Shown piece by piece: positions 1 through 36,962 of a stretch of DNA of 36,962 nucleotides (within the stretch, counting starts at the first letter, position 1; every line of letters starts with the position of its first letter). Source of the DNA: Patescibacteria group bacterium. Its GTDB lineage: Bacteria > Patescibacteriota > Minisyncoccia > Phycocordibacterales > Phycocordibacteraceae. A program made the position numbers and the translations under genes. The notes below the pieces were generated by a model. The model was not told the origin of the DNA, ran no database searches, and saw nothing but the letters and a program-made list of their open reading frames with translations. Location: assembly GCA_018826905.1 (NCBI GenBank), contig JAHJYC010000003.1, positions 1 to 36,962 of the forward strand, read 5' to 3'.

Positions 1-162
1 AGGATGATTCCAGCGCACCGCGAACAAGCGCGGTACCAGAAGGTCCTTGGGAAAATGCCCTGAAGCCGTCAAGCCTTGCCTAGAGGGTTCTATGCGGGAT
101 GAAAAGAGAATCGGCCCATATGAAAGAGCCGGTATGATAGAATGGTAGCATAGCGCAACTGT
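1..162. other. Left edge: possible 3' end of an upstream gene, then ruvB upstream region
   Basis: Two plus-strand frames are open from base 1: one stops with TGA at 61-63, the other with TAG at 81-83. Either could be the tail of an upstream gene, but neither tail is recognisable. The rest is the ruvB upstream region with two possible -10 hexamers, TATGAT at 133-138 and TGG-TAGCAT at 143-151. No RNA gene was seen. Confidence 0.3.
143..151 (+). promoter_or_regulatory. Putative extended -10 of ruvB (TGG TAGCAT)
   Basis: TGG followed by TAGCAT ends 11 nt before the ruvB ATG; the same nine bases precede the penicillin-binding protein gene at 2408-2416. A competing hexamer, TATGAT, lies at 133-138. 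No convincing -35 box is seen. Confidence 0.35.
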
Positions 163-1143
163 ATGTCAACCCCCCCTGAGCTTCCCCGACTTCGTGATCA
201 GGCACTGGACGCGGCACTTCGTCCCTCTGTCTGGGATGAGTATGTAGGCCAGGGCCACGTAAAAGCAAACGTTTCAGTGGTGCTTTCAGCCGCAAAGAAG
301 CGCGGAGACATGCCTGAGCATATTCTTTTTTATGGGCCCCCTGGCGTCGGAAAGACAACACTTGCACATCTTGTAGCGGCCTCTCTAGACGCTCCACTTA
401 AATCAACCTCCGGTGTCGCTATTGAGCGTGCGGCTGACCTCGCCTCAATTCTTACCAACCTTGAGCCGGGCACCGTGCTTTTTATAGATGAAATACACCA
501 GCTTTCAAACAAGGTTGAAGAACTCCTTTATCCCGCTCTTGAATCTGGATCTTTAGACATTGTGCTTGGAAAGGGGCCTTCTGCTCGTACCGTAGAGCTC
601 GCGCTTCCTCCCTTCACTCTTGTGGGTGCCACGACACGTGTTGCACACCTCTCTTCCCCTCTCCGTTCTCGTTTTGGTGGTGGTGTGTATCAGTTGGATT
701 TTTATTCAGATGAGGATTTGCGAAGCATTATTCGTCGCTCCGCAGAAGTACTTGGCCTTCAGGCCCCTGATGAAGTTATTGAACGGGTAGCGGCACGCAG
801 TCGTGCAACGCCCCGTGTAGCGAACGCTCTTTTGAAACGCGTGCGTGATTATGCTGAAGTTGAAGAGCGCGCGCTTTCTGCTGAGGTTGCAGACCTTGCG
901 TGCGAACTCTTTGGCATAGATACTCTTGGGCTTACAAAAGACGACCGCAGGTATCTCTCAACGCTTCGGGACTCATTCAAAGGAGGCCCTGCAGGAATTC
1001 GTGCACTCGCCTCTGCGCTTCATGAGGACCCCGATACTGTTGAGAATGTATACGAACCTTATCTTCTTCGCTTAGGATTTGTTGAGCGGTCTAGCAGAGG
1101 ACGTATTCTTACTCAAAAAGGGAGAGAGTATCTCGGTGTGTAA
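163..1143 (+). CDS. ruvB: Holliday junction branch migration ATPase RuvB
   Basis: RuvB is the hexameric AAA+ motor that drives branch migration of Holliday junctions with RuvA. The 326-residue protein is close to the usual length of about 335. Visible motifs are Walker A GPPGVGKT (about 58-65), Walker B FIDEIH (107-112), the RuvB signature GATTRVAHLSSPLRSRFG (about 155-172) with its arginine finger, and the C-terminal winged helix with the conserved GGPAG and ENVYEPYLLRLGF segments. The ATG at 163 is the natural family start; no Shine-Dalgarno is seen. yebC and ruvC follow, a common grouping of recombination genes. ruvA is not in the window and may lie to the left. The identification is firm. 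Confidence 0.97.
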   Translation: MSTPPELPRLRDQALDAALRPSVWDEYVGQGHVKANVSVVLSAAKKRGDMPEHILFYGPPGVGKTTLAHLVAASLDAPLKSTSGVAIERAADLASILTNLEPGTVLFIDEIHQLSNKVEELLYPALESGSLDIVLGKGPSARTVELALPPFTLVGATTRVAHLSSPLRSRFGGGVYQLDFYSDEDLRSIIRRSAEVLGLQAPDEVIERVAARSRATPRVANALLKRVRDYAEVEERALSAEVADLACELFGIDTLGLTKDDRRYLSTLRDSFKGGPAGIRALASALHEDPDTVENVYEPYLLRLGFVERSSRGRILTQKGREYLGV

Positions 1144-1145
1144 TT

Positions 1146-1154
1146 TGATACAGT
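1146..1154 (+). promoter_or_regulatory. Extended -10 for a leaderless yebC transcript
   Basis: TGA plus TACAGT (1149-1154) ends exactly 6 nt before the yebC ATG at 1161, so the A of ATG would be about +1. It lies in the 17-nt gap after the ruvB stop codon. There is no Shine-Dalgarno between box and start. Confidence 0.5.
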
Positions 1155-1160
1155 AGATAC

Positions 1161-1718
1161 ATGTCAGGTCACAGTAAATGGTCACAAATTAAAAGACAGA
1201 AGGGTGCCACAGATGCGGCAAAGTCAAAAACCTTTTCCCGTTTTGCTCGTCTTATCGCCATTGAATCTAAGAAAGCCGGAGGAGACACTTCCTCTCCAGG
1301 TCTTGCTACCGCTATTGAGCGCGCAAAGGCAGTAAACATGCCAAAAGACAGTATTGAGCGTGCTGTTTCAAAAGGAACAAGCAAGGACGCGGGCGATCTA
1401 GAACAGGTGGTGTACGAGTGGTACGGTCCGGGAGGAACCGCGCTTATTATTGACGCACTCACAGACAACAAAAACCGCACCACTCAAGAAATAAAACATC
1501 TTATCTCTAAGTCAGGATACGAACTCGGCACACCAGGAAGTGCCCTTTGGGCATTTACGAAGTCCCCTGCCGGAGATTTCACACCCAATGAGCCGCTTAT
1601 GGATCTGTCTGAGGAAGATGAGGAATCTCTTACAAAGATCTTTGACCAGCTAGACGAGCAGGAAGATGTGCAGCGTATATTCACAAATGCTCGGGGATAT
1701 GAGAATACTAGCGATTGA
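1161..1718 (+). CDS. yebC: YebC/PmpR family protein, internally shortened
   Basis: The N-terminus (MSGHSKWSQIKRQKGATDAA, then KSKTFSRFARLI) and the segments VYEWYGPGGTALIIDALTDN and GTPGSALWAF are diagnostic of the YebC/TACO1 family, linked to translation of difficult motifs and, in some bacteria, to transcriptional control. The protein has 185 residues against roughly 240-250 for the family. After the ALWAF block it runs almost directly into the C-terminal acidic helix and DVQRIF strand, so much of the middle ferredoxin-like domain (about 60 residues) is missing. The reading frame is clean. The last 20 nt overlap the start of ruvC, which suggests translational coupling. Family assignment is firm; whether the short form is functional is inference. 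Confidence 0.93.
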   Translation: MSGHSKWSQIKRQKGATDAAKSKTFSRFARLIAIESKKAGGDTSSPGLATAIERAKAVNMPKDSIERAVSKGTSKDAGDLEQVVYEWYGPGGTALIIDALTDNKNRTTQEIKHLISKSGYELGTPGSALWAFTKSPAGDFTPNEPLMDLSEEDEESLTKIFDQLDEQEDVQRIFTNARGYENTSD

Positions 1719-2175
1719 TCCCGGGTACGATCGCATGGGCCTCGCAGTTCTTGAAGGAGACCCAAGTCGCCCTACACACATCTGGAGTGATTGCATACTT
1801 CCTCCCAAAGGAGCAACTGAGCAGCGCCTCGCTCACATTCATGAAGCTGTTGCTGCTGCTATAACAACCCACTCCCCAGATCGTGTTGCTATTGAAAGCT
1901 TATTTTGGAGCACCAACAATAAGAGAAGTGCGCTTGGTGTTGCTGAGGCGCGAGGCGCAGCGCTTTCAGCCGCGGCTGAAGCAGGGCTCTCAGTATCTGA
2001 ACATTCTCCTCAACAAGTGAAGCTGGCCGTAACTGGGTACGGAAACGCGGACAAGAAGGCCGTTGCTGCAATGATTCCCCGTCTCATTTCCCTTCCAGAG
2101 AAGCGGCGGCTTGATGATGAACTTGATGCAATTGCTCTTGGGATCGCAGCATTATCCACACGCCTGCATTCCTAG
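1699..2175 (+). CDS. ruvC: Crossover junction endodeoxyribonuclease RuvC
   Basis: RuvC is the dimeric, metal-dependent resolvase of Holliday junctions. I chose the ATG at 1699, which gives the canonical N-terminus MRILAIDPGYDRMG with the first catalytic Asp, in place of an upstream in-frame ATG at 1666 deeper inside yebC. CTCGGGGAT just upstream can act as a ribosome-binding site. Other RuvC features are AIESLFW (second acidic residue), YGNADKKAV, and DDELDAIALGIAAL with the final catalytic Asp pair. The 158-residue protein is slightly shorter than the 165-175 usual in the family. It overlaps yebC by 20 nt in another frame and follows ruvB, as expected for a resolvasome cluster. Confidence 0.95.
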   Translation: MRILAIDPGYDRMGLAVLEGDPSRPTHIWSDCILPPKGATEQRLAHIHEAVAAAITTHSPDRVAIESLFWSTNNKRSALGVAEARGAALSAAAEAGLSVSEHSPQQVKLAVTGYGNADKKAVAAMIPRLISLPEKRRLDDELDAIALGIAALSTRLHS

Positions 2176-2253
2176 ACTTGCAAAGCCCGTACTATTTGCT
2201 CAAATAGAGAAGCTTCGCGCCCTGAGCGAGGATACTAGAGGTAATTTTGAAAT

Positions 2254-2376
2254 ATGATTGACGACGAAATGCTTGATTCTGAGTCCACCGAGGACGAAGA
2301 CGAGATGGATCCAATGGACGAAGAGGACATGGATGACTTCGCAGCAGACGACGAAGACGAAGAGTCAGAAGACTAA
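2254..2376 (+). CDS. Small highly acidic protein (40 aa), function unknown
   Basis: The ORF runs from ATG 2254 to TAA 2374-2376 and encodes 40 residues, of which more than half are Asp or Glu. There is no Lys or Arg. AGAGGTA about 11 nt upstream could be a ribosome-binding site, and a strong hairpin terminator begins 2 nt after the stop codon. These two flanking signals are the main reasons to regard it as a real gene. A very acidic, probably disordered peptide could be a protein mimic of nucleic acid or an ion-binding or chaperone-like factor, but nothing in the sequence selects among these. No family was recognised. Confidence 0.55.
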   Translation: MIDDEMLDSESTEDEDEMDPMDEEDMDDFAADDEDEESED

Positions 2377-2377
2377 A

Positions 2378-2405
2378 AAGAATGGCCCCACTCGGGGCCA
2401 TTCTT
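2378..2405 (+). terminator. Rho-independent type terminator after the ruv cluster
   Basis: A perfect 12-bp inverted repeat (AAGAATGGCCCC / GGGGCCATTCTT) with an ACTC loop begins just after the stop codon of the 40-residue acidic gene. The downstream T-tract is short, but stem strength and position suit the end of the ruvB-yebC-ruvC unit. Confidence 0.75.
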
Positions 2406-2407
2406 CG

Positions 2408-2416
2408 TGGTAGCAT
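2408..2416 (+). promoter_or_regulatory. Putative extended -10 of the PBP gene (TGG TAGCAT)
   Basis: TGG-TAGCAT ends 9 nt before the ATG at 2426 and directly follows the terminator of the preceding unit, so the gene would have a very short 5' leader. Confidence 0.4.
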
Positions 2417-2425
2417 GAGCTCAAC

Positions 2426-4588
2426 ATGACGAAGAAAAAGAAGGCACGTGCACTTCGTTCACACCTTGAAAACCCGCACCCTTTGCTGCGTGTGTTTCTT
2501 GTTCTTGCTGGAGCAGGAATGCTTGTTGCAGGTGCCGGAATCCTCTGGGCTGCCCTCACCCCAATCCCTGATCTCAACTCTTTTGACTCCAGAAAGGTTG
2601 CGCAGTCTACAAAGATTTATGACCGCACTGGAAAGACGGTCTTGTACGACCTTAACCATGACGTACGAAGAAATATCGTTGAGCTTTCAGAAATCTCTCC
2701 CAACCTGCAGCAAGCAGCAATTGCTGTTGAGGACGCAAGTTTCTATAGCCACAGCGGAGTATCGTTCACCGCAACAGCTCGTGCAATTATTGTTGATATT
2801 AAAACTCGCTCCTTCGCCCAAGGCGGATCTACCATTACTCAGCAGGTGGTGAAAAACACCATTCTCTCTGGGAAGAAAAGTCCTATCCGAAAGTTTCAAG
2901 AATGGGTGCTTGCATGGAAGCTTGAGCAAAAGTACAGCAAGAAGCAAATTCTAGAGTTTTATTTCAACGTGACTCCTTATGGCGGAACTCTCTACGGCGC
3001 TGAGGTTGCTGCACGGGCGTTCTATGGAAAATCAGCAAACGACCTTACCCTTGCTGAGGCTGCCTATCTTGCCGCAATCCCACAGCTCCCCACGTACTAC
3101 TCTCCATATGGAAACAACCGCGAGGATCTAGATATTCGAAAGAACTACGTACTGGAACGTATGCGCATACTTGGATTCATAACAGAGGAGGAGGAGCGCG
3201 CAGCAGCAAACGAGGAGGTGGTGTTCAGTAGGCAACAAAACAATTCCATCATCGCGCCTCACTTTGTATTTTATATAGAGCAGCAGTTGGAGCAGACATA
3301 TGGACCTGAAGTAGTGACACAAGGATTGTCTGTTATAACCACCCTTGACGCTGATCTACAGAACGAGGCACAGGCAATTGTTAAAGAGTATGCACTCGCA
3401 AACACAGCAAAATTCAACGCGTCAAACGCTGCTCTTGTTGCGCTAGACCCAAAGACCGGGCAGATACTTTCTATGGTTGGGTCTCGTGATTATTTTGATG
3501 AAGCTATAGACGGAAACTTTAATGTTGCGCTCGCAAAGCGTCAGCCAGGATCTTCCTTTAAACCATTCGTATACGCAGCAGCCCTAGAAAAAGGGTACAC
3601 GCCAGAGACAATCATTTTTGACTTGCCGACACAATTCTCTACTGCCTGTTTGCAAACAGACACCGGCAACAGCGAGCCTCCTTGTTACGCTCCGCAGAAC
3701 TACGATTTTAAGTTTAGGGGTCCCATGACAATGCGCTCTGCGCTCGCACAATCTATAAACATTCCTGCAGTAAAGACCCTGTATCTTGCAGGCACAAAGA
3801 ACGTTATTGATCTTGCAACTCGTATGGGTATAACCGGCTTTGGGGACCCGAAGGAATACGGTCTTTCGTTTGCTCTTGGTGCGGCTGAGGTCTCTCCTCT
3901 TCAAATGGCGAGCGCCATGGGAGTCTTTGCAAACGACGGAATACGAAACCCTCCCACAGGCATTCTTGAGATTCGCGACATGAAGGGCCGAGTGCTTGAG
4001 AAGTTTACAGAAAAACCAGAGCAAGCAATTGATTCAGGGGTTGCACGGCAAATAGCAGCGATGATGTCGGACAACGATGCGCGCATCCCTTCATACGCAC
4101 CAAACAACCCACTCAACTTCCCTGACCGCGATGTGGCCGCAAAGACTGGTACTACAAACGAATCAAGAGACGCATGGACCGTTGGGTTCTCTCCTTCTGT
4201 TTCTCTTGCTATTTGGGCTGGAAACAACGACAACAGCCCTATGGTAAAAGAAATTGCAGGATACATCGTTGCCCCAATGTGGCGAGCTGTTATGGAGGCA
4301 GCGCTCCGTGACAAGCCAGTTGAGCTTTTTGCTGAGCCGCCAGGCATTCCAGAAAGCGCCCCTCCTGCACTTCGTGGAGTTGTTTCAAGTCACAGCATCC
4401 TATTCCAAACCAACAAGGACAATCCTCAAGGTCCTCCTCCGGCAAATCCGTACAGCGATCCTCAACTCGCTTATTGGGAATTCCCCATACAGTTATGGGC
4501 TGCCTCTGGGTTTACCGTTGCTGGACCAGAAACAGTAGTAGCAACAACTACTCAAGAAATACTCCCCGAGGAGGAAGAGGCAGATTAG
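2426..4588 (+). CDS. Class A penicillin-binding protein (PBP1A-like)
   Basis: This is a bifunctional peptidoglycan synthase: an inner-membrane-anchored glycosyltransferase and transpeptidase (720 aa). Residues about 20-44 form the N-terminal membrane anchor. The GT51 domain shows the catalytic Glu in VEDASFY (E102), GGSTITQQ (about 133-140), and the KLEQKYSK and YFNVTPYGG blocks. The transpeptidase domain shows SSFK (S376-K379), SIN (443-445) and KTGT (573-576). The C-terminal tail after about 640 is Pro/Ala/Thr-rich and extracytoplasmic. All catalytic motifs are intact. The gene has its own promoter-like hexamer and ends 4 nt inside the convergent small gene on the minus strand, so no terminator separates them. 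It shows that this cell makes its own cross-linked wall. Confidence 0.95.
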   Translation: MTKKKKARALRSHLENPHPLLRVFLVLAGAGMLVAGAGILWAALTPIPDLNSFDSRKVAQSTKIYDRTGKTVLYDLNHDVRRNIVELSEISPNLQQAAIAVEDASFYSHSGVSFTATARAIIVDIKTRSFAQGGSTITQQVVKNTILSGKKSPIRKFQEWVLAWKLEQKYSKKQILEFYFNVTPYGGTLYGAEVAARAFYGKSANDLTLAEAAYLAAIPQLPTYYSPYGNNREDLDIRKNYVLERMRILGFITEEEERAAANEEVVFSRQQNNSIIAPHFVFYIEQQLEQTYGPEVVTQGLSVITTLDADLQNEAQAIVKEYALANTAKFNASNAALVALDPKTGQILSMVGSRDYFDEAIDGNFNVALAKRQPGSSFKPFVYAAALEKGYTPETIIFDLPTQFSTACLQTDTGNSEPPCYAPQNYDFKFRGPMTMRSALAQSINIPAVKTLYLAGTKNVIDLATRMGITGFGDPKEYGLSFALGAAEVSPLQMASAMGVFANDGIRNPPTGILEIRDMKGRVLEKFTEKPEQAIDSGVARQIAAMMSDNDARIPSYAPNNPLNFPDRDVAAKTGTTNESRDAWTVGFSPSVSLAIWAGNNDNSPMVKEIAGYIVAPMWRAVMEAALRDKPVELFAEPPGIPESAPPALRGVVSSHSILFQTNKDNPQGPPPANPYSDPQLAYWEFPIQLWAASGFTVAGPETVVATTTQEILPEEEEAD

Positions 4589-4836
4589 CGAATCTCTTTT
4601 AAATCAATGCCGCGCTCCTGAAGCGCGGTTTTGATTTTGTCCTGCTTAAGGAGCGCGGCGGACTTAACAACTGGGGCAAGAGAAAGCGTGAGCACTCCCG
4701 CGTCGTACGCTATTTTTTTAGTTGGAATAGAAACTCCTAAAACAAGTGACACAGCCTCTGCACACTCGCCACGAATAGCGGCTTCTTTTAGGCCTGGGAT
4801 TGGATGATTTTTAAGAAGGTCTGCGAGAGAAAACAT
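4585..4836 (-). CDS. Small DUF721/DciA-like protein
   Basis: This 83-residue protein lies 20 nt downstream of dnaN on the same strand, so it is probably the last gene of a dnaA-dnaN-X unit. The C-terminal half has the pattern of the DUF721/DciA core: a short beta strand after a gap (AYDAGVLTLSL), then a helix where DciA-like proteins have the S-x-W-x-x-E-L segment (here VVKSAALLKQDKIKTALQERG). DciA is the widespread bacterial helicase-loading partner of DnaB, and a site beside dnaN/dnaA would suit that role. The conserved Trp is absent, so the call rests on pattern and context. It overlaps the PBP gene by 4 nt at the 3' ends. Confidence 0.45.
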   Translation of the reverse strand: MFSLADLLKNHPIPGLKEAAIRGECAEAVSLVLGVSIPTKKIAYDAGVLTLSLAPVVKSAALLKQDKIKTALQERGIDLKEIR

Positions 4837-4856
4837 TCCTTAAGTGTATCAGTGCC

Positions 4857-5957
4857 CTACTGGTTCATTGGCATCACAAGATACAGAAATGACGTGTCTC
4901 CTGAGCCCCTGAGCACCATTGCCCTTCCTATGCCGCTTGCTGAGAGCGTTATGCTGTCTGAAGCAAGCCCTGAGAGCGGCGCTGAGAGGTATCGGTGATT
5001 AAAAGAAAGCTGTACTGATTCTCCAGAAACAGATCCAGAAACTGTCTCGCTAGAATCTCCCACGTCTGCGTTTTGAGCCGACAATGAAACCTTCTTTCCT
5101 GAAGCATCAAATTCCAGGCGTACTTTTAAAAACGAGTCGGAGAATATTGCAGTTCGTTTAAGTGCTGCCTCAAAGTCCTTCTTTAACAAGGTTGCGTCTG
5201 CAATAAAACTCTTTGGAATAATCTGTGTGTAGTCAGGATAGTTCGCAGACACAAGTCTGGTGGTAAGAACTCCCGTACTCCAAAAAAACGCTCCCTGATG
5301 GTCGTCCACCTGAATTTCAATATCTTCGTCAGGAAGAGTTTGCATAATATCTGCCGCATTCTTTGCAGGAATGAGCATTGTAAACGGCGGAATGGTTGCT
5401 TTTAGAGAAATCTTTTTCTCAGCAAGCCTAAAGGAGTCTGTGGCTACTGCTTTGATAGACCCTCCCTCTGCTGCCAGTAACACACTCGCAAGTTCAGGAC
5501 GCACACTTGAGGTTGATGCGTAGTTCATAACTGACGTCACCAAAGACTTGAGAGTCGCTCCAGAGAGCGTGAATTTGGCCTGTGGTGCTTCTGGTAGAGG
5601 GAGTGTGGGGAAATCCTCAAAGGGGAGTGTTTTGAGAGTACTACGGGCTCCTCCTGTTGAAACAACGACTGTCTCGCCAGCGTGTTCTAGTGTTATGGTG
5701 CCCCCTCCTGAAAACGAAGCAGCGATCTCTCTCAAAGTATTTGCTGGAAGTGCCACCACCCCCGTTTCTTGAATCTTTCCATTTACCTTTAAATCAATGC
5801 CCGTCTCTAGGTTTGTTGCACGCAACTTAATACCATCATCCCCTGCGATTATGGCAATTCCCGCAAGAACAGGGAGTGTCCCTGTTCGCCTTTCAGCAAA
5901 ACGAGACACACTACCCACACCCTCCATGAATTCTTTTTTATCTAAAGTAATAATCAT
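4857..5957 (-). CDS. dnaN: DNA polymerase III beta subunit (sliding clamp)
   Basis: DnaN is the ring-shaped processivity clamp of the replicative polymerase. The 366-residue length is standard, and three repeated clamp domains are recognisable: the start MIITLDKKEFMEGVGSVSR, the ITRLVSANYPDYTQIIPK-type block of domain 2/3 (here TTRLVSANYPDYTQIIPKSF), and the C-terminus ending in the family motif YLVMPMNQ (normally the YLIMPMR hydrophobic-pocket tail). It sits 215 nt downstream of dnaA on the same strand, as in most bacterial origins. A near-consensus extended -10 (TGG TATAAT) overlapping the end of dnaA suggests an own promoter with a roughly 200-nt leader. Confidence 0.97.
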   Translation of the reverse strand: MIITLDKKEFMEGVGSVSRFAERRTGTLPVLAGIAIIAGDDGIKLRATNLETGIDLKVNGKIQETGVVALPANTLREIAASFSGGGTITLEHAGETVVVSTGGARSTLKTLPFEDFPTLPLPEAPQAKFTLSGATLKSLVTSVMNYASTSSVRPELASVLLAAEGGSIKAVATDSFRLAEKKISLKATIPPFTMLIPAKNAADIMQTLPDEDIEIQVDDHQGAFFWSTGVLTTRLVSANYPDYTQIIPKSFIADATLLKKDFEAALKRTAIFSDSFLKVRLEFDASGKKVSLSAQNADVGDSSETVSGSVSGESVQLSFNHRYLSAPLSGLASDSITLSASGIGRAMVLRGSGDTSFLYLVMPMNQ

Positions 5958-6172
5958 GATTAATGCCTATTATTAGGGGTGTTGATAGCGGGGACAACCC
6001 TTTTCGGCCCGTAGCTGTGCCCCCTTCTGTGAACTCCCTCTCTGACAAGCTGTTGAATACAACCTCGTTGAGACGAGATTTCCGGGGATAGTGTGGGGAG
6101 ACCGCACACAGCGCTCCCTGTTTTCCCCACCATGTCTTCGGTTGTGCACAGGATGTTGCATAGCTATCCCCA
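5958..6172. other. dnaA-dnaN intergenic region, possible origin element or long 5' leader
   Basis: The 215-nt gap holds no convincing gene; minus-strand frames here lack codon character and ribosome-binding sites. It contains a weak DnaA-box-like TTGTGCACA (6142-6150, 7/9 to consensus), small hairpins such as CTCGT/ACGAG near 6070-6090, and an A+T-rich stretch with the palindrome AATCATGATT across the dnaN start codon. The dnaA-dnaN gap is a classical oriC position, but the perfect DnaA box lies on the other side of dnaA. Confidence 0.35.
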
Positions 6173-6180
6173 TTATACCA
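6172..6180 (-). promoter_or_regulatory. Extended -10 (TGG TATAAT) upstream of dnaN
   Basis: On the minus strand TGG is followed by a consensus TATAAT at the last bases of dnaA. Transcription from it would read the whole 215-nt gap before dnaN. No good -35 was found, as usual for extended -10 promoters. Confidence 0.5.
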
Positions 6181-7525
6181 ACAGTGTCCTAATGTCTTGA
6201 ATCTCTTTTGCAAGTTCAGTGTCGTCTATCACCTCACGCTTCACCTTCTCACAAGAGTGAATCACTGTTGTGTGGTCTCTTCCCCCAAGTTTTGAGCCAA
6301 TTGTTGGGTAAGAAACACTAAAATCTTCTCGCAAAATGTACATAATCACCTGACGAGGGCGCACCACCTCCCTCCTCCGAGTCTTTTCATAAATACTTTC
6401 CTCATCAATACCATAAAACTCAGCAACTTTAGATACTACATGCTTTACTGAAACAGTTTTCTGCGGGCGAGCAAAAGAACGAAGAGACTGCCGTACTTCA
6501 GCTAAGTCTGGCGGCACCCCTTTTACTTGTGTGTGACACACCACGCTGTTGATCACACCCTCAAGCTCACGTATTGACCCTGCAACAGAGGTTGCAATGT
6601 GCTCCACCACCTCGTCTGAGAGGGTGACACCATGAATAGCAGCCTTCTTTCGCACAATAGCCATACGACTTTCTGAGTCAGGCTCTCCAATATCAACTGT
6701 CATACCGCTCGCAAAGCGTCCGCGAAGACGATCTGCAATGTCTGGTATCGCTACCGGTGCACGATCTGAGGAGAAAATAACCTGCTTGTTGTTGTCGTGG
6801 AAGGCGTTGAAGAGGTGGAAAAGCTCCTCCTGCATCTTTTCTTTCTTTGAAAGGAATTGAACATCATCCATGATAATGAGGTCAAACTGGCGGTACTTCT
6901 CTTTAAAACGGTTTGCTGTCCCGGCCTGGAGAGAGTCAGTGTAGTCGGTCCCAAACTTCTCAGAGGTGAGATAAAAGACCTTACGGGTTGGGTACAGCTT
7001 CTTAAACTGGTTCCCTATTGCCTGGATAAGGTGTGTTTTTCCTCTTCCGGTCTCTCCATATATGAAGAGAGGGTTATAGGTTACTCCGGGGCGTTTTATG
7101 GCTGTTTGCGCCGCTGTGTGTGCGAGCTCGTTAAACGCGCCAATAACGAAGTTATCAAACGTGTAGCGCGGGTTAAGGTTGTCGCTCTTATTAATGTAAA
7201 ACTCATCCAGCGGCATCTCTGTTGTCTGCTGGGGCGTTCTGCGAGGCTCTTTTGGTTGTCGGCGACGATCGTCTTTCACAATCGTGTACTCAATATTGCG
7301 GTACTCGTGAGACACAGAACGGATGATCTTAAGAAGAAGCATGTTGAACTTCTTCAAGTACCAGTCACGGAAGAACTGGCTAGGAACGCCAATATACACA
7401 ATTCCATCCTCTATTTTCACAATGGAACTATCACGGAACCAGGTATTAAAGTTAGCGGGAGAAATAGAGAGCTCTACTTGTGTAAGAACATATTCCCAGA
7501 GTTCACGAGCGTCCAGACGATTCAT
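6173..7525 (-). CDS. dnaA: Chromosomal replication initiator protein DnaA
   Basis: DnaA is the AAA+ initiator that binds DnaA boxes and opens oriC. The 450-residue protein has domain I at the N-terminus ([20 protein letters not shown]), a short linker, the AAA+ domain starting near [16 protein letters not shown], Walker A GETGRGKT (157-164), Walker B IIMDD (about 217-221), sensor and arginine-finger region DRLRGRF, and domain IV with the DnaA signature [10 protein letters not shown] (415-424). The third base-contact block [14 protein letters not shown] is intact. ATG 7525 is preceded by AAGGGA and by TATACT 9 nt upstream. It is divergent from rpmH, the classical origin arrangement. Confidence 0.97.
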
Positions 7526-7534
7526 GGTCCCTTG

Positions 7535-7540
7535 AGTATA
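7535..7540 (-). promoter_or_regulatory. Putative -10 of dnaA (TATACT)
   Basis: TATACT on the minus strand ends 9 nt before the dnaA ATG, and the perfect DnaA box begins 7 nt further upstream. DnaA bound there would lie in the promoter spacer, so autorepression is likely. Confidence 0.5.
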
Positions 7541-7546
7541 CCCACG

Positions 7547-7555
7547 TTATCCACA
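7547..7555 (+). promoter_or_regulatory. DnaA box TTATCCACA
   Basis: This is an exact match to the canonical high-affinity 9-mer, located in the dnaA-rpmH gap just upstream of the dnaA -10. One 9-mer alone is weak evidence, but the position is the expected one for autoregulation or origin function. Confidence 0.6.
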
Positions 7556-7589
7556 ACGCGCGACCTTTTGGAAGAAATGAGAAACTTCC

Positions 7590-7618
7590 TTGCTCTCTGG
7601 CTGTCAACCTGGTACTAT
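7590..7618 (+). promoter_or_regulatory. rpmH-rnpA promoter
   Basis: TTGCTC (7590-7595), a 17-nt spacer and TACTAT (7613-7618) with a TGG extension form one of the better sigma-70 promoters in the window. The -10 ends 9 nt before the rpmH ATG. Confidence 0.6.
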
Positions 7619-7627
7619 CCTGTGGAC

Positions 7628-7765
7628 ATGCCTAAGCGCACCTACCAACCAAAAAAGAGGAAGCGAGCCCGCACACACGGATTCCGCGCCCGCACCGCTA
7701 CCTCAACAGGTCGCAAGGTCCTTTTGCGCCGCCGCCGTAAGGGTCGCGCAAAGCTCACTGTATAA
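7628..7765 (+). CDS. rpmH: Large ribosomal subunit protein bL34
   Basis: The 45-residue protein starting [20 protein letters not shown] and continuing through ATSTGRKVL and RRRRKGR is unmistakable bL34. The ATG at 7628 is the family start. The reading frame happens to stay open far upstream through antisense dnaA, but that extension is spurious. It overlaps the rnpA start by one base (TAATG), so the two are translationally coupled, and it is divergent from dnaA, as in most bacterial origin regions. Confidence 0.97.
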
Positions 7766-8082
7766 TGCTGCCACGTAACATGCGCCTCTCTCGGGCGCAT
7801 TTTGCGCCCTCAGGACCTGAAAAAAGGCTTGCGAGCCCCCATTTTTCCGTATCTATACGAGACACCAGCGGCCCCGGGGGCTGTGCCGTTGTGGTATCTA
7901 AAAAGGTAGCTCGTTTTGCAGTTAGTAGACATCTGTTGAAGCGTCGGGTGCTTGTTGTGGTGCGGCCATGGTGTAAAAGGTCTGTTGCTCTCGTTGTCTA
8001 CGCTCGTCCCGGAGCACCCACGCTCCCATTCGGTGTCTTACAAGAAGAACTCTCTTCCCTTCTCGCTCGCGCGCTTGGGTAA
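7765..8082 (+). CDS. rnpA: Ribonuclease P protein component
   Basis: RnpA is the basic protein cofactor that helps the RNase P ribozyme cleave tRNA 5' leaders. The 105-residue protein has the N-terminal MRLSRAHF segment and the signature block VVSKKVARFAVSRHLLKRRV, matching the family RNR helix (normally A-V-x-R-N-x-x-K-R). The usual Asn is His in this copy. The start overlaps the rpmH stop (TAATG), and yidC follows 19 nt later. Its presence matters because the tRNA genes of this window appear to have almost no 5' leader. The RNase P RNA gene was not found here. Confidence 0.9.
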   Translation: MLPRNMRLSRAHFAPSGPEKRLASPHFSVSIRDTSGPGGCAVVVSKKVARFAVSRHLLKRRVLVVVRPWCKRSVALVVYARPGAPTLPFGVLQEELSSLLARALG

Positions 8083-8088
8083 TTGAGG

Positions 8089-8094
8089 TAGACT
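8089..8094 (+). promoter_or_regulatory. Putative -10 of yidC (TAGACT)
   Basis: TAGACT ends 7 nt before the yidC ATG at 8102, in the short gap after rnpA, giving a leaderless or 1-nt-leader transcript besides read-through from rpmH. Confidence 0.4.
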
Positions 8095-8101
8095 GAAGCG
8101 C

Positions 8102-8833
8102 ATGATCTCTTTCTTTCACACGGTTCTCTACACTCCGATCTACAACCTGCTCGTTTTCCTTACGGACATTATCCCTGGGCAAGACATTGGTATCGCGGTG
8201 ATCGTGGCGACACTTATAGTGAAGTTCATAATTATGCCTCTTTCCTTTGCTGCTTTACGCACGGCACGGGCAGTGAAGGTTATTGAGCCAGAATTGAAGG
8301 AACTAAGAGAAAAATACAAAGACGATAAAGAGAAGCAAGCAAAGGAAATGTTTGCGCTCTATAAAGCGTATGGAGTAAATCCTCTTGCTGGCTTCCTAAC
8401 GCTTCTCATTCAGCTTCCAATCGTTATCTCTCTGTACTGGGTCTTCAATAGCAAAGAATTACTCACAGTAGATCCATCTCTCCTGTACCCGTTTGTTGGA
8501 ATGCCGACCGCTGTTTCTCCGCTGTTTCTCGGAATATTCTCTGTTGTTGGTGCCAGCATCACTCTCGCTATTCTTGCAGGGATTACTCAGCTTATACAAG
8601 CTTGGTATGCAATTCCCGTTCCTGAGAAATCAACTAAGAAAGGAGGAGATATGCAGGCAGACTTTGGGCGCGCAATGGCACTACAAATGCGCTTCCTCCT
8701 CCCTATTTTCATTGCCTTTGCTGCCTACTTCACTTCAGTAGCAATCGCGCTGTACTTTATAACAAGTAACGTGGTGAGTATTGCTCAGGAGTATATTGTA
8801 CGAAAACAAGATATTAAAAAGCTGGAGGTGTAA
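8102..8833 (+). CDS. yidC: Membrane protein insertase YidC/Oxa1
   Basis: YidC inserts and folds inner-membrane proteins with or without Sec. The 243-residue form lacks the large periplasmic domain of Proteobacteria and resembles the short Gram-positive/CPR type. Hydrophobic segments are at about 5-20, 29-55, 94-120, 135-170 and 195-225. The cytoplasmic hairpin (KVIEPELKELREKYKDD...) lies between the first two core helices, and NPLAGFLTLLIQLPIVISLYW is the family hallmark. The helix-2 region contains the polar VATLIVKF segment where the family places its groove Arg; Lys may substitute. The gene ends at a strong bidirectional terminator shared with the convergent secretion locus. Confidence 0.95.
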   Translation: MISFFHTVLYTPIYNLLVFLTDIIPGQDIGIAVIVATLIVKFIIMPLSFAALRTARAVKVIEPELKELREKYKDDKEKQAKEMFALYKAYGVNPLAGFLTLLIQLPIVISLYWVFNSKELLTVDPSLLYPFVGMPTAVSPLFLGIFSVVGASITLAILAGITQLIQAWYAIPVPEKSTKKGGDMQADFGRAMALQMRFLLPIFIAFAAYFTSVAIALYFITSNVVSIAQEYIVRKQDIKKLEV

Positions 8834-8865
8834 AGAAAAGGCCCGCACATGCGGGCCTTTTCTTT
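8832..8865. terminator. Bidirectional terminator between yidC and the secretion locus
   Basis: A 16-bp perfect inverted repeat (AAAGAAAAGGCCCGCA / TGCGGGCCTTTTCTTT) with a 2-nt centre has A-tracts and T-tracts on both sides, so it can stop both convergent units. It overlaps the stop codons: TAA of yidC (8831-8833) and TAA of the minus-strand gene (8864-8866). Confidence 0.9.
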
Positions 8866-10099
8866 AAAGATCGTATACCCAAAGTGAGCCGTCTCTTTTG
8901 TTAGTAAAAACGAGTACATCTGCTTCTGAATCAAGAGTAAGAGCGACAGCATCTATGTCCACCTCCCCTACTTGTTTAGGGTCAACGACAAGGGTCGCGA
9001 GGCGTGTGTCTAGGTTTATGTACCAAATACGATCGGTAAATGATTGTGCGCCCTGGTACCAATTGTCTGGAAGGTTTCCTGTTATTGTAGTGGGCACTGC
9101 GCAGTACAAAGCGTCCCCCTCTGGTGCCCATGCACATTTCTCAGCAAGGGTTGCGAGCGGAAGCGGAGTTGCGGTCCGTGTGGTCAAATTAAGGACTTGC
9201 GTTGCGAGCTTCCCTCGGTCACTGAAACTATATAAGACGTGTGACCCATCAGGGCTTGGAAGCGTTGCAAGGCCACGCATAGGGCCCAGAATACGGGTGA
9301 GGCTGCCGCTAGCCCGGCTTACGAGGAAAGAGTACCCATCAAGCCCCGAAGAGGCTTTGGTGGTTGCGATAAGGTTCTCTCCTGAGAATTCAGTACGTAA
9401 ACGAGAAATTACTGAAGTAAAGAGTGTGCGAATGTTTGTTCCATCAGCGGCAGATAGGCTTCCCACAGAACCAGTGCTTGTTGGGAGAAGAGAGAATACA
9501 GTATTGTCGCTCCCAACTACTACCTGCTCAAGATCTTGTTCCAAGAAATACCCCTCCCCTCCCTCAGCAGGAAGTGAGTAGGTATCCACGTGTTCAATAC
9601 CATCGGCGGCACGCGTAAGATATCTAACAAAGGCGCGCGCCCCGTCATTCGTCCAACTTGCCTCTTGAACTCCCGGAAGTGTTCTGTTTGAGATTCGCGA
9701 AAGGACACGGTCGTGAACGCGGAAGGTATAGATGTTTCCGCTTTGACGCTCCACGAAGCGGATCTCTGTTTCTGCTGCTACCGTCGCGACTGTTGTTGTT
9801 GCTGTTGAGGCGCTCTCGTCTATTACTTCAGGCAGGCTAAGCACCGCTACTCCCTTGGCAACAGGACCCTCTGTAATACGAAGTAGTTTTGGAGCAACTA
9901 CTCTCCCTGCGCCCTGGATAGGCGCTCCATCCGGAACGGGTAGATCCCCACCCGTACGGTCCGTACTTGAACCAAACGGGTTGCCGGGCACACCAACAGT
10001 AAGAGAGGCGCCAGGAGCGAATACAAAAAAGTAAACGGCAAAAAGGATTCCCGCAAAGACAATAATACTTGAGATTAGAATTAGTAGTCGGCGGTTCAT
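8864..10099 (-). CDS. Membrane-anchored beta-propeller-like protein of the T4SS-like locus
   Basis: This 411-residue protein has one N-terminal transmembrane anchor (about 5-28) followed by a long extracytoplasmic part. After a Pro/Gly-rich linker (40-65) it contains repeated beta-strand units with TolB/WD-like motifs: ASWTNDGARAFVRYL, LPSPDGSHVLYSFS and CAWAPEGDALYCAVP. These suggest a propeller scaffold. It is the last gene of the close-packed minus-strand operon, 3 nt after the pilin-like gene, and ends in the terminator shared with yidC. The position suggests a structural or assembly role in the secretion apparatus at the cell surface. No specific family was recognised. Confidence 0.75.
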   Translation of the reverse strand: MNRRLLILISSIIVFAGILFAVYFFVFAPGASLTVGVPGNPFGSSTDRTGGDLPVPDGAPIQGAGRVVAPKLLRITEGPVAKGVAVLSLPEVIDESASTATTTVATVAAETEIRFVERQSGNIYTFRVHDRVLSRISNRTLPGVQEASWTNDGARAFVRYLTRAADGIEHVDTYSLPAEGGEGYFLEQDLEQVVVGSDNTVFSLLPTSTGSVGSLSAADGTNIRTLFTSVISRLRTEFSGENLIATTKASSGLDGYSFLVSRASGSLTRILGPMRGLATLPSPDGSHVLYSFSDRGKLATQVLNLTTRTATPLPLATLAEKCAWAPEGDALYCAVPTTITGNLPDNWYQGAQSFTDRIWYINLDTRLATLVVDPKQVGEVDIDAVALTLDSEADVLVFTNKRDGSLWVYDL

Positions 10100-10102
10100 A
10101 TA

Positions 10103-11104
10103 CTAATATTTAATACAGCGAGGACGTTCCGCGCGGCACCTAAGAGAATATTCTTCTTTCTTTATGCCAGTTGAAGCAAGTGCATTAAATACTCGCTCTT
10201 CAACATTTGTCCCCCCATCAAAAAGCATGTTGCAAACGCCCCATGCTGACCATGCACCATATCTCGGGCCTTGGTAGGCACCCCCATCAGTCTGGCAACC
10301 TTGCTTGTATGCCCTACTCTTCTGTTCTTCACCAGGAACAAAGAATACACGACCCTCTGCTCCTCCCTCCTTCTTTTTTAATTGGTATACAAAGAACTTT
10401 TGTCCGTATGATTCGCAATAGAGAGTTTTCACGGCCCTATTGTTTGCGTCCAAGGTTTCTCTTGCTTCAAACAAGTGTCTTCTCTCCACAAGGTTCTTAG
10501 CAGTCTCTAGAATCTTATCCGTGTTGCAGTCTGCACGGAATGCTGTCACGGCTGCTTCGTCAGTTGTGACAAGCTTACCCCAGAATTGCCCTGCATTTGC
10601 CACGCGTGTCACTGGGTCTTCTTCAGCAGGGTCTTCCTCATTGCCAGTTCCGTCACCAGTGACACCACCCCCGCCCGGAGTCGGTGTTACATCTAGTGGT
10701 CTGTCCTTTACTTCAAGCGCATCAATTCCAGAAATTTTTAGGGTAAGAATCTCTGGGTTGATAATTGAGAACACAACAACTGGAGAGAGTACTAAAATAA
10801 GTCCGCCAATTGACATGGCAATAAGGTTCTTTGCGTCCTTCTTTTCAGTTACAGAATCCCCTCCCATGTACATGATGCCGGCACGCATGATCTGGAGCAC
10901 AGCAATGACTGCAGCAACACCAATACATACCTTATATATGTTGTTAAGGAAGACACTAAGTCCTTCCGGGGTGTTTATGGAGTTGCCTGTGTCAAACAAC
11001 ACCGGAATGTTAGTGAGAGGAACGAAATCAGTCTCTAGACCAAACGCAAGCGTAGGAAGAAGGAAGAGTACAAGAAGGCTAAAAAGTTGGGAAAAAAGTT
11101 TCAT
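10103..11104 (-). CDS. Two-TM T4SS pilin-like protein with long Cys-containing extension
   Basis: The first 125 residues look like the CPR type IV secretion pilin family related to VirB2/TrbC: an N-terminal signal-like segment (MKLFSQLFSLLVLFLLPTLA), then two hydrophobic helices (about 55-78 and 93-118) around a short polar loop with the conserved GGDSVTEKKDAKN pattern. Beyond the second helix is a Gly/Thr/Glu linker (about 135-160) and a C-terminal domain of about 170 residues containing six Cys. A normal VirB2-like pilin is about 100 residues, so this is a fused or elaborated pilin. It lies between the secreted Ig-like protein gene (2 nt upstream) and the propeller-like gene. Confidence 0.75.
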   Translation of the reverse strand: MKLFSQLFSLLVLFLLPTLAFGLETDFVPLTNIPVLFDTGNSINTPEGLSVFLNNIYKVCIGVAAVIAVLQIMRAGIMYMGGDSVTEKKDAKNLIAMSIGGLILVLSPVVVFSIINPEILTLKISGIDALEVKDRPLDVTPTPGGGGVTGDGTGNEEDPAEEDPVTRVANAGQFWGKLVTTDEAAVTAFRADCNTDKILETAKNLVERRHLFEARETLDANNRAVKTLYCESYGQKFFVYQLKKKEGGAEGRVFFVPGEEQKSRAYKQGCQTDGGAYQGPRYGAWSAWGVCNMLFDGGTNVEERVFNALASTGIKKEEYSLRCRAERPRCIKY

Positions 11105-11106
11105 GT

Positions 11107-12093
11107 CTATAGTCCAAATATACCAAAGCTCCCACGAGAACTTCCGAACAATACTGAAAGCCTGCTTTCAGCGGACTGATAATGTTTTTCATCTCTGGCT
11201 GAAAGGATAAGTTGTGCTGTTCCCGCACCGCCCCCTGTTGAGCGCACGGTTATATCTTTATCGTTTCCCCCTGCAGAGGAATTGACTCGCCACTCTAATG
11301 ACGGGTTTCCTGCAAAGAAATAGCCCACCGCTCTAAAAGTGGCCTCGGTGTCTATCATGGTGTATTTTCCTGTTAAGGCTACGTCATAATTAGGCCCAAG
11401 CAACGGATCGCTCCTATATATACGCGTTATAGGATCAACTGCAGAGATAGTGGTCTTTGCCTCGCCTACTAAACTGTTGTCTGCGCTTGTCACCGTAACC
11501 GTGATATCAGCATTTCTGTACCGAACAGGGGCATTTGCTACAAGCGATGACCTCCCTGTTCCAGAGGCATCTGTAAGAATACGGTTTCCAACACGCCAGG
11601 TGTACACAAGGCTATTAGCAGGAATTTTAGTGCCCGCATCTGTACGTAAGTCAGCTACTGCAAGAAGACGGACAGGGGCCTCAGAGGCAACTAGACTCCC
11701 TCCAGTATAGAACGGGTGCGTTGTTGATCTGGGTTCAAGTATTAAAGACACCTCTGCTGGACGTACTGAATATTGCTTTGAGTAGGTAAAGCCTGACGGG
11801 TCTGTAACGCGTACCACGACATTGGTGCGAGACCCGAGGTCTCCCACCTGCGCAGTTACCGCCCTGGTGCCGCTCCCTGTATACACCACTACGCCATCAA
11901 CTAATACTTCAACGGTGCTTGCGGATAAATTAATGAGAGAGCTTCTCGGAGAGATTGAAATAAGTTGGAATGGGCGTGGATATTGAGGGGAAATAACAGC
12001 CGAGAGCGGATCTGCCCCAGGAAATTCCTGAGCAAGAGCTGGAACAACACCAAACCCGAGAAAAAACAGCGTAAGGAGTGCGACACGAATCAT
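11107..12093 (-). CDS. Secreted beta-rich (Ig-like) protein of the T4SS-like locus
   Basis: I start this gene at ATG 12093 (328 aa). That gives a textbook signal peptide, MIRVALLTLFFLGFGVVPA with ALA|QEF cleavage, and places TATACT 6 nt upstream. The alternative GTG at 12126 would add eleven odd residues encoded by a repeat. The mature protein is beta-strand rich: residues about 30-110 look like a bacterial Ig-like or cadherin-like fold (VEVLVDGVVVYTGSG, NVVVRVTDPSGF), followed by further strand-rich repeats. No cysteines and no catalytic motifs are apparent. It probably forms an extracellular part of the apparatus encoded around it. Confidence 0.75.
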   Translation of the reverse strand: MIRVALLTLFFLGFGVVPALAQEFPGADPLSAVISPQYPRPFQLISISPRSSLINLSASTVEVLVDGVVVYTGSGTRAVTAQVGDLGSRTNVVVRVTDPSGFTYSKQYSVRPAEVSLILEPRSTTHPFYTGGSLVASEAPVRLLAVADLRTDAGTKIPANSLVYTWRVGNRILTDASGTGRSSLVANAPVRYRNADITVTVTSADNSLVGEAKTTISAVDPITRIYRSDPLLGPNYDVALTGKYTMIDTEATFRAVGYFFAGNPSLEWRVNSSAGGNDKDITVRSTGGGAGTAQLILSARDEKHYQSAESRLSVLFGSSRGSFGIFGL

Positions 12094-12095
12094 AT

Positions 12096-12122
12096 GCACA
12101 GTATATACCGTATACACTGTGC
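12096..12122. repeat. Inverted repeat over an internal operon promoter
   Basis: GCACAGTATATA and TATACACTGTGC form a 12-bp inverted repeat with one mismatch around a CCG centre. It covers the TATACT box (12100-12105) in front of the ATG at 12093. The repeat could be an operator for an internal promoter of the secretion operon, or an RNA hairpin in the operon message. Confidence 0.5.
12100..12105 (-). promoter_or_regulatory. Internal -10 (TATACT) in the T4SS-like operon
   Basis: On the minus strand TATACT ends 6 nt before ATG 12093, giving a leaderless transcript for the last three genes. It lies inside an inverted repeat. Confidence 0.45.
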
Positions 12123-12146
12123 GCACTTCCTTTTACGTGGGTAAGA

Positions 12147-12635
12147 CTACGCGACCTCTCGCTCTTTGCTGGCTGGTGCGTGCTTTTGCGCCGCCGCGTC
12201 TTCTCTCTGTTCCCTTGCAGCATTCGCTCTGCGTGCGCGTGATGCCTGCATGCCTGCAAGGCGCGCCTGAGCAAGAGACCGAGCTCTTGCAGGATTTTTC
12301 CCAATCTTTTTCTCCACATCCTTAACCTTGCTGAGGGCGATGTTTATAACTACACCAGCCGTAACGGCAGGAAGCGCATTCACTACAGGGATAAACTCAG
12401 CGATGGCCGATACAAGAGAGACCAGGGCCTTCTTTTCTGCGCCTTTCCCGCTGTACGCGCCAAGGAGAAAAAACCAGACTCCAAATCCAGCAGCTGCGAG
12501 AAAAGTGAGAAGAAGAGAGAGCGGAAGAAGGAGTACTGAAAGAGTAAGCAGGAACTGCAATCCATCAACAAGGAGCGCAACAGTAATCATGCTGCCTGCA
12601 GTGATATTGCCTATGCTCTGCTTGTTGTCATCCAT
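12147..12635 (-). CDS. Small membrane protein of the T4SS-like locus
   Basis: This 162-residue protein has two to three hydrophobic segments (about 15-60 and 82-102) with a short polar loop at 62-75, and a basic, Ala-rich C-terminal tail (about 105-162) that should lie in the cytoplasm. It is encoded 3 nt downstream of the VirB4-like ATPase gene, which suggests co-translation and a physical link to the ATPase or the VirB6-like channel. Related small membrane proteins are common beside VirB4 genes in CPR genomes, but no function is established, and I could not assign it to VirB3 or VirB8. Confidence 0.7.
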   Translation of the reverse strand: MDDNKQSIGNITAGSMITVALLVDGLQFLLTLSVLLLPLSLLLTFLAAAGFGVWFFLLGAYSGKGAEKKALVSLVSAIAEFIPVVNALPAVTAGVVINIALSKVKDVEKKIGKNPARARSLAQARLAGMQASRARRANAAREQREDAAAQKHAPASKEREVA

Positions 12636-12638
12636 GGG

Positions 12639-14459
12639 CTAGACACCGCCCTCCTGTCGGTCTTTTTCCTTTTTAATTGCAAGCAACTGAGAGGGGTCTG
12701 AAGTAATAATCTGGTCCTCTGTATAGGAGGCAACTATCTTAATCGCGACGTGCTTAAGGCCAGCGAAGAACAACCCCTCCCCCACCCCAGACTCAAGGAG
12801 CAAGAATTTCTCTTCATCCGTAAGGTTAAAGGTTTCTTTAAGGACATTAATAGTAGTTGGAGACTGCTTCAACAAAAGCTGCATTGAAGAGTTTGTAAGA
12901 ATTGGCCTTCCGTATGGGCTCTTCAAGAAATCTTCCACGTCCTGCGTAATGGTAGCGACACCGAGATAGTATTTGCGGCCTCGTTTGGCAACACTGTAGA
13001 GGAAGGAAGCGGTATCTTCTGACTTCATCATCCACCATGCCTCATCAATAACAAGAAGACGTTTCTTCAGCTCGTGTCGCACCGCATTCCAGATGTAATG
13101 CGTAATGATGTACATCGCCACTGGCTTCAGCTCGTCCTCCATATCCCGCACAGAGAAGACAATAAACTGCTTGTTGATGTCTATGTTCGTTGGCTGGTTG
13201 ATGAATCCAGACCACGTACCATGCGTATATTTAGAAAGACGAGTAACCAAAGAAGCTGACCCCTCCATTCCAGATAGTACGTTTTCAAAATCAGAGAGGA
13301 GTGGCGGCTCAATACCGGTGAAGTCACTATCCCCTGTTATGTCTTTTAGTGCATAGGTTTCAGTTATGGCACGGTCAACAATAGCGTCCTCTTCAGGAGT
13401 AAGGCCTCCGAGCATAATGCGGAACAGCCCCACCAAGTTAATGATGTTTGATCGCAGAATATCTGCTGGCTCCTCATCTTCTTTAACAGGAGGAAGATCA
13501 AATGGGTTGATGTGGTGCTCAGAAGAGAGTGAGATGTTGAACGTGCGCCCTCCCGTTGCTTGGGCAAGGTACTCATACTCACGCTCCGGGTCTATCACAA
13601 TGACATCAGCACCAAACATGAGTGAACGAAGTATTTCCAACTTCACAGCGTAAGACTTTCCAGATCCTGACTTTGCGAAAACAACAGAGTTGTAGTTTTC
13701 AAGTGAGAATCTGTCAAAAAGAATGAGAGATGCGTTGTGTCTATTGATGCCGTATAGGATTCCGCGATCACTCGTAAGATCAAAGGAAACAAACGGGAAG
13801 ATAGATGAAAGCGGAGAAGAGTTTAGTTTGCTGTGTACCTCAAGCTCGTCTAGAGCAAGTGGGAGTGTTGAGCGGAATCCTTGTTCTTGCTGGAAAAGAG
13901 CTGGCTTTGTATAGACCAACTTCGCGTCTAGAATACCGCGCACGTCCCCTTCAATTTTGTCCAATTCCTCTTTTGTATTTGCGTAAAGTGTAAGGTACAG
14001 ACCAACTTCAAAGATGTGCTCCTCTGCTTGTTGGAGTTGGTCGCGAAGTGCTTCTAGGTCCCGATATGCAGTGTCAAGCATTGGATCTCGCACTAACCCC
14101 TTCTCTTCCCTATCAGCAATCTGGCTTTCAATTTCAGCCACCTTCTTTTGGAAGCCGCGGAGCGCAGACCCTGTTTCTACAGGGTGTATGAAGATACCAA
14201 TATCAAACACCTTGTCTAGGTTAATGATGGGGGTGAACCAGCTATCAACTAAGAAACGAGGATAGGAAATAGTGTAGAAAGAACGAGACACCTTCTCTCC
14301 AAGCTCAATCTCCTTTGCTCCAACCTTAAGCGCGGCAGGCGCAATGGCATCTGCAAGACGTAGTTCGCCTTCTGCGTAGATGTCCTTAGGAAGCACCGGA
14401 GTAATCTGAGGTGCATTCTCATCTTTCTTGTTGTTGCCGAGGAAATCAAGAAGTGCCAT
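12639..14459 (-). CDS. VirB4-like conjugation/secretion ATPase
   Basis: This 606-residue AAA+/HerA-type ATPase powers type IV secretion or DNA transfer at the inner membrane. The N-terminal part (about 1-220) resembles the CagE/TrbE/VirB4 N-domain, with PRFLVDSWFTPIINLDKVFD and a coiled segment at 100-150. The motor domain has Walker A SGSGKS (264-269), DVIVIDPEREYEYL just after it, Walker B LLVIDEAWWMM (about 468-478) and the following ATITQDVEDFL block (502-512). All are typical of VirB4. The most N-terminal VirB4 domain seems to be encoded separately by the gene 3 nt upstream. Family assignment is firm. Confidence 0.93.
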   Translation of the reverse strand: MALLDFLGNNKKDENAPQITPVLPKDIYAEGELRLADAIAPAALKVGAKEIELGEKVSRSFYTISYPRFLVDSWFTPIINLDKVFDIGIFIHPVETGSALRGFQKKVAEIESQIADREEKGLVRDPMLDTAYRDLEALRDQLQQAEEHIFEVGLYLTLYANTKEELDKIEGDVRGILDAKLVYTKPALFQQEQGFRSTLPLALDELEVHSKLNSSPLSSIFPFVSFDLTSDRGILYGINRHNASLILFDRFSLENYNSVVFAKSGSGKSYAVKLEILRSLMFGADVIVIDPEREYEYLAQATGGRTFNISLSSEHHINPFDLPPVKEDEEPADILRSNIINLVGLFRIMLGGLTPEEDAIVDRAITETYALKDITGDSDFTGIEPPLLSDFENVLSGMEGSASLVTRLSKYTHGTWSGFINQPTNIDINKQFIVFSVRDMEDELKPVAMYIITHYIWNAVRHELKKRLLVIDEAWWMMKSEDTASFLYSVAKRGRKYYLGVATITQDVEDFLKSPYGRPILTNSSMQLLLKQSPTTINVLKETFNLTDEEKFLLLESGVGEGLFFAGLKHVAIKIVASYTEDQIITSDPSQLLAIKKEKDRQEGGV

Positions 14460-14462
14460 AGA

Positions 14463-15104
14463 TTAGGTGTTAGAAAGATGAATTGGATGATCTTGTTCGT
14501 TCAAGTTAAACGAACGGTACAGAAGTTCAATAATCTCCTCTGTGCCAAGCGGAATCGCTCGTACGCCACTTGAGGCAAGACCAGATACAACGAGAGCCAT
14601 GCGTTGCTCTAGTTGCACGCGATGCTCGTCAAACGTGTCTCCAGTAGAGCCACTTGAATGAGATGCTGGACCTTTCTTTGAAAGAAACGGTACTGCAGAA
14701 GATACGGCGCTGCCCACAGCAGGAGAATACGGTACTACGACATAGAACATCTTCGTCATGATGTCGCTTGAATCAATAAAGTTTCTAATGAATGCAATGT
14801 ACTCACGTAACTGCAGGCGCATAAGTTCTGTGGTCTGTGTTGCCATACGTTCCTCTAGGAGCGCGAGGTACGGACGGATATCGGTTTTCCTTGAGTGCAC
14901 CACAATTTCAATAGAAAAGTCCAAGGTATTCAAAAGACTTTGGAAGCCTCCAATAATTGCACGCTGTTCGTCCTCTCCCTTGAGAGCGAAGTTGATGGAG
15001 GAACACATGAGAATGCCTCTATATCCGTCGTTCTTAAGAATAACGACACCATTGCGTACTTCCTTTACTGGAACAAATGATTGGGTTGCTTTCGTTGATG
15101 CCAT
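14463..15104 (-). CDS. Separate VirB4/TraC N-terminal-domain protein
   Basis: I start at ATG 15104 (213 aa), 4 nt after the prgI stop, with AGGAG about 13 nt upstream; an earlier in-frame start at 15140 would overlap prgI. The segment FVPVKEVRNGVVILKNDGY with INFALKGEDEQRAIIGGFQ and FSIEIVVHSRKTDI matches the first domain of Gram-positive-type VirB4/TraE ATPases, which is fused to the motor in those systems. Here it stands alone directly upstream of the ATPase gene, so VirB4 appears to be a two-chain protein. It has no P-loop and probably acts as the adaptor between the PrgI-like membrane protein and the motor. Confidence 0.75.
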   Translation of the reverse strand: MASTKATQSFVPVKEVRNGVVILKNDGYRGILMCSSINFALKGEDEQRAIIGGFQSLLNTLDFSIEIVVHSRKTDIRPYLALLEERMATQTTELMRLQLREYIAFIRNFIDSSDIMTKMFYVVVPYSPAVGSAVSSAVPFLSKKGPASHSSGSTGDTFDEHRVQLEQRMALVVSGLASSGVRAIPLGTEEIIELLYRSFNLNEQDHPIHLSNT

Positions 15105-15108
15105 AGAA

Positions 15109-15516
15109 CTAGCTTCTCTCCTGCTTATCTTTAATATCAAGCGACCATGCGAGCTCCTTTAACTTCGTGCTTGAAAGGCCAAGTTTCGCTCGTTCTTCTG
15201 CTACAGGGGTTGGTGCAGCGGGTGCATTATTCTCCACCTTTTCCTTTTTCCATAGATACAAACGGTCTCCCACATAGTATTTAAAAGCGGCTTCCATAAT
15301 CTCAACAAAAGGCTTGTTGTTTATTTTGTAGAACGCGAGTGCCGCAGTAAAGGCTCCTACTGGAAGCGCCAATATAATTCCGATAATAAGGGGAAGGTAG
15401 AGGAGAAGCATTGCACACAGACCAACACCTCCCGCAACGTAAATAAATTGCTTTAGAGTGAATGGACCAAATATTTTATCTTCAACCTCAATGAACTGTG
15501 GTACTTGGTACTCCAT
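15109..15516 (-). CDS. PrgI family membrane protein (VirB3-like position)
   Basis: The 135-residue protein begins MEYQVPQFIEVEDKIFGPFT, the diagnostic start of PrgI-family proteins from Gram-positive conjugation systems such as pCF10. Two closely spaced transmembrane helices (about 25-45 and 48-70) are followed by a cytoplasmic tail with NNKPFVEIMEAAFKYYVGDRLYLW. PrgI-like proteins occupy the VirB3 role, recruiting the VirB4 ATPase to the membrane. The gene directly precedes the two VirB4 parts, as in known systems. It has its own promoter-like TATACT 8 nt upstream of the ATG. Confidence 0.9.
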   Translation of the reverse strand: MEYQVPQFIEVEDKIFGPFTLKQFIYVAGGVGLCAMLLLYLPLIIGIILALPVGAFTAALAFYKINNKPFVEIMEAAFKYYVGDRLYLWKKEKVENNAPAAPTPVAEERAKLGLSSTKLKELAWSLDIKDKQERS

Positions 15517-15524
15517 TACGTATC

Positions 15525-15530
15525 AGTATA
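15525..15530 (-). promoter_or_regulatory. Putative -10 of prgI (TATACT)
   Basis: TATACT on the minus strand ends 8 nt before the prgI ATG, in the 46-nt gap after the Pro-rich gene. It would allow separate expression of the PrgI-VirB4 module from a near-leaderless mRNA. Confidence 0.5.
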
Positions 15531-15562
15531 CCTGATAGTCGCTGGAGCATATCCACTCTTCC

Positions 15563-16291
15563 CTACTCAACTGGCTCTCTGTACGGATCTGCTGAGTATG
15601 TTTTTTCAATTGGAGTTGGCGCAGGAGGAAGCACTTTCTTTATCGGCTGCGGAATAGGTTCCTGTGTACGTACTGGCTGAGTAGGAGCGACCGGCACAGA
15701 TTCTGGAACTGGCTGATGTGCGGCAGGATGTGCTGATGGAATGTATACGTGAACAGCAGCGGCTGGGTGCCAGCCAGCAGGATGTGTTACCGGAGGCGCT
15801 TCGTGCAGTATCTGCGTAGCAGCTGGTGCCATTGGTGTTGGTTCTACGGCGGGAGGTGGTTGTGGTGCCGGAACAGGCTCAGAGGTCCCAGGAAGTACGG
15901 ACTCAGGGGCCCTTTTTGGAGTGTACTCAATTGCAGGCGGAGGTAGCGGTGCAGGCTTAGCTTCTGGTTTAGGGGCGGGCTTTTGTTCAGCGTCTCGCAG
16001 GCGCATGAATATTTGCGAATTTACGTCTGAAACAAGAGCGTTTACAACATCGTCTGTTAAACCAGCCTTTCCTAATGCTTGAATGAACTGATCAGGTGAA
16101 TAAGTTCCGAGTAGCATGAAGAGAAGGGCTTTCTCAAACTCCCCCGCCTGGTCTACATGGAGACTGTGCTTTTGAGAAAGATTTCTAACGATAGCACTCC
16201 TCTCGTCTCCACGTAGAAATTCCTGAACAGGTTCAGGCAACCCGCTCATTAGTGTAAGAATATCTTCTTCAATTTTTTGGTCTTCATCCAT
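15563..16291 (-). CDS. Pro-rich soluble protein of the T4SS-like locus
   Basis: The chosen ATG at 16291 gives 242 residues beginning MDEDQKIEEDIL, 4 nt after the stop of the VirB6-like gene; an upstream start at 16342 would overlap that gene. Residues 1-105 form a helical domain (LPEPVQEFLRGDERSAIVRNL, EFEKALLFMLLG, FIQALGKAGLTDDVVNALV). The remaining 135 residues are a Pro/Ala/Val/Glu-rich, low-complexity tail. There is no signal peptide or membrane helix, so it should be cytoplasmic, perhaps a flexible tether between the VirB6 tail and the ATPase. No family was recognised. Confidence 0.7.
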   Translation of the reverse strand: MDEDQKIEEDILTLMSGLPEPVQEFLRGDERSAIVRNLSQKHSLHVDQAGEFEKALLFMLLGTYSPDQFIQALGKAGLTDDVVNALVSDVNSQIFMRLRDAEQKPAPKPEAKPAPLPPPAIEYTPKRAPESVLPGTSEPVPAPQPPPAVEPTPMAPAATQILHEAPPVTHPAGWHPAAAVHVYIPSAHPAAHQPVPESVPVAPTQPVRTQEPIPQPIKKVLPPAPTPIEKTYSADPYREPVE

Positions 16292-16295
16292 AATT

Positions 16296-18362
16296 TTAGT
16301 GGCGCTCACTTCCTGCGTGGTCGTCATGACCAGCAACTGCATCTGCTACGTGCTTTGTGTCCTTGTGTGCCTCGTTTCCACTCTTCTTAAGAGTTTCGTT
16401 CAGTTTATCAAGCGCGCGCTCAGTCCCTGACTTATCCGCCCATTCATGCAATTCGTGAGAAGCGTGCTCATTAACATGTACACGATCGCCTGCCACAGAA
16501 AGGAAGTCCTTCTGTGCAAGGCGGTGTGAGAAGTCCTTCTGTGCAATATTCTTGAAGTTAGCTTTATTGGCCTTAATATCCTCTGTGTACTGCGCTGAGG
16601 CGCCAGTATAGAATTCTTGCTCTTGTTGCATTGCTTTCTTCTTCTCACGAATGATTTCCTGCTCCTTTCGGGCAAGTTCTTGGTGTCCTCGTGTCATCTC
16701 CTCAAGCTCCTTTTCAGCGGCAGCAACAGCTTGGGCGGCGGCTTGCTTTGCTTTAGGTGTCGCAGTTGGCGATGAGTTAGCTTTTGCCTCTTCAGCAAGC
16801 GCGTTCTCTACGCGCTTCTGTTGAGTTGTCCGCTTCTGGGTGCGGAGCTGTTCTTGCTCCTGGTGTGCCTGCTCAGCCTCCTGTACCTCTGATCCCAGTT
16901 TTTCGGCAGAGGCGCGGCCAGCAGCAGTCGTTGCTTCTTGGCCACCCGCAAGCATACTTGCCCTTCGCGCTTCTTCGGCCTTCTCTTCCTTAGTTTGCTT
17001 TAGAGACTTACCGTACTTAACAAGCTTGTCCCCTTCTTCGTGAACAATGTGATCATATCCGCCGTGCTGGCCTTTGCCCGCGTCAATTCCCATACCCTTA
17101 AGTGCACCTCCTGCCGCAGTGCTGCGCATATCAAAATTACCCTTCCCTACTGCATCAAGTCCTCCCACTGTGTAGCGACCAACGGTGCTCCGTGCAAACT
17201 TTGTTGAACGAAGAGCTTGTCCAGATGCGTATGCGGCGCGTCCCACAGTGTGGCGTCCTGCAAAGGCAACGCCGCCAACAGTTAGGCCTGCTGCAGTATT
17301 GGTGGCAAACTTTGCTCCCATTGCACCCATCTTTGAAGCAACAGCAAGAGACGCAAGCATAAGTCCAATAACAACAGCAAAGACAACTAGGATTTCCAAG
17401 TTCCCTGCCGCTCCAGTGTTGCCAGGTCCTGTGTTCGCAAATGCGTTAACAAGCGCAATCTTATTTGGGTTCAAAGACTCGGCCATCTTAAGACTTATAA
17501 ACATGAGAAGAAGCATCGCTGGGGCGAAGAATGACTGAGACAAAAGCGCATGCCACCACTTAGCCGCAATGCCACTCAGCCCAGGGATAACCATGCCAGC
17601 AAACCCTATGGGCGACGTCACCATGAGAAGTGTGAGAATCACCACGCGAATGATGAGCATGATACTTGCCGCAAGGAGCACCATGGCAGTAATAATCACA
17701 AAGAGAGCAAGCCCGAGCAGTACTACACCACTTGTACTTACCCCCTCTTCCCACACCGTCTGAATTCCTGCCATCTGCAAGACTTTTGCAGACATTCCGA
17801 GATTCGCACATTGGTCGGTAGTACTTGCTCCCGTACACTCCATACCCGCAAGCCCTGCAAACTGAGAACCAAAAGCATTCGCCACATCAATGATTCCCTG
17901 CGTAGCGAAGAGGCTAAAGTTGAGAAGAACGGCAAAAATAATGAGCCGCGGAATCGCACGCTTTGCACTAATTCCTCCTCCGTGTCCGTGTCCTCCGCCC
18001 CCTTCAACATTCAAAATAAGAAGCACGCCCATGAATATAAAGCTGAACAAAAGTCCTATGTTCGCGATGTCGCGCATGACTCCCCACGCAATAAGCATGC
18101 CGTCCGTCGTACCAAAGTAGGTTCCGAACTGAAAGACAGTCTTGATGACTACCCAGTTAAAGAGAACACCGACGATTCCAAGAATCCACCCAGAGAAGGT
18201 AAGAACAAAGCCCGCTACAATTTTGAGTAGCGCATCACCAATTGCCTTCGGAAGATCCTCAAGCCCAAAGGCAAGTGTTTGCGTAGGTGCGAAAAGAATT
18301 ACTAGAAAAACAGCTATCCCGAGCAGTGTTCCAACGCGTGCGAAAGAGAAGAACTTCGCCAT
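16296..18362 (-). CDS. VirB6/TrbL-like polytopic channel protein with charged tail
   Basis: The chosen ATG at 18362 (688 aa) lies 4 nt after the preceding gene; a GTG or ATG further upstream would overlap it. After a signal-like first segment (about 12-32) there are six or more hydrophobic helices up to about residue 345, with the VirB6/TrbL hallmark of a polytopic core containing a conserved Trp pair in the channel loop (AAKWWHALLSQSFFAPAML). A His/Gly loop at 121-130 is unusual. From about 430 to 620 the protein is a charged, Glu/Gln/Lys/Ala-rich coiled coil that should be cytoplasmic. It is the probable inner-membrane channel of the apparatus. Assignment rests on topology and neighbours, with moderate sequence support. 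Confidence 0.8.
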   Translation of the reverse strand: MAKFFSFARVGTLLGIAVFLVILFAPTQTLAFGLEDLPKAIGDALLKIVAGFVLTFSGWILGIVGVLFNWVVIKTVFQFGTYFGTTDGMLIAWGVMRDIANIGLLFSFIFMGVLLILNVEGGGGHGHGGGISAKRAIPRLIIFAVLLNFSLFATQGIIDVANAFGSQFAGLAGMECTGASTTDQCANLGMSAKVLQMAGIQTVWEEGVSTSGVVLLGLALFVIITAMVLLAASIMLIIRVVILTLLMVTSPIGFAGMVIPGLSGIAAKWWHALLSQSFFAPAMLLLMFISLKMAESLNPNKIALVNAFANTGPGNTGAAGNLEILVVFAVVIGLMLASLAVASKMGAMGAKFATNTAAGLTVGGVAFAGRHTVGRAAYASGQALRSTKFARSTVGRYTVGGLDAVGKGNFDMRSTAAGGALKGMGIDAGKGQHGGYDHIVHEEGDKLVKYGKSLKQTKEEKAEEARRASMLAGGQEATTAAGRASAEKLGSEVQEAEQAHQEQEQLRTQKRTTQQKRVENALAEEAKANSSPTATPKAKQAAAQAVAAAEKELEEMTRGHQELARKEQEIIREKKKAMQQEQEFYTGASAQYTEDIKANKANFKNIAQKDFSHRLAQKDFLSVAGDRVHVNEHASHELHEWADKSGTERALDKLNETLKKSGNEAHKDTKHVADAVAGHDDHAGSERH

Positions 18363-18366
18363 AGTA

Positions 18367-19857
18367 TTATTCCTGGCTTGCGTCGCAGCCATTAGAAATA
18401 CTCAGACGAGATAGTTGTGAATAGAGGGAACCGGGACGCGCTTCCCCTGTATCTTGAGACTCGGCCTGTGCCTCAGCAATTTCCTCTGCGCTTGGCAAAA
18501 TATCTGAACTCATAAGCTCCTGGTACTTTGTAGAGAGGTTGAGAACACGTGTTGGTTGCTCTCCTTGAGCTTCGTTCACCGCTGCGATATCAGCCTCAAT
18601 ATCTTCAAGGGCTGCAATTGCCTCCGCTGCCTTTGCAAGAGCAAGGTCCGCGCGGTCTATAATCTCCTGCGGGTCAGGAACGGCTCCGTTGGTGCAACGA
18701 GCAAGTGCCCCTTCTGCTGCTGTTTTAATTTTCTGCCACGCTGCGCTGTACCCGTTAACATAGTTTTTCTGGCTCGCAATTGCAGCTGTAAAGTTTCTGC
18801 TTAGAGAATTGTTGCTACTTGCTTGATTAGGGTTTGTCGCCTGATCAAGAACAGAAGAGCCTCCGCCTGATGATGGGCGTGACACGCTTCGCAGTCCTCC
18901 CCCGTTCGCACCAAGTACATGCCCAACAAGTTGATTCAAAAGTGCTCCGATAACTTCGTTAATTTCGTCTGCTGTAATGAGCTTCTGATTAGGTGCTTTA
19001 AGTGTTTCGTTGAGCTGCTCAACAATAACAGATCCAGGTGTTTCAATTTCGTAATCGGCACACGCATCCTCGCCGGTAATATCAATGCTTAAGTCAGCAG
19101 GCAACTCGTCTCCAGGCAACCACCCCTCTTCTCCTTGCGGAGTGTACTCTCTACACTCTCCTCTCCACGACATAAAGCCATCGGCCCAACTCAGTTCCTG
19201 AATACGGTTGCCGGTCGCGTCAGAAACGACACGAGAAAGTTCTTGTCTGGCAAGCTCTTCCGCTCCGTACGGATTGTTTGCAGGATTCATGAATGCGGAG
19301 AACCAAGCGTTGAAACCTCCTTGTGAGAAGTCTCCATCAATGAATGCTCGTGCATCAGGACTTACCTGGTATAGGGTGTATGGGTATCTTGTATAGAAAG
19401 ACTCAGGGCTTGTTGAAAGATAATAGCCAAGGCGAACAGTGCTTAGTATTTTGTCCTGGAATGGAGAGTCGGTGATGTCGCGAGAAGCCAGGTCGTTAAA
19501 GAAGTGGCGCGCCGCTGCATCCCCCACCCCTCGTAGGTTTGTCTCAAGGTCTGTCACAAAGGCTGGAGATCCTTGGAATCCAGAGTTAATCCAGTTAACA
19601 AGACTCTTCGTCATGGACTGGATTGCAATAGTAGCGAGCTCATTGGCAAGTCCGTCCAGAATATATTCCTTTGTTGAAAGTGCGCTTTCCTTAATGGCAA
19701 CAAAGGTGTTCTGGACGAGGTTGAGTACATCCAAGGTTGGCATGCCCGACGCCTCAACTCTCTGCGGCATAACTGAAACACTTGCTGGAACTATAAGTGC
19801 AATTCCAAGGAACACCGCTGCCACTTTCTTTAGAAATGTTGGAGAAGTGTTTTTCAT
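18367..19857 (-). CDS. Secreted helical protein of the T4SS-like locus
   Basis: This 496-residue protein has a clear signal peptide (KKVAAVFLGIALIVPASVSV, cleavage near VEA) and a helical mature part. Residues about 45-75 and 380-460 look coiled-coil-like, with a Ser/Gly/Asn-rich linker at about 325-360. Two pairs of Cys (in WRGECREY and GEDACADYE, plus two near the C-terminus) suggest disulphides outside the membrane. The gene lies 3 nt downstream of the 334-residue protein gene and 4 nt upstream of the VirB6-like gene. By position it could play a VirB5-like or surface-adhesin role, but I see no specific family motif. Confidence 0.7.
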   Translation of the reverse strand: MKNTSPTFLKKVAAVFLGIALIVPASVSVMPQRVEASGMPTLDVLNLVQNTFVAIKESALSTKEYILDGLANELATIAIQSMTKSLVNWINSGFQGSPAFVTDLETNLRGVGDAAARHFFNDLASRDITDSPFQDKILSTVRLGYYLSTSPESFYTRYPYTLYQVSPDARAFIDGDFSQGGFNAWFSAFMNPANNPYGAEELARQELSRVVSDATGNRIQELSWADGFMSWRGECREYTPQGEEGWLPGDELPADLSIDITGEDACADYEIETPGSVIVEQLNETLKAPNQKLITADEINEVIGALLNQLVGHVLGANGGGLRSVSRPSSGGGSSVLDQATNPNQASSNNSLSRNFTAAIASQKNYVNGYSAAWQKIKTAAEGALARCTNGAVPDPQEIIDRADLALAKAAEAIAALEDIEADIAAVNEAQGEQPTRVLNLSTKYQELMSSDILPSAEEIAEAQAESQDTGEARPGSLYSQLSRLSISNGCDASQE

Positions 19858-19860
19858 ACG

Positions 19861-20865
19861 CTAATTATTGTTTTGAATGGACGCTCCATCTCGCGCTGCT
19901 TTAAATACGTAGTACCCAGGCTCCCCTTCTGTGAGAGACACGCCAGCACTCGCAAATACATTGTTAAGCGCTGAGAATGCAGCTGCCATACTTTCTGCGT
20001 AGTTGCTGTAAAGTCCAATACCGAGAAGTGCACGAAGCGGATCCGACTCCATTGAAGCCATGTCAGCAGATACCTCACTCATATGTACGAGAGAGTTCGC
20101 AATACGAAGATGTGCAAGCTTCGCCTCAGGTGGTACAGAAAGCTGCATGAGTCCGTTGGCAATATTCTTGTATGCACCACTAATCTCAGAAATCTTAGCG
20201 AGTGCTGCTTTGTCGTCACGCACCGCATCAGCAAAGTATGAAAGCTCGTTCTTGTCTGCGGCCACTGTGTGCTCTGCAAACACTGCTTCTGTTTGTGCGG
20301 CGTATGCGCGAAGTGCTGCTGCTCCAGTGAGCGCAGACACTTTTACAGAAGATGCAGCATACTTGTCTGGAGTAGCGCTTGTCTTTGTGAGCTCCACAAC
20401 TCCCTCTTCAACAAAGAGAGCAATTTCTTCAGTGTCTGGAGCTGCCTGTCCGCGAGTGCTTATGTATTGCTTAAAGAGGGCTTGAGCAAAGCGATCGGTA
20501 ATTGAATTTGGAGCGGTGCTCTTTCCTGGAATTCTTGAGACATCAATAGGGTCTGGTCCAGGCGCAACGGCAACCTTCGGCTGTATAAGCCCCTGAGCAA
20601 CAGCTTCTCCGTCATTGATTCCCGGCTGAAAAGACTGCGCAACATACGGGTCAGTTCCGTACAGCGCTTCCTGCCAATCTGGCAGCCCATCGCTGTCGCT
20701 GTCTTTTACTGCGTACTCGCGCAAAAGCTCTGCAGAACTCTGAGCGCCTACAATTGAAGTGCTAAAGAAAGGAATCGGACCAGATGCAACGTATGCTCCG
20801 CCAACTAAAAGAAGCGCGACAACTGAAGCACCTATGAGACGAAGTGAGCGGGCAGAATGAGCCAT
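19861..20865 (-). CDS. Secreted/anchored protein with a calcium-binding-like repeat
   Basis: I start at ATG 20865 (334 aa): a GTG at 20892 lies within the probable -10 element and would add nine residues ahead of the basic N-terminus. Residues about 8-30 are a signal-anchor or signal peptide. Immediately after it, DSDSDGLPDWQEALYGTDP (about 57-75) matches the thrombospondin type 3 / dockerin-like calcium loop common in bacterial surface proteins. The remaining 240 residues are helical, Ala-rich, and without cysteines in the mature part. It is the first gene of the secretion operon. Function is not known. Confidence 0.7.
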   Translation of the reverse strand: MAHSARSLRLIGASVVALLLVGGAYVASGPIPFFSTSIVGAQSSAELLREYAVKDSDSDGLPDWQEALYGTDPYVAQSFQPGINDGEAVAQGLIQPKVAVAPGPDPIDVSRIPGKSTAPNSITDRFAQALFKQYISTRGQAAPDTEEIALFVEEGVVELTKTSATPDKYAASSVKVSALTGAAALRAYAAQTEAVFAEHTVAADKNELSYFADAVRDDKAALAKISEISGAYKNIANGLMQLSVPPEAKLAHLRIANSLVHMSEVSADMASMESDPLRALLGIGLYSNYAESMAAAFSALNNVFASAGVSLTEGEPGYYVFKAARDGASIQNNN

Positions 20866-20878
20866 ATTTCTTATACAA

Positions 20879-20887
20879 AGAATACCA
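20879..20887 (-). promoter_or_regulatory. Putative extended -10 at the head of the T4SS-like operon
   Basis: TGG-TATTCT on the minus strand ends 13 nt before ATG 20865, giving a leader of about 6 nt. It lies in the 68-nt gap after rsmA, next to a small hairpin (TACGCA / TGCGTA, 20912-20925) that could partly separate the two units. Confidence 0.4.
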
Positions 20888-20933
20888 CGCACTACTCATC
20901 AACCCTTCACCTACGCAACTGCGTACCTGTGTA

Positions 20934-21710
20934 TTAACTGAGTGTCTTTGAAACAGAGAGCCAGTCAGAAAGAGAGAGATCTTCGGCGCGCGCATCTATA
21001 GGAATCCCACATTTCGTGAGAGATGACAGAATTTCCTCCCTTCCCCATAGCTCCTCTAGGTTCTTCGCTAAACGCTTTCGTTTGTGTGCAAATGCAGCAC
21101 GGATACAGGCAAAAAACTGCTGTTCCTGCGTAGGATTCGTAAATGAAGAACGAGAGATACCTTTAATAGAGAGAACAGCAGAATCTACGTTTGGGGCAGG
21201 CATGAATGCTCCTCGTGGAACGGTAAAGCAATAGGACGGCGTACCGTATACCTTTACGGACAAAGACAGGAGACTCTCCTTCTTGGATCTTGCAATGCGC
21301 ACTGCTACTTCCTTCTGTACAAGAAGTGTCATGGATTTTGGCTGATGTTTCTCCGTAAGGAACTGACGTATGAGTTCCCCTGTTATGTAGTACGGAATAT
21401 TGGCAACGACGTGGTAGTCGCTTCCAATGATTTCAGCGCTAAAAGCGCGAATATCTGCAGATATAAGCTGTAGCTTCCCTTCTGCAATCTCCTCCGCGAA
21501 TGTTTCTTCTAACTGCGGTATGAGCGAGTAGTCTGCCTCAACTGCAACAACACGCGCTGTGCGTTTTAGTAGTTCCCGTGTGAGCATGCCCGTCCCGGGT
21601 CCTATCTCAAGGACAACTGCCTCTTTGGGAAGGTCTGCTGCCAACACAATGCGCTCCCCTGTTTGGCGATGCATGAGGAAGTTTTGTCCCAACGATTTCT
21701 TAGCAAACAT
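20934..21710 (-). CDS. rsmA: 16S rRNA dimethyladenosine transferase
   Basis: RsmA/KsgA dimethylates two adjacent adenines in helix 45 of 16S rRNA using S-adenosylmethionine. Motifs are the family start KKSLGQNFL (5-13), SAM motif I LEIGPGTGMLT, the acidic VEAD of motif II, the catalytic NIPYYIT (motif IV) and PAPNVDSAV near residue 185. The 258-residue length is usual. Its ATG follows the helicase stop codon by one base, so the two genes form one unit. Confidence 0.95.
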   Translation of the reverse strand: MFAKKSLGQNFLMHRQTGERIVLAADLPKEAVVLEIGPGTGMLTRELLKRTARVVAVEADYSLIPQLEETFAEEIAEGKLQLISADIRAFSAEIIGSDYHVVANIPYYITGELIRQFLTEKHQPKSMTLLVQKEVAVRIARSKKESLLSLSVKVYGTPSYCFTVPRGAFMPAPNVDSAVLSIKGISRSSFTNPTQEQQFFACIRAAFAHKRKRLAKNLEELWGREEILSSLTKCGIPIDARAEDLSLSDWLSVSKTLS

Positions 21711-21711
21711 A

Positions 21712-23622
21712 CTAGATATGTATTATGCGCTCACCATAAAAGTCTTCCCCCTCTGAGAAGGCGATAAGCCCTTCGTCTATATCTCCAATAAAGGAAGAAG
21801 GTTCAGAAGCAAAGTCAGTTCCATAAATGCGACGAACGTGTGCCATTGTTAAAGAGAGTCTGCGCTTCGCGCGCGTAACAGCAACGTAAAACAATCTACG
21901 CTCCTCTTCTTCATCGCGCTTCTCTTCGTCGTATCCTTGGTGCGGAAAGAGTCCTTCTTCAAGTCCTGTAACGAAGACCGTATCAAACTCAAGACCTTTA
22001 GCTGCGTGCACGGTCATGAGTGTTACCCCTGTCTTTGCAGGATCTCGATCTATTTCGTCCTGGTCCCCCGCAAGCGCACTCTCTGCAAGAAATGCAGAGA
22101 GACCCTCTTCTCCAGACAAGCTGTCAAACCTACTTGCGAGAGAGGCGAGCTCTTTAGCATTTTCAAGTCGCTCCTGGTCTTCTTCCCCTCCCTGCGCTAG
22201 CGCTGTTTCCATTCCTGACTTTTCTATAACAAGTTTTACAAAGGCAGAAGGAATAGCGGTTTTCGCCGCTTCATGGAGACTTTGCACAACTGCCTCAAAC
22301 GCTTCTACTTTTGCACGTTCTCCAGGACGAAGTGCTTCTCTGTTGCCAGACAACAACTTTCCTATCGTCACTTTCCCTATTCCTCGTGAAGGAACCTGCA
22401 CTGCGCGCATGAAATCAGCTTCGCGAGATGGTTCTAGAGAAAGTCTCACCCATGCCAATACATCCTTTACTTCCTTGCGATCTAGGAAGCGCGTGCCGAG
22501 CACCTTATATGGAATACCTTCTGAAAGAAACGCTTCTTCTAGTGTGCGGGACTGGAAGTTAGTGCGGAACAAGACAGCAATCTCTTCGGGTGAAGTGCCC
22601 GCCCGTATTGCTGTGCGCACCTCGCGCGCCACCCACCTGGCTTCTGCTTCAGCGTTACGTGCAAGATGCAGTCGTATTTGTTCCCCGTCTGCATTGTCTG
22701 TAACGGCATGTTTGTCTTTTCGGTTCTGGTTCTTCTCAATAATCTGGTTTGCCGCCGTAACGATTGTTTTCGTAGAGCGATAGTTATGTGCGAGCACTAT
22801 TGTTTGCGCAGTAGGATAGCGCTCTTCAAATTCCAAAAGGTTTTCAATGGTAGCGCCACGCCAGGTATAGATAGTCTGATCAATATCACCCACTACAAAT
22901 AGATTCTGGTGTATTGCAGACAAATATCCTGCAAGACGCCCCTGAAGTTTGTTTGTGTCTTGATACTCGTCAACATGGATATAGGAAAAGAGTTGTTCTG
23001 CCTGCGTGCGGATATCGTCGTGCTCAGTGAGCAGACGTACCGGAAGAGAAATTAAATCGTCAAAGTCCAATGCCTTTTCTTTCCGTACAATTTCTTCATA
23101 TCGTGGCCACACATCAGCGACAACGCGTGCTTGAAAACTCGTGCGCCCATGCTTCTCACGAAACATGTCTGCTGTTCTCCCCTCCCCTTTTTCTTTTGAG
23201 ATGCGAGAGAGCACATATCCGGGAGAAAGCTCTTTAGAGTCTATGTCCATTTCCTTAAGCACGCGTTTAATCGCTGCTTTTGAATCGTCCCGATCAAAAA
23301 TACTAAAGTATCTTGGAACTCCAATGCGGGTGCCGTATCGTTCAAGCAACTCTCGTCCGAGCCCATGAAAGGTAACAACAAGAGGGAGGGTTCCGCCAGA
23401 CAATTGATGAGAGAGACGCTCTCGCATTTCCCTCGCTGCCTTATTAGTGAACGTAACGGCGAGAATGCGATCGGCAGGCACGCCACTTTTAATTAAATGA
23501 TAGATCCGGGTGGTAAGAACGCGAGTTTTTCCGGACCCTGCACCTGCAAGTACTGAAATAGGACCTTCAGTAGCCAGAACGGCTTCTTTTTGTGCGTGAT
23601 TAAGTCCGTCCAGGTGCTGCAT
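21712..23622 (-). CDS. UvrD/PcrA-type superfamily 1 DNA helicase
   Basis: This 636-residue 3'-to-5' helicase would act in repair and in clearing replication blocks. I chose ATG 23622 because MQHLDGLNHAQKEAV matches the family start (LNPEQ motif) and a TATAGT box overlaps the codons upstream. Motifs in order: Q-motif LNHAQKEAV, Walker A AGAGSGKT, motif Ia FTNKAAREMRERL, Walker B VDEYQDTN, motif III DIDQTIYTWRGA, motif IV ILAHNYRST, motif V VTLMTVHAAKGLEFDTVFV, motif VI FYVAVTRAKRRL. The C-terminal Tudor-like tail of PcrA appears to be missing, which explains the shorter length. PcrA, UvrD and Rep cannot be told apart from sequence alone. Confidence 0.93.
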   Translation of the reverse strand: MQHLDGLNHAQKEAVLATEGPISVLAGAGSGKTRVLTTRIYHLIKSGVPADRILAVTFTNKAAREMRERLSHQLSGGTLPLVVTFHGLGRELLERYGTRIGVPRYFSIFDRDDSKAAIKRVLKEMDIDSKELSPGYVLSRISKEKGEGRTADMFREKHGRTSFQARVVADVWPRYEEIVRKEKALDFDDLISLPVRLLTEHDDIRTQAEQLFSYIHVDEYQDTNKLQGRLAGYLSAIHQNLFVVGDIDQTIYTWRGATIENLLEFEERYPTAQTIVLAHNYRSTKTIVTAANQIIEKNQNRKDKHAVTDNADGEQIRLHLARNAEAEARWVAREVRTAIRAGTSPEEIAVLFRTNFQSRTLEEAFLSEGIPYKVLGTRFLDRKEVKDVLAWVRLSLEPSREADFMRAVQVPSRGIGKVTIGKLLSGNREALRPGERAKVEAFEAVVQSLHEAAKTAIPSAFVKLVIEKSGMETALAQGGEEDQERLENAKELASLASRFDSLSGEEGLSAFLAESALAGDQDEIDRDPAKTGVTLMTVHAAKGLEFDTVFVTGLEEGLFPHQGYDEEKRDEEEERRLFYVAVTRAKRRLSLTMAHVRRIYGTDFASEPSSFIGDIDEGLIAFSEGEDFYGERIIHI

Positions 23623-23631
23623 GCTTTGCCA

Positions 23632-23637
23632 ACTATA
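23632..23637 (-). promoter_or_regulatory. Putative -10 of the helicase-rsmA unit (TATAGT)
   Basis: TATAGT on the minus strand ends 9 nt before ATG 23622. It supports the shorter start and fits the short-leader pattern of the window. Confidence 0.4.
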
Positions 23638-23674
23638 CCGGAATATCGCTCTCAACACCCGTCTTTTTTGGGAG

Positions 23675-23702
23675 TTGACCCCTGCTGTAGACCGTTTATA
23701 CT
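23675..23702 (+). promoter_or_regulatory. Sigma-70 promoter of the LysM-M23 gene
   Basis: TTGACC (23675-23680), a 16-nt spacer and TATACT (23697-23702) form the best -35/-10 pair in the window. Transcription should start near 23709, about 9 nt before the ATG at 23718 that opens a nine-codon leader ORF. Confidence 0.75.
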
Positions 23703-23717
23703 AGCTTCATAGAGCGA

Positions 23718-23747
23718 ATGACTGATACGCAAGAATGGCTTATGTAA
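23718..23747 (+). CDS. Nine-codon leader ORF in frame with the M23 gene
   Basis: ATG 23718 starts MTDTQEWLM and stops at TAA 23745-23747, in the same frame as the downstream hydrolase, whose first possible start (TTG) is 6 nt further on. The stop codon lies inside a 9-bp hairpin. It is either a leader peptide, the true 5' end of the hydrolase gene interrupted by a nonsense codon, or chance. Confidence 0.35.
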   Translation: MTDTQEWLM

Positions 23748-23753
23748 GCCATT
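23734..23753 (+). promoter_or_regulatory. Hairpin at the start of the M23 gene
   Basis: AATGGCTTA and TAAGCCATT pair perfectly around a TG centre and are followed by TTTTG. The hairpin covers the leader ORF stop codon and ends at the TTG start of the hydrolase, so it could act as an attenuator or a start-site gate. Confidence 0.5.
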
Positions 23754-24914
23754 TTGTATTCTGAAGAACGACTGAAGATCCCTGTTCCCCCCCCTATAAC
23801 GTACTACCCTGATCACTCTTCGTCCGCACCTGTGCTTTCGGACAAGACTACATACTGGATTCCTGGCGCTGTAATCGCCGCAAGCCTCCTTCTGGGGATA
23901 GGAATCATGCTGATGCCCCGCATTGCGGAAGCATTCTGGCCATTTTCAATAACTAACGCTCAGGGAGTGTCTGACTCCATAGTGCACGACAGCAGTATCC
24001 GCCTTTTGCAGGCTGCAACAAACTCAGATCCTAACCCTGCCAAGGGCAAGGGTGGTATTGCAACAACTGAGGGATCAGCACTTATCGCATACGCTGGCCC
24101 AGCAGGAACTATCGCCGATGTAGACCGTAGCGGCTCAGGGGGACGTATTTCTACCTATATTGTTCGTGAGGGAGATTCCCTTTCTGGTATCGCAGATATG
24201 TTTGACGTCTCCATAAATACTATTATGTGGGCGAATAACATTTCAAAGAATGGGCTTAAGCCAGGAATGAACCTCATCATACTTCCGGTGTCAGGAGTTC
24301 GTCACACTGTTTCTAAGGGAGAAACACTCGCTTCTCTTGCTAAGAAATATGGATCAGACAGCGACGAGATTGCTACGTATAACGGCCTAGACAGTGGTGC
24401 AGGACTTACCGTAGGAGCTGTGGTTATTATTCCTGGAGGAGAACTTGCTGCGGCACCGGCGCCAAAGGCGAAGGCTGTTGCGAAGAAAACCACAACTGCA
24501 AGCATTAAAACAGGAGGAAGTATGGGCGCAGTGCTTCCTACCGGAGACACAACTCGTGCTGCTTCTTCTGGGTTTGCAAACCCTGTCCCTGGAGGCCGAC
24601 TTTCACAGGGAGTGCACGGTTGGAACGGTGTAGACCTCGCTGCCCCTGCTGGAAGCCCTATTTACGCTGCTGCTGCAGGAACGGTTATTGTGTCTCGTGC
24701 GAGCGGATGGAACGGAGGTTACGGAAACTATGTTGTTATTGACCATGGCAACGGTGTGCAGACTCTCTACTCACACATGAGCACAGATACTGTATCTGTT
24801 GGGCAGTCGGTCTCTCGCGGTGAACCTATTGGTACCGTTGGAAAGACCGGACAAGCAACCGGGTACCACCTCCACTTTGAGGTACGCGGAGCGAAGAATC
24901 CCTTCGGTTCATAA
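23754..24914 (+). CDS. Membrane-anchored LysM-M23 peptidoglycan hydrolase
   Basis: This 386-residue protein is a zinc metallo-endopeptidase predicted to cut peptidoglycan cross-bridges. It has a cytoplasmic N-terminus, a transmembrane helix (about 35-55), two LysM wall-binding repeats (about 134-178 and 182-227, YIVREGDSLSGIADMF and HTVSKGETLASLAKKYG), a Lys/Ala/Thr linker, and an M23 domain (282-386). In the M23 domain the zinc ligands are H288, D294 and H374, with H341 and H372 as catalytic histidines (HGWNGVDLAAP, YSHMS, YHLHFEV). The only start available after an in-frame TAA is TTG 23754 without a clear ribosome-binding site. A hydrolase is often part of secretion loci, and this one lies 3 kb from the T4SS-like operon, but it has its own promoter and the opposite strand. 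Confidence 0.9.
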   Translation: MYSEERLKIPVPPPITYYPDHSSSAPVLSDKTTYWIPGAVIAASLLLGIGIMLMPRIAEAFWPFSITNAQGVSDSIVHDSSIRLLQAATNSDPNPAKGKGGIATTEGSALIAYAGPAGTIADVDRSGSGGRISTYIVREGDSLSGIADMFDVSINTIMWANNISKNGLKPGMNLIILPVSGVRHTVSKGETLASLAKKYGSDSDEIATYNGLDSGAGLTVGAVVIIPGGELAAAPAPKAKAVAKKTTTASIKTGGSMGAVLPTGDTTRAASSGFANPVPGGRLSQGVHGWNGVDLAAPAGSPIYAAAAGTVIVSRASGWNGGYGNYVVIDHGNGVQTLYSHMSTDTVSVGQSVSRGEPIGTVGKTGQATGYHLHFEVRGAKNPFGS

Positions 24915-24947
24915 AGAAAAGCCCCGCATCATGCGGGGCTTTTCTTT
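24913..24947. terminator. Bidirectional terminator after the M23 gene
   Basis: AAAGAAAAGCCCCGCA and TGCGGGGCTTTTCTTT pair perfectly (16 bp) around a TCA loop. The design, with A/T tracts in the stem base and the stop codon within it, is nearly the same as the terminator at 8832-8865. It also serves the convergent TraR-like gene. Confidence 0.9.
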
Positions 24948-24960
24948 AGTACGAGATAGC

Positions 24961-25314
24961 TTATGCGTTTATGTGTGTCTTACACGTGCGTGCTGCAGGA
25001 TCAGCTTCAAGACGTGCTTCCTCAATAGGCTCTCCAGTAACAGCACAGGTGCCATAGGTACCGTTCTCAATACGAGTGAGCGCAGCGAGTACTTCGTTAT
25101 AGCGAATCTCAAGGTCTTTAAGTATTGCTGTGTTGTCCTCGTAATGTGAGATAAGGTCAGCAGCGTCATTGCGATCAGCCTCCTGCCCTGTTTCTTGAGG
25201 AAGTGCTTCCCAGTCGTTTGGGTTCTCTGGGTTACGACGGCCAATAGTCTGAAGCTCTGCTTCAAGTGTTGCCTTCTCTTCAGTAAGGCGGGCGAGGAAA
25301 TGATCGGTATTCAT
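24961..25314 (-). CDS. TraR/DksA-like protein with incomplete zinc finger
   Basis: This 117-residue protein has the DksA/TraR plan: an N-terminal coiled coil (about 5-30), an acidic segment (NDAADLISHYEDN), a second helix (LKDLEIRYNEVLAALTRIENG) and a C-terminal zinc-finger-like block YGTCAVTGEPIEEARLEADP followed by ARTCKTHI. Family members bind RNA polymerase through the secondary channel and modulate initiation. Two of the four usual zinc Cys are missing (the second of the first CxxC is replaced, and the last is His), so zinc binding is doubtful, although Cys2/His remains. It is convergent with the M23 gene and has its own extended -10. Confidence 0.85.
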   Translation of the reverse strand: MNTDHFLARLTEEKATLEAELQTIGRRNPENPNDWEALPQETGQEADRNDAADLISHYEDNTAILKDLEIRYNEVLAALTRIENGTYGTCAVTGEPIEEARLEADPAARTCKTHINA

Positions 25315-25321
25315 GGCGCGT

Positions 25322-25330
25322 ACTGTAGCA
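25322..25330 (-). promoter_or_regulatory. Extended -10 of the TraR/DksA-like gene
   Basis: TGC-TACAGT on the minus strand ends 7 nt before ATG 25314, implying a leaderless or near-leaderless mRNA. Confidence 0.5.
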
Positions 25331-25344
25331 CAGTTTTGTGGCTT

Positions 25345-26790
25345 CTAGGAAGCAGGCTTTAGTCGCTCAAGAAGTATTTGGAATGCTGCTTCGTCTCTCG
25401 CAATAATAAGGGTTTGTTTGTTTACGTATCCGTACAATACAAGCGTCTTTCCGTTTGTGTCTTTAAGAACACGCACATCATAGTTTGCGATAATAGCGTC
25501 ACTGAAACGTGTGAGAGGAATACCCTGCTCTATTACGGTAGCTGTGCTGGTGGCGGTCGTTGGAGTGCTTGAGGCAGTGGTAGTTGCAACTGGAGCTGCA
25601 GCACCTATTTCAACAGGATAGAGCGGGTACAGTAGTGAAAGTTCTTTTTGTAAGAGCGGCTCCCAGGTAAGCATTCCTGCATACGTGCGCTCGTATGAAT
25701 CAACACGAAGTGCAAAGAAGGCACGTGTCTCAGATCCTGCGTGGACTACTCCTACGGTGCTCTCTCCTCCAATGTTTCTAAGTAATATGTCGGGCGCGCC
25801 GAGTTCAAGGGCACGGATGAACACACTTCCCGAAGCGGGCCGTGTCTCTGTCTCCCCTTCTGTGTTTACGGCGCTTTCCCTCACATAGGTAACCAGTACA
25901 TTTCCCGGGACGAGAGTGCTGTTTGCAGTTTCAGCGAGTGCGCTCATAAGTTCTGGTCCAGATCCTGAAAGTTGTTTGTACTCGTCAGCAAAAACTATAG
26001 ACGGCACAACAAGTGCAGCGACGGGAGTGTTACGCGCAGTCATTACAAAGTGGTAGGTGGCGTATATGCCTCCCCCGGCAAGCATAAGAAGAAGTACGCC
26101 TGAGGCAATGACAACCACCATCCGCTTCCCGGTCTTTTCAGGCGCGAGTGCTTTTGGAACAGGGAGTGGTGCAGCATCCTGTTGAGCAGCAAGAACAGAA
26201 AATGTATTCGCCTGTTTCGTATCTATGCGATCTGCGAAGTCACTCTTAAATGTATGGATATTTTCTACAGCTTTCGGTGAAGCTTCAGGCACTTGCTCCT
26301 TGGTAACTGGAGGAATCCTTTCAGGGGTAGGCTCAGCTAGTGGAGCGAATGCGGGAGTTGGTGCAGGGATATCTGGCCATTCTGACTTCGCTTCCGAAGG
26401 AAGCGGTGCGGGCGCTGGGTACTTCTGAACATTCATCTCGGCGTTCTCGCTTACTTTTTTGCGTAGACGCGCAAGTACTTCTTCTCGCTCAACGTCTGTT
26501 TGTACAGGCGGTGCTGGCTCCTCAGGAGTAACTGGCTTCGCTTCAGTTATTGCTGCAGCCTCTTCTATTGTGGGGAGTTCAACAGTTTCTTGCGGGACTT
26601 CTTTCGGCATTGGTTTGCTCCAGAAAGATTCTCCGGGTTCAGGAAGAACAACTTTTGGAGTGGGTTCTTTTGTTTGAGGTGACGAAGGAGTGTTCCCTGC
26701 CTGCGCCATGTCCTTTGCCATGGTGCGAATAAACTGAGATTTGTCTACAGAAGAGGTTGGCTGCTGGTCTTTTGGGTCAGTGGTGGCCAT
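25345..26790 (-). CDS. Single-pass membrane protein with long Pro-rich cytoplasmic arm
   Basis: The 481-residue protein has a cytoplasmic Pro/Glu/Ala-rich arm (1-220) with one charged helical block (about 100-118, EREEVLARLRKKV), one transmembrane helix (about 224-245) and a folded extracytoplasmic part (250-481) with a Thr/Ala/Ser-rich linker at about 395-425. The outer part has alternating strands and helices (GNVLVTYVRES, VFIRALELGAPD, ILLRNIGG) but no catalytic motif. The style resembles other CPR envelope proteins of unknown function, and the Pro-rich arm is like that of the 242-residue protein of the secretion locus. It stands alone between two transcription stops. Confidence 0.7.
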   Translation of the reverse strand: MATTDPKDQQPTSSVDKSQFIRTMAKDMAQAGNTPSSPQTKEPTPKVVLPEPGESFWSKPMPKEVPQETVELPTIEEAAAITEAKPVTPEEPAPPVQTDVEREEVLARLRKKVSENAEMNVQKYPAPAPLPSEAKSEWPDIPAPTPAFAPLAEPTPERIPPVTKEQVPEASPKAVENIHTFKSDFADRIDTKQANTFSVLAAQQDAAPLPVPKALAPEKTGKRMVVVIASGVLLLMLAGGGIYATYHFVMTARNTPVAALVVPSIVFADEYKQLSGSGPELMSALAETANSTLVPGNVLVTYVRESAVNTEGETETRPASGSVFIRALELGAPDILLRNIGGESTVGVVHAGSETRAFFALRVDSYERTYAGMLTWEPLLQKELSLLYPLYPVEIGAAAPVATTTASSTPTTATSTATVIEQGIPLTRFSDAIIANYDVRVLKDTNGKTLVLYGYVNKQTLIIARDEAAFQILLERLKPAS

Positions 26791-26802
26791 ATACTTTTAT
26801 AA

Positions 26803-26808
26803 AGTATA
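26803..26808 (-). promoter_or_regulatory. Putative -10 of the 481-residue protein gene (TATACT)
   Basis: TATACT on the minus strand ends 12 nt before ATG 26790. An overlapping TATAAA lies 5 nt before the ATG. Both lie in a small A/T-rich inverted repeat (ATACTT / AAGTAT). Confidence 0.35.
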
Positions 26809-26841
26809 CCTGCTTTAGGAGAAAACATTTGATCTCTATAC

Positions 26842-26879
26842 ACAAAATCCCCGCAGCATAAGGGCTGCGGGGATTTTGT
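26842..26879. terminator. Terminator between the NYN and membrane-protein genes
   Basis: ACAAAATCCCCGCAGC and GCTGCGGGGATTTTGT form a 16-bp perfect stem with a 6-nt loop, again with A/T tracts in the stem base. Both flanking genes are on the minus strand, so it ends the NYN unit. Confidence 0.85.
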
Positions 26880-26886
26880 AACTTCT

Positions 26887-27402
26887 TTATCCGCGATGTC
26901 CGATCATGAATTTCTTTGGGTCGTCACACATATCAGTAAATGCATGTGCAGCTTCTTTTAGTTTTTGTGAAGAAGACTTTCCAAAAGAGATAACTTCCAC
27001 CTGACATCCTTGATTCATATCAAGATACTCAATAAGAGGAACGAAGTCTCCGTCGCCGGTGGCGAGGATAACGGTGTCTAGCTTTGGTGCAAGCTTTACT
27101 GCATCAATCGCAAGACCAACGTCCCAATCTGCCTTTTTTGCGCCGTCTGAGAAGACCTGAAGCCCTTTTACTTTTGTTTCAATACCAATTTTGGTAAGCG
27201 CTTCAAAGAAAGCACTTTCTTCTCCAGAGTCCGTTGAGATAACGTAGGCGATAGCGCGCACAAGAATACGGTCCCCCACTGCTTCTTCAAGCACTTTGGC
27301 GAAGTTTACGCGAGACTTATAAAGGTGTTTGGCGCTGTGGTAGAGGTTCTGTGTATCTATGAAAACTCCTACGCGCTGCGCCGGGTGTTTAATAACCGGC
27401 AT
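26887..27402 (-). CDS. NYN domain (LabA/DUF88-like) putative ribonuclease
   Basis: The NYN domain is a PIN-like, metal-dependent RNase fold. This 171-residue protein has the expected acidic set: VGVFIDTQNL (Asp16, Asn19) near the N-terminus, KADWDVGLAIDAV in the middle and ILATGDGDFVPLIEYL towards the C-terminus. The N-terminal motif and the TGDGDF motif are diagnostic of the LabA/DUF88 group. No extra domain is attached. It lies between rpsO upstream and a terminator downstream, and appears to have its own extended -10. A housekeeping role in RNA turnover is likely, but the substrate is unknown. Confidence 0.88.
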   Translation of the reverse strand: MPVIKHPAQRVGVFIDTQNLYHSAKHLYKSRVNFAKVLEEAVGDRILVRAIAYVISTDSGEESAFFEALTKIGIETKVKGLQVFSDGAKKADWDVGLAIDAVKLAPKLDTVILATGDGDFVPLIEYLDMNQGCQVEVISFGKSSSQKLKEAAHAFTDMCDDPKKFMIGHRG

Positions 27403-27449
27403 ACAATTTTGTGTATTAAAAGTAATGGTGACTCAGAGGAGTCGGTTCT

Positions 27450-27458
27450 ATTCTAACA
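27450..27458 (-). promoter_or_regulatory. Extended -10 of the NYN gene (TGT TAGAAT)
   Basis: TGT-TAGAAT followed by AGAACC lies on the minus strand, giving a leader of about 40 nt before ATG 27402. The core TTAGAATAGAACC recurs in front of the gene at 35460. Confidence 0.4.
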
Positions 27459-27473
27459 TCTGCTTAAAAGGAA

Positions 27474-27497
27474 AATCGCGAGCATGTGCTCGCGATT
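27474..27497 (-). terminator. rpsO terminator
   Basis: AATCGCGAGCA and TGCTCGCGATT pair perfectly with a 2-nt centre. On the minus strand the stem is followed by a T-rich run (ATTTTCCTTTT), so it is a good intrinsic terminator 3 nt after rpsO. Confidence 0.85.
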
Positions 27498-27499
27498 CC

Positions 27500-27766
27500 C
27501 TACTTCTTTAGTCCGAGCTTCTTGACGAGGGTCGTGTAGCGACGCTTGTCATTGCGCTCAAGATAACGAAGGTGCGCACGACGATCTGCAACCATCTGGA
27601 GGAGACCACGGCGTGAATGAAAATCTTTCTTATTCTTCTTCAGGTGTGCCGTAAGCTCCTCAATTTTGCGGCTAAGCACGGCAACCTGGACGCTGACTGA
27701 GCCAGTGTCTGTGTCGTGATGAGCCGCATCTTTGATAACTGCGGTCTTTACGCGTTTCGTAAGCAT
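27500..27766 (-). CDS. rpsO: Small ribosomal subunit protein uS15
   Basis: The 88-residue protein has the uS15 pattern: MLTKRVKTAVIKDAA, then DTGSVSVQVAVLSRKIEELTAHLKKNKKDFHSRRGLLQMVADRR, then the C-terminal LRYLERNDKRRYTTLVKKLGL. I use ATG 27766 because it matches the family length (89) and is preceded by AAGGTG with good spacing; a GTG at 27775 would add three residues. The neighbouring pnp gene often paired with rpsO is absent. A strong terminator follows. Confidence 0.96.
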   Translation of the reverse strand: MLTKRVKTAVIKDAAHHDTDTGSVSVQVAVLSRKIEELTAHLKKNKKDFHSRRGLLQMVADRRAHLRYLERNDKRRYTTLVKKLGLKK

Positions 27767-27773
27767 TGGATGC

Positions 27774-27802
27774 ACCTTACCACACCTTGATTAAAAGCGC
27801 AA
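27774..27802 (-). promoter_or_regulatory. rpsO promoter
   Basis: On the minus strand TTGCGC, a 17-nt spacer and TAAGGT with a TGG extension end 7 nt before ATG 27766. The bases AAGGTG could also be a Shine-Dalgarno for a longer transcript, so the two readings compete. Confidence 0.45.
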
Positions 27803-27821
27803 GTGTTTTCTTATGCGTGCT

Positions 27822-28577
27822 CTATCGCTTGGTGAACCCGTCAAATGCCTTCAGGATCTCAAGAGGAATGGCGAATACAACAGTATTTGACTGGTCTGAG
27901 GAGATATCGTTCATGGACTGCAGGGTGCGCAGATGAAGTGCGCCGGGAACTGCACTAAGGATTTGTGCTGCAGTAGCGACATTTTGAGCTGCGGCCACCT
28001 CCCCTTCTGAATTAATGATAACGGCACGCTTCTCGCGCTCTGCCTCAGCTTGTTTTGCTATTGTGCGCTCCATGTCTCCAGGAAGACTAACGTCCTTAAG
28101 CTCCACATTTTGTACTTTAAGTCCCCAATTATCAGTTTCTTCGTCAACAATTGCCCGGATGCGATCTGCAATGCTGTCTCTACTTGAGAGAAGCTCATCT
28201 AGAGTCACTTCTCCAACGATATTGCGCATAGTGGTCTGTGCGTACTGCGAAATGGCGTAACGGAAGTCTTCCACAACGATAATGGCCTTTTCAGCGTCTG
28301 CCACGTTGTAGTAAATAACTGCATTTACACGAACAGGCACATTGTCACGCGTGATTGCGTTTTGGTCAGGCACATCAACTGCTTTTGTGCGCATATCAAC
28401 TTTTTGGAAGCCCTGAAATACAGGAATAATTATGCGCCAACCGGGCTCCATAATTCCTGAGAAACGACCCATGGTGAAGCGAACCCCCCGCTCATATTGG
28501 TTAACCTGCTTAATAAGCGCAGCAAGGATAGCGATAAAGACGGGTGAGAGAACCAAGAGAGCAAAGAGTGTATCCAT
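27822..28577 (-). CDS. SPFH-domain slipin/stomatin-like protein
   Basis: This 251-residue protein has an N-terminal membrane segment (about 3-22), then the SPFH core: NQYERGVRFTMGRFSGIMEPGW, VDVPDQNAITRDNVPVRVNAVIYYNV and FRYAISQYAQTTMRNIVGEVTLDELLSSRD. A C-terminal helical segment rich in Glu/Ala (EAEREKRAVIINSEGE) follows, as in stomatins. Such proteins form large membrane-associated cages or microdomains. No NfeD partner gene is seen nearby, and the divergent neighbour is xerC/D-like. Assignment to slipins is firm; function in this cell is not known. Confidence 0.93.
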   Translation of the reverse strand: MDTLFALLVLSPVFIAILAALIKQVNQYERGVRFTMGRFSGIMEPGWRIIIPVFQGFQKVDMRTKAVDVPDQNAITRDNVPVRVNAVIYYNVADAEKAIIVVEDFRYAISQYAQTTMRNIVGEVTLDELLSSRDSIADRIRAIVDEETDNWGLKVQNVELKDVSLPGDMERTIAKQAEAEREKRAVIINSEGEVAAAQNVATAAQILSAVPGALHLRTLQSMNDISSDQSNTVVFAIPLEILKAFDGFTKR

Positions 28578-28585
28578 AGAGGATT

Positions 28586-28591
28586 AGTATA
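28586..28591 (-). promoter_or_regulatory. -10 of the slipin gene (TATACT)
   Basis: TATACT on the minus strand ends 8 nt before ATG 28577. A GCGCATGCGC palindrome (28592-28601) directly abuts it upstream. Confidence 0.5.
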
Positions 28592-28634
28592 GCGCATGCG
28601 CCTGTGGCACAGGTGAACTGCGCACAATATTGTG
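28592..28634. repeat. Three palindromes in the divergent slipin/xer control region
   Basis: GCGCATGCGC (28592-28601), CCTGTG-G-CACAGG (28601-28613) and CACAATATTGTG (28623-28634) lie one after another between the two divergent -10 boxes. They may be operator sites for a shared regulator. Short palindromes are common by chance, so this is tentative. Confidence 0.4.
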
Positions 28635-28635
28635 G

Positions 28636-28644
28636 TGCTACACT
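28636..28644 (+). promoter_or_regulatory. Extended -10 of the Xer recombinase gene
   Basis: TGC-TACACT ends 6 nt before ATG 28651, placing the transcription start on the A of the ATG. This supports ATG 28651 over a start at 28666, although GAGGA directly precedes the latter. Confidence 0.5.
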
Positions 28645-28650
28645 CTGTCT

Positions 28651-29568
28651 ATGGACGCACGAGGAATGAAGCGAGAATTTCTTGAATATATTGAGATTGA
28701 GCGCGGTCGTGCAGTGAAGACTGTTGAGAATTACGACCATTACCTGAATCGTTTCTTTGATCATGCGAATATCACGGACACCTCTGAGATAACTGAAGAG
28801 CGAATTCGTGAGTTTAGGCTTTGGCTGAACCGTCAGCCTGGCACAAATAGTGACTCAATGAAGCGTCGTACGCAGAACTACTACCTCATCGCATTGCGTG
28901 CCTTCCTTAAATATCTGAGGAAGCGAGGCATAGAGAGCTTGGCGCCAGAGAAGATTGAGCTCGCAAAGCTCCCGGAGCGTCATATTGGCCTTATTTCAAG
29001 CGCTGAACTGGAAAGGCTCATACAAGCCCCAGCTGACGCACTCAAAAAGGAATCCGATCCTGAAAAGCAACTCCCCTATCTACGAGACACTGCAATATTG
29101 GAGCTCCTCTTTTCTACGGGGCTTCGTGTTTCAGAGTTGTGCGCACTCAATACCGATTTAGATCTTTCTAGAGATGATGTGTCTGTGCGCGGGAAGGGAG
29201 AGAAGGTCCGTGTTGTGTTTCTGTCCCCTGCCGCAAAGGAAGCTGTCCGCACCTATATAAAAGCCCGTAAAGACATGGACCCTGCCCTTTTTGTTGATGG
29301 ACGGCCCAATAAGCTACACCGTATTACTCCACGTGATATACAAAGACACATAAAGAAATACGCCACCATGGCAGGGATTACGAATAAAGTCAGTCCGCAC
29401 ACCCTCCGGCACGTATTTGCTACTGATTTACTTACTAACGGTGCTGATTTACGTAGCGTCCAGGCTCTCTTAGGACACTCAAGCATTACAACGACGCAGA
29501 TCTACACACACGTTACAGATGCACATCTTAGGGACGTACATAAGAAGTTTCATTCAAAAGGGCGTTGA
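28651..29568 (+). CDS. XerC/XerD-type tyrosine recombinase
   Basis: The 305-residue protein has an N-terminal SAM-like core-binding domain (FLEYIEIERGRAVKTVENY) and a C-terminal catalytic domain with all tyrosine-recombinase residues: R159 (STGLRVSEL), Lys in GKGEKVR (about 182-185), H250-x-x-R253 (HTLRHVFAT), H276 (LLGHSSI) and the nucleophile Y285 (TQIYTHV). Length and layout match XerC/XerD/XerH, which resolve chromosome dimers at dif. No adjacent inverted repeats or cargo suggest an integron or phage integrase. The start at 28651 follows from the promoter; a start at 28666 is possible. The dif site was not found here. Confidence 0.92.
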   Translation: MDARGMKREFLEYIEIERGRAVKTVENYDHYLNRFFDHANITDTSEITEERIREFRLWLNRQPGTNSDSMKRRTQNYYLIALRAFLKYLRKRGIESLAPEKIELAKLPERHIGLISSAELERLIQAPADALKKESDPEKQLPYLRDTAILELLFSTGLRVSELCALNTDLDLSRDDVSVRGKGEKVRVVFLSPAAKEAVRTYIKARKDMDPALFVDGRPNKLHRITPRDIQRHIKKYATMAGITNKVSPHTLRHVFATDLLTNGADLRSVQALLGHSSITTTQIYTHVTDAHLRDVHKKFHSKGR

Positions 29569-29607
29569 GTGTGGTATGGTCTTCTCGGACCATTTGGGAG
29601 AAAGTTC

Positions 29608-29766
29608 ATGGTCAGTCCAGAAACGCCTGCACCGCCTCTTTCTGAGGAGATGCAGCGCGCAACAGACGTTGAGTGCGTCGTAGAGCGGCCCTCTCGCAAG
29701 TTCAAGCAGCGAGAAGCCACTCAGCTCACAAGACGACTACTCCAAGACCCCGATCCTCAGCAATGA
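29608..29766 (+). CDS. Small protein of unknown function (52 aa)
   Basis: ATG 29608 is preceded by GGGAG at a good spacing (catttGGGAGaaagttc), and the stop codon TGA is embedded in a strong terminator, so this is a credible independent gene. The sequence begins MVSPETPAPPLSEEMQ and ends with a basic/polar helix (RKFKQREATQLTRRLLQ). It has no signal peptide, no membrane helix and a single Cys. It might be a small nucleic-acid or protein-binding factor. No family was recognised. Confidence 0.55.
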   Translation: MVSPETPAPPLSEEMQRATDVECVVERPSRKFKQREATQLTRRLLQDPDPQQ

Positions 29767-29779
29767 GGATCTTTTATTT
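29752..29779 (+). terminator. Terminator overlapping the stop codon of the 52-residue gene
   Basis: GATCCTCA and TGAGGATC pair around a GCAA tetraloop and are followed by TTTTATTT. It is a complete intrinsic terminator; the TGA stop codon is part of the 3' arm. Confidence 0.85.
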
Positions 29780-29787
29780 GGTAAACT
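29779..29787 (+). promoter_or_regulatory. Extended -10 of xth (TGG TAAACT)
   Basis: TGG-TAAACT ends 6 nt before ATG 29794, so the xth mRNA should be leaderless. It begins within the last base of the preceding terminator. Confidence 0.5.
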
Positions 29788-29793
29788 GTGCTC

Positions 29794-30558
29794 ATGAAAA
29801 TCGTCTCTTGGAACGTAAATGGTTTGCGCTCAGTACATAGAAATGGAGACTGGCTCCCCTTTCTAAAGGGTGTAAAGCCAGACATATTCTGTCTGCAGGA
29901 GGTGAAGGCAGAACCAGATCAGCTTCCTGATGAAGTGCGTGAGCCTGCAGGGTATTCATCATTCTTCGCCCCATGCCAGATTAAGAAGGGGTATAGCGGT
30001 GTCGCATTGTATTCAAAGATAGAGCCCCTCTCAGTTATTTACGGTATGGGAATACCTGAATTTGATCAAGAAGGCCGATTAATTGGCGCAGAATATGAGG
30101 ATTTTTGGCTTTTGAATATTTATTTCCCTAACGGAGGGAAAGGCCCAGAGCGTTTAGATTTTAAGCTTCGGTATTACGATGAATTTTTAGCATTCGCTGA
30201 AAAACTTAGGAAGGATAAGCCAGTTATTTTTTGTGGTGATGTGAATACTGCTCATGAGGCCATAGATTTGGCCCGTCCAGACGCAAACAAAAACACTACG
30301 GGATTCCTGCCTGAGGAACGGGCATGGGTAGATGAGGTTATAAACCTTGGCTATGTAGATGTCTGGCGTCAAAAGAACCCTAATAGGACTGAGGTATATA
30401 CGTACTGGGATCAGTTCACTCGTGCGCGCGATAGAAATGTTGGATGGAGAATTGATTATTTCTTCGTCTCACAAGAGTTTCTGCCTAGAGTAAAAAAGGC
30501 AGATATCCACAGTACTATTTTCGGGTCAGACCACTGCCCTCTTTCAATAACACTCTAA
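29794..30558 (+). CDS. xth: Exodeoxyribonuclease III (AP endonuclease)
   Basis: ExoIII-type AP endonuclease of base excision repair (254 aa). I use ATG 29794, giving the family start MKIVSWNVNGLR; a GTG two codons earlier would add two residues and lies right after the -10. Active-site blocks are visible in order: WNVNGLR (Asn), FCLQEVKAE (metal-binding Glu), GYSGVALYSK, LLNIYFPNGGKG, IFCGDVNTAH (Asp/Asn), WRIDYFFVS, and FGSDHCPLSI (Asp-His). The length and motif spacing are typical. A structured region follows directly after the stop codon. Confidence 0.96.
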   Translation: MKIVSWNVNGLRSVHRNGDWLPFLKGVKPDIFCLQEVKAEPDQLPDEVREPAGYSSFFAPCQIKKGYSGVALYSKIEPLSVIYGMGIPEFDQEGRLIGAEYEDFWLLNIYFPNGGKGPERLDFKLRYYDEFLAFAEKLRKDKPVIFCGDVNTAHEAIDLARPDANKNTTGFLPEERAWVDEVINLGYVDVWRQKNPNRTEVYTYWDQFTRARDRNVGWRIDYFFVSQEFLPRVKKADIHSTIFGSDHCPLSITL

Positions 30559-30587
30559 AGGACACGATATCCACATGAGTGTCCTTT
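30557..30587 (+). terminator. Hairpin at the xth 3' end
   Basis: AAAGGACAC (overlapping the stop codon) pairs with GTGTCCTTT at 30579-30587 across a 13-nt loop. A second GTGTCCTTT at 30591-30599 can replace the first as partner, so two alternative folds exist. No long T-tract follows. Confidence 0.5.
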
Positions 30588-30612
30588 ACTGTGTCCTTTA
30601 TAAGGATATAGT
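30585..30612 (+). promoter_or_regulatory. Promoter for a candidate non-coding RNA
   Basis: TTTACT (30585-30590), a 16-nt spacer and TATAGT (30607-30612) match the sigma-70 pattern at 4/6 and 5/6. Transcription would begin near 30619. No gene follows on this strand before a terminator-like stem at 30809-30886. Confidence 0.4.
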
Positions 30613-30622
30613 TATAAAGGAC
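30593..30622 (+). repeat. 11-bp inverted repeat in the xth-cca gap
   Basis: GTCCTTTATAA and TTATAAAGGAC pair perfectly around GGATATAG. It overlaps the -10 of the putative RNA promoter and shares the AAAGGAC/GTCCTTT element with the xth 3' hairpin. Confidence 0.6.
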
Positions 30623-30890
30623 CTGGGGGTCAGCCAAGCTCGTGACGAGTCTCTGCTGTCCCTTACGGGGATGCAGATGTTCTTTGCGAGCTCTTTCCGA
30701 TCAGGTGCAGAGCGCGAAGCAGTTACCCAGCTTACGTCTTCGGAGCGATCTCCGTCATATTTAAGAAAGCCTGGCTAAACAGACGTTTCGCGTGAAAGCA
30801 CAGTTATTAAGGCCGTCCGCCTACTCAGGGAATCCTCCCATTCCAAAGCCCCCGCTCCATTTTGGGATTCTCGCAAGGACGGCCTTTTGT
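30613..30890 (+). ncRNA. Candidate structured non-coding RNA, unassigned
   Basis: The region has no credible protein gene: an open frame from 30575 lacks a ribosome-binding site and family likeness. It does have a plausible promoter, several local stems (CTCGT/ACGAG; CTGC..TCCC/GGGGA..GCAG; CGGAG/CTCCG), and a 3' module in which AAGGCCGTCC (30809-30818) pairs with GGACGGCCTT (30877-30886), followed by TTTTGTATTT. I compared it by eye with RNase P RNA, tmRNA and SRP RNA hallmarks and saw none. A transcript of about 270 nt is proposed on structure alone. Confidence 0.35.
30784..30799. promoter_or_regulatory. Weak parS-like site
   Basis: CGTTTCGCGTGAAAGC matches 12 of 16 positions of the ParB consensus TGTTNCACGTGAAACA. 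Alone it would be ignored; it is listed because stronger sites lie nearby. Confidence 0.25.
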
Positions 30891-30907
30891 ATTTCTATAG
30901 AGCACCA

Positions 30908-30923
30908 TGTTCCACATGAAACA
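30908..30923. promoter_or_regulatory. parS-like site, 15/16 match
   Basis: TGTTCCACATGAAACA differs from the Bacillus-type parS sequence TGTTCCACGTGAAACA at one position. It is the left arm of the long hairpin at the cca 3' end. parS is bound by ParB during origin segregation; the site is about 23 kb from dnaA. Confidence 0.5.
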
Positions 30924-30968
30924 CACAAAACCCCGTATTTGCGGGGTTTTGTGTGTTTCATGTGGAAC
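30909..30968. terminator. 27-bp perfect hairpin at the cca 3' end (bidirectional terminator)
   Basis: Bases 30909-30935 are the exact reverse complement of 30942-30968, with a 6-nt loop (TATTTG). The inner part (CAAAACCCCG / CGGGGTTTTG) is a standard terminator stem with A and T tracts. The outer part carries a parS-like 16-mer in each arm. The stem reaches the cca stop codon (30968-30970) and also faces transcripts coming from the plus strand. Confidence 0.9.
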
Positions 30969-30969
30969 T
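30954..30969. promoter_or_regulatory. parS-like site, right hairpin arm (14/16)
   Basis: TGTTTCATGTGGAACT is the mirror copy of the left-arm site. Read on the minus strand it is AGTTCCACATGAAACA, two mismatches from the ParB consensus. It is not independent of the left arm, because the arms are complementary. Confidence 0.4.
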
Positions 30970-32431
30970 ACCCTACGTGGTGTTTGGACAATATATCCCT
31001 TATTTCCTGCTCCTCTGCTACTTCCCGGCTCTTTTTGCCTGATTCGCCTAACTTCTTAAGGTCTTCCTCTGGCAGTTGAAGCAGTTCCTTTGTTCTGCTG
31101 TCTAGGTACTCAACCGTGTTCCTTTTGGGGTCCTCAAGGACTTCTTCAAGAAGCGCGTGCAATACATATCCAATTTGGCGTCCCGGTTTCACATGGAACA
31201 CATCCATAATGTGCTCGCCATCAGTTTTAAGCATTCCTACTGATATAGGGTCTCGTAGTGCCTCTTCCACCATTGCTTTATATCTGCGGAATCTAAAAGG
31301 TTGTTCCTTCGGTCTCCCTGTTCCAATGCGATCGCAAATACGGAGATTAAGAAGTTCCCAAATGTTCTCTTGGCCGACATTTCTAATCATCCTGCGTACT
31401 GCTGAGAGGGTAATCTGGTCAGGGTCAGAGAAGAACATGTGCCAACGGACCAGTTTTGTTACTTTCTCAATCGTTTCGCGTGAAAACCGTAACTCCTCAA
31501 GGGCCTTTTTGGTAACGCGCGCACCCACAACCTCATGGCCGTGGAAGGTCCAGTCCTTCTTTTCGTCAGACCAGCGCCTAGTTTCTGGCTTAGATACGTC
31601 ATGATAAAGGGCAGCAAGACGGAGATCTAGGTCCCATTCTTTGTCTGCTGCGTGCTGCAGGGCACGCATAAGGTGCCCAAACACGTCGTAGCTATGGGCT
31701 TGGTTCTGATCTATGCCAATACCCTTAGTGAGTTCCGGAGCAATGTACTGAAGAAGACCTAGTTGCTGACACAGCACAAGGGCCATCATTGGTTGGGGAG
31801 ATAGAATGATCTTTACGAACTCGTCGCGGATCCTTTCACGTGAAATGTGCTCCAGATTAGGCCCTTTCTCCTTAATGGCAGCCGCCGTGTCGGTATCTAG
31901 AGCAAACTCCAGCTCTGCCACAAGGCGAACGGCTCGCATAAGGCGAAGCGCATCCTCCTCAAAGCGCTCAGAAGCAGTTCCTACGGTGCGTAGAACACGC
32001 GATTCAATGTCCTTTTGTCCTTTATAAGGGTCAACAATCTGTCCTTTAGAATCATCAAGGGCAATGGCGTTTATGGTGAAATCGCGCCGCGCGAGATCTT
32101 CTTCAAGGTTGTCCCCAAAACTGACAGCATCTGGACGACGCTTGTCTGAGTACCCGGATTCGGTGCGATAGGGAGTAACCTCAATAACAGCAAGAAGGGG
32201 ATTCTCGCTCCCAGTCTTTATGCCAACGGTCCCAAAGTCGTTTTCGTAGAAAGAATCTGGGAATAAGCCCTGAATATCCTCAGGCTTCGCGTTTGTTGTG
32301 ACGTCCCAGTCTTTCGGAGTACGCCCGATGAGCAGATCTCGCACACAACCACCTACTAGATACGCTTCATGGCCTGCGGTGCGGAGAATATCTGTAACAG
32401 CGGTTACTTCCTCGGGTATTCTGAATTGCAT
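30968..32431 (-). CDS. cca: CCA-adding enzyme (tRNA nucleotidyltransferase) with HD domain
   Basis: This 487-residue class II nucleotidyltransferase adds the 3' CCA to tRNAs. The head domain shows VGGCVRDLLIGRTPKDWDVTT (with the catalytic DWD pair), RRDFTINAIAL and ERIRDEFVKIIL. An HD phosphohydrolase-like domain (about 240-330) has HSYDVFGHLMRAL and LAALYHDVSKPETRRW with the His-Asp pair. Length and layout match CCA enzymes of the bacterial HD type. All four tRNA genes of this window lack encoded CCA, so the enzyme is essential here. It is divergent from tRNA-Arg, and it ends in the long parS-like hairpin. Three weaker parS-like words fall inside its coding sequence. Confidence 0.95.
   Translation of the reverse strand: MQFRIPEEVTAVTDILRTAGHEAYLVGGCVRDLLIGRTPKDWDVTTNAKPEDIQGLFPDSFYENDFGTVGIKTGSENPLLAVIEVTPYRTESGYSDKRRPDAVSFGDNLEEDLARRDFTINAIALDDSKGQIVDPYKGQKDIESRVLRTVGTASERFEEDALRLMRAVRLVAELEFALDTDTAAAIKEKGPNLEHISRERIRDEFVKIILSPQPMMALVLCQQLGLLQYIAPELTKGIGIDQNQAHSYDVFGHLMRALQHAADKEWDLDLRLAALYHDVSKPETRRWSDEKKDWTFHGHEVVGARVTKKALEELRFSRETIEKVTKLVRWHMFFSDPDQITLSAVRRMIRNVGQENIWELLNLRICDRIGTGRPKEQPFRFRRYKAMVEEALRDPISVGMLKTDGEHIMDVFHVKPGRQIGYVLHALLEEVLEDPKRNTVEYLDSRTKELLQLPEEDLKKLGESGKKSREVAEEQEIRDILSKHHVG
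31185..31200. promoter_or_regulatory. parS-like site inside cca (14/16)
   Basis: GGTTTCACATGGAACA on the plus strand is TGTTCCATGTGAAACC on the other, two mismatches from the ParB consensus. It falls in codons for VFHVKPG of CCA and is independent of the hairpin arms 220 nt away. Confidence 0.4.
31836..31847. promoter_or_regulatory. parS core palindrome inside cca
   Basis: TTTCACGTGAAA is the exact 12-bp core of parS, but the outer two bases on each side do not match (12/16 overall). It encodes ISRE in CCA, so coding constraint may explain it. CGTTTCGCGTGAAAAC at 31472-31487 is a similar weak site (encodes FSRE). Confidence 0.25.
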
Positions 32432-32437
32432 ACAAAA

Positions 32438-32443
32438 ATACTA
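32438..32443 (-). promoter_or_regulatory. -10 of cca (TAGTAT)
   Basis: TAGTAT on the minus strand ends 6 nt before the cca ATG at 32431, so the transcript should be leaderless. It is half of the palindrome ATACTAGTAT (32438-32447). Confidence 0.45.
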
Positions 32444-32452
32444 GTATGGTAG

Positions 32453-32481
32453 TGGCCAATCTCCTAGCTCTGGCGTACTAT
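32453..32481 (+). promoter_or_regulatory. tRNA-Arg promoter
   Basis: TGGCCA (32453-32458), a 17-nt spacer and TACTAT (32476-32481) end 8 nt before the mature tRNA 5' end, so transcription should start at or within about 2 nt of the tRNA. Confidence 0.5.
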
Positions 32482-32491
32482 CCTAGTACGC
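32473..32491. repeat. Inverted repeat abutting tRNA-Arg
   Basis: GCGTACTA and TAGTACGC form an 8-bp inverted repeat around TCC. It covers the -10 box and includes the first two bases of the tRNA, so it could be an operator or competing stem. Confidence 0.55.
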
Positions 32492-32561
32492 TCCTGTAGT
32501 GAAATGGATATCACAACAGTCTTCGGAACTGTCGTTCCAGGTTCGAGTCCTGGCGGGAGCA
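32490..32561 (+). tRNA. tRNA-Arg (anticodon TCG)
   Basis: The acceptor stem is GCTCCTG / CGGGAGC (one G-T pair), the D stem GTGA/TCAC, the anticodon stem ACAGT/ACTGT with loop CTTCGGA, giving anticodon TCG, and the T arm CCAGG-TTCGAGT-CCTGG. The discriminator is A32561; no CCA is encoded. The lysA ATG begins one base further on. The identity Arg (CGA) follows from the 7-base loop register. Confidence 0.93.
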
Positions 32562-32562
32562 C

Positions 32563-33756
32563 ATGAGTAGCATATCGGGAATACAGTGTAAGACGCTGGT
32601 ACAAGCCGCGCGTAAGTTTGGTACTCCCGTATATGTCTACAATCAAGACAGAGTAGAAGCGCAGTGCAAGAAACTGCAGAAGCATTTTCCTGAAATAACT
32701 TTTCACTATGCAGTGAAAGCAAATGCGAATCCGGAGCTTTTACGCATCATACGAAAACAGGGAATAGGTGCTGAAGGAGTGAGTGGGGGAGAGCTTGTTG
32801 CCGCGATGAGTGCGGGGTTTAAGAAAAAGGACCTCAGCTTCACCTGCTCTAACTTAACTGAGGAAGAACTTGCAGCAGCTGTCGCCACAGGAGCGCGCGT
32901 GCATTTAGATTCTCTTACACAGCTTGAGCAGTGGGGAAGACACAAATTAGGTTCGCAGGTATCTCTTAGATTGAATCAGGGAATTGGAGCAGGGCATCAT
33001 AAGCACGTCATAACTGGGGGACCAGACAGCAAGTTTGGCATTAGCCTTTCAGATATTCCTGAAGCAAAGAGGATTGCTAAACAGTACGGCCTTGAAATTA
33101 CCGGCGTACAGCAACATATTGGATCTAATGCACTAGACGAAGCAGTGCTGCTTAAGGCTGCGGGCGTACTGCTTAAGACGGCTGAAACATTTGAGGGAAT
33201 TACGCACATTGATTTCGGCGGAGGACTTGGTGTGCCGTACAAGCCACAAGAAACAGAATTGAACCTCGTTTCTCTTGGAAAGAAGTTTTCAATGCTTATT
33301 AAAGACTTCAGAAAGAAGCACGGTGCACACATAGAATTTGCTATGGAGCCAGGGCGTTTTCTTGTTGCTCAAGCCGGATTACTTTTAGTGTCCGTAACAG
33401 ATATAAAGCATACGGAGAAGCATTGCTTTGTTGGCGTGAACTCTGGCTTCAATCACTTACTGCGCCCAGCATTGTATGACTCGTATCATCCCGTGGAGAA
33501 TGTGGTGCGCACAAGAGGGAAGAAGGCACACGTAACGATTGCTGGGAATGTGTGCGAATCAGGAGATGTGTTTGCTGCGCAGCGCACAATGTACACGCCA
33601 GAGATTGGAGACCTGCTTGCGATTACTCATGCAGGAGCGTATGGGTTCACCATGGCTAGCATGTATAACTTGCGTGTGCTTCCAAAGGAAGTGCTCGTTA
33701 CAAAAGCGAATACACTTAAAGATATCTCCTTTGATCCGAGAGAGTTTGCGCGCTAG
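32563..33756 (+). CDS. lysA: Diaminopimelate decarboxylase-like PLP enzyme (LysA)
   Basis: The 397-residue fold-type III PLP enzyme decarboxylates meso-diaminopimelate to lysine. Motifs: YAVKAN with the PLP lysine K52, CSNLTEEEL, GGPDSKFGI, HIGSN (185-189), FGGGLGVPY (PLP phosphate), EPGRFL (262-267), CESGD (331-335) and the active-site Y360 in AGAYGF. These fit DapDC better than ornithine or arginine decarboxylases, but a related specificity cannot be excluded, and other dap genes are not in the window. ATG 32563 is one base after tRNA-Arg and has no ribosome-binding site other than within the tRNA, so translation probably starts on a leaderless end created by RNase Z. Confidence 0.88.
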   Translation: MSSISGIQCKTLVQAARKFGTPVYVYNQDRVEAQCKKLQKHFPEITFHYAVKANANPELLRIIRKQGIGAEGVSGGELVAAMSAGFKKKDLSFTCSNLTEEELAAAVATGARVHLDSLTQLEQWGRHKLGSQVSLRLNQGIGAGHHKHVITGGPDSKFGISLSDIPEAKRIAKQYGLEITGVQQHIGSNALDEAVLLKAAGVLLKTAETFEGITHIDFGGGLGVPYKPQETELNLVSLGKKFSMLIKDFRKKHGAHIEFAMEPGRFLVAQAGLLLVSVTDIKHTEKHCFVGVNSGFNHLLRPALYDSYHPVENVVRTRGKKAHVTIAGNVCESGDVFAAQRTMYTPEIGDLLAITHAGAYGFTMASMYNLRVLPKEVLVTKANTLKDISFDPREFAR

Positions 33757-33782
33757 TCCTCTGGATAGAGCATCGTACTTCG

Positions 33783-33791
33783 TGCTATGAT
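33783..33791 (+). promoter_or_regulatory. Extended -10 of tRNA-Gly(GCC) (TGC TATGAT)
   Basis: TGC-TATGAT ends 9 nt before the tRNA 5' end at 33801, predicting a leader of about 2-3 nt. Confidence 0.55.
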
Positions 33792-33800
33792 GCGTCCCGA

Positions 33801-33871
33801 GCGGATATGGTTTAGTGGTAAAACGCGTCCTTGCCAAGGACGAGTCGGGAGTTCGATTCTCCCTATCCGCA
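33801..33871 (+). tRNA. tRNA-Gly (anticodon GCC)
   Basis: The acceptor stem is GCGGATA / TATCCGC. The anticodon stem CGTCC/GGACG carries the loop TTGCCAA with anticodon GCC. The T arm is CGGGA-GTTCGAT-TCTCC with the usual TTC. The discriminator is A33871 and CCA is not encoded. It is followed by a strong terminator. Confidence 0.95.
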
Positions 33872-33881
33872 CTAACTGAAA

Positions 33882-33918
33882 AACACAAAAGACGGCTCTC
33901 GTGGCCGTCTTTTGTGTT
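33882..33918 (+). terminator. Terminator of tRNA-Gly(GCC)
   Basis: AACACAAAAGACGGC and GCCGTCTTTTGTGTT form a 15-bp perfect stem with a 7-nt loop. The T-rich part of the 3' arm again belongs to the stem base. Confidence 0.88.
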
Positions 33919-34087
33919 GAGGACAACTGGGGACAAACCTGTGTGTAGTGGGGATAAAGGACATAGGACAAATATGAACAAATGATGAACGTCCGAAAAA
34001 TAGCTAGTAAAATAAACGATTATCTCTAGAACCTCTTTGGGCGAGTGTCTGTGTCTTTGTGAGGATATGTTCATCTGACGCCACACC
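33919..34087. other. Non-coding gap between tRNA-Gly and tRNA-Pro
   Basis: No gene is seen. The stretch has three GGACAA words (about 33919-33980), a one-mismatch DnaA-box-like TGGGGATAA near 33952-33960 and an A/T-rich part at 33980-34025. Nothing else stands out. Confidence 0.4.
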
Positions 34088-34096
34088 TGCTAGGAT
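34088..34096 (+). promoter_or_regulatory. Extended -10 of tRNA-Pro (TGC TAGGAT)
   Basis: TGC-TAGGAT ends 8 nt before the tRNA at 34105, predicting a 0-2 nt leader. Confidence 0.5.
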
Positions 34097-34104
34097 GGCT
34101 GTAC

Positions 34105-34175
34105 CGGGGTGTCGTATACCGGTAGTACGCCTGCTTTGGGAGCAGGTAGACGGAGTTCAATTCTCCGCACCCCGA
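34105..34175 (+). tRNA. tRNA-Pro (anticodon TGG)
   Basis: The acceptor stem is CGGGGTG / CACCCCG. The anticodon stem CCTGC/GCAGG has the loop TTTGGGA, anticodon TGG. The T arm is CGGAG-TTCAATT-CTCCG. The discriminator is A34175. CCA is not encoded; the next base on the other strand is the stop codon of the convergent protease gene. Confidence 0.95.
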
Positions 34176-35231
34176 CTACAAATCCAGTGTCTCTGCCAGT
34201 TGTGCGCCAAGTATTTCAGATTGTGCTTTGAAATCAGCAACGAGTTGTTGAGGGCTTTTTGATGCGAAGTACGCATCAAAAGAGCGTCCGGTATCAGCAC
34301 TAAAGCTACGTCTAATATGTCCGTTTGTTATAGCGCGAAGGTCTCTAGAGAAGAGTTCTCCCTGTGTACTTGAAGTGGTGATAAGGCCTATAAGCTCTGC
34401 GTCTGTGTTAACCACGCCTCCTCCAGAAGATCCGCTTTGTGCAGCAGCACTTCCTCCTAAGGACATAAGGTCAAAGGAAGTGTCCGTAAAGGTATAGCGA
34501 TCTTCAATAGAAGCAAAGACAAGTGTTGGATACAGAGACGTTGATATTTGCGCATTCGTTAGTGTTTGCGCTGGATATCCTCCAACAGATACTTCTTGAT
34601 CCAAGAATGGTTCAGAGTCTGAGAGAGGGACATGTGAGAACGAGAAGGGGAAGGTCCCGCCTGATACGGTCCCTGTTATAGCGAGCACTGCTATATCATC
34701 CTCTCCAGTTCCTCGGGGTCTTTCAAGGATAAGGGTGTCAGGGTGCTTGGCAAGCCAGTTTGATGAAATATATGCCAAAGAAGCAGTATAGGACGCGCGC
34801 GCAGGGCTTCCTGTGCGGATCACGCATTCAATCTTGTCCTTTGGAAGTGCGTCCTTAAGGACAAAGAGTTGTGCAATATGCGCATTTGTAAGAATGAGTC
34901 CACGGGAATCAAAAAGTGTTCCGGTTCCAGAGACAGAACGAAGTCTTGGGTTCTCTGAGACGCAGATGATATTAACAATAGAGGTACGGAGGCGCCCTAA
35001 CGCAAGTGCGAGTGCTTTTGAGTTATCTACTGGAGGTGTTAAGACTTCTTCTTCAATAACCTCTGGAGCTGGTGCTTCAACAACTGCAGCTGGCTGTGTA
35101 GTTGTTGGGGCAGCAAGATCCAGGAAAGGATTCGCTTGTGGTTCAACAGTTGTGTCATGACTGCCAAAGAGCACAATCAATATGAAGATAAGGAAGGCGC
35201 CTCCAATAGCCAGGCGGCCGTGGGTGGTCAT
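34176..35231 (-). CDS. Membrane-anchored trypsin-like serine protease
   Basis: The chosen ATG at 35231 (351 aa) gives a basic N-terminus followed at once by a transmembrane helix (about 8-25); a TTG at 35282 would add seventeen residues. After a Pro/Thr/Glu-rich stalk (30-70) comes a chymotrypsin-fold domain with the catalytic triad in view: His in LTNAHIAQ, Asp in GEDDIAVLAI, and Ser in AQSGSSGGGVVN, with FDLMSLGGSAA ahead of it. There is no PDZ domain, unlike HtrA. It is predicted to act outside the membrane. The stop codon abuts the 3' end of tRNA-Pro. Confidence 0.88.
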   Translation of the reverse strand: MTTHGRLAIGGAFLIFILIVLFGSHDTTVEPQANPFLDLAAPTTTQPAAVVEAPAPEVIEEEVLTPPVDNSKALALALGRLRTSIVNIICVSENPRLRSVSGTGTLFDSRGLILTNAHIAQLFVLKDALPKDKIECVIRTGSPARASYTASLAYISSNWLAKHPDTLILERPRGTGEDDIAVLAITGTVSGGTFPFSFSHVPLSDSEPFLDQEVSVGGYPAQTLTNAQISTSLYPTLVFASIEDRYTFTDTSFDLMSLGGSAAAQSGSSGGGVVNTDAELIGLITTSSTQGELFSRDLRAITNGHIRRSFSADTGRSFDAYFASKSPQQLVADFKAQSEILGAQLAETLDL

Positions 35232-35237
35232 GGTAGT

Positions 35238-35243
35238 AGGGTA
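35238..35243 (-). promoter_or_regulatory. Weak -10 of the protease gene (TACCCT)
   Basis: TACCCT on the minus strand ends 6 nt before ATG 35231. It fits the spacing seen at other genes here but is a poor hexamer. Confidence 0.25.
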
Positions 35244-35296
35244 CACCAGGCCGTGTAAAAGAGGGAGCGAGGGAGTAGGCAAAGGGCCCTCAAATA

Positions 35297-35305
35297 TGCT
35301 ATTCT
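35297..35305 (+). promoter_or_regulatory. Extended -10 of tRNA-Gly(TCC) (TGC TATTCT)
   Basis: TGC-TATTCT ends 10 nt before the tRNA at 35316, predicting a leader of 3-4 nt. Confidence 0.5.
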
Positions 35306-35315
35306 CCTAACCGAA

Positions 35316-35386
35316 GCGGGATTAGTTTAATGGTAGAACATCAGTTTTCCAAACTGAGAGCAGGAGTCCGATTCTCCTATCCCGCA
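35316..35386 (+). tRNA. tRNA-Gly (anticodon TCC)
   Basis: The acceptor stem is GCGGGAT / ATCCCGC. The anticodon stem TCAGT/ACTGA carries the loop TTTCCAA, anticodon TCC. The T arm is AGGAG-TCCGATT-CTCCT, where the usual TTC is TCC. The discriminator is A35386 and CCA is not encoded. Confidence 0.92.
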
Positions 35387-35446
35387 CACTGTAGTGCTAG
35401 TTCAAGAGACTGAGATACTTCAAATCTGTGACCGCCATCCATGCGT

Positions 35447-35452
35447 TAGAAT
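35447..35452 (+). promoter_or_regulatory. -10 (TAGAAT) of the conserved hypothetical gene
   Basis: TAGAAT ends 7 nt before ATG 35460, so the mRNA should be leaderless. The word TTAGAATAGAACC also occurs upstream of the NYN gene. Confidence 0.5.
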
Positions 35453-35459
35453 AGAACCA

Positions 35460-36038
35460 ATGGAAAGGGTGTCAGACTCCCGCAAGGAAACCGAAGAGGC
35501 AACAAAAGCCCCGGCCTTCCTGTATCACATGGTACCCGAGGATATGCGGGGCGATTCTCTGCACCCACTGAACTCACTTAAAGATGTGCACCCAGATCTG
35601 TATGTCGCAAAATCAGCGAAATACGAAGATAGGCTCCATATCATGGAGCAGTTCTTGCCAACTCTTGAAGCGGCGTGGAATGACGTGTTGCACTTTACGG
35701 CGATAGATCCTAAAGAATTAAAGGCTGCTCTGGTTGAAGCAGGTATGGAGCCAAAGGAAATGAGGTTTTATCAGGTTGATCCGTCTCTGCTCGACCCTAA
35801 AAGCACAACAGTCTATCTCTACCAAGACAAATCAAGCGAAAGTAAGATGAGTCCTGAAAGTTTTAGAGAGTATGACCCGGAAAAACTGGACGAGCATGCT
35901 GTTCTTCCAGTAGAGACAAAAGAATACTACAAAGAAATGTTTGCCAAAGGCGAGCGACCACTCATGTTCGTGGGCGTGCCACATATACTGCATAAAGGCT
36001 CAATTGATGTCTCCAATCTACCGGTTATTACTGTGTAA
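35460..36038 (+). CDS. Conserved hypothetical protein (192 aa)
   Basis: I start at ATG 35460, directly after the promoter box; a start at 35394 would run through it. The protein is soluble, without signal peptide or Cys. It has the segments FLYHMVPEDMRGDSLHPLN, HIMEQFLPTLEAAWNDVLHF, EMRFYQVDPSLLDPKSTTVY and GERPLMFVGVPHILHKGSID. The style resembles a 'group-specific protein' family found in Bacillus and other Firmicutes, which suggests horizontal gain, but I cannot confirm this by search. The VGVPHIL-HKG block is the most distinctive. Function is unknown. The kinase-like gene follows 12 nt later, probably in the same unit. Confidence 0.7.
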   Translation: MERVSDSRKETEEATKAPAFLYHMVPEDMRGDSLHPLNSLKDVHPDLYVAKSAKYEDRLHIMEQFLPTLEAAWNDVLHFTAIDPKELKAALVEAGMEPKEMRFYQVDPSLLDPKSTTVYLYQDKSSESKMSPESFREYDPEKLDEHAVLPVETKEYYKEMFAKGERPLMFVGVPHILHKGSIDVSNLPVITV

Positions 36039-36050
36039 TAAGAAAGCTCC

Positions 36051-36563
36051 ATGCGCATAACGATCCTTGGGCTACCTGGAAGCGGAAAGTCTACATTGGC
36101 GAGAAACATCGCAGCCAAGTTGAATATTCCTCGTATTAATATTGATCGCTTCTGGCTAGAAGCAGGAGGTGGACACAATAGTCGAACTACGCCTAATGCT
36201 GAACAAGCCCATGCGTATGTGAGGGAGAAAGTGCTCGAAGCCATAAAAGCAGAGTCATGGGTATCTGATGGTGTGTACCGGCTCGTTCAACCACAGATAG
36301 CCGATAGGGCAGACGTGGCTGTCTTCTTGGACATTCCGCTCTGGCGGAGACTCCTCAACCATGCAGAACGAACAATTCACCGTAAGCATAGACAGGGCGA
36401 GATGACCTTCTGGAATGATGTAAGTTTCTTTGCGGAAATTGTTAGTCGCGATTTAAGAAAGAAGACAAAGATAGAAAAACTAATTGAGAGTTACCAGATC
36501 AAGGTGATTGTCCTGAAGAACAGGAAGGAGATTAGAAGCTATCTTGAATCGTTAGAAGGTTAG
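36051..36563 (+). CDS. Adenylate-kinase-like P-loop protein (FlaR/topology-modulation type)
   Basis: The 170-residue protein begins MRITILGLPGSGKSTLARNI with a Walker A motif at 8-15. It continues with a kinase-like core: INIDRFWLEAGG (substrate-binding region), SWVSDGVYRLVQPQIADRADVAVFLDIP, and the LID-like RRLLNHAERTIHRKHRQG. This layout matches the 'DNA topology modulation protein FlaR' group of small P-loop kinases, in which the name is historical and the substrate is uncertain. It lies 12 nt after the hypothetical gene, AGAAAG acting as ribosome-binding site. Confidence 0.85.
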   Translation: MRITILGLPGSGKSTLARNIAAKLNIPRINIDRFWLEAGGGHNSRTTPNAEQAHAYVREKVLEAIKAESWVSDGVYRLVQPQIADRADVAVFLDIPLWRRLLNHAERTIHRKHRQGEMTFWNDVSFFAEIVSRDLRKKTKIEKLIESYQIKVIVLKNRKEIRSYLESLEG

Positions 36564-36625
36564 TAGATTTGTTCGGATACCGCTCCAAACGCTCTATCTA
36601 CAACGGCTACCGAGGAGGTTTGATT

Positions 36626-36688
36626 ATGGGAGACTGCACTGCTCCATGCTCATTCATAAACTATCTTGAGTGTCTCTTCACGTTATAA
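36626..36688 (+). CDS. Possible 20-residue Cys-rich leader peptide
   Basis: A strong Shine-Dalgarno (GAGGAGG, 36612-36618) precedes ATG 36626 at about 7 nt. The frame MGDCTAPCSFINYLECLFTL stops at 36686-36688, inside the -10 of the Nudix gene. It has three Cys. A ribosome-binding site of this strength is rare in this window, which is why it is listed, but it may be chance. Confidence 0.25.
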   Translation: MGDCTAPCSFINYLECLFTL

Positions 36689-36689
36689 T
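36684..36689 (+). promoter_or_regulatory. Consensus -10 (TATAAT) of the Nudix gene
   Basis: A perfect TATAAT ends 6 nt before ATG 36696, placing the start of transcription on the A of the ATG. A TTGAGT lies only 12 nt upstream, too close to be its -35. Confidence 0.55.
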
Positions 36690-36695
36690 TGAGTA

Positions 36696-36962
36696 ATGGA
36701 ATTACCAGAATGCTTTTACCGCATAAGCGTTAAAGCGCTCATCCTCAATGAGGAGAGGGACAAGTTTCTTTTAGTTAAAGAAGAGGGCAACAATAAGTGG
36801 GAGCTTCCCGGTGGGGGGCTGGATTGGGGGATGAGTCCGCAGGAGGATGTGAAGCGTGAAGTAAAGGAAGAAATGGGGCTGGAAGTTTCTTGGGTTGCCG
36901 AACACCCCTCCTATTTCCTCACCGATCTTTCTCATCTACCAGACAGACCACGCGCAAATGTT
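36696..36962 (+). CDS. Nudix hydrolase, 3' truncated by the window edge
   Basis: The visible 89 residues contain a strand (ISVKALILNEERDKFLLVKEE), WELPGGGLDWG and the Nudix helix REVKEEMGL (catalytic REUxEExGU core intact). The Glu usually found at the seventh position of the Nudix box is Met (GGLDWGMSP), which is not one of the metal-binding residues. Substrate could be a nucleotide sugar, oxidised nucleotide or mRNA cap-like end; no evidence selects among these. The reading frame is open at the window end, so this is a 5' partial gene. Confidence 0.9.
   Translation, partial: MELPECFYRISVKALILNEERDKFLLVKEEGNNKWELPGGGLDWGMSPQEDVKREVKEEMGLEVSWVAEHPSYFLTDLSHLPDRPRANV

Follow-up and report, generated by a model that had tools for sequence, protein, structure and literature searches.

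In the 36,962-nt stretch of a Patescibacteria group genome analysed here (the window), the diaminopimelate decarboxylase gene lysA begins directly behind a tRNA-Arg gene, with a single nucleotide between the discriminator base of the tRNA and the ATG. The best explanation, which we regard as probable though well short of certain, is that lysA is expressed from a tRNA-punctuated, leaderless or nearly leaderless mRNA, a process that would involve neither RNase Z nor any special tie to amino-acid genes. According to this explanation, tRNA-Arg and lysA would form one transcript from a promoter immediately ahead of tRNA-Arg. A nuclease maturing the 3′ end of the tRNA would then free the lysA mRNA with its 5′ end at the AUG or a few bases before it, and ribosomes used to leaderless mRNAs in this lineage would initiate at that AUG. 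Where other genes have a leaderless promoter 6-8 nt ahead of the ATG, the abutting tRNA would take its place, and both in this genome and across the family several more genes would be served by the same tRNA punctuation. We infer the co-transcription, the cleavage, the nuclease and the leaderless translation of lysA from sequence.

The tRNA-Arg/lysA junction

The genome harbouring the window comprises 0.68 Mb in 6 contigs and is 97% complete; its nearest named relatives are Patescibacteria group bacteria (UBA6241, a planktonic MAG). The following features surround the junction.

30968..32431, minus strand: cca, CCA-adding tRNA nucleotidyltransferase, the divergent neighbour, with a -10-like box lying 6 nt ahead of its ATG
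32453..32458, plus strand: putative -35 element TGGCCA, 17 nt from the -10 element; TGG(C/T)CA is kept in G029, G013, G086 and G059
32476..32481, plus strand: putative -10 element TACTAT, 8 nt before tRNA-Arg; TA(C/G)TAT is kept in four relatives
32490..32561, plus strand: tRNA-Arg(UCG), discriminator A32561, CCA not encoded
32562..32562, plus strand: C at tRNA position 74, the sole base separating the discriminator from the lysA ATG
32563..33756, plus strand: lysA, diaminopimelate decarboxylase, 397 codons, its ATG abutting the tRNA (TIGR01048, PF02784/PF00278)
33801..33872, plus strand: tRNA-Gly(GCC), after lysA
34105..34176, plus strand: tRNA-Pro(UGG) (ARAGORN/Rfam)
35316..35387, plus strand: tRNA-Gly(UCC), with a 214-codon GTG-start ORF 7 nt later
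35394-36038, plus strand: this 214-codon ORF, GTG start, start uncertain, no Pfam match

The abutment is confirmed, in line with what an earlier note on this DNA had claimed: A32561-C-ATG is read directly, and both the tRNA and the lysA calls agree with it. The tRNA-Arg(UCG), with anticodon TCG, is placed at 32490-32562/32561 (ARAGORN, Rfam). Its acceptor stem GCTCCTG/CGGGAGC ends with base 32560, and then come the discriminator A32561, C32562 and the lysA ATG at 32563. Since C32562 represents tRNA position 74, which is near-invariant in the family, there is effectively no intergenic base between tRNA-Arg and lysA. LysA itself is full-length, matching TIGR01048 over residues 9-383 with 357.9 bits against a cut-off of 297.9. 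The ATG at 32563 is the sole usable start of the gene. The lysA frame is open upstream into tRNA-Arg without a start codon there, and no other ATG, GTG or TTG is present from the last in-frame stop, which lies inside the tRNA, to the conserved core.

We also find no separate promoter, terminator or ribosome-binding site for lysA, as the same note had stated. The only string resembling a Shine-Dalgarno (SD) sequence is GGAG at 32556-32559, located 3 nt from the ATG within the acceptor stem. No -10 box (TANNNT) occurs 4-12 nt before the lysA ATG, and a consensus scan found no promoter or terminator patterns around the junction. Upstream of the tRNA, the putative TACTAT -10 element would place the transcript start at about the 5′ end of tRNA-Arg; the TGGCCA-17-TACTAT pair is not called as a promoter by a generic consensus scan. 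Across the family, TANNNT is enriched 6-11 nt upstream of the 5′ ends of tRNAs (with peaks at 9-11 nt and also at 6-8 nt), so that tRNAs are probably transcribed with very short 5′ leaders. We count the conserved promoter-like elements upstream, together with the lack of a terminator at the junction, in favour of a common tRNA-lysA transcript.

Probable leaderless starts and recurrence of the junction in the family

TANNNT is found 6-8 nt before the ATG in 39% of 84 ORFs of this genome and in 36% of 145 ORFs of its relatives, against about 5% at other distances. A non-CPR control shows no TANNNT peak before the ATG, and SD cores show no peak in the larger ORF set (84 own, 145 from relatives); the SD assessment rests on this set, the count on the 35 window genes being too small to inform. 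Judged from this promoter spacing, the lineage looks mainly leaderless, with transcription starting at the AUG. Unlike these 36-39% of lineage genes, lysA has no promoter -10 placed for transcription to start at its start codon. At 16-40 nt from a tRNA, genes frequently come with a -10 box of their own at leaderless spacing, whereas genes lying 0-9 nt behind a tRNA have no convincing one, the sole weak match being TAGGGT inside tRNA-Ala. Because the usual leaderless promoter is missing from the abutted genes, their 5′ ends have to come from elsewhere. Leaderless starts look like the default of the lineage, and the leaderless lysA mRNA produced by processing that the earlier note proposed would be the simplest reading.

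LysA matches of any kind are present in only 22 of 106 family genomes. Two of these, G029 and G013, have the identical 1-nt A-C-ATG junction, base for base, and their LysA proteins share 72-73% amino acid identity with that of the window. Third-codon identity among the three 1-nt species is 43-45%, that is, saturated, so the conserved 1-nt spacing does not reflect recent shared ancestry alone. In G058, G086 and G059 (LysA 63-65% identity), 3-4 nt lie between the discriminator and lysA, and the abutment is still kept in G058 and G086 although their tRNA-Arg(UCG) is quite different in sequence from that of G059 and the other relatives (L035 and L036 versus L037). The junction sought in related genomes thus recurs, at 1 nt or at 3-4 nt. 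Separation of the tRNA and lysA in relatives, which the earlier note had named as evidence against its proposal, is indeed seen in G002, G034 and G026, where other sequence or inserted genes lie between the two or the spacing is large; but the abutment is kept in the closest relatives and in three others at the same distance as G002.

A survey for other tRNA-mRNA abutments showed that 8 of the 37 tRNAs in this genome have a start codon at most 9 nt downstream.

tRNA-Arg to lysA: 1 nt
tRNA-Ala to a MazG-like gene: 2 nt
tRNA-Leu to alr: 2 nt
tRNA-Ile to a NUDIX gene: 4 nt
tRNA-Ser to a GT2 glycosyltransferase gene: 4 nt, GTG start
tRNA-Lys to def: 9 nt
tRNA-His to mscL: 9 nt
tRNA-Gly to the 214-codon ORF: 7 nt, less sure

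At the tRNA-Ala and tRNA-Leu junctions, the A of the encoded CCA doubles as the A of the ATG. Most of the abutted ORFs are real genes, and since MscL and GT2 open at the conserved N-terminus of their families, their abutting starts are genuine. Five junctions are common to this genome and G013: Ile/NUDIX, Arg/lysA and His/mscL are spaced identically, Leu/alr is at 2 nt in both, and Lys/def is at 9 and 12 nt. Further abutted genes in relatives encode DAGK, a MurD-like protein, a SpoU methylase, DUF2914, a methylpurine glycosylase, a methyltransferase, DUF192 and an endo/exonuclease. The earlier note had suggested that the arrangement ties amino-acid genes to tRNA maturation. Because the partner genes are so diverse, including def, mscL, NUDIX, GT2, MurD-like and others, such a special link is not supported.

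Abutment is markedly more frequent in this family than in the controls. In five family genomes, 24/192 tRNAs are followed within 9 nt by the start codon of an ORF that is 100 codons or longer, compared with 1/89 control tRNAs (0/42 in four non-CPR genomes and 1/47 in a phylum-wide sample; Fisher p ~0.001), the control samples being the best-scoring tRNAs rather than complete sets. The survey covered the loci returned by the searches and the stretches around each tRNA. The distances from tRNA to start codon comprise 25 distinct cases at 0-9 nt versus 28 at 10-40 nt (p ~3e-4 against an even spread), and the abutment distances cluster at 1, 2 and 4 nt. Some seeming abutments were rejected because their first ATG is spurious, X082 in G004 being one: there a -10 box precedes a later ATG.

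Nucleases and rival explanations

In bacteria that have RNase Z, the established cut for CCA-less tRNAs is directly after the discriminator, and it was this enzyme to which the earlier note had attributed the release of lysA. The cut position would be correct for a CCA-less tRNA such as this one. However, RNase Z (TIGR02651) is found neither in this genome nor, above the curated cut-off, in any of the 106 family genomes, while 14/14 control genomes are positive. The weak TIGR02651 matches in the family are mostly ORFs of 630-690 codons, which is the length of RNase J. The three PF12706 matches of this genome were considered as a hidden RNase Z and rejected, being beta-CASP/aCPSF-like (L107), a PF13483-type MBL hydrolase (L108) and, by sequence, a ComEC-like MBL (L109). 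A divergent MBL protein, L105 (G060:C2:173661-177350), with a weak RNase Z match (34 bits, model positions 55-287), occurs in few relatives and was likewise set aside, as it is absent from this genome. We thus consider cleavage by RNase Z highly improbable.

L107:1423-2820 encodes a 465-aa beta-CASP ribonuclease-like protein that resembles aCPSF1/TIGR03675 below the cut-off, and it may be one of the proteins that cleave RNA here.

Position 74 was examined as well. C74 is encoded in 187/192 family tRNAs, and CCA is unencoded in about two thirds or more of the family tRNAs surveyed. A C74-specific cut linked to the loss of RNase Z, considered in view of these counts and of the Propionibacterium acnes tRNAs that are sometimes cut between the Cs, was rejected: four mostly Bacteroidetes control genomes have C74 in 36/36 of their CCA-less tRNAs, so the near-invariant C74, being also present in non-CPR CCA-less tRNAs, does not discriminate. 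At the other end of the tRNA, class A RNase P RNA was not detected in this genome, though rnpA is present (PF00825, window 7765-8082). RNase P RNAs of CPR bacteria are known to be diverged and to be missed at standard thresholds (PMC8172020). The undetected RNA is probably such a diverged one, and because CPR versions escape standard thresholds we make no claim of its absence.

Several points count against punctuation: RNase Z is not found; an RNB-family exonuclease acting as the sole tRNA 3′ maturase would destroy the linked mRNA; three relatives have other sequence or another gene between the tRNA and lysA; the control tRNAs are best-scoring samples; and the tight spacing could be plain compaction. 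If only compaction were at work, tRNA-Arg and lysA would form a tight operon in which 3′-5′ exonucleases make the tRNA 3′ ends, and lysA would be translated from unmatured transcripts or after random endonuclease cuts. The small, dense genome fits this, as do the RNB-family exonuclease that it encodes and the missing RNase Z; RNase R is the sole maturase of tRNA 3′ ends in Mycoplasma genitalium (PMC12320835). Against compaction, the distances pile up at 0-9 nt beyond what is expected from 10-40 nt (25 vs 28, p ~3e-4), the spacing is kept at saturated divergence, and a tRNA folded 2 nt upstream of the AUG should keep ribosomes from initiating on the uncut transcript. Compaction by itself therefore appears unlikely to us, though it deserves to be taken seriously.

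Two further explanations are less likely still. A leaderless lysA promoter with its -10 and -35 inside the tRNA-Arg gene would be in keeping with how common leaderless promoters are in this genome, but no TANNNT lies 4-12 nt before the ATG, the region contains no promoter match, and even a weak match within a tRNA is seen only at the tRNA-Ala junctions, which makes an internal promoter very doubtful. Alternatively, ribosomes could be delivered by translational coupling. A 20-codon frame runs from ATG 32504 in the D-arm of the tRNA to TGA 32564-32566, overlapping the lysA ATG as ATGA, and both this ATGA overlap and the tRNA are unchanged in G029 and G013. Coupling would, however, require an intact tRNA to be translated; the alr junction reads ATGG and so has no such overlap, and a second codon beginning with A is common anyway. 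We give this last explanation scarcely any credence. Release of lysA by a tRNA 3′ nuclease other than RNase Z is what we continue to favour.

Relation to known systems

The arrangement resembles the tRNA punctuation of animal mitochondria, where a tRNA directly abuts the next ORF, its excision leaves a near-leaderless mRNA, and several genes per genome are concerned. Two differences are apparent. Here only a minority of genes is involved, most having their own leaderless promoter or another arrangement, and the mitochondrial enzyme is ELAC2, an RNase Z, whereas RNase Z is not found here. Among bacteria, thrT-tufB of E. coli is a tRNA-mRNA co-transcript in which the tRNA is likewise followed by a protein gene, but there the protein gene is preceded by a leader that contains a ribosome-binding site of its own. 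Features shared with the leaderless mRNAs of actinobacteria and others (Mycobacterium, Propionibacterium acnes) are the -10 box, present 6-8 nt ahead of the ATG for more than one gene in three, and the lack of an SD peak. In contrast to those mRNAs, lysA and the rest of the abutted genes would owe their 5′ ends to tRNA processing and not to transcription initiation.

Propionibacterium acnes offers another parallel. As described in PMC3848588, it has no obvious tRNase Z homologue and many leaderless mRNAs, and an endonuclease cuts near its tRNA 3′ ends, sometimes between both Cs of CCA. It may therefore serve as a precedent for another tRNA 3′ enzyme; mRNA-releasing tRNA cuts are not described in the passages of that paper considered here. 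Searches of the open-licence literature yielded no account of bacterial leaderless mRNAs that derive from tRNAs.

A broader proposal, which we put forward tentatively and with somewhat more doubt than confidence, is that the lineage has lost RNase Z and that its tRNA 3′ endonuclease both matures tRNAs and generates the 5′ ends of a number of leaderless mRNAs. The tRNA genes would then provide ordinary protein genes with promoter and leader in one cassette, which would make this a counterpart, in bacteria, of mitochondrial punctuation. If this is true, tRNA punctuation would not be peculiar to mitochondria and could arise in bacteria once translation is mainly leaderless. These Patescibacteria would, moreover, have a missing enzyme to account for, their tRNA 3′ nuclease, with the set of junctions as the places to seek its cuts. 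For annotation, the proposal would mean that start codons touching tRNA genes in this lineage are to be taken as genuine.
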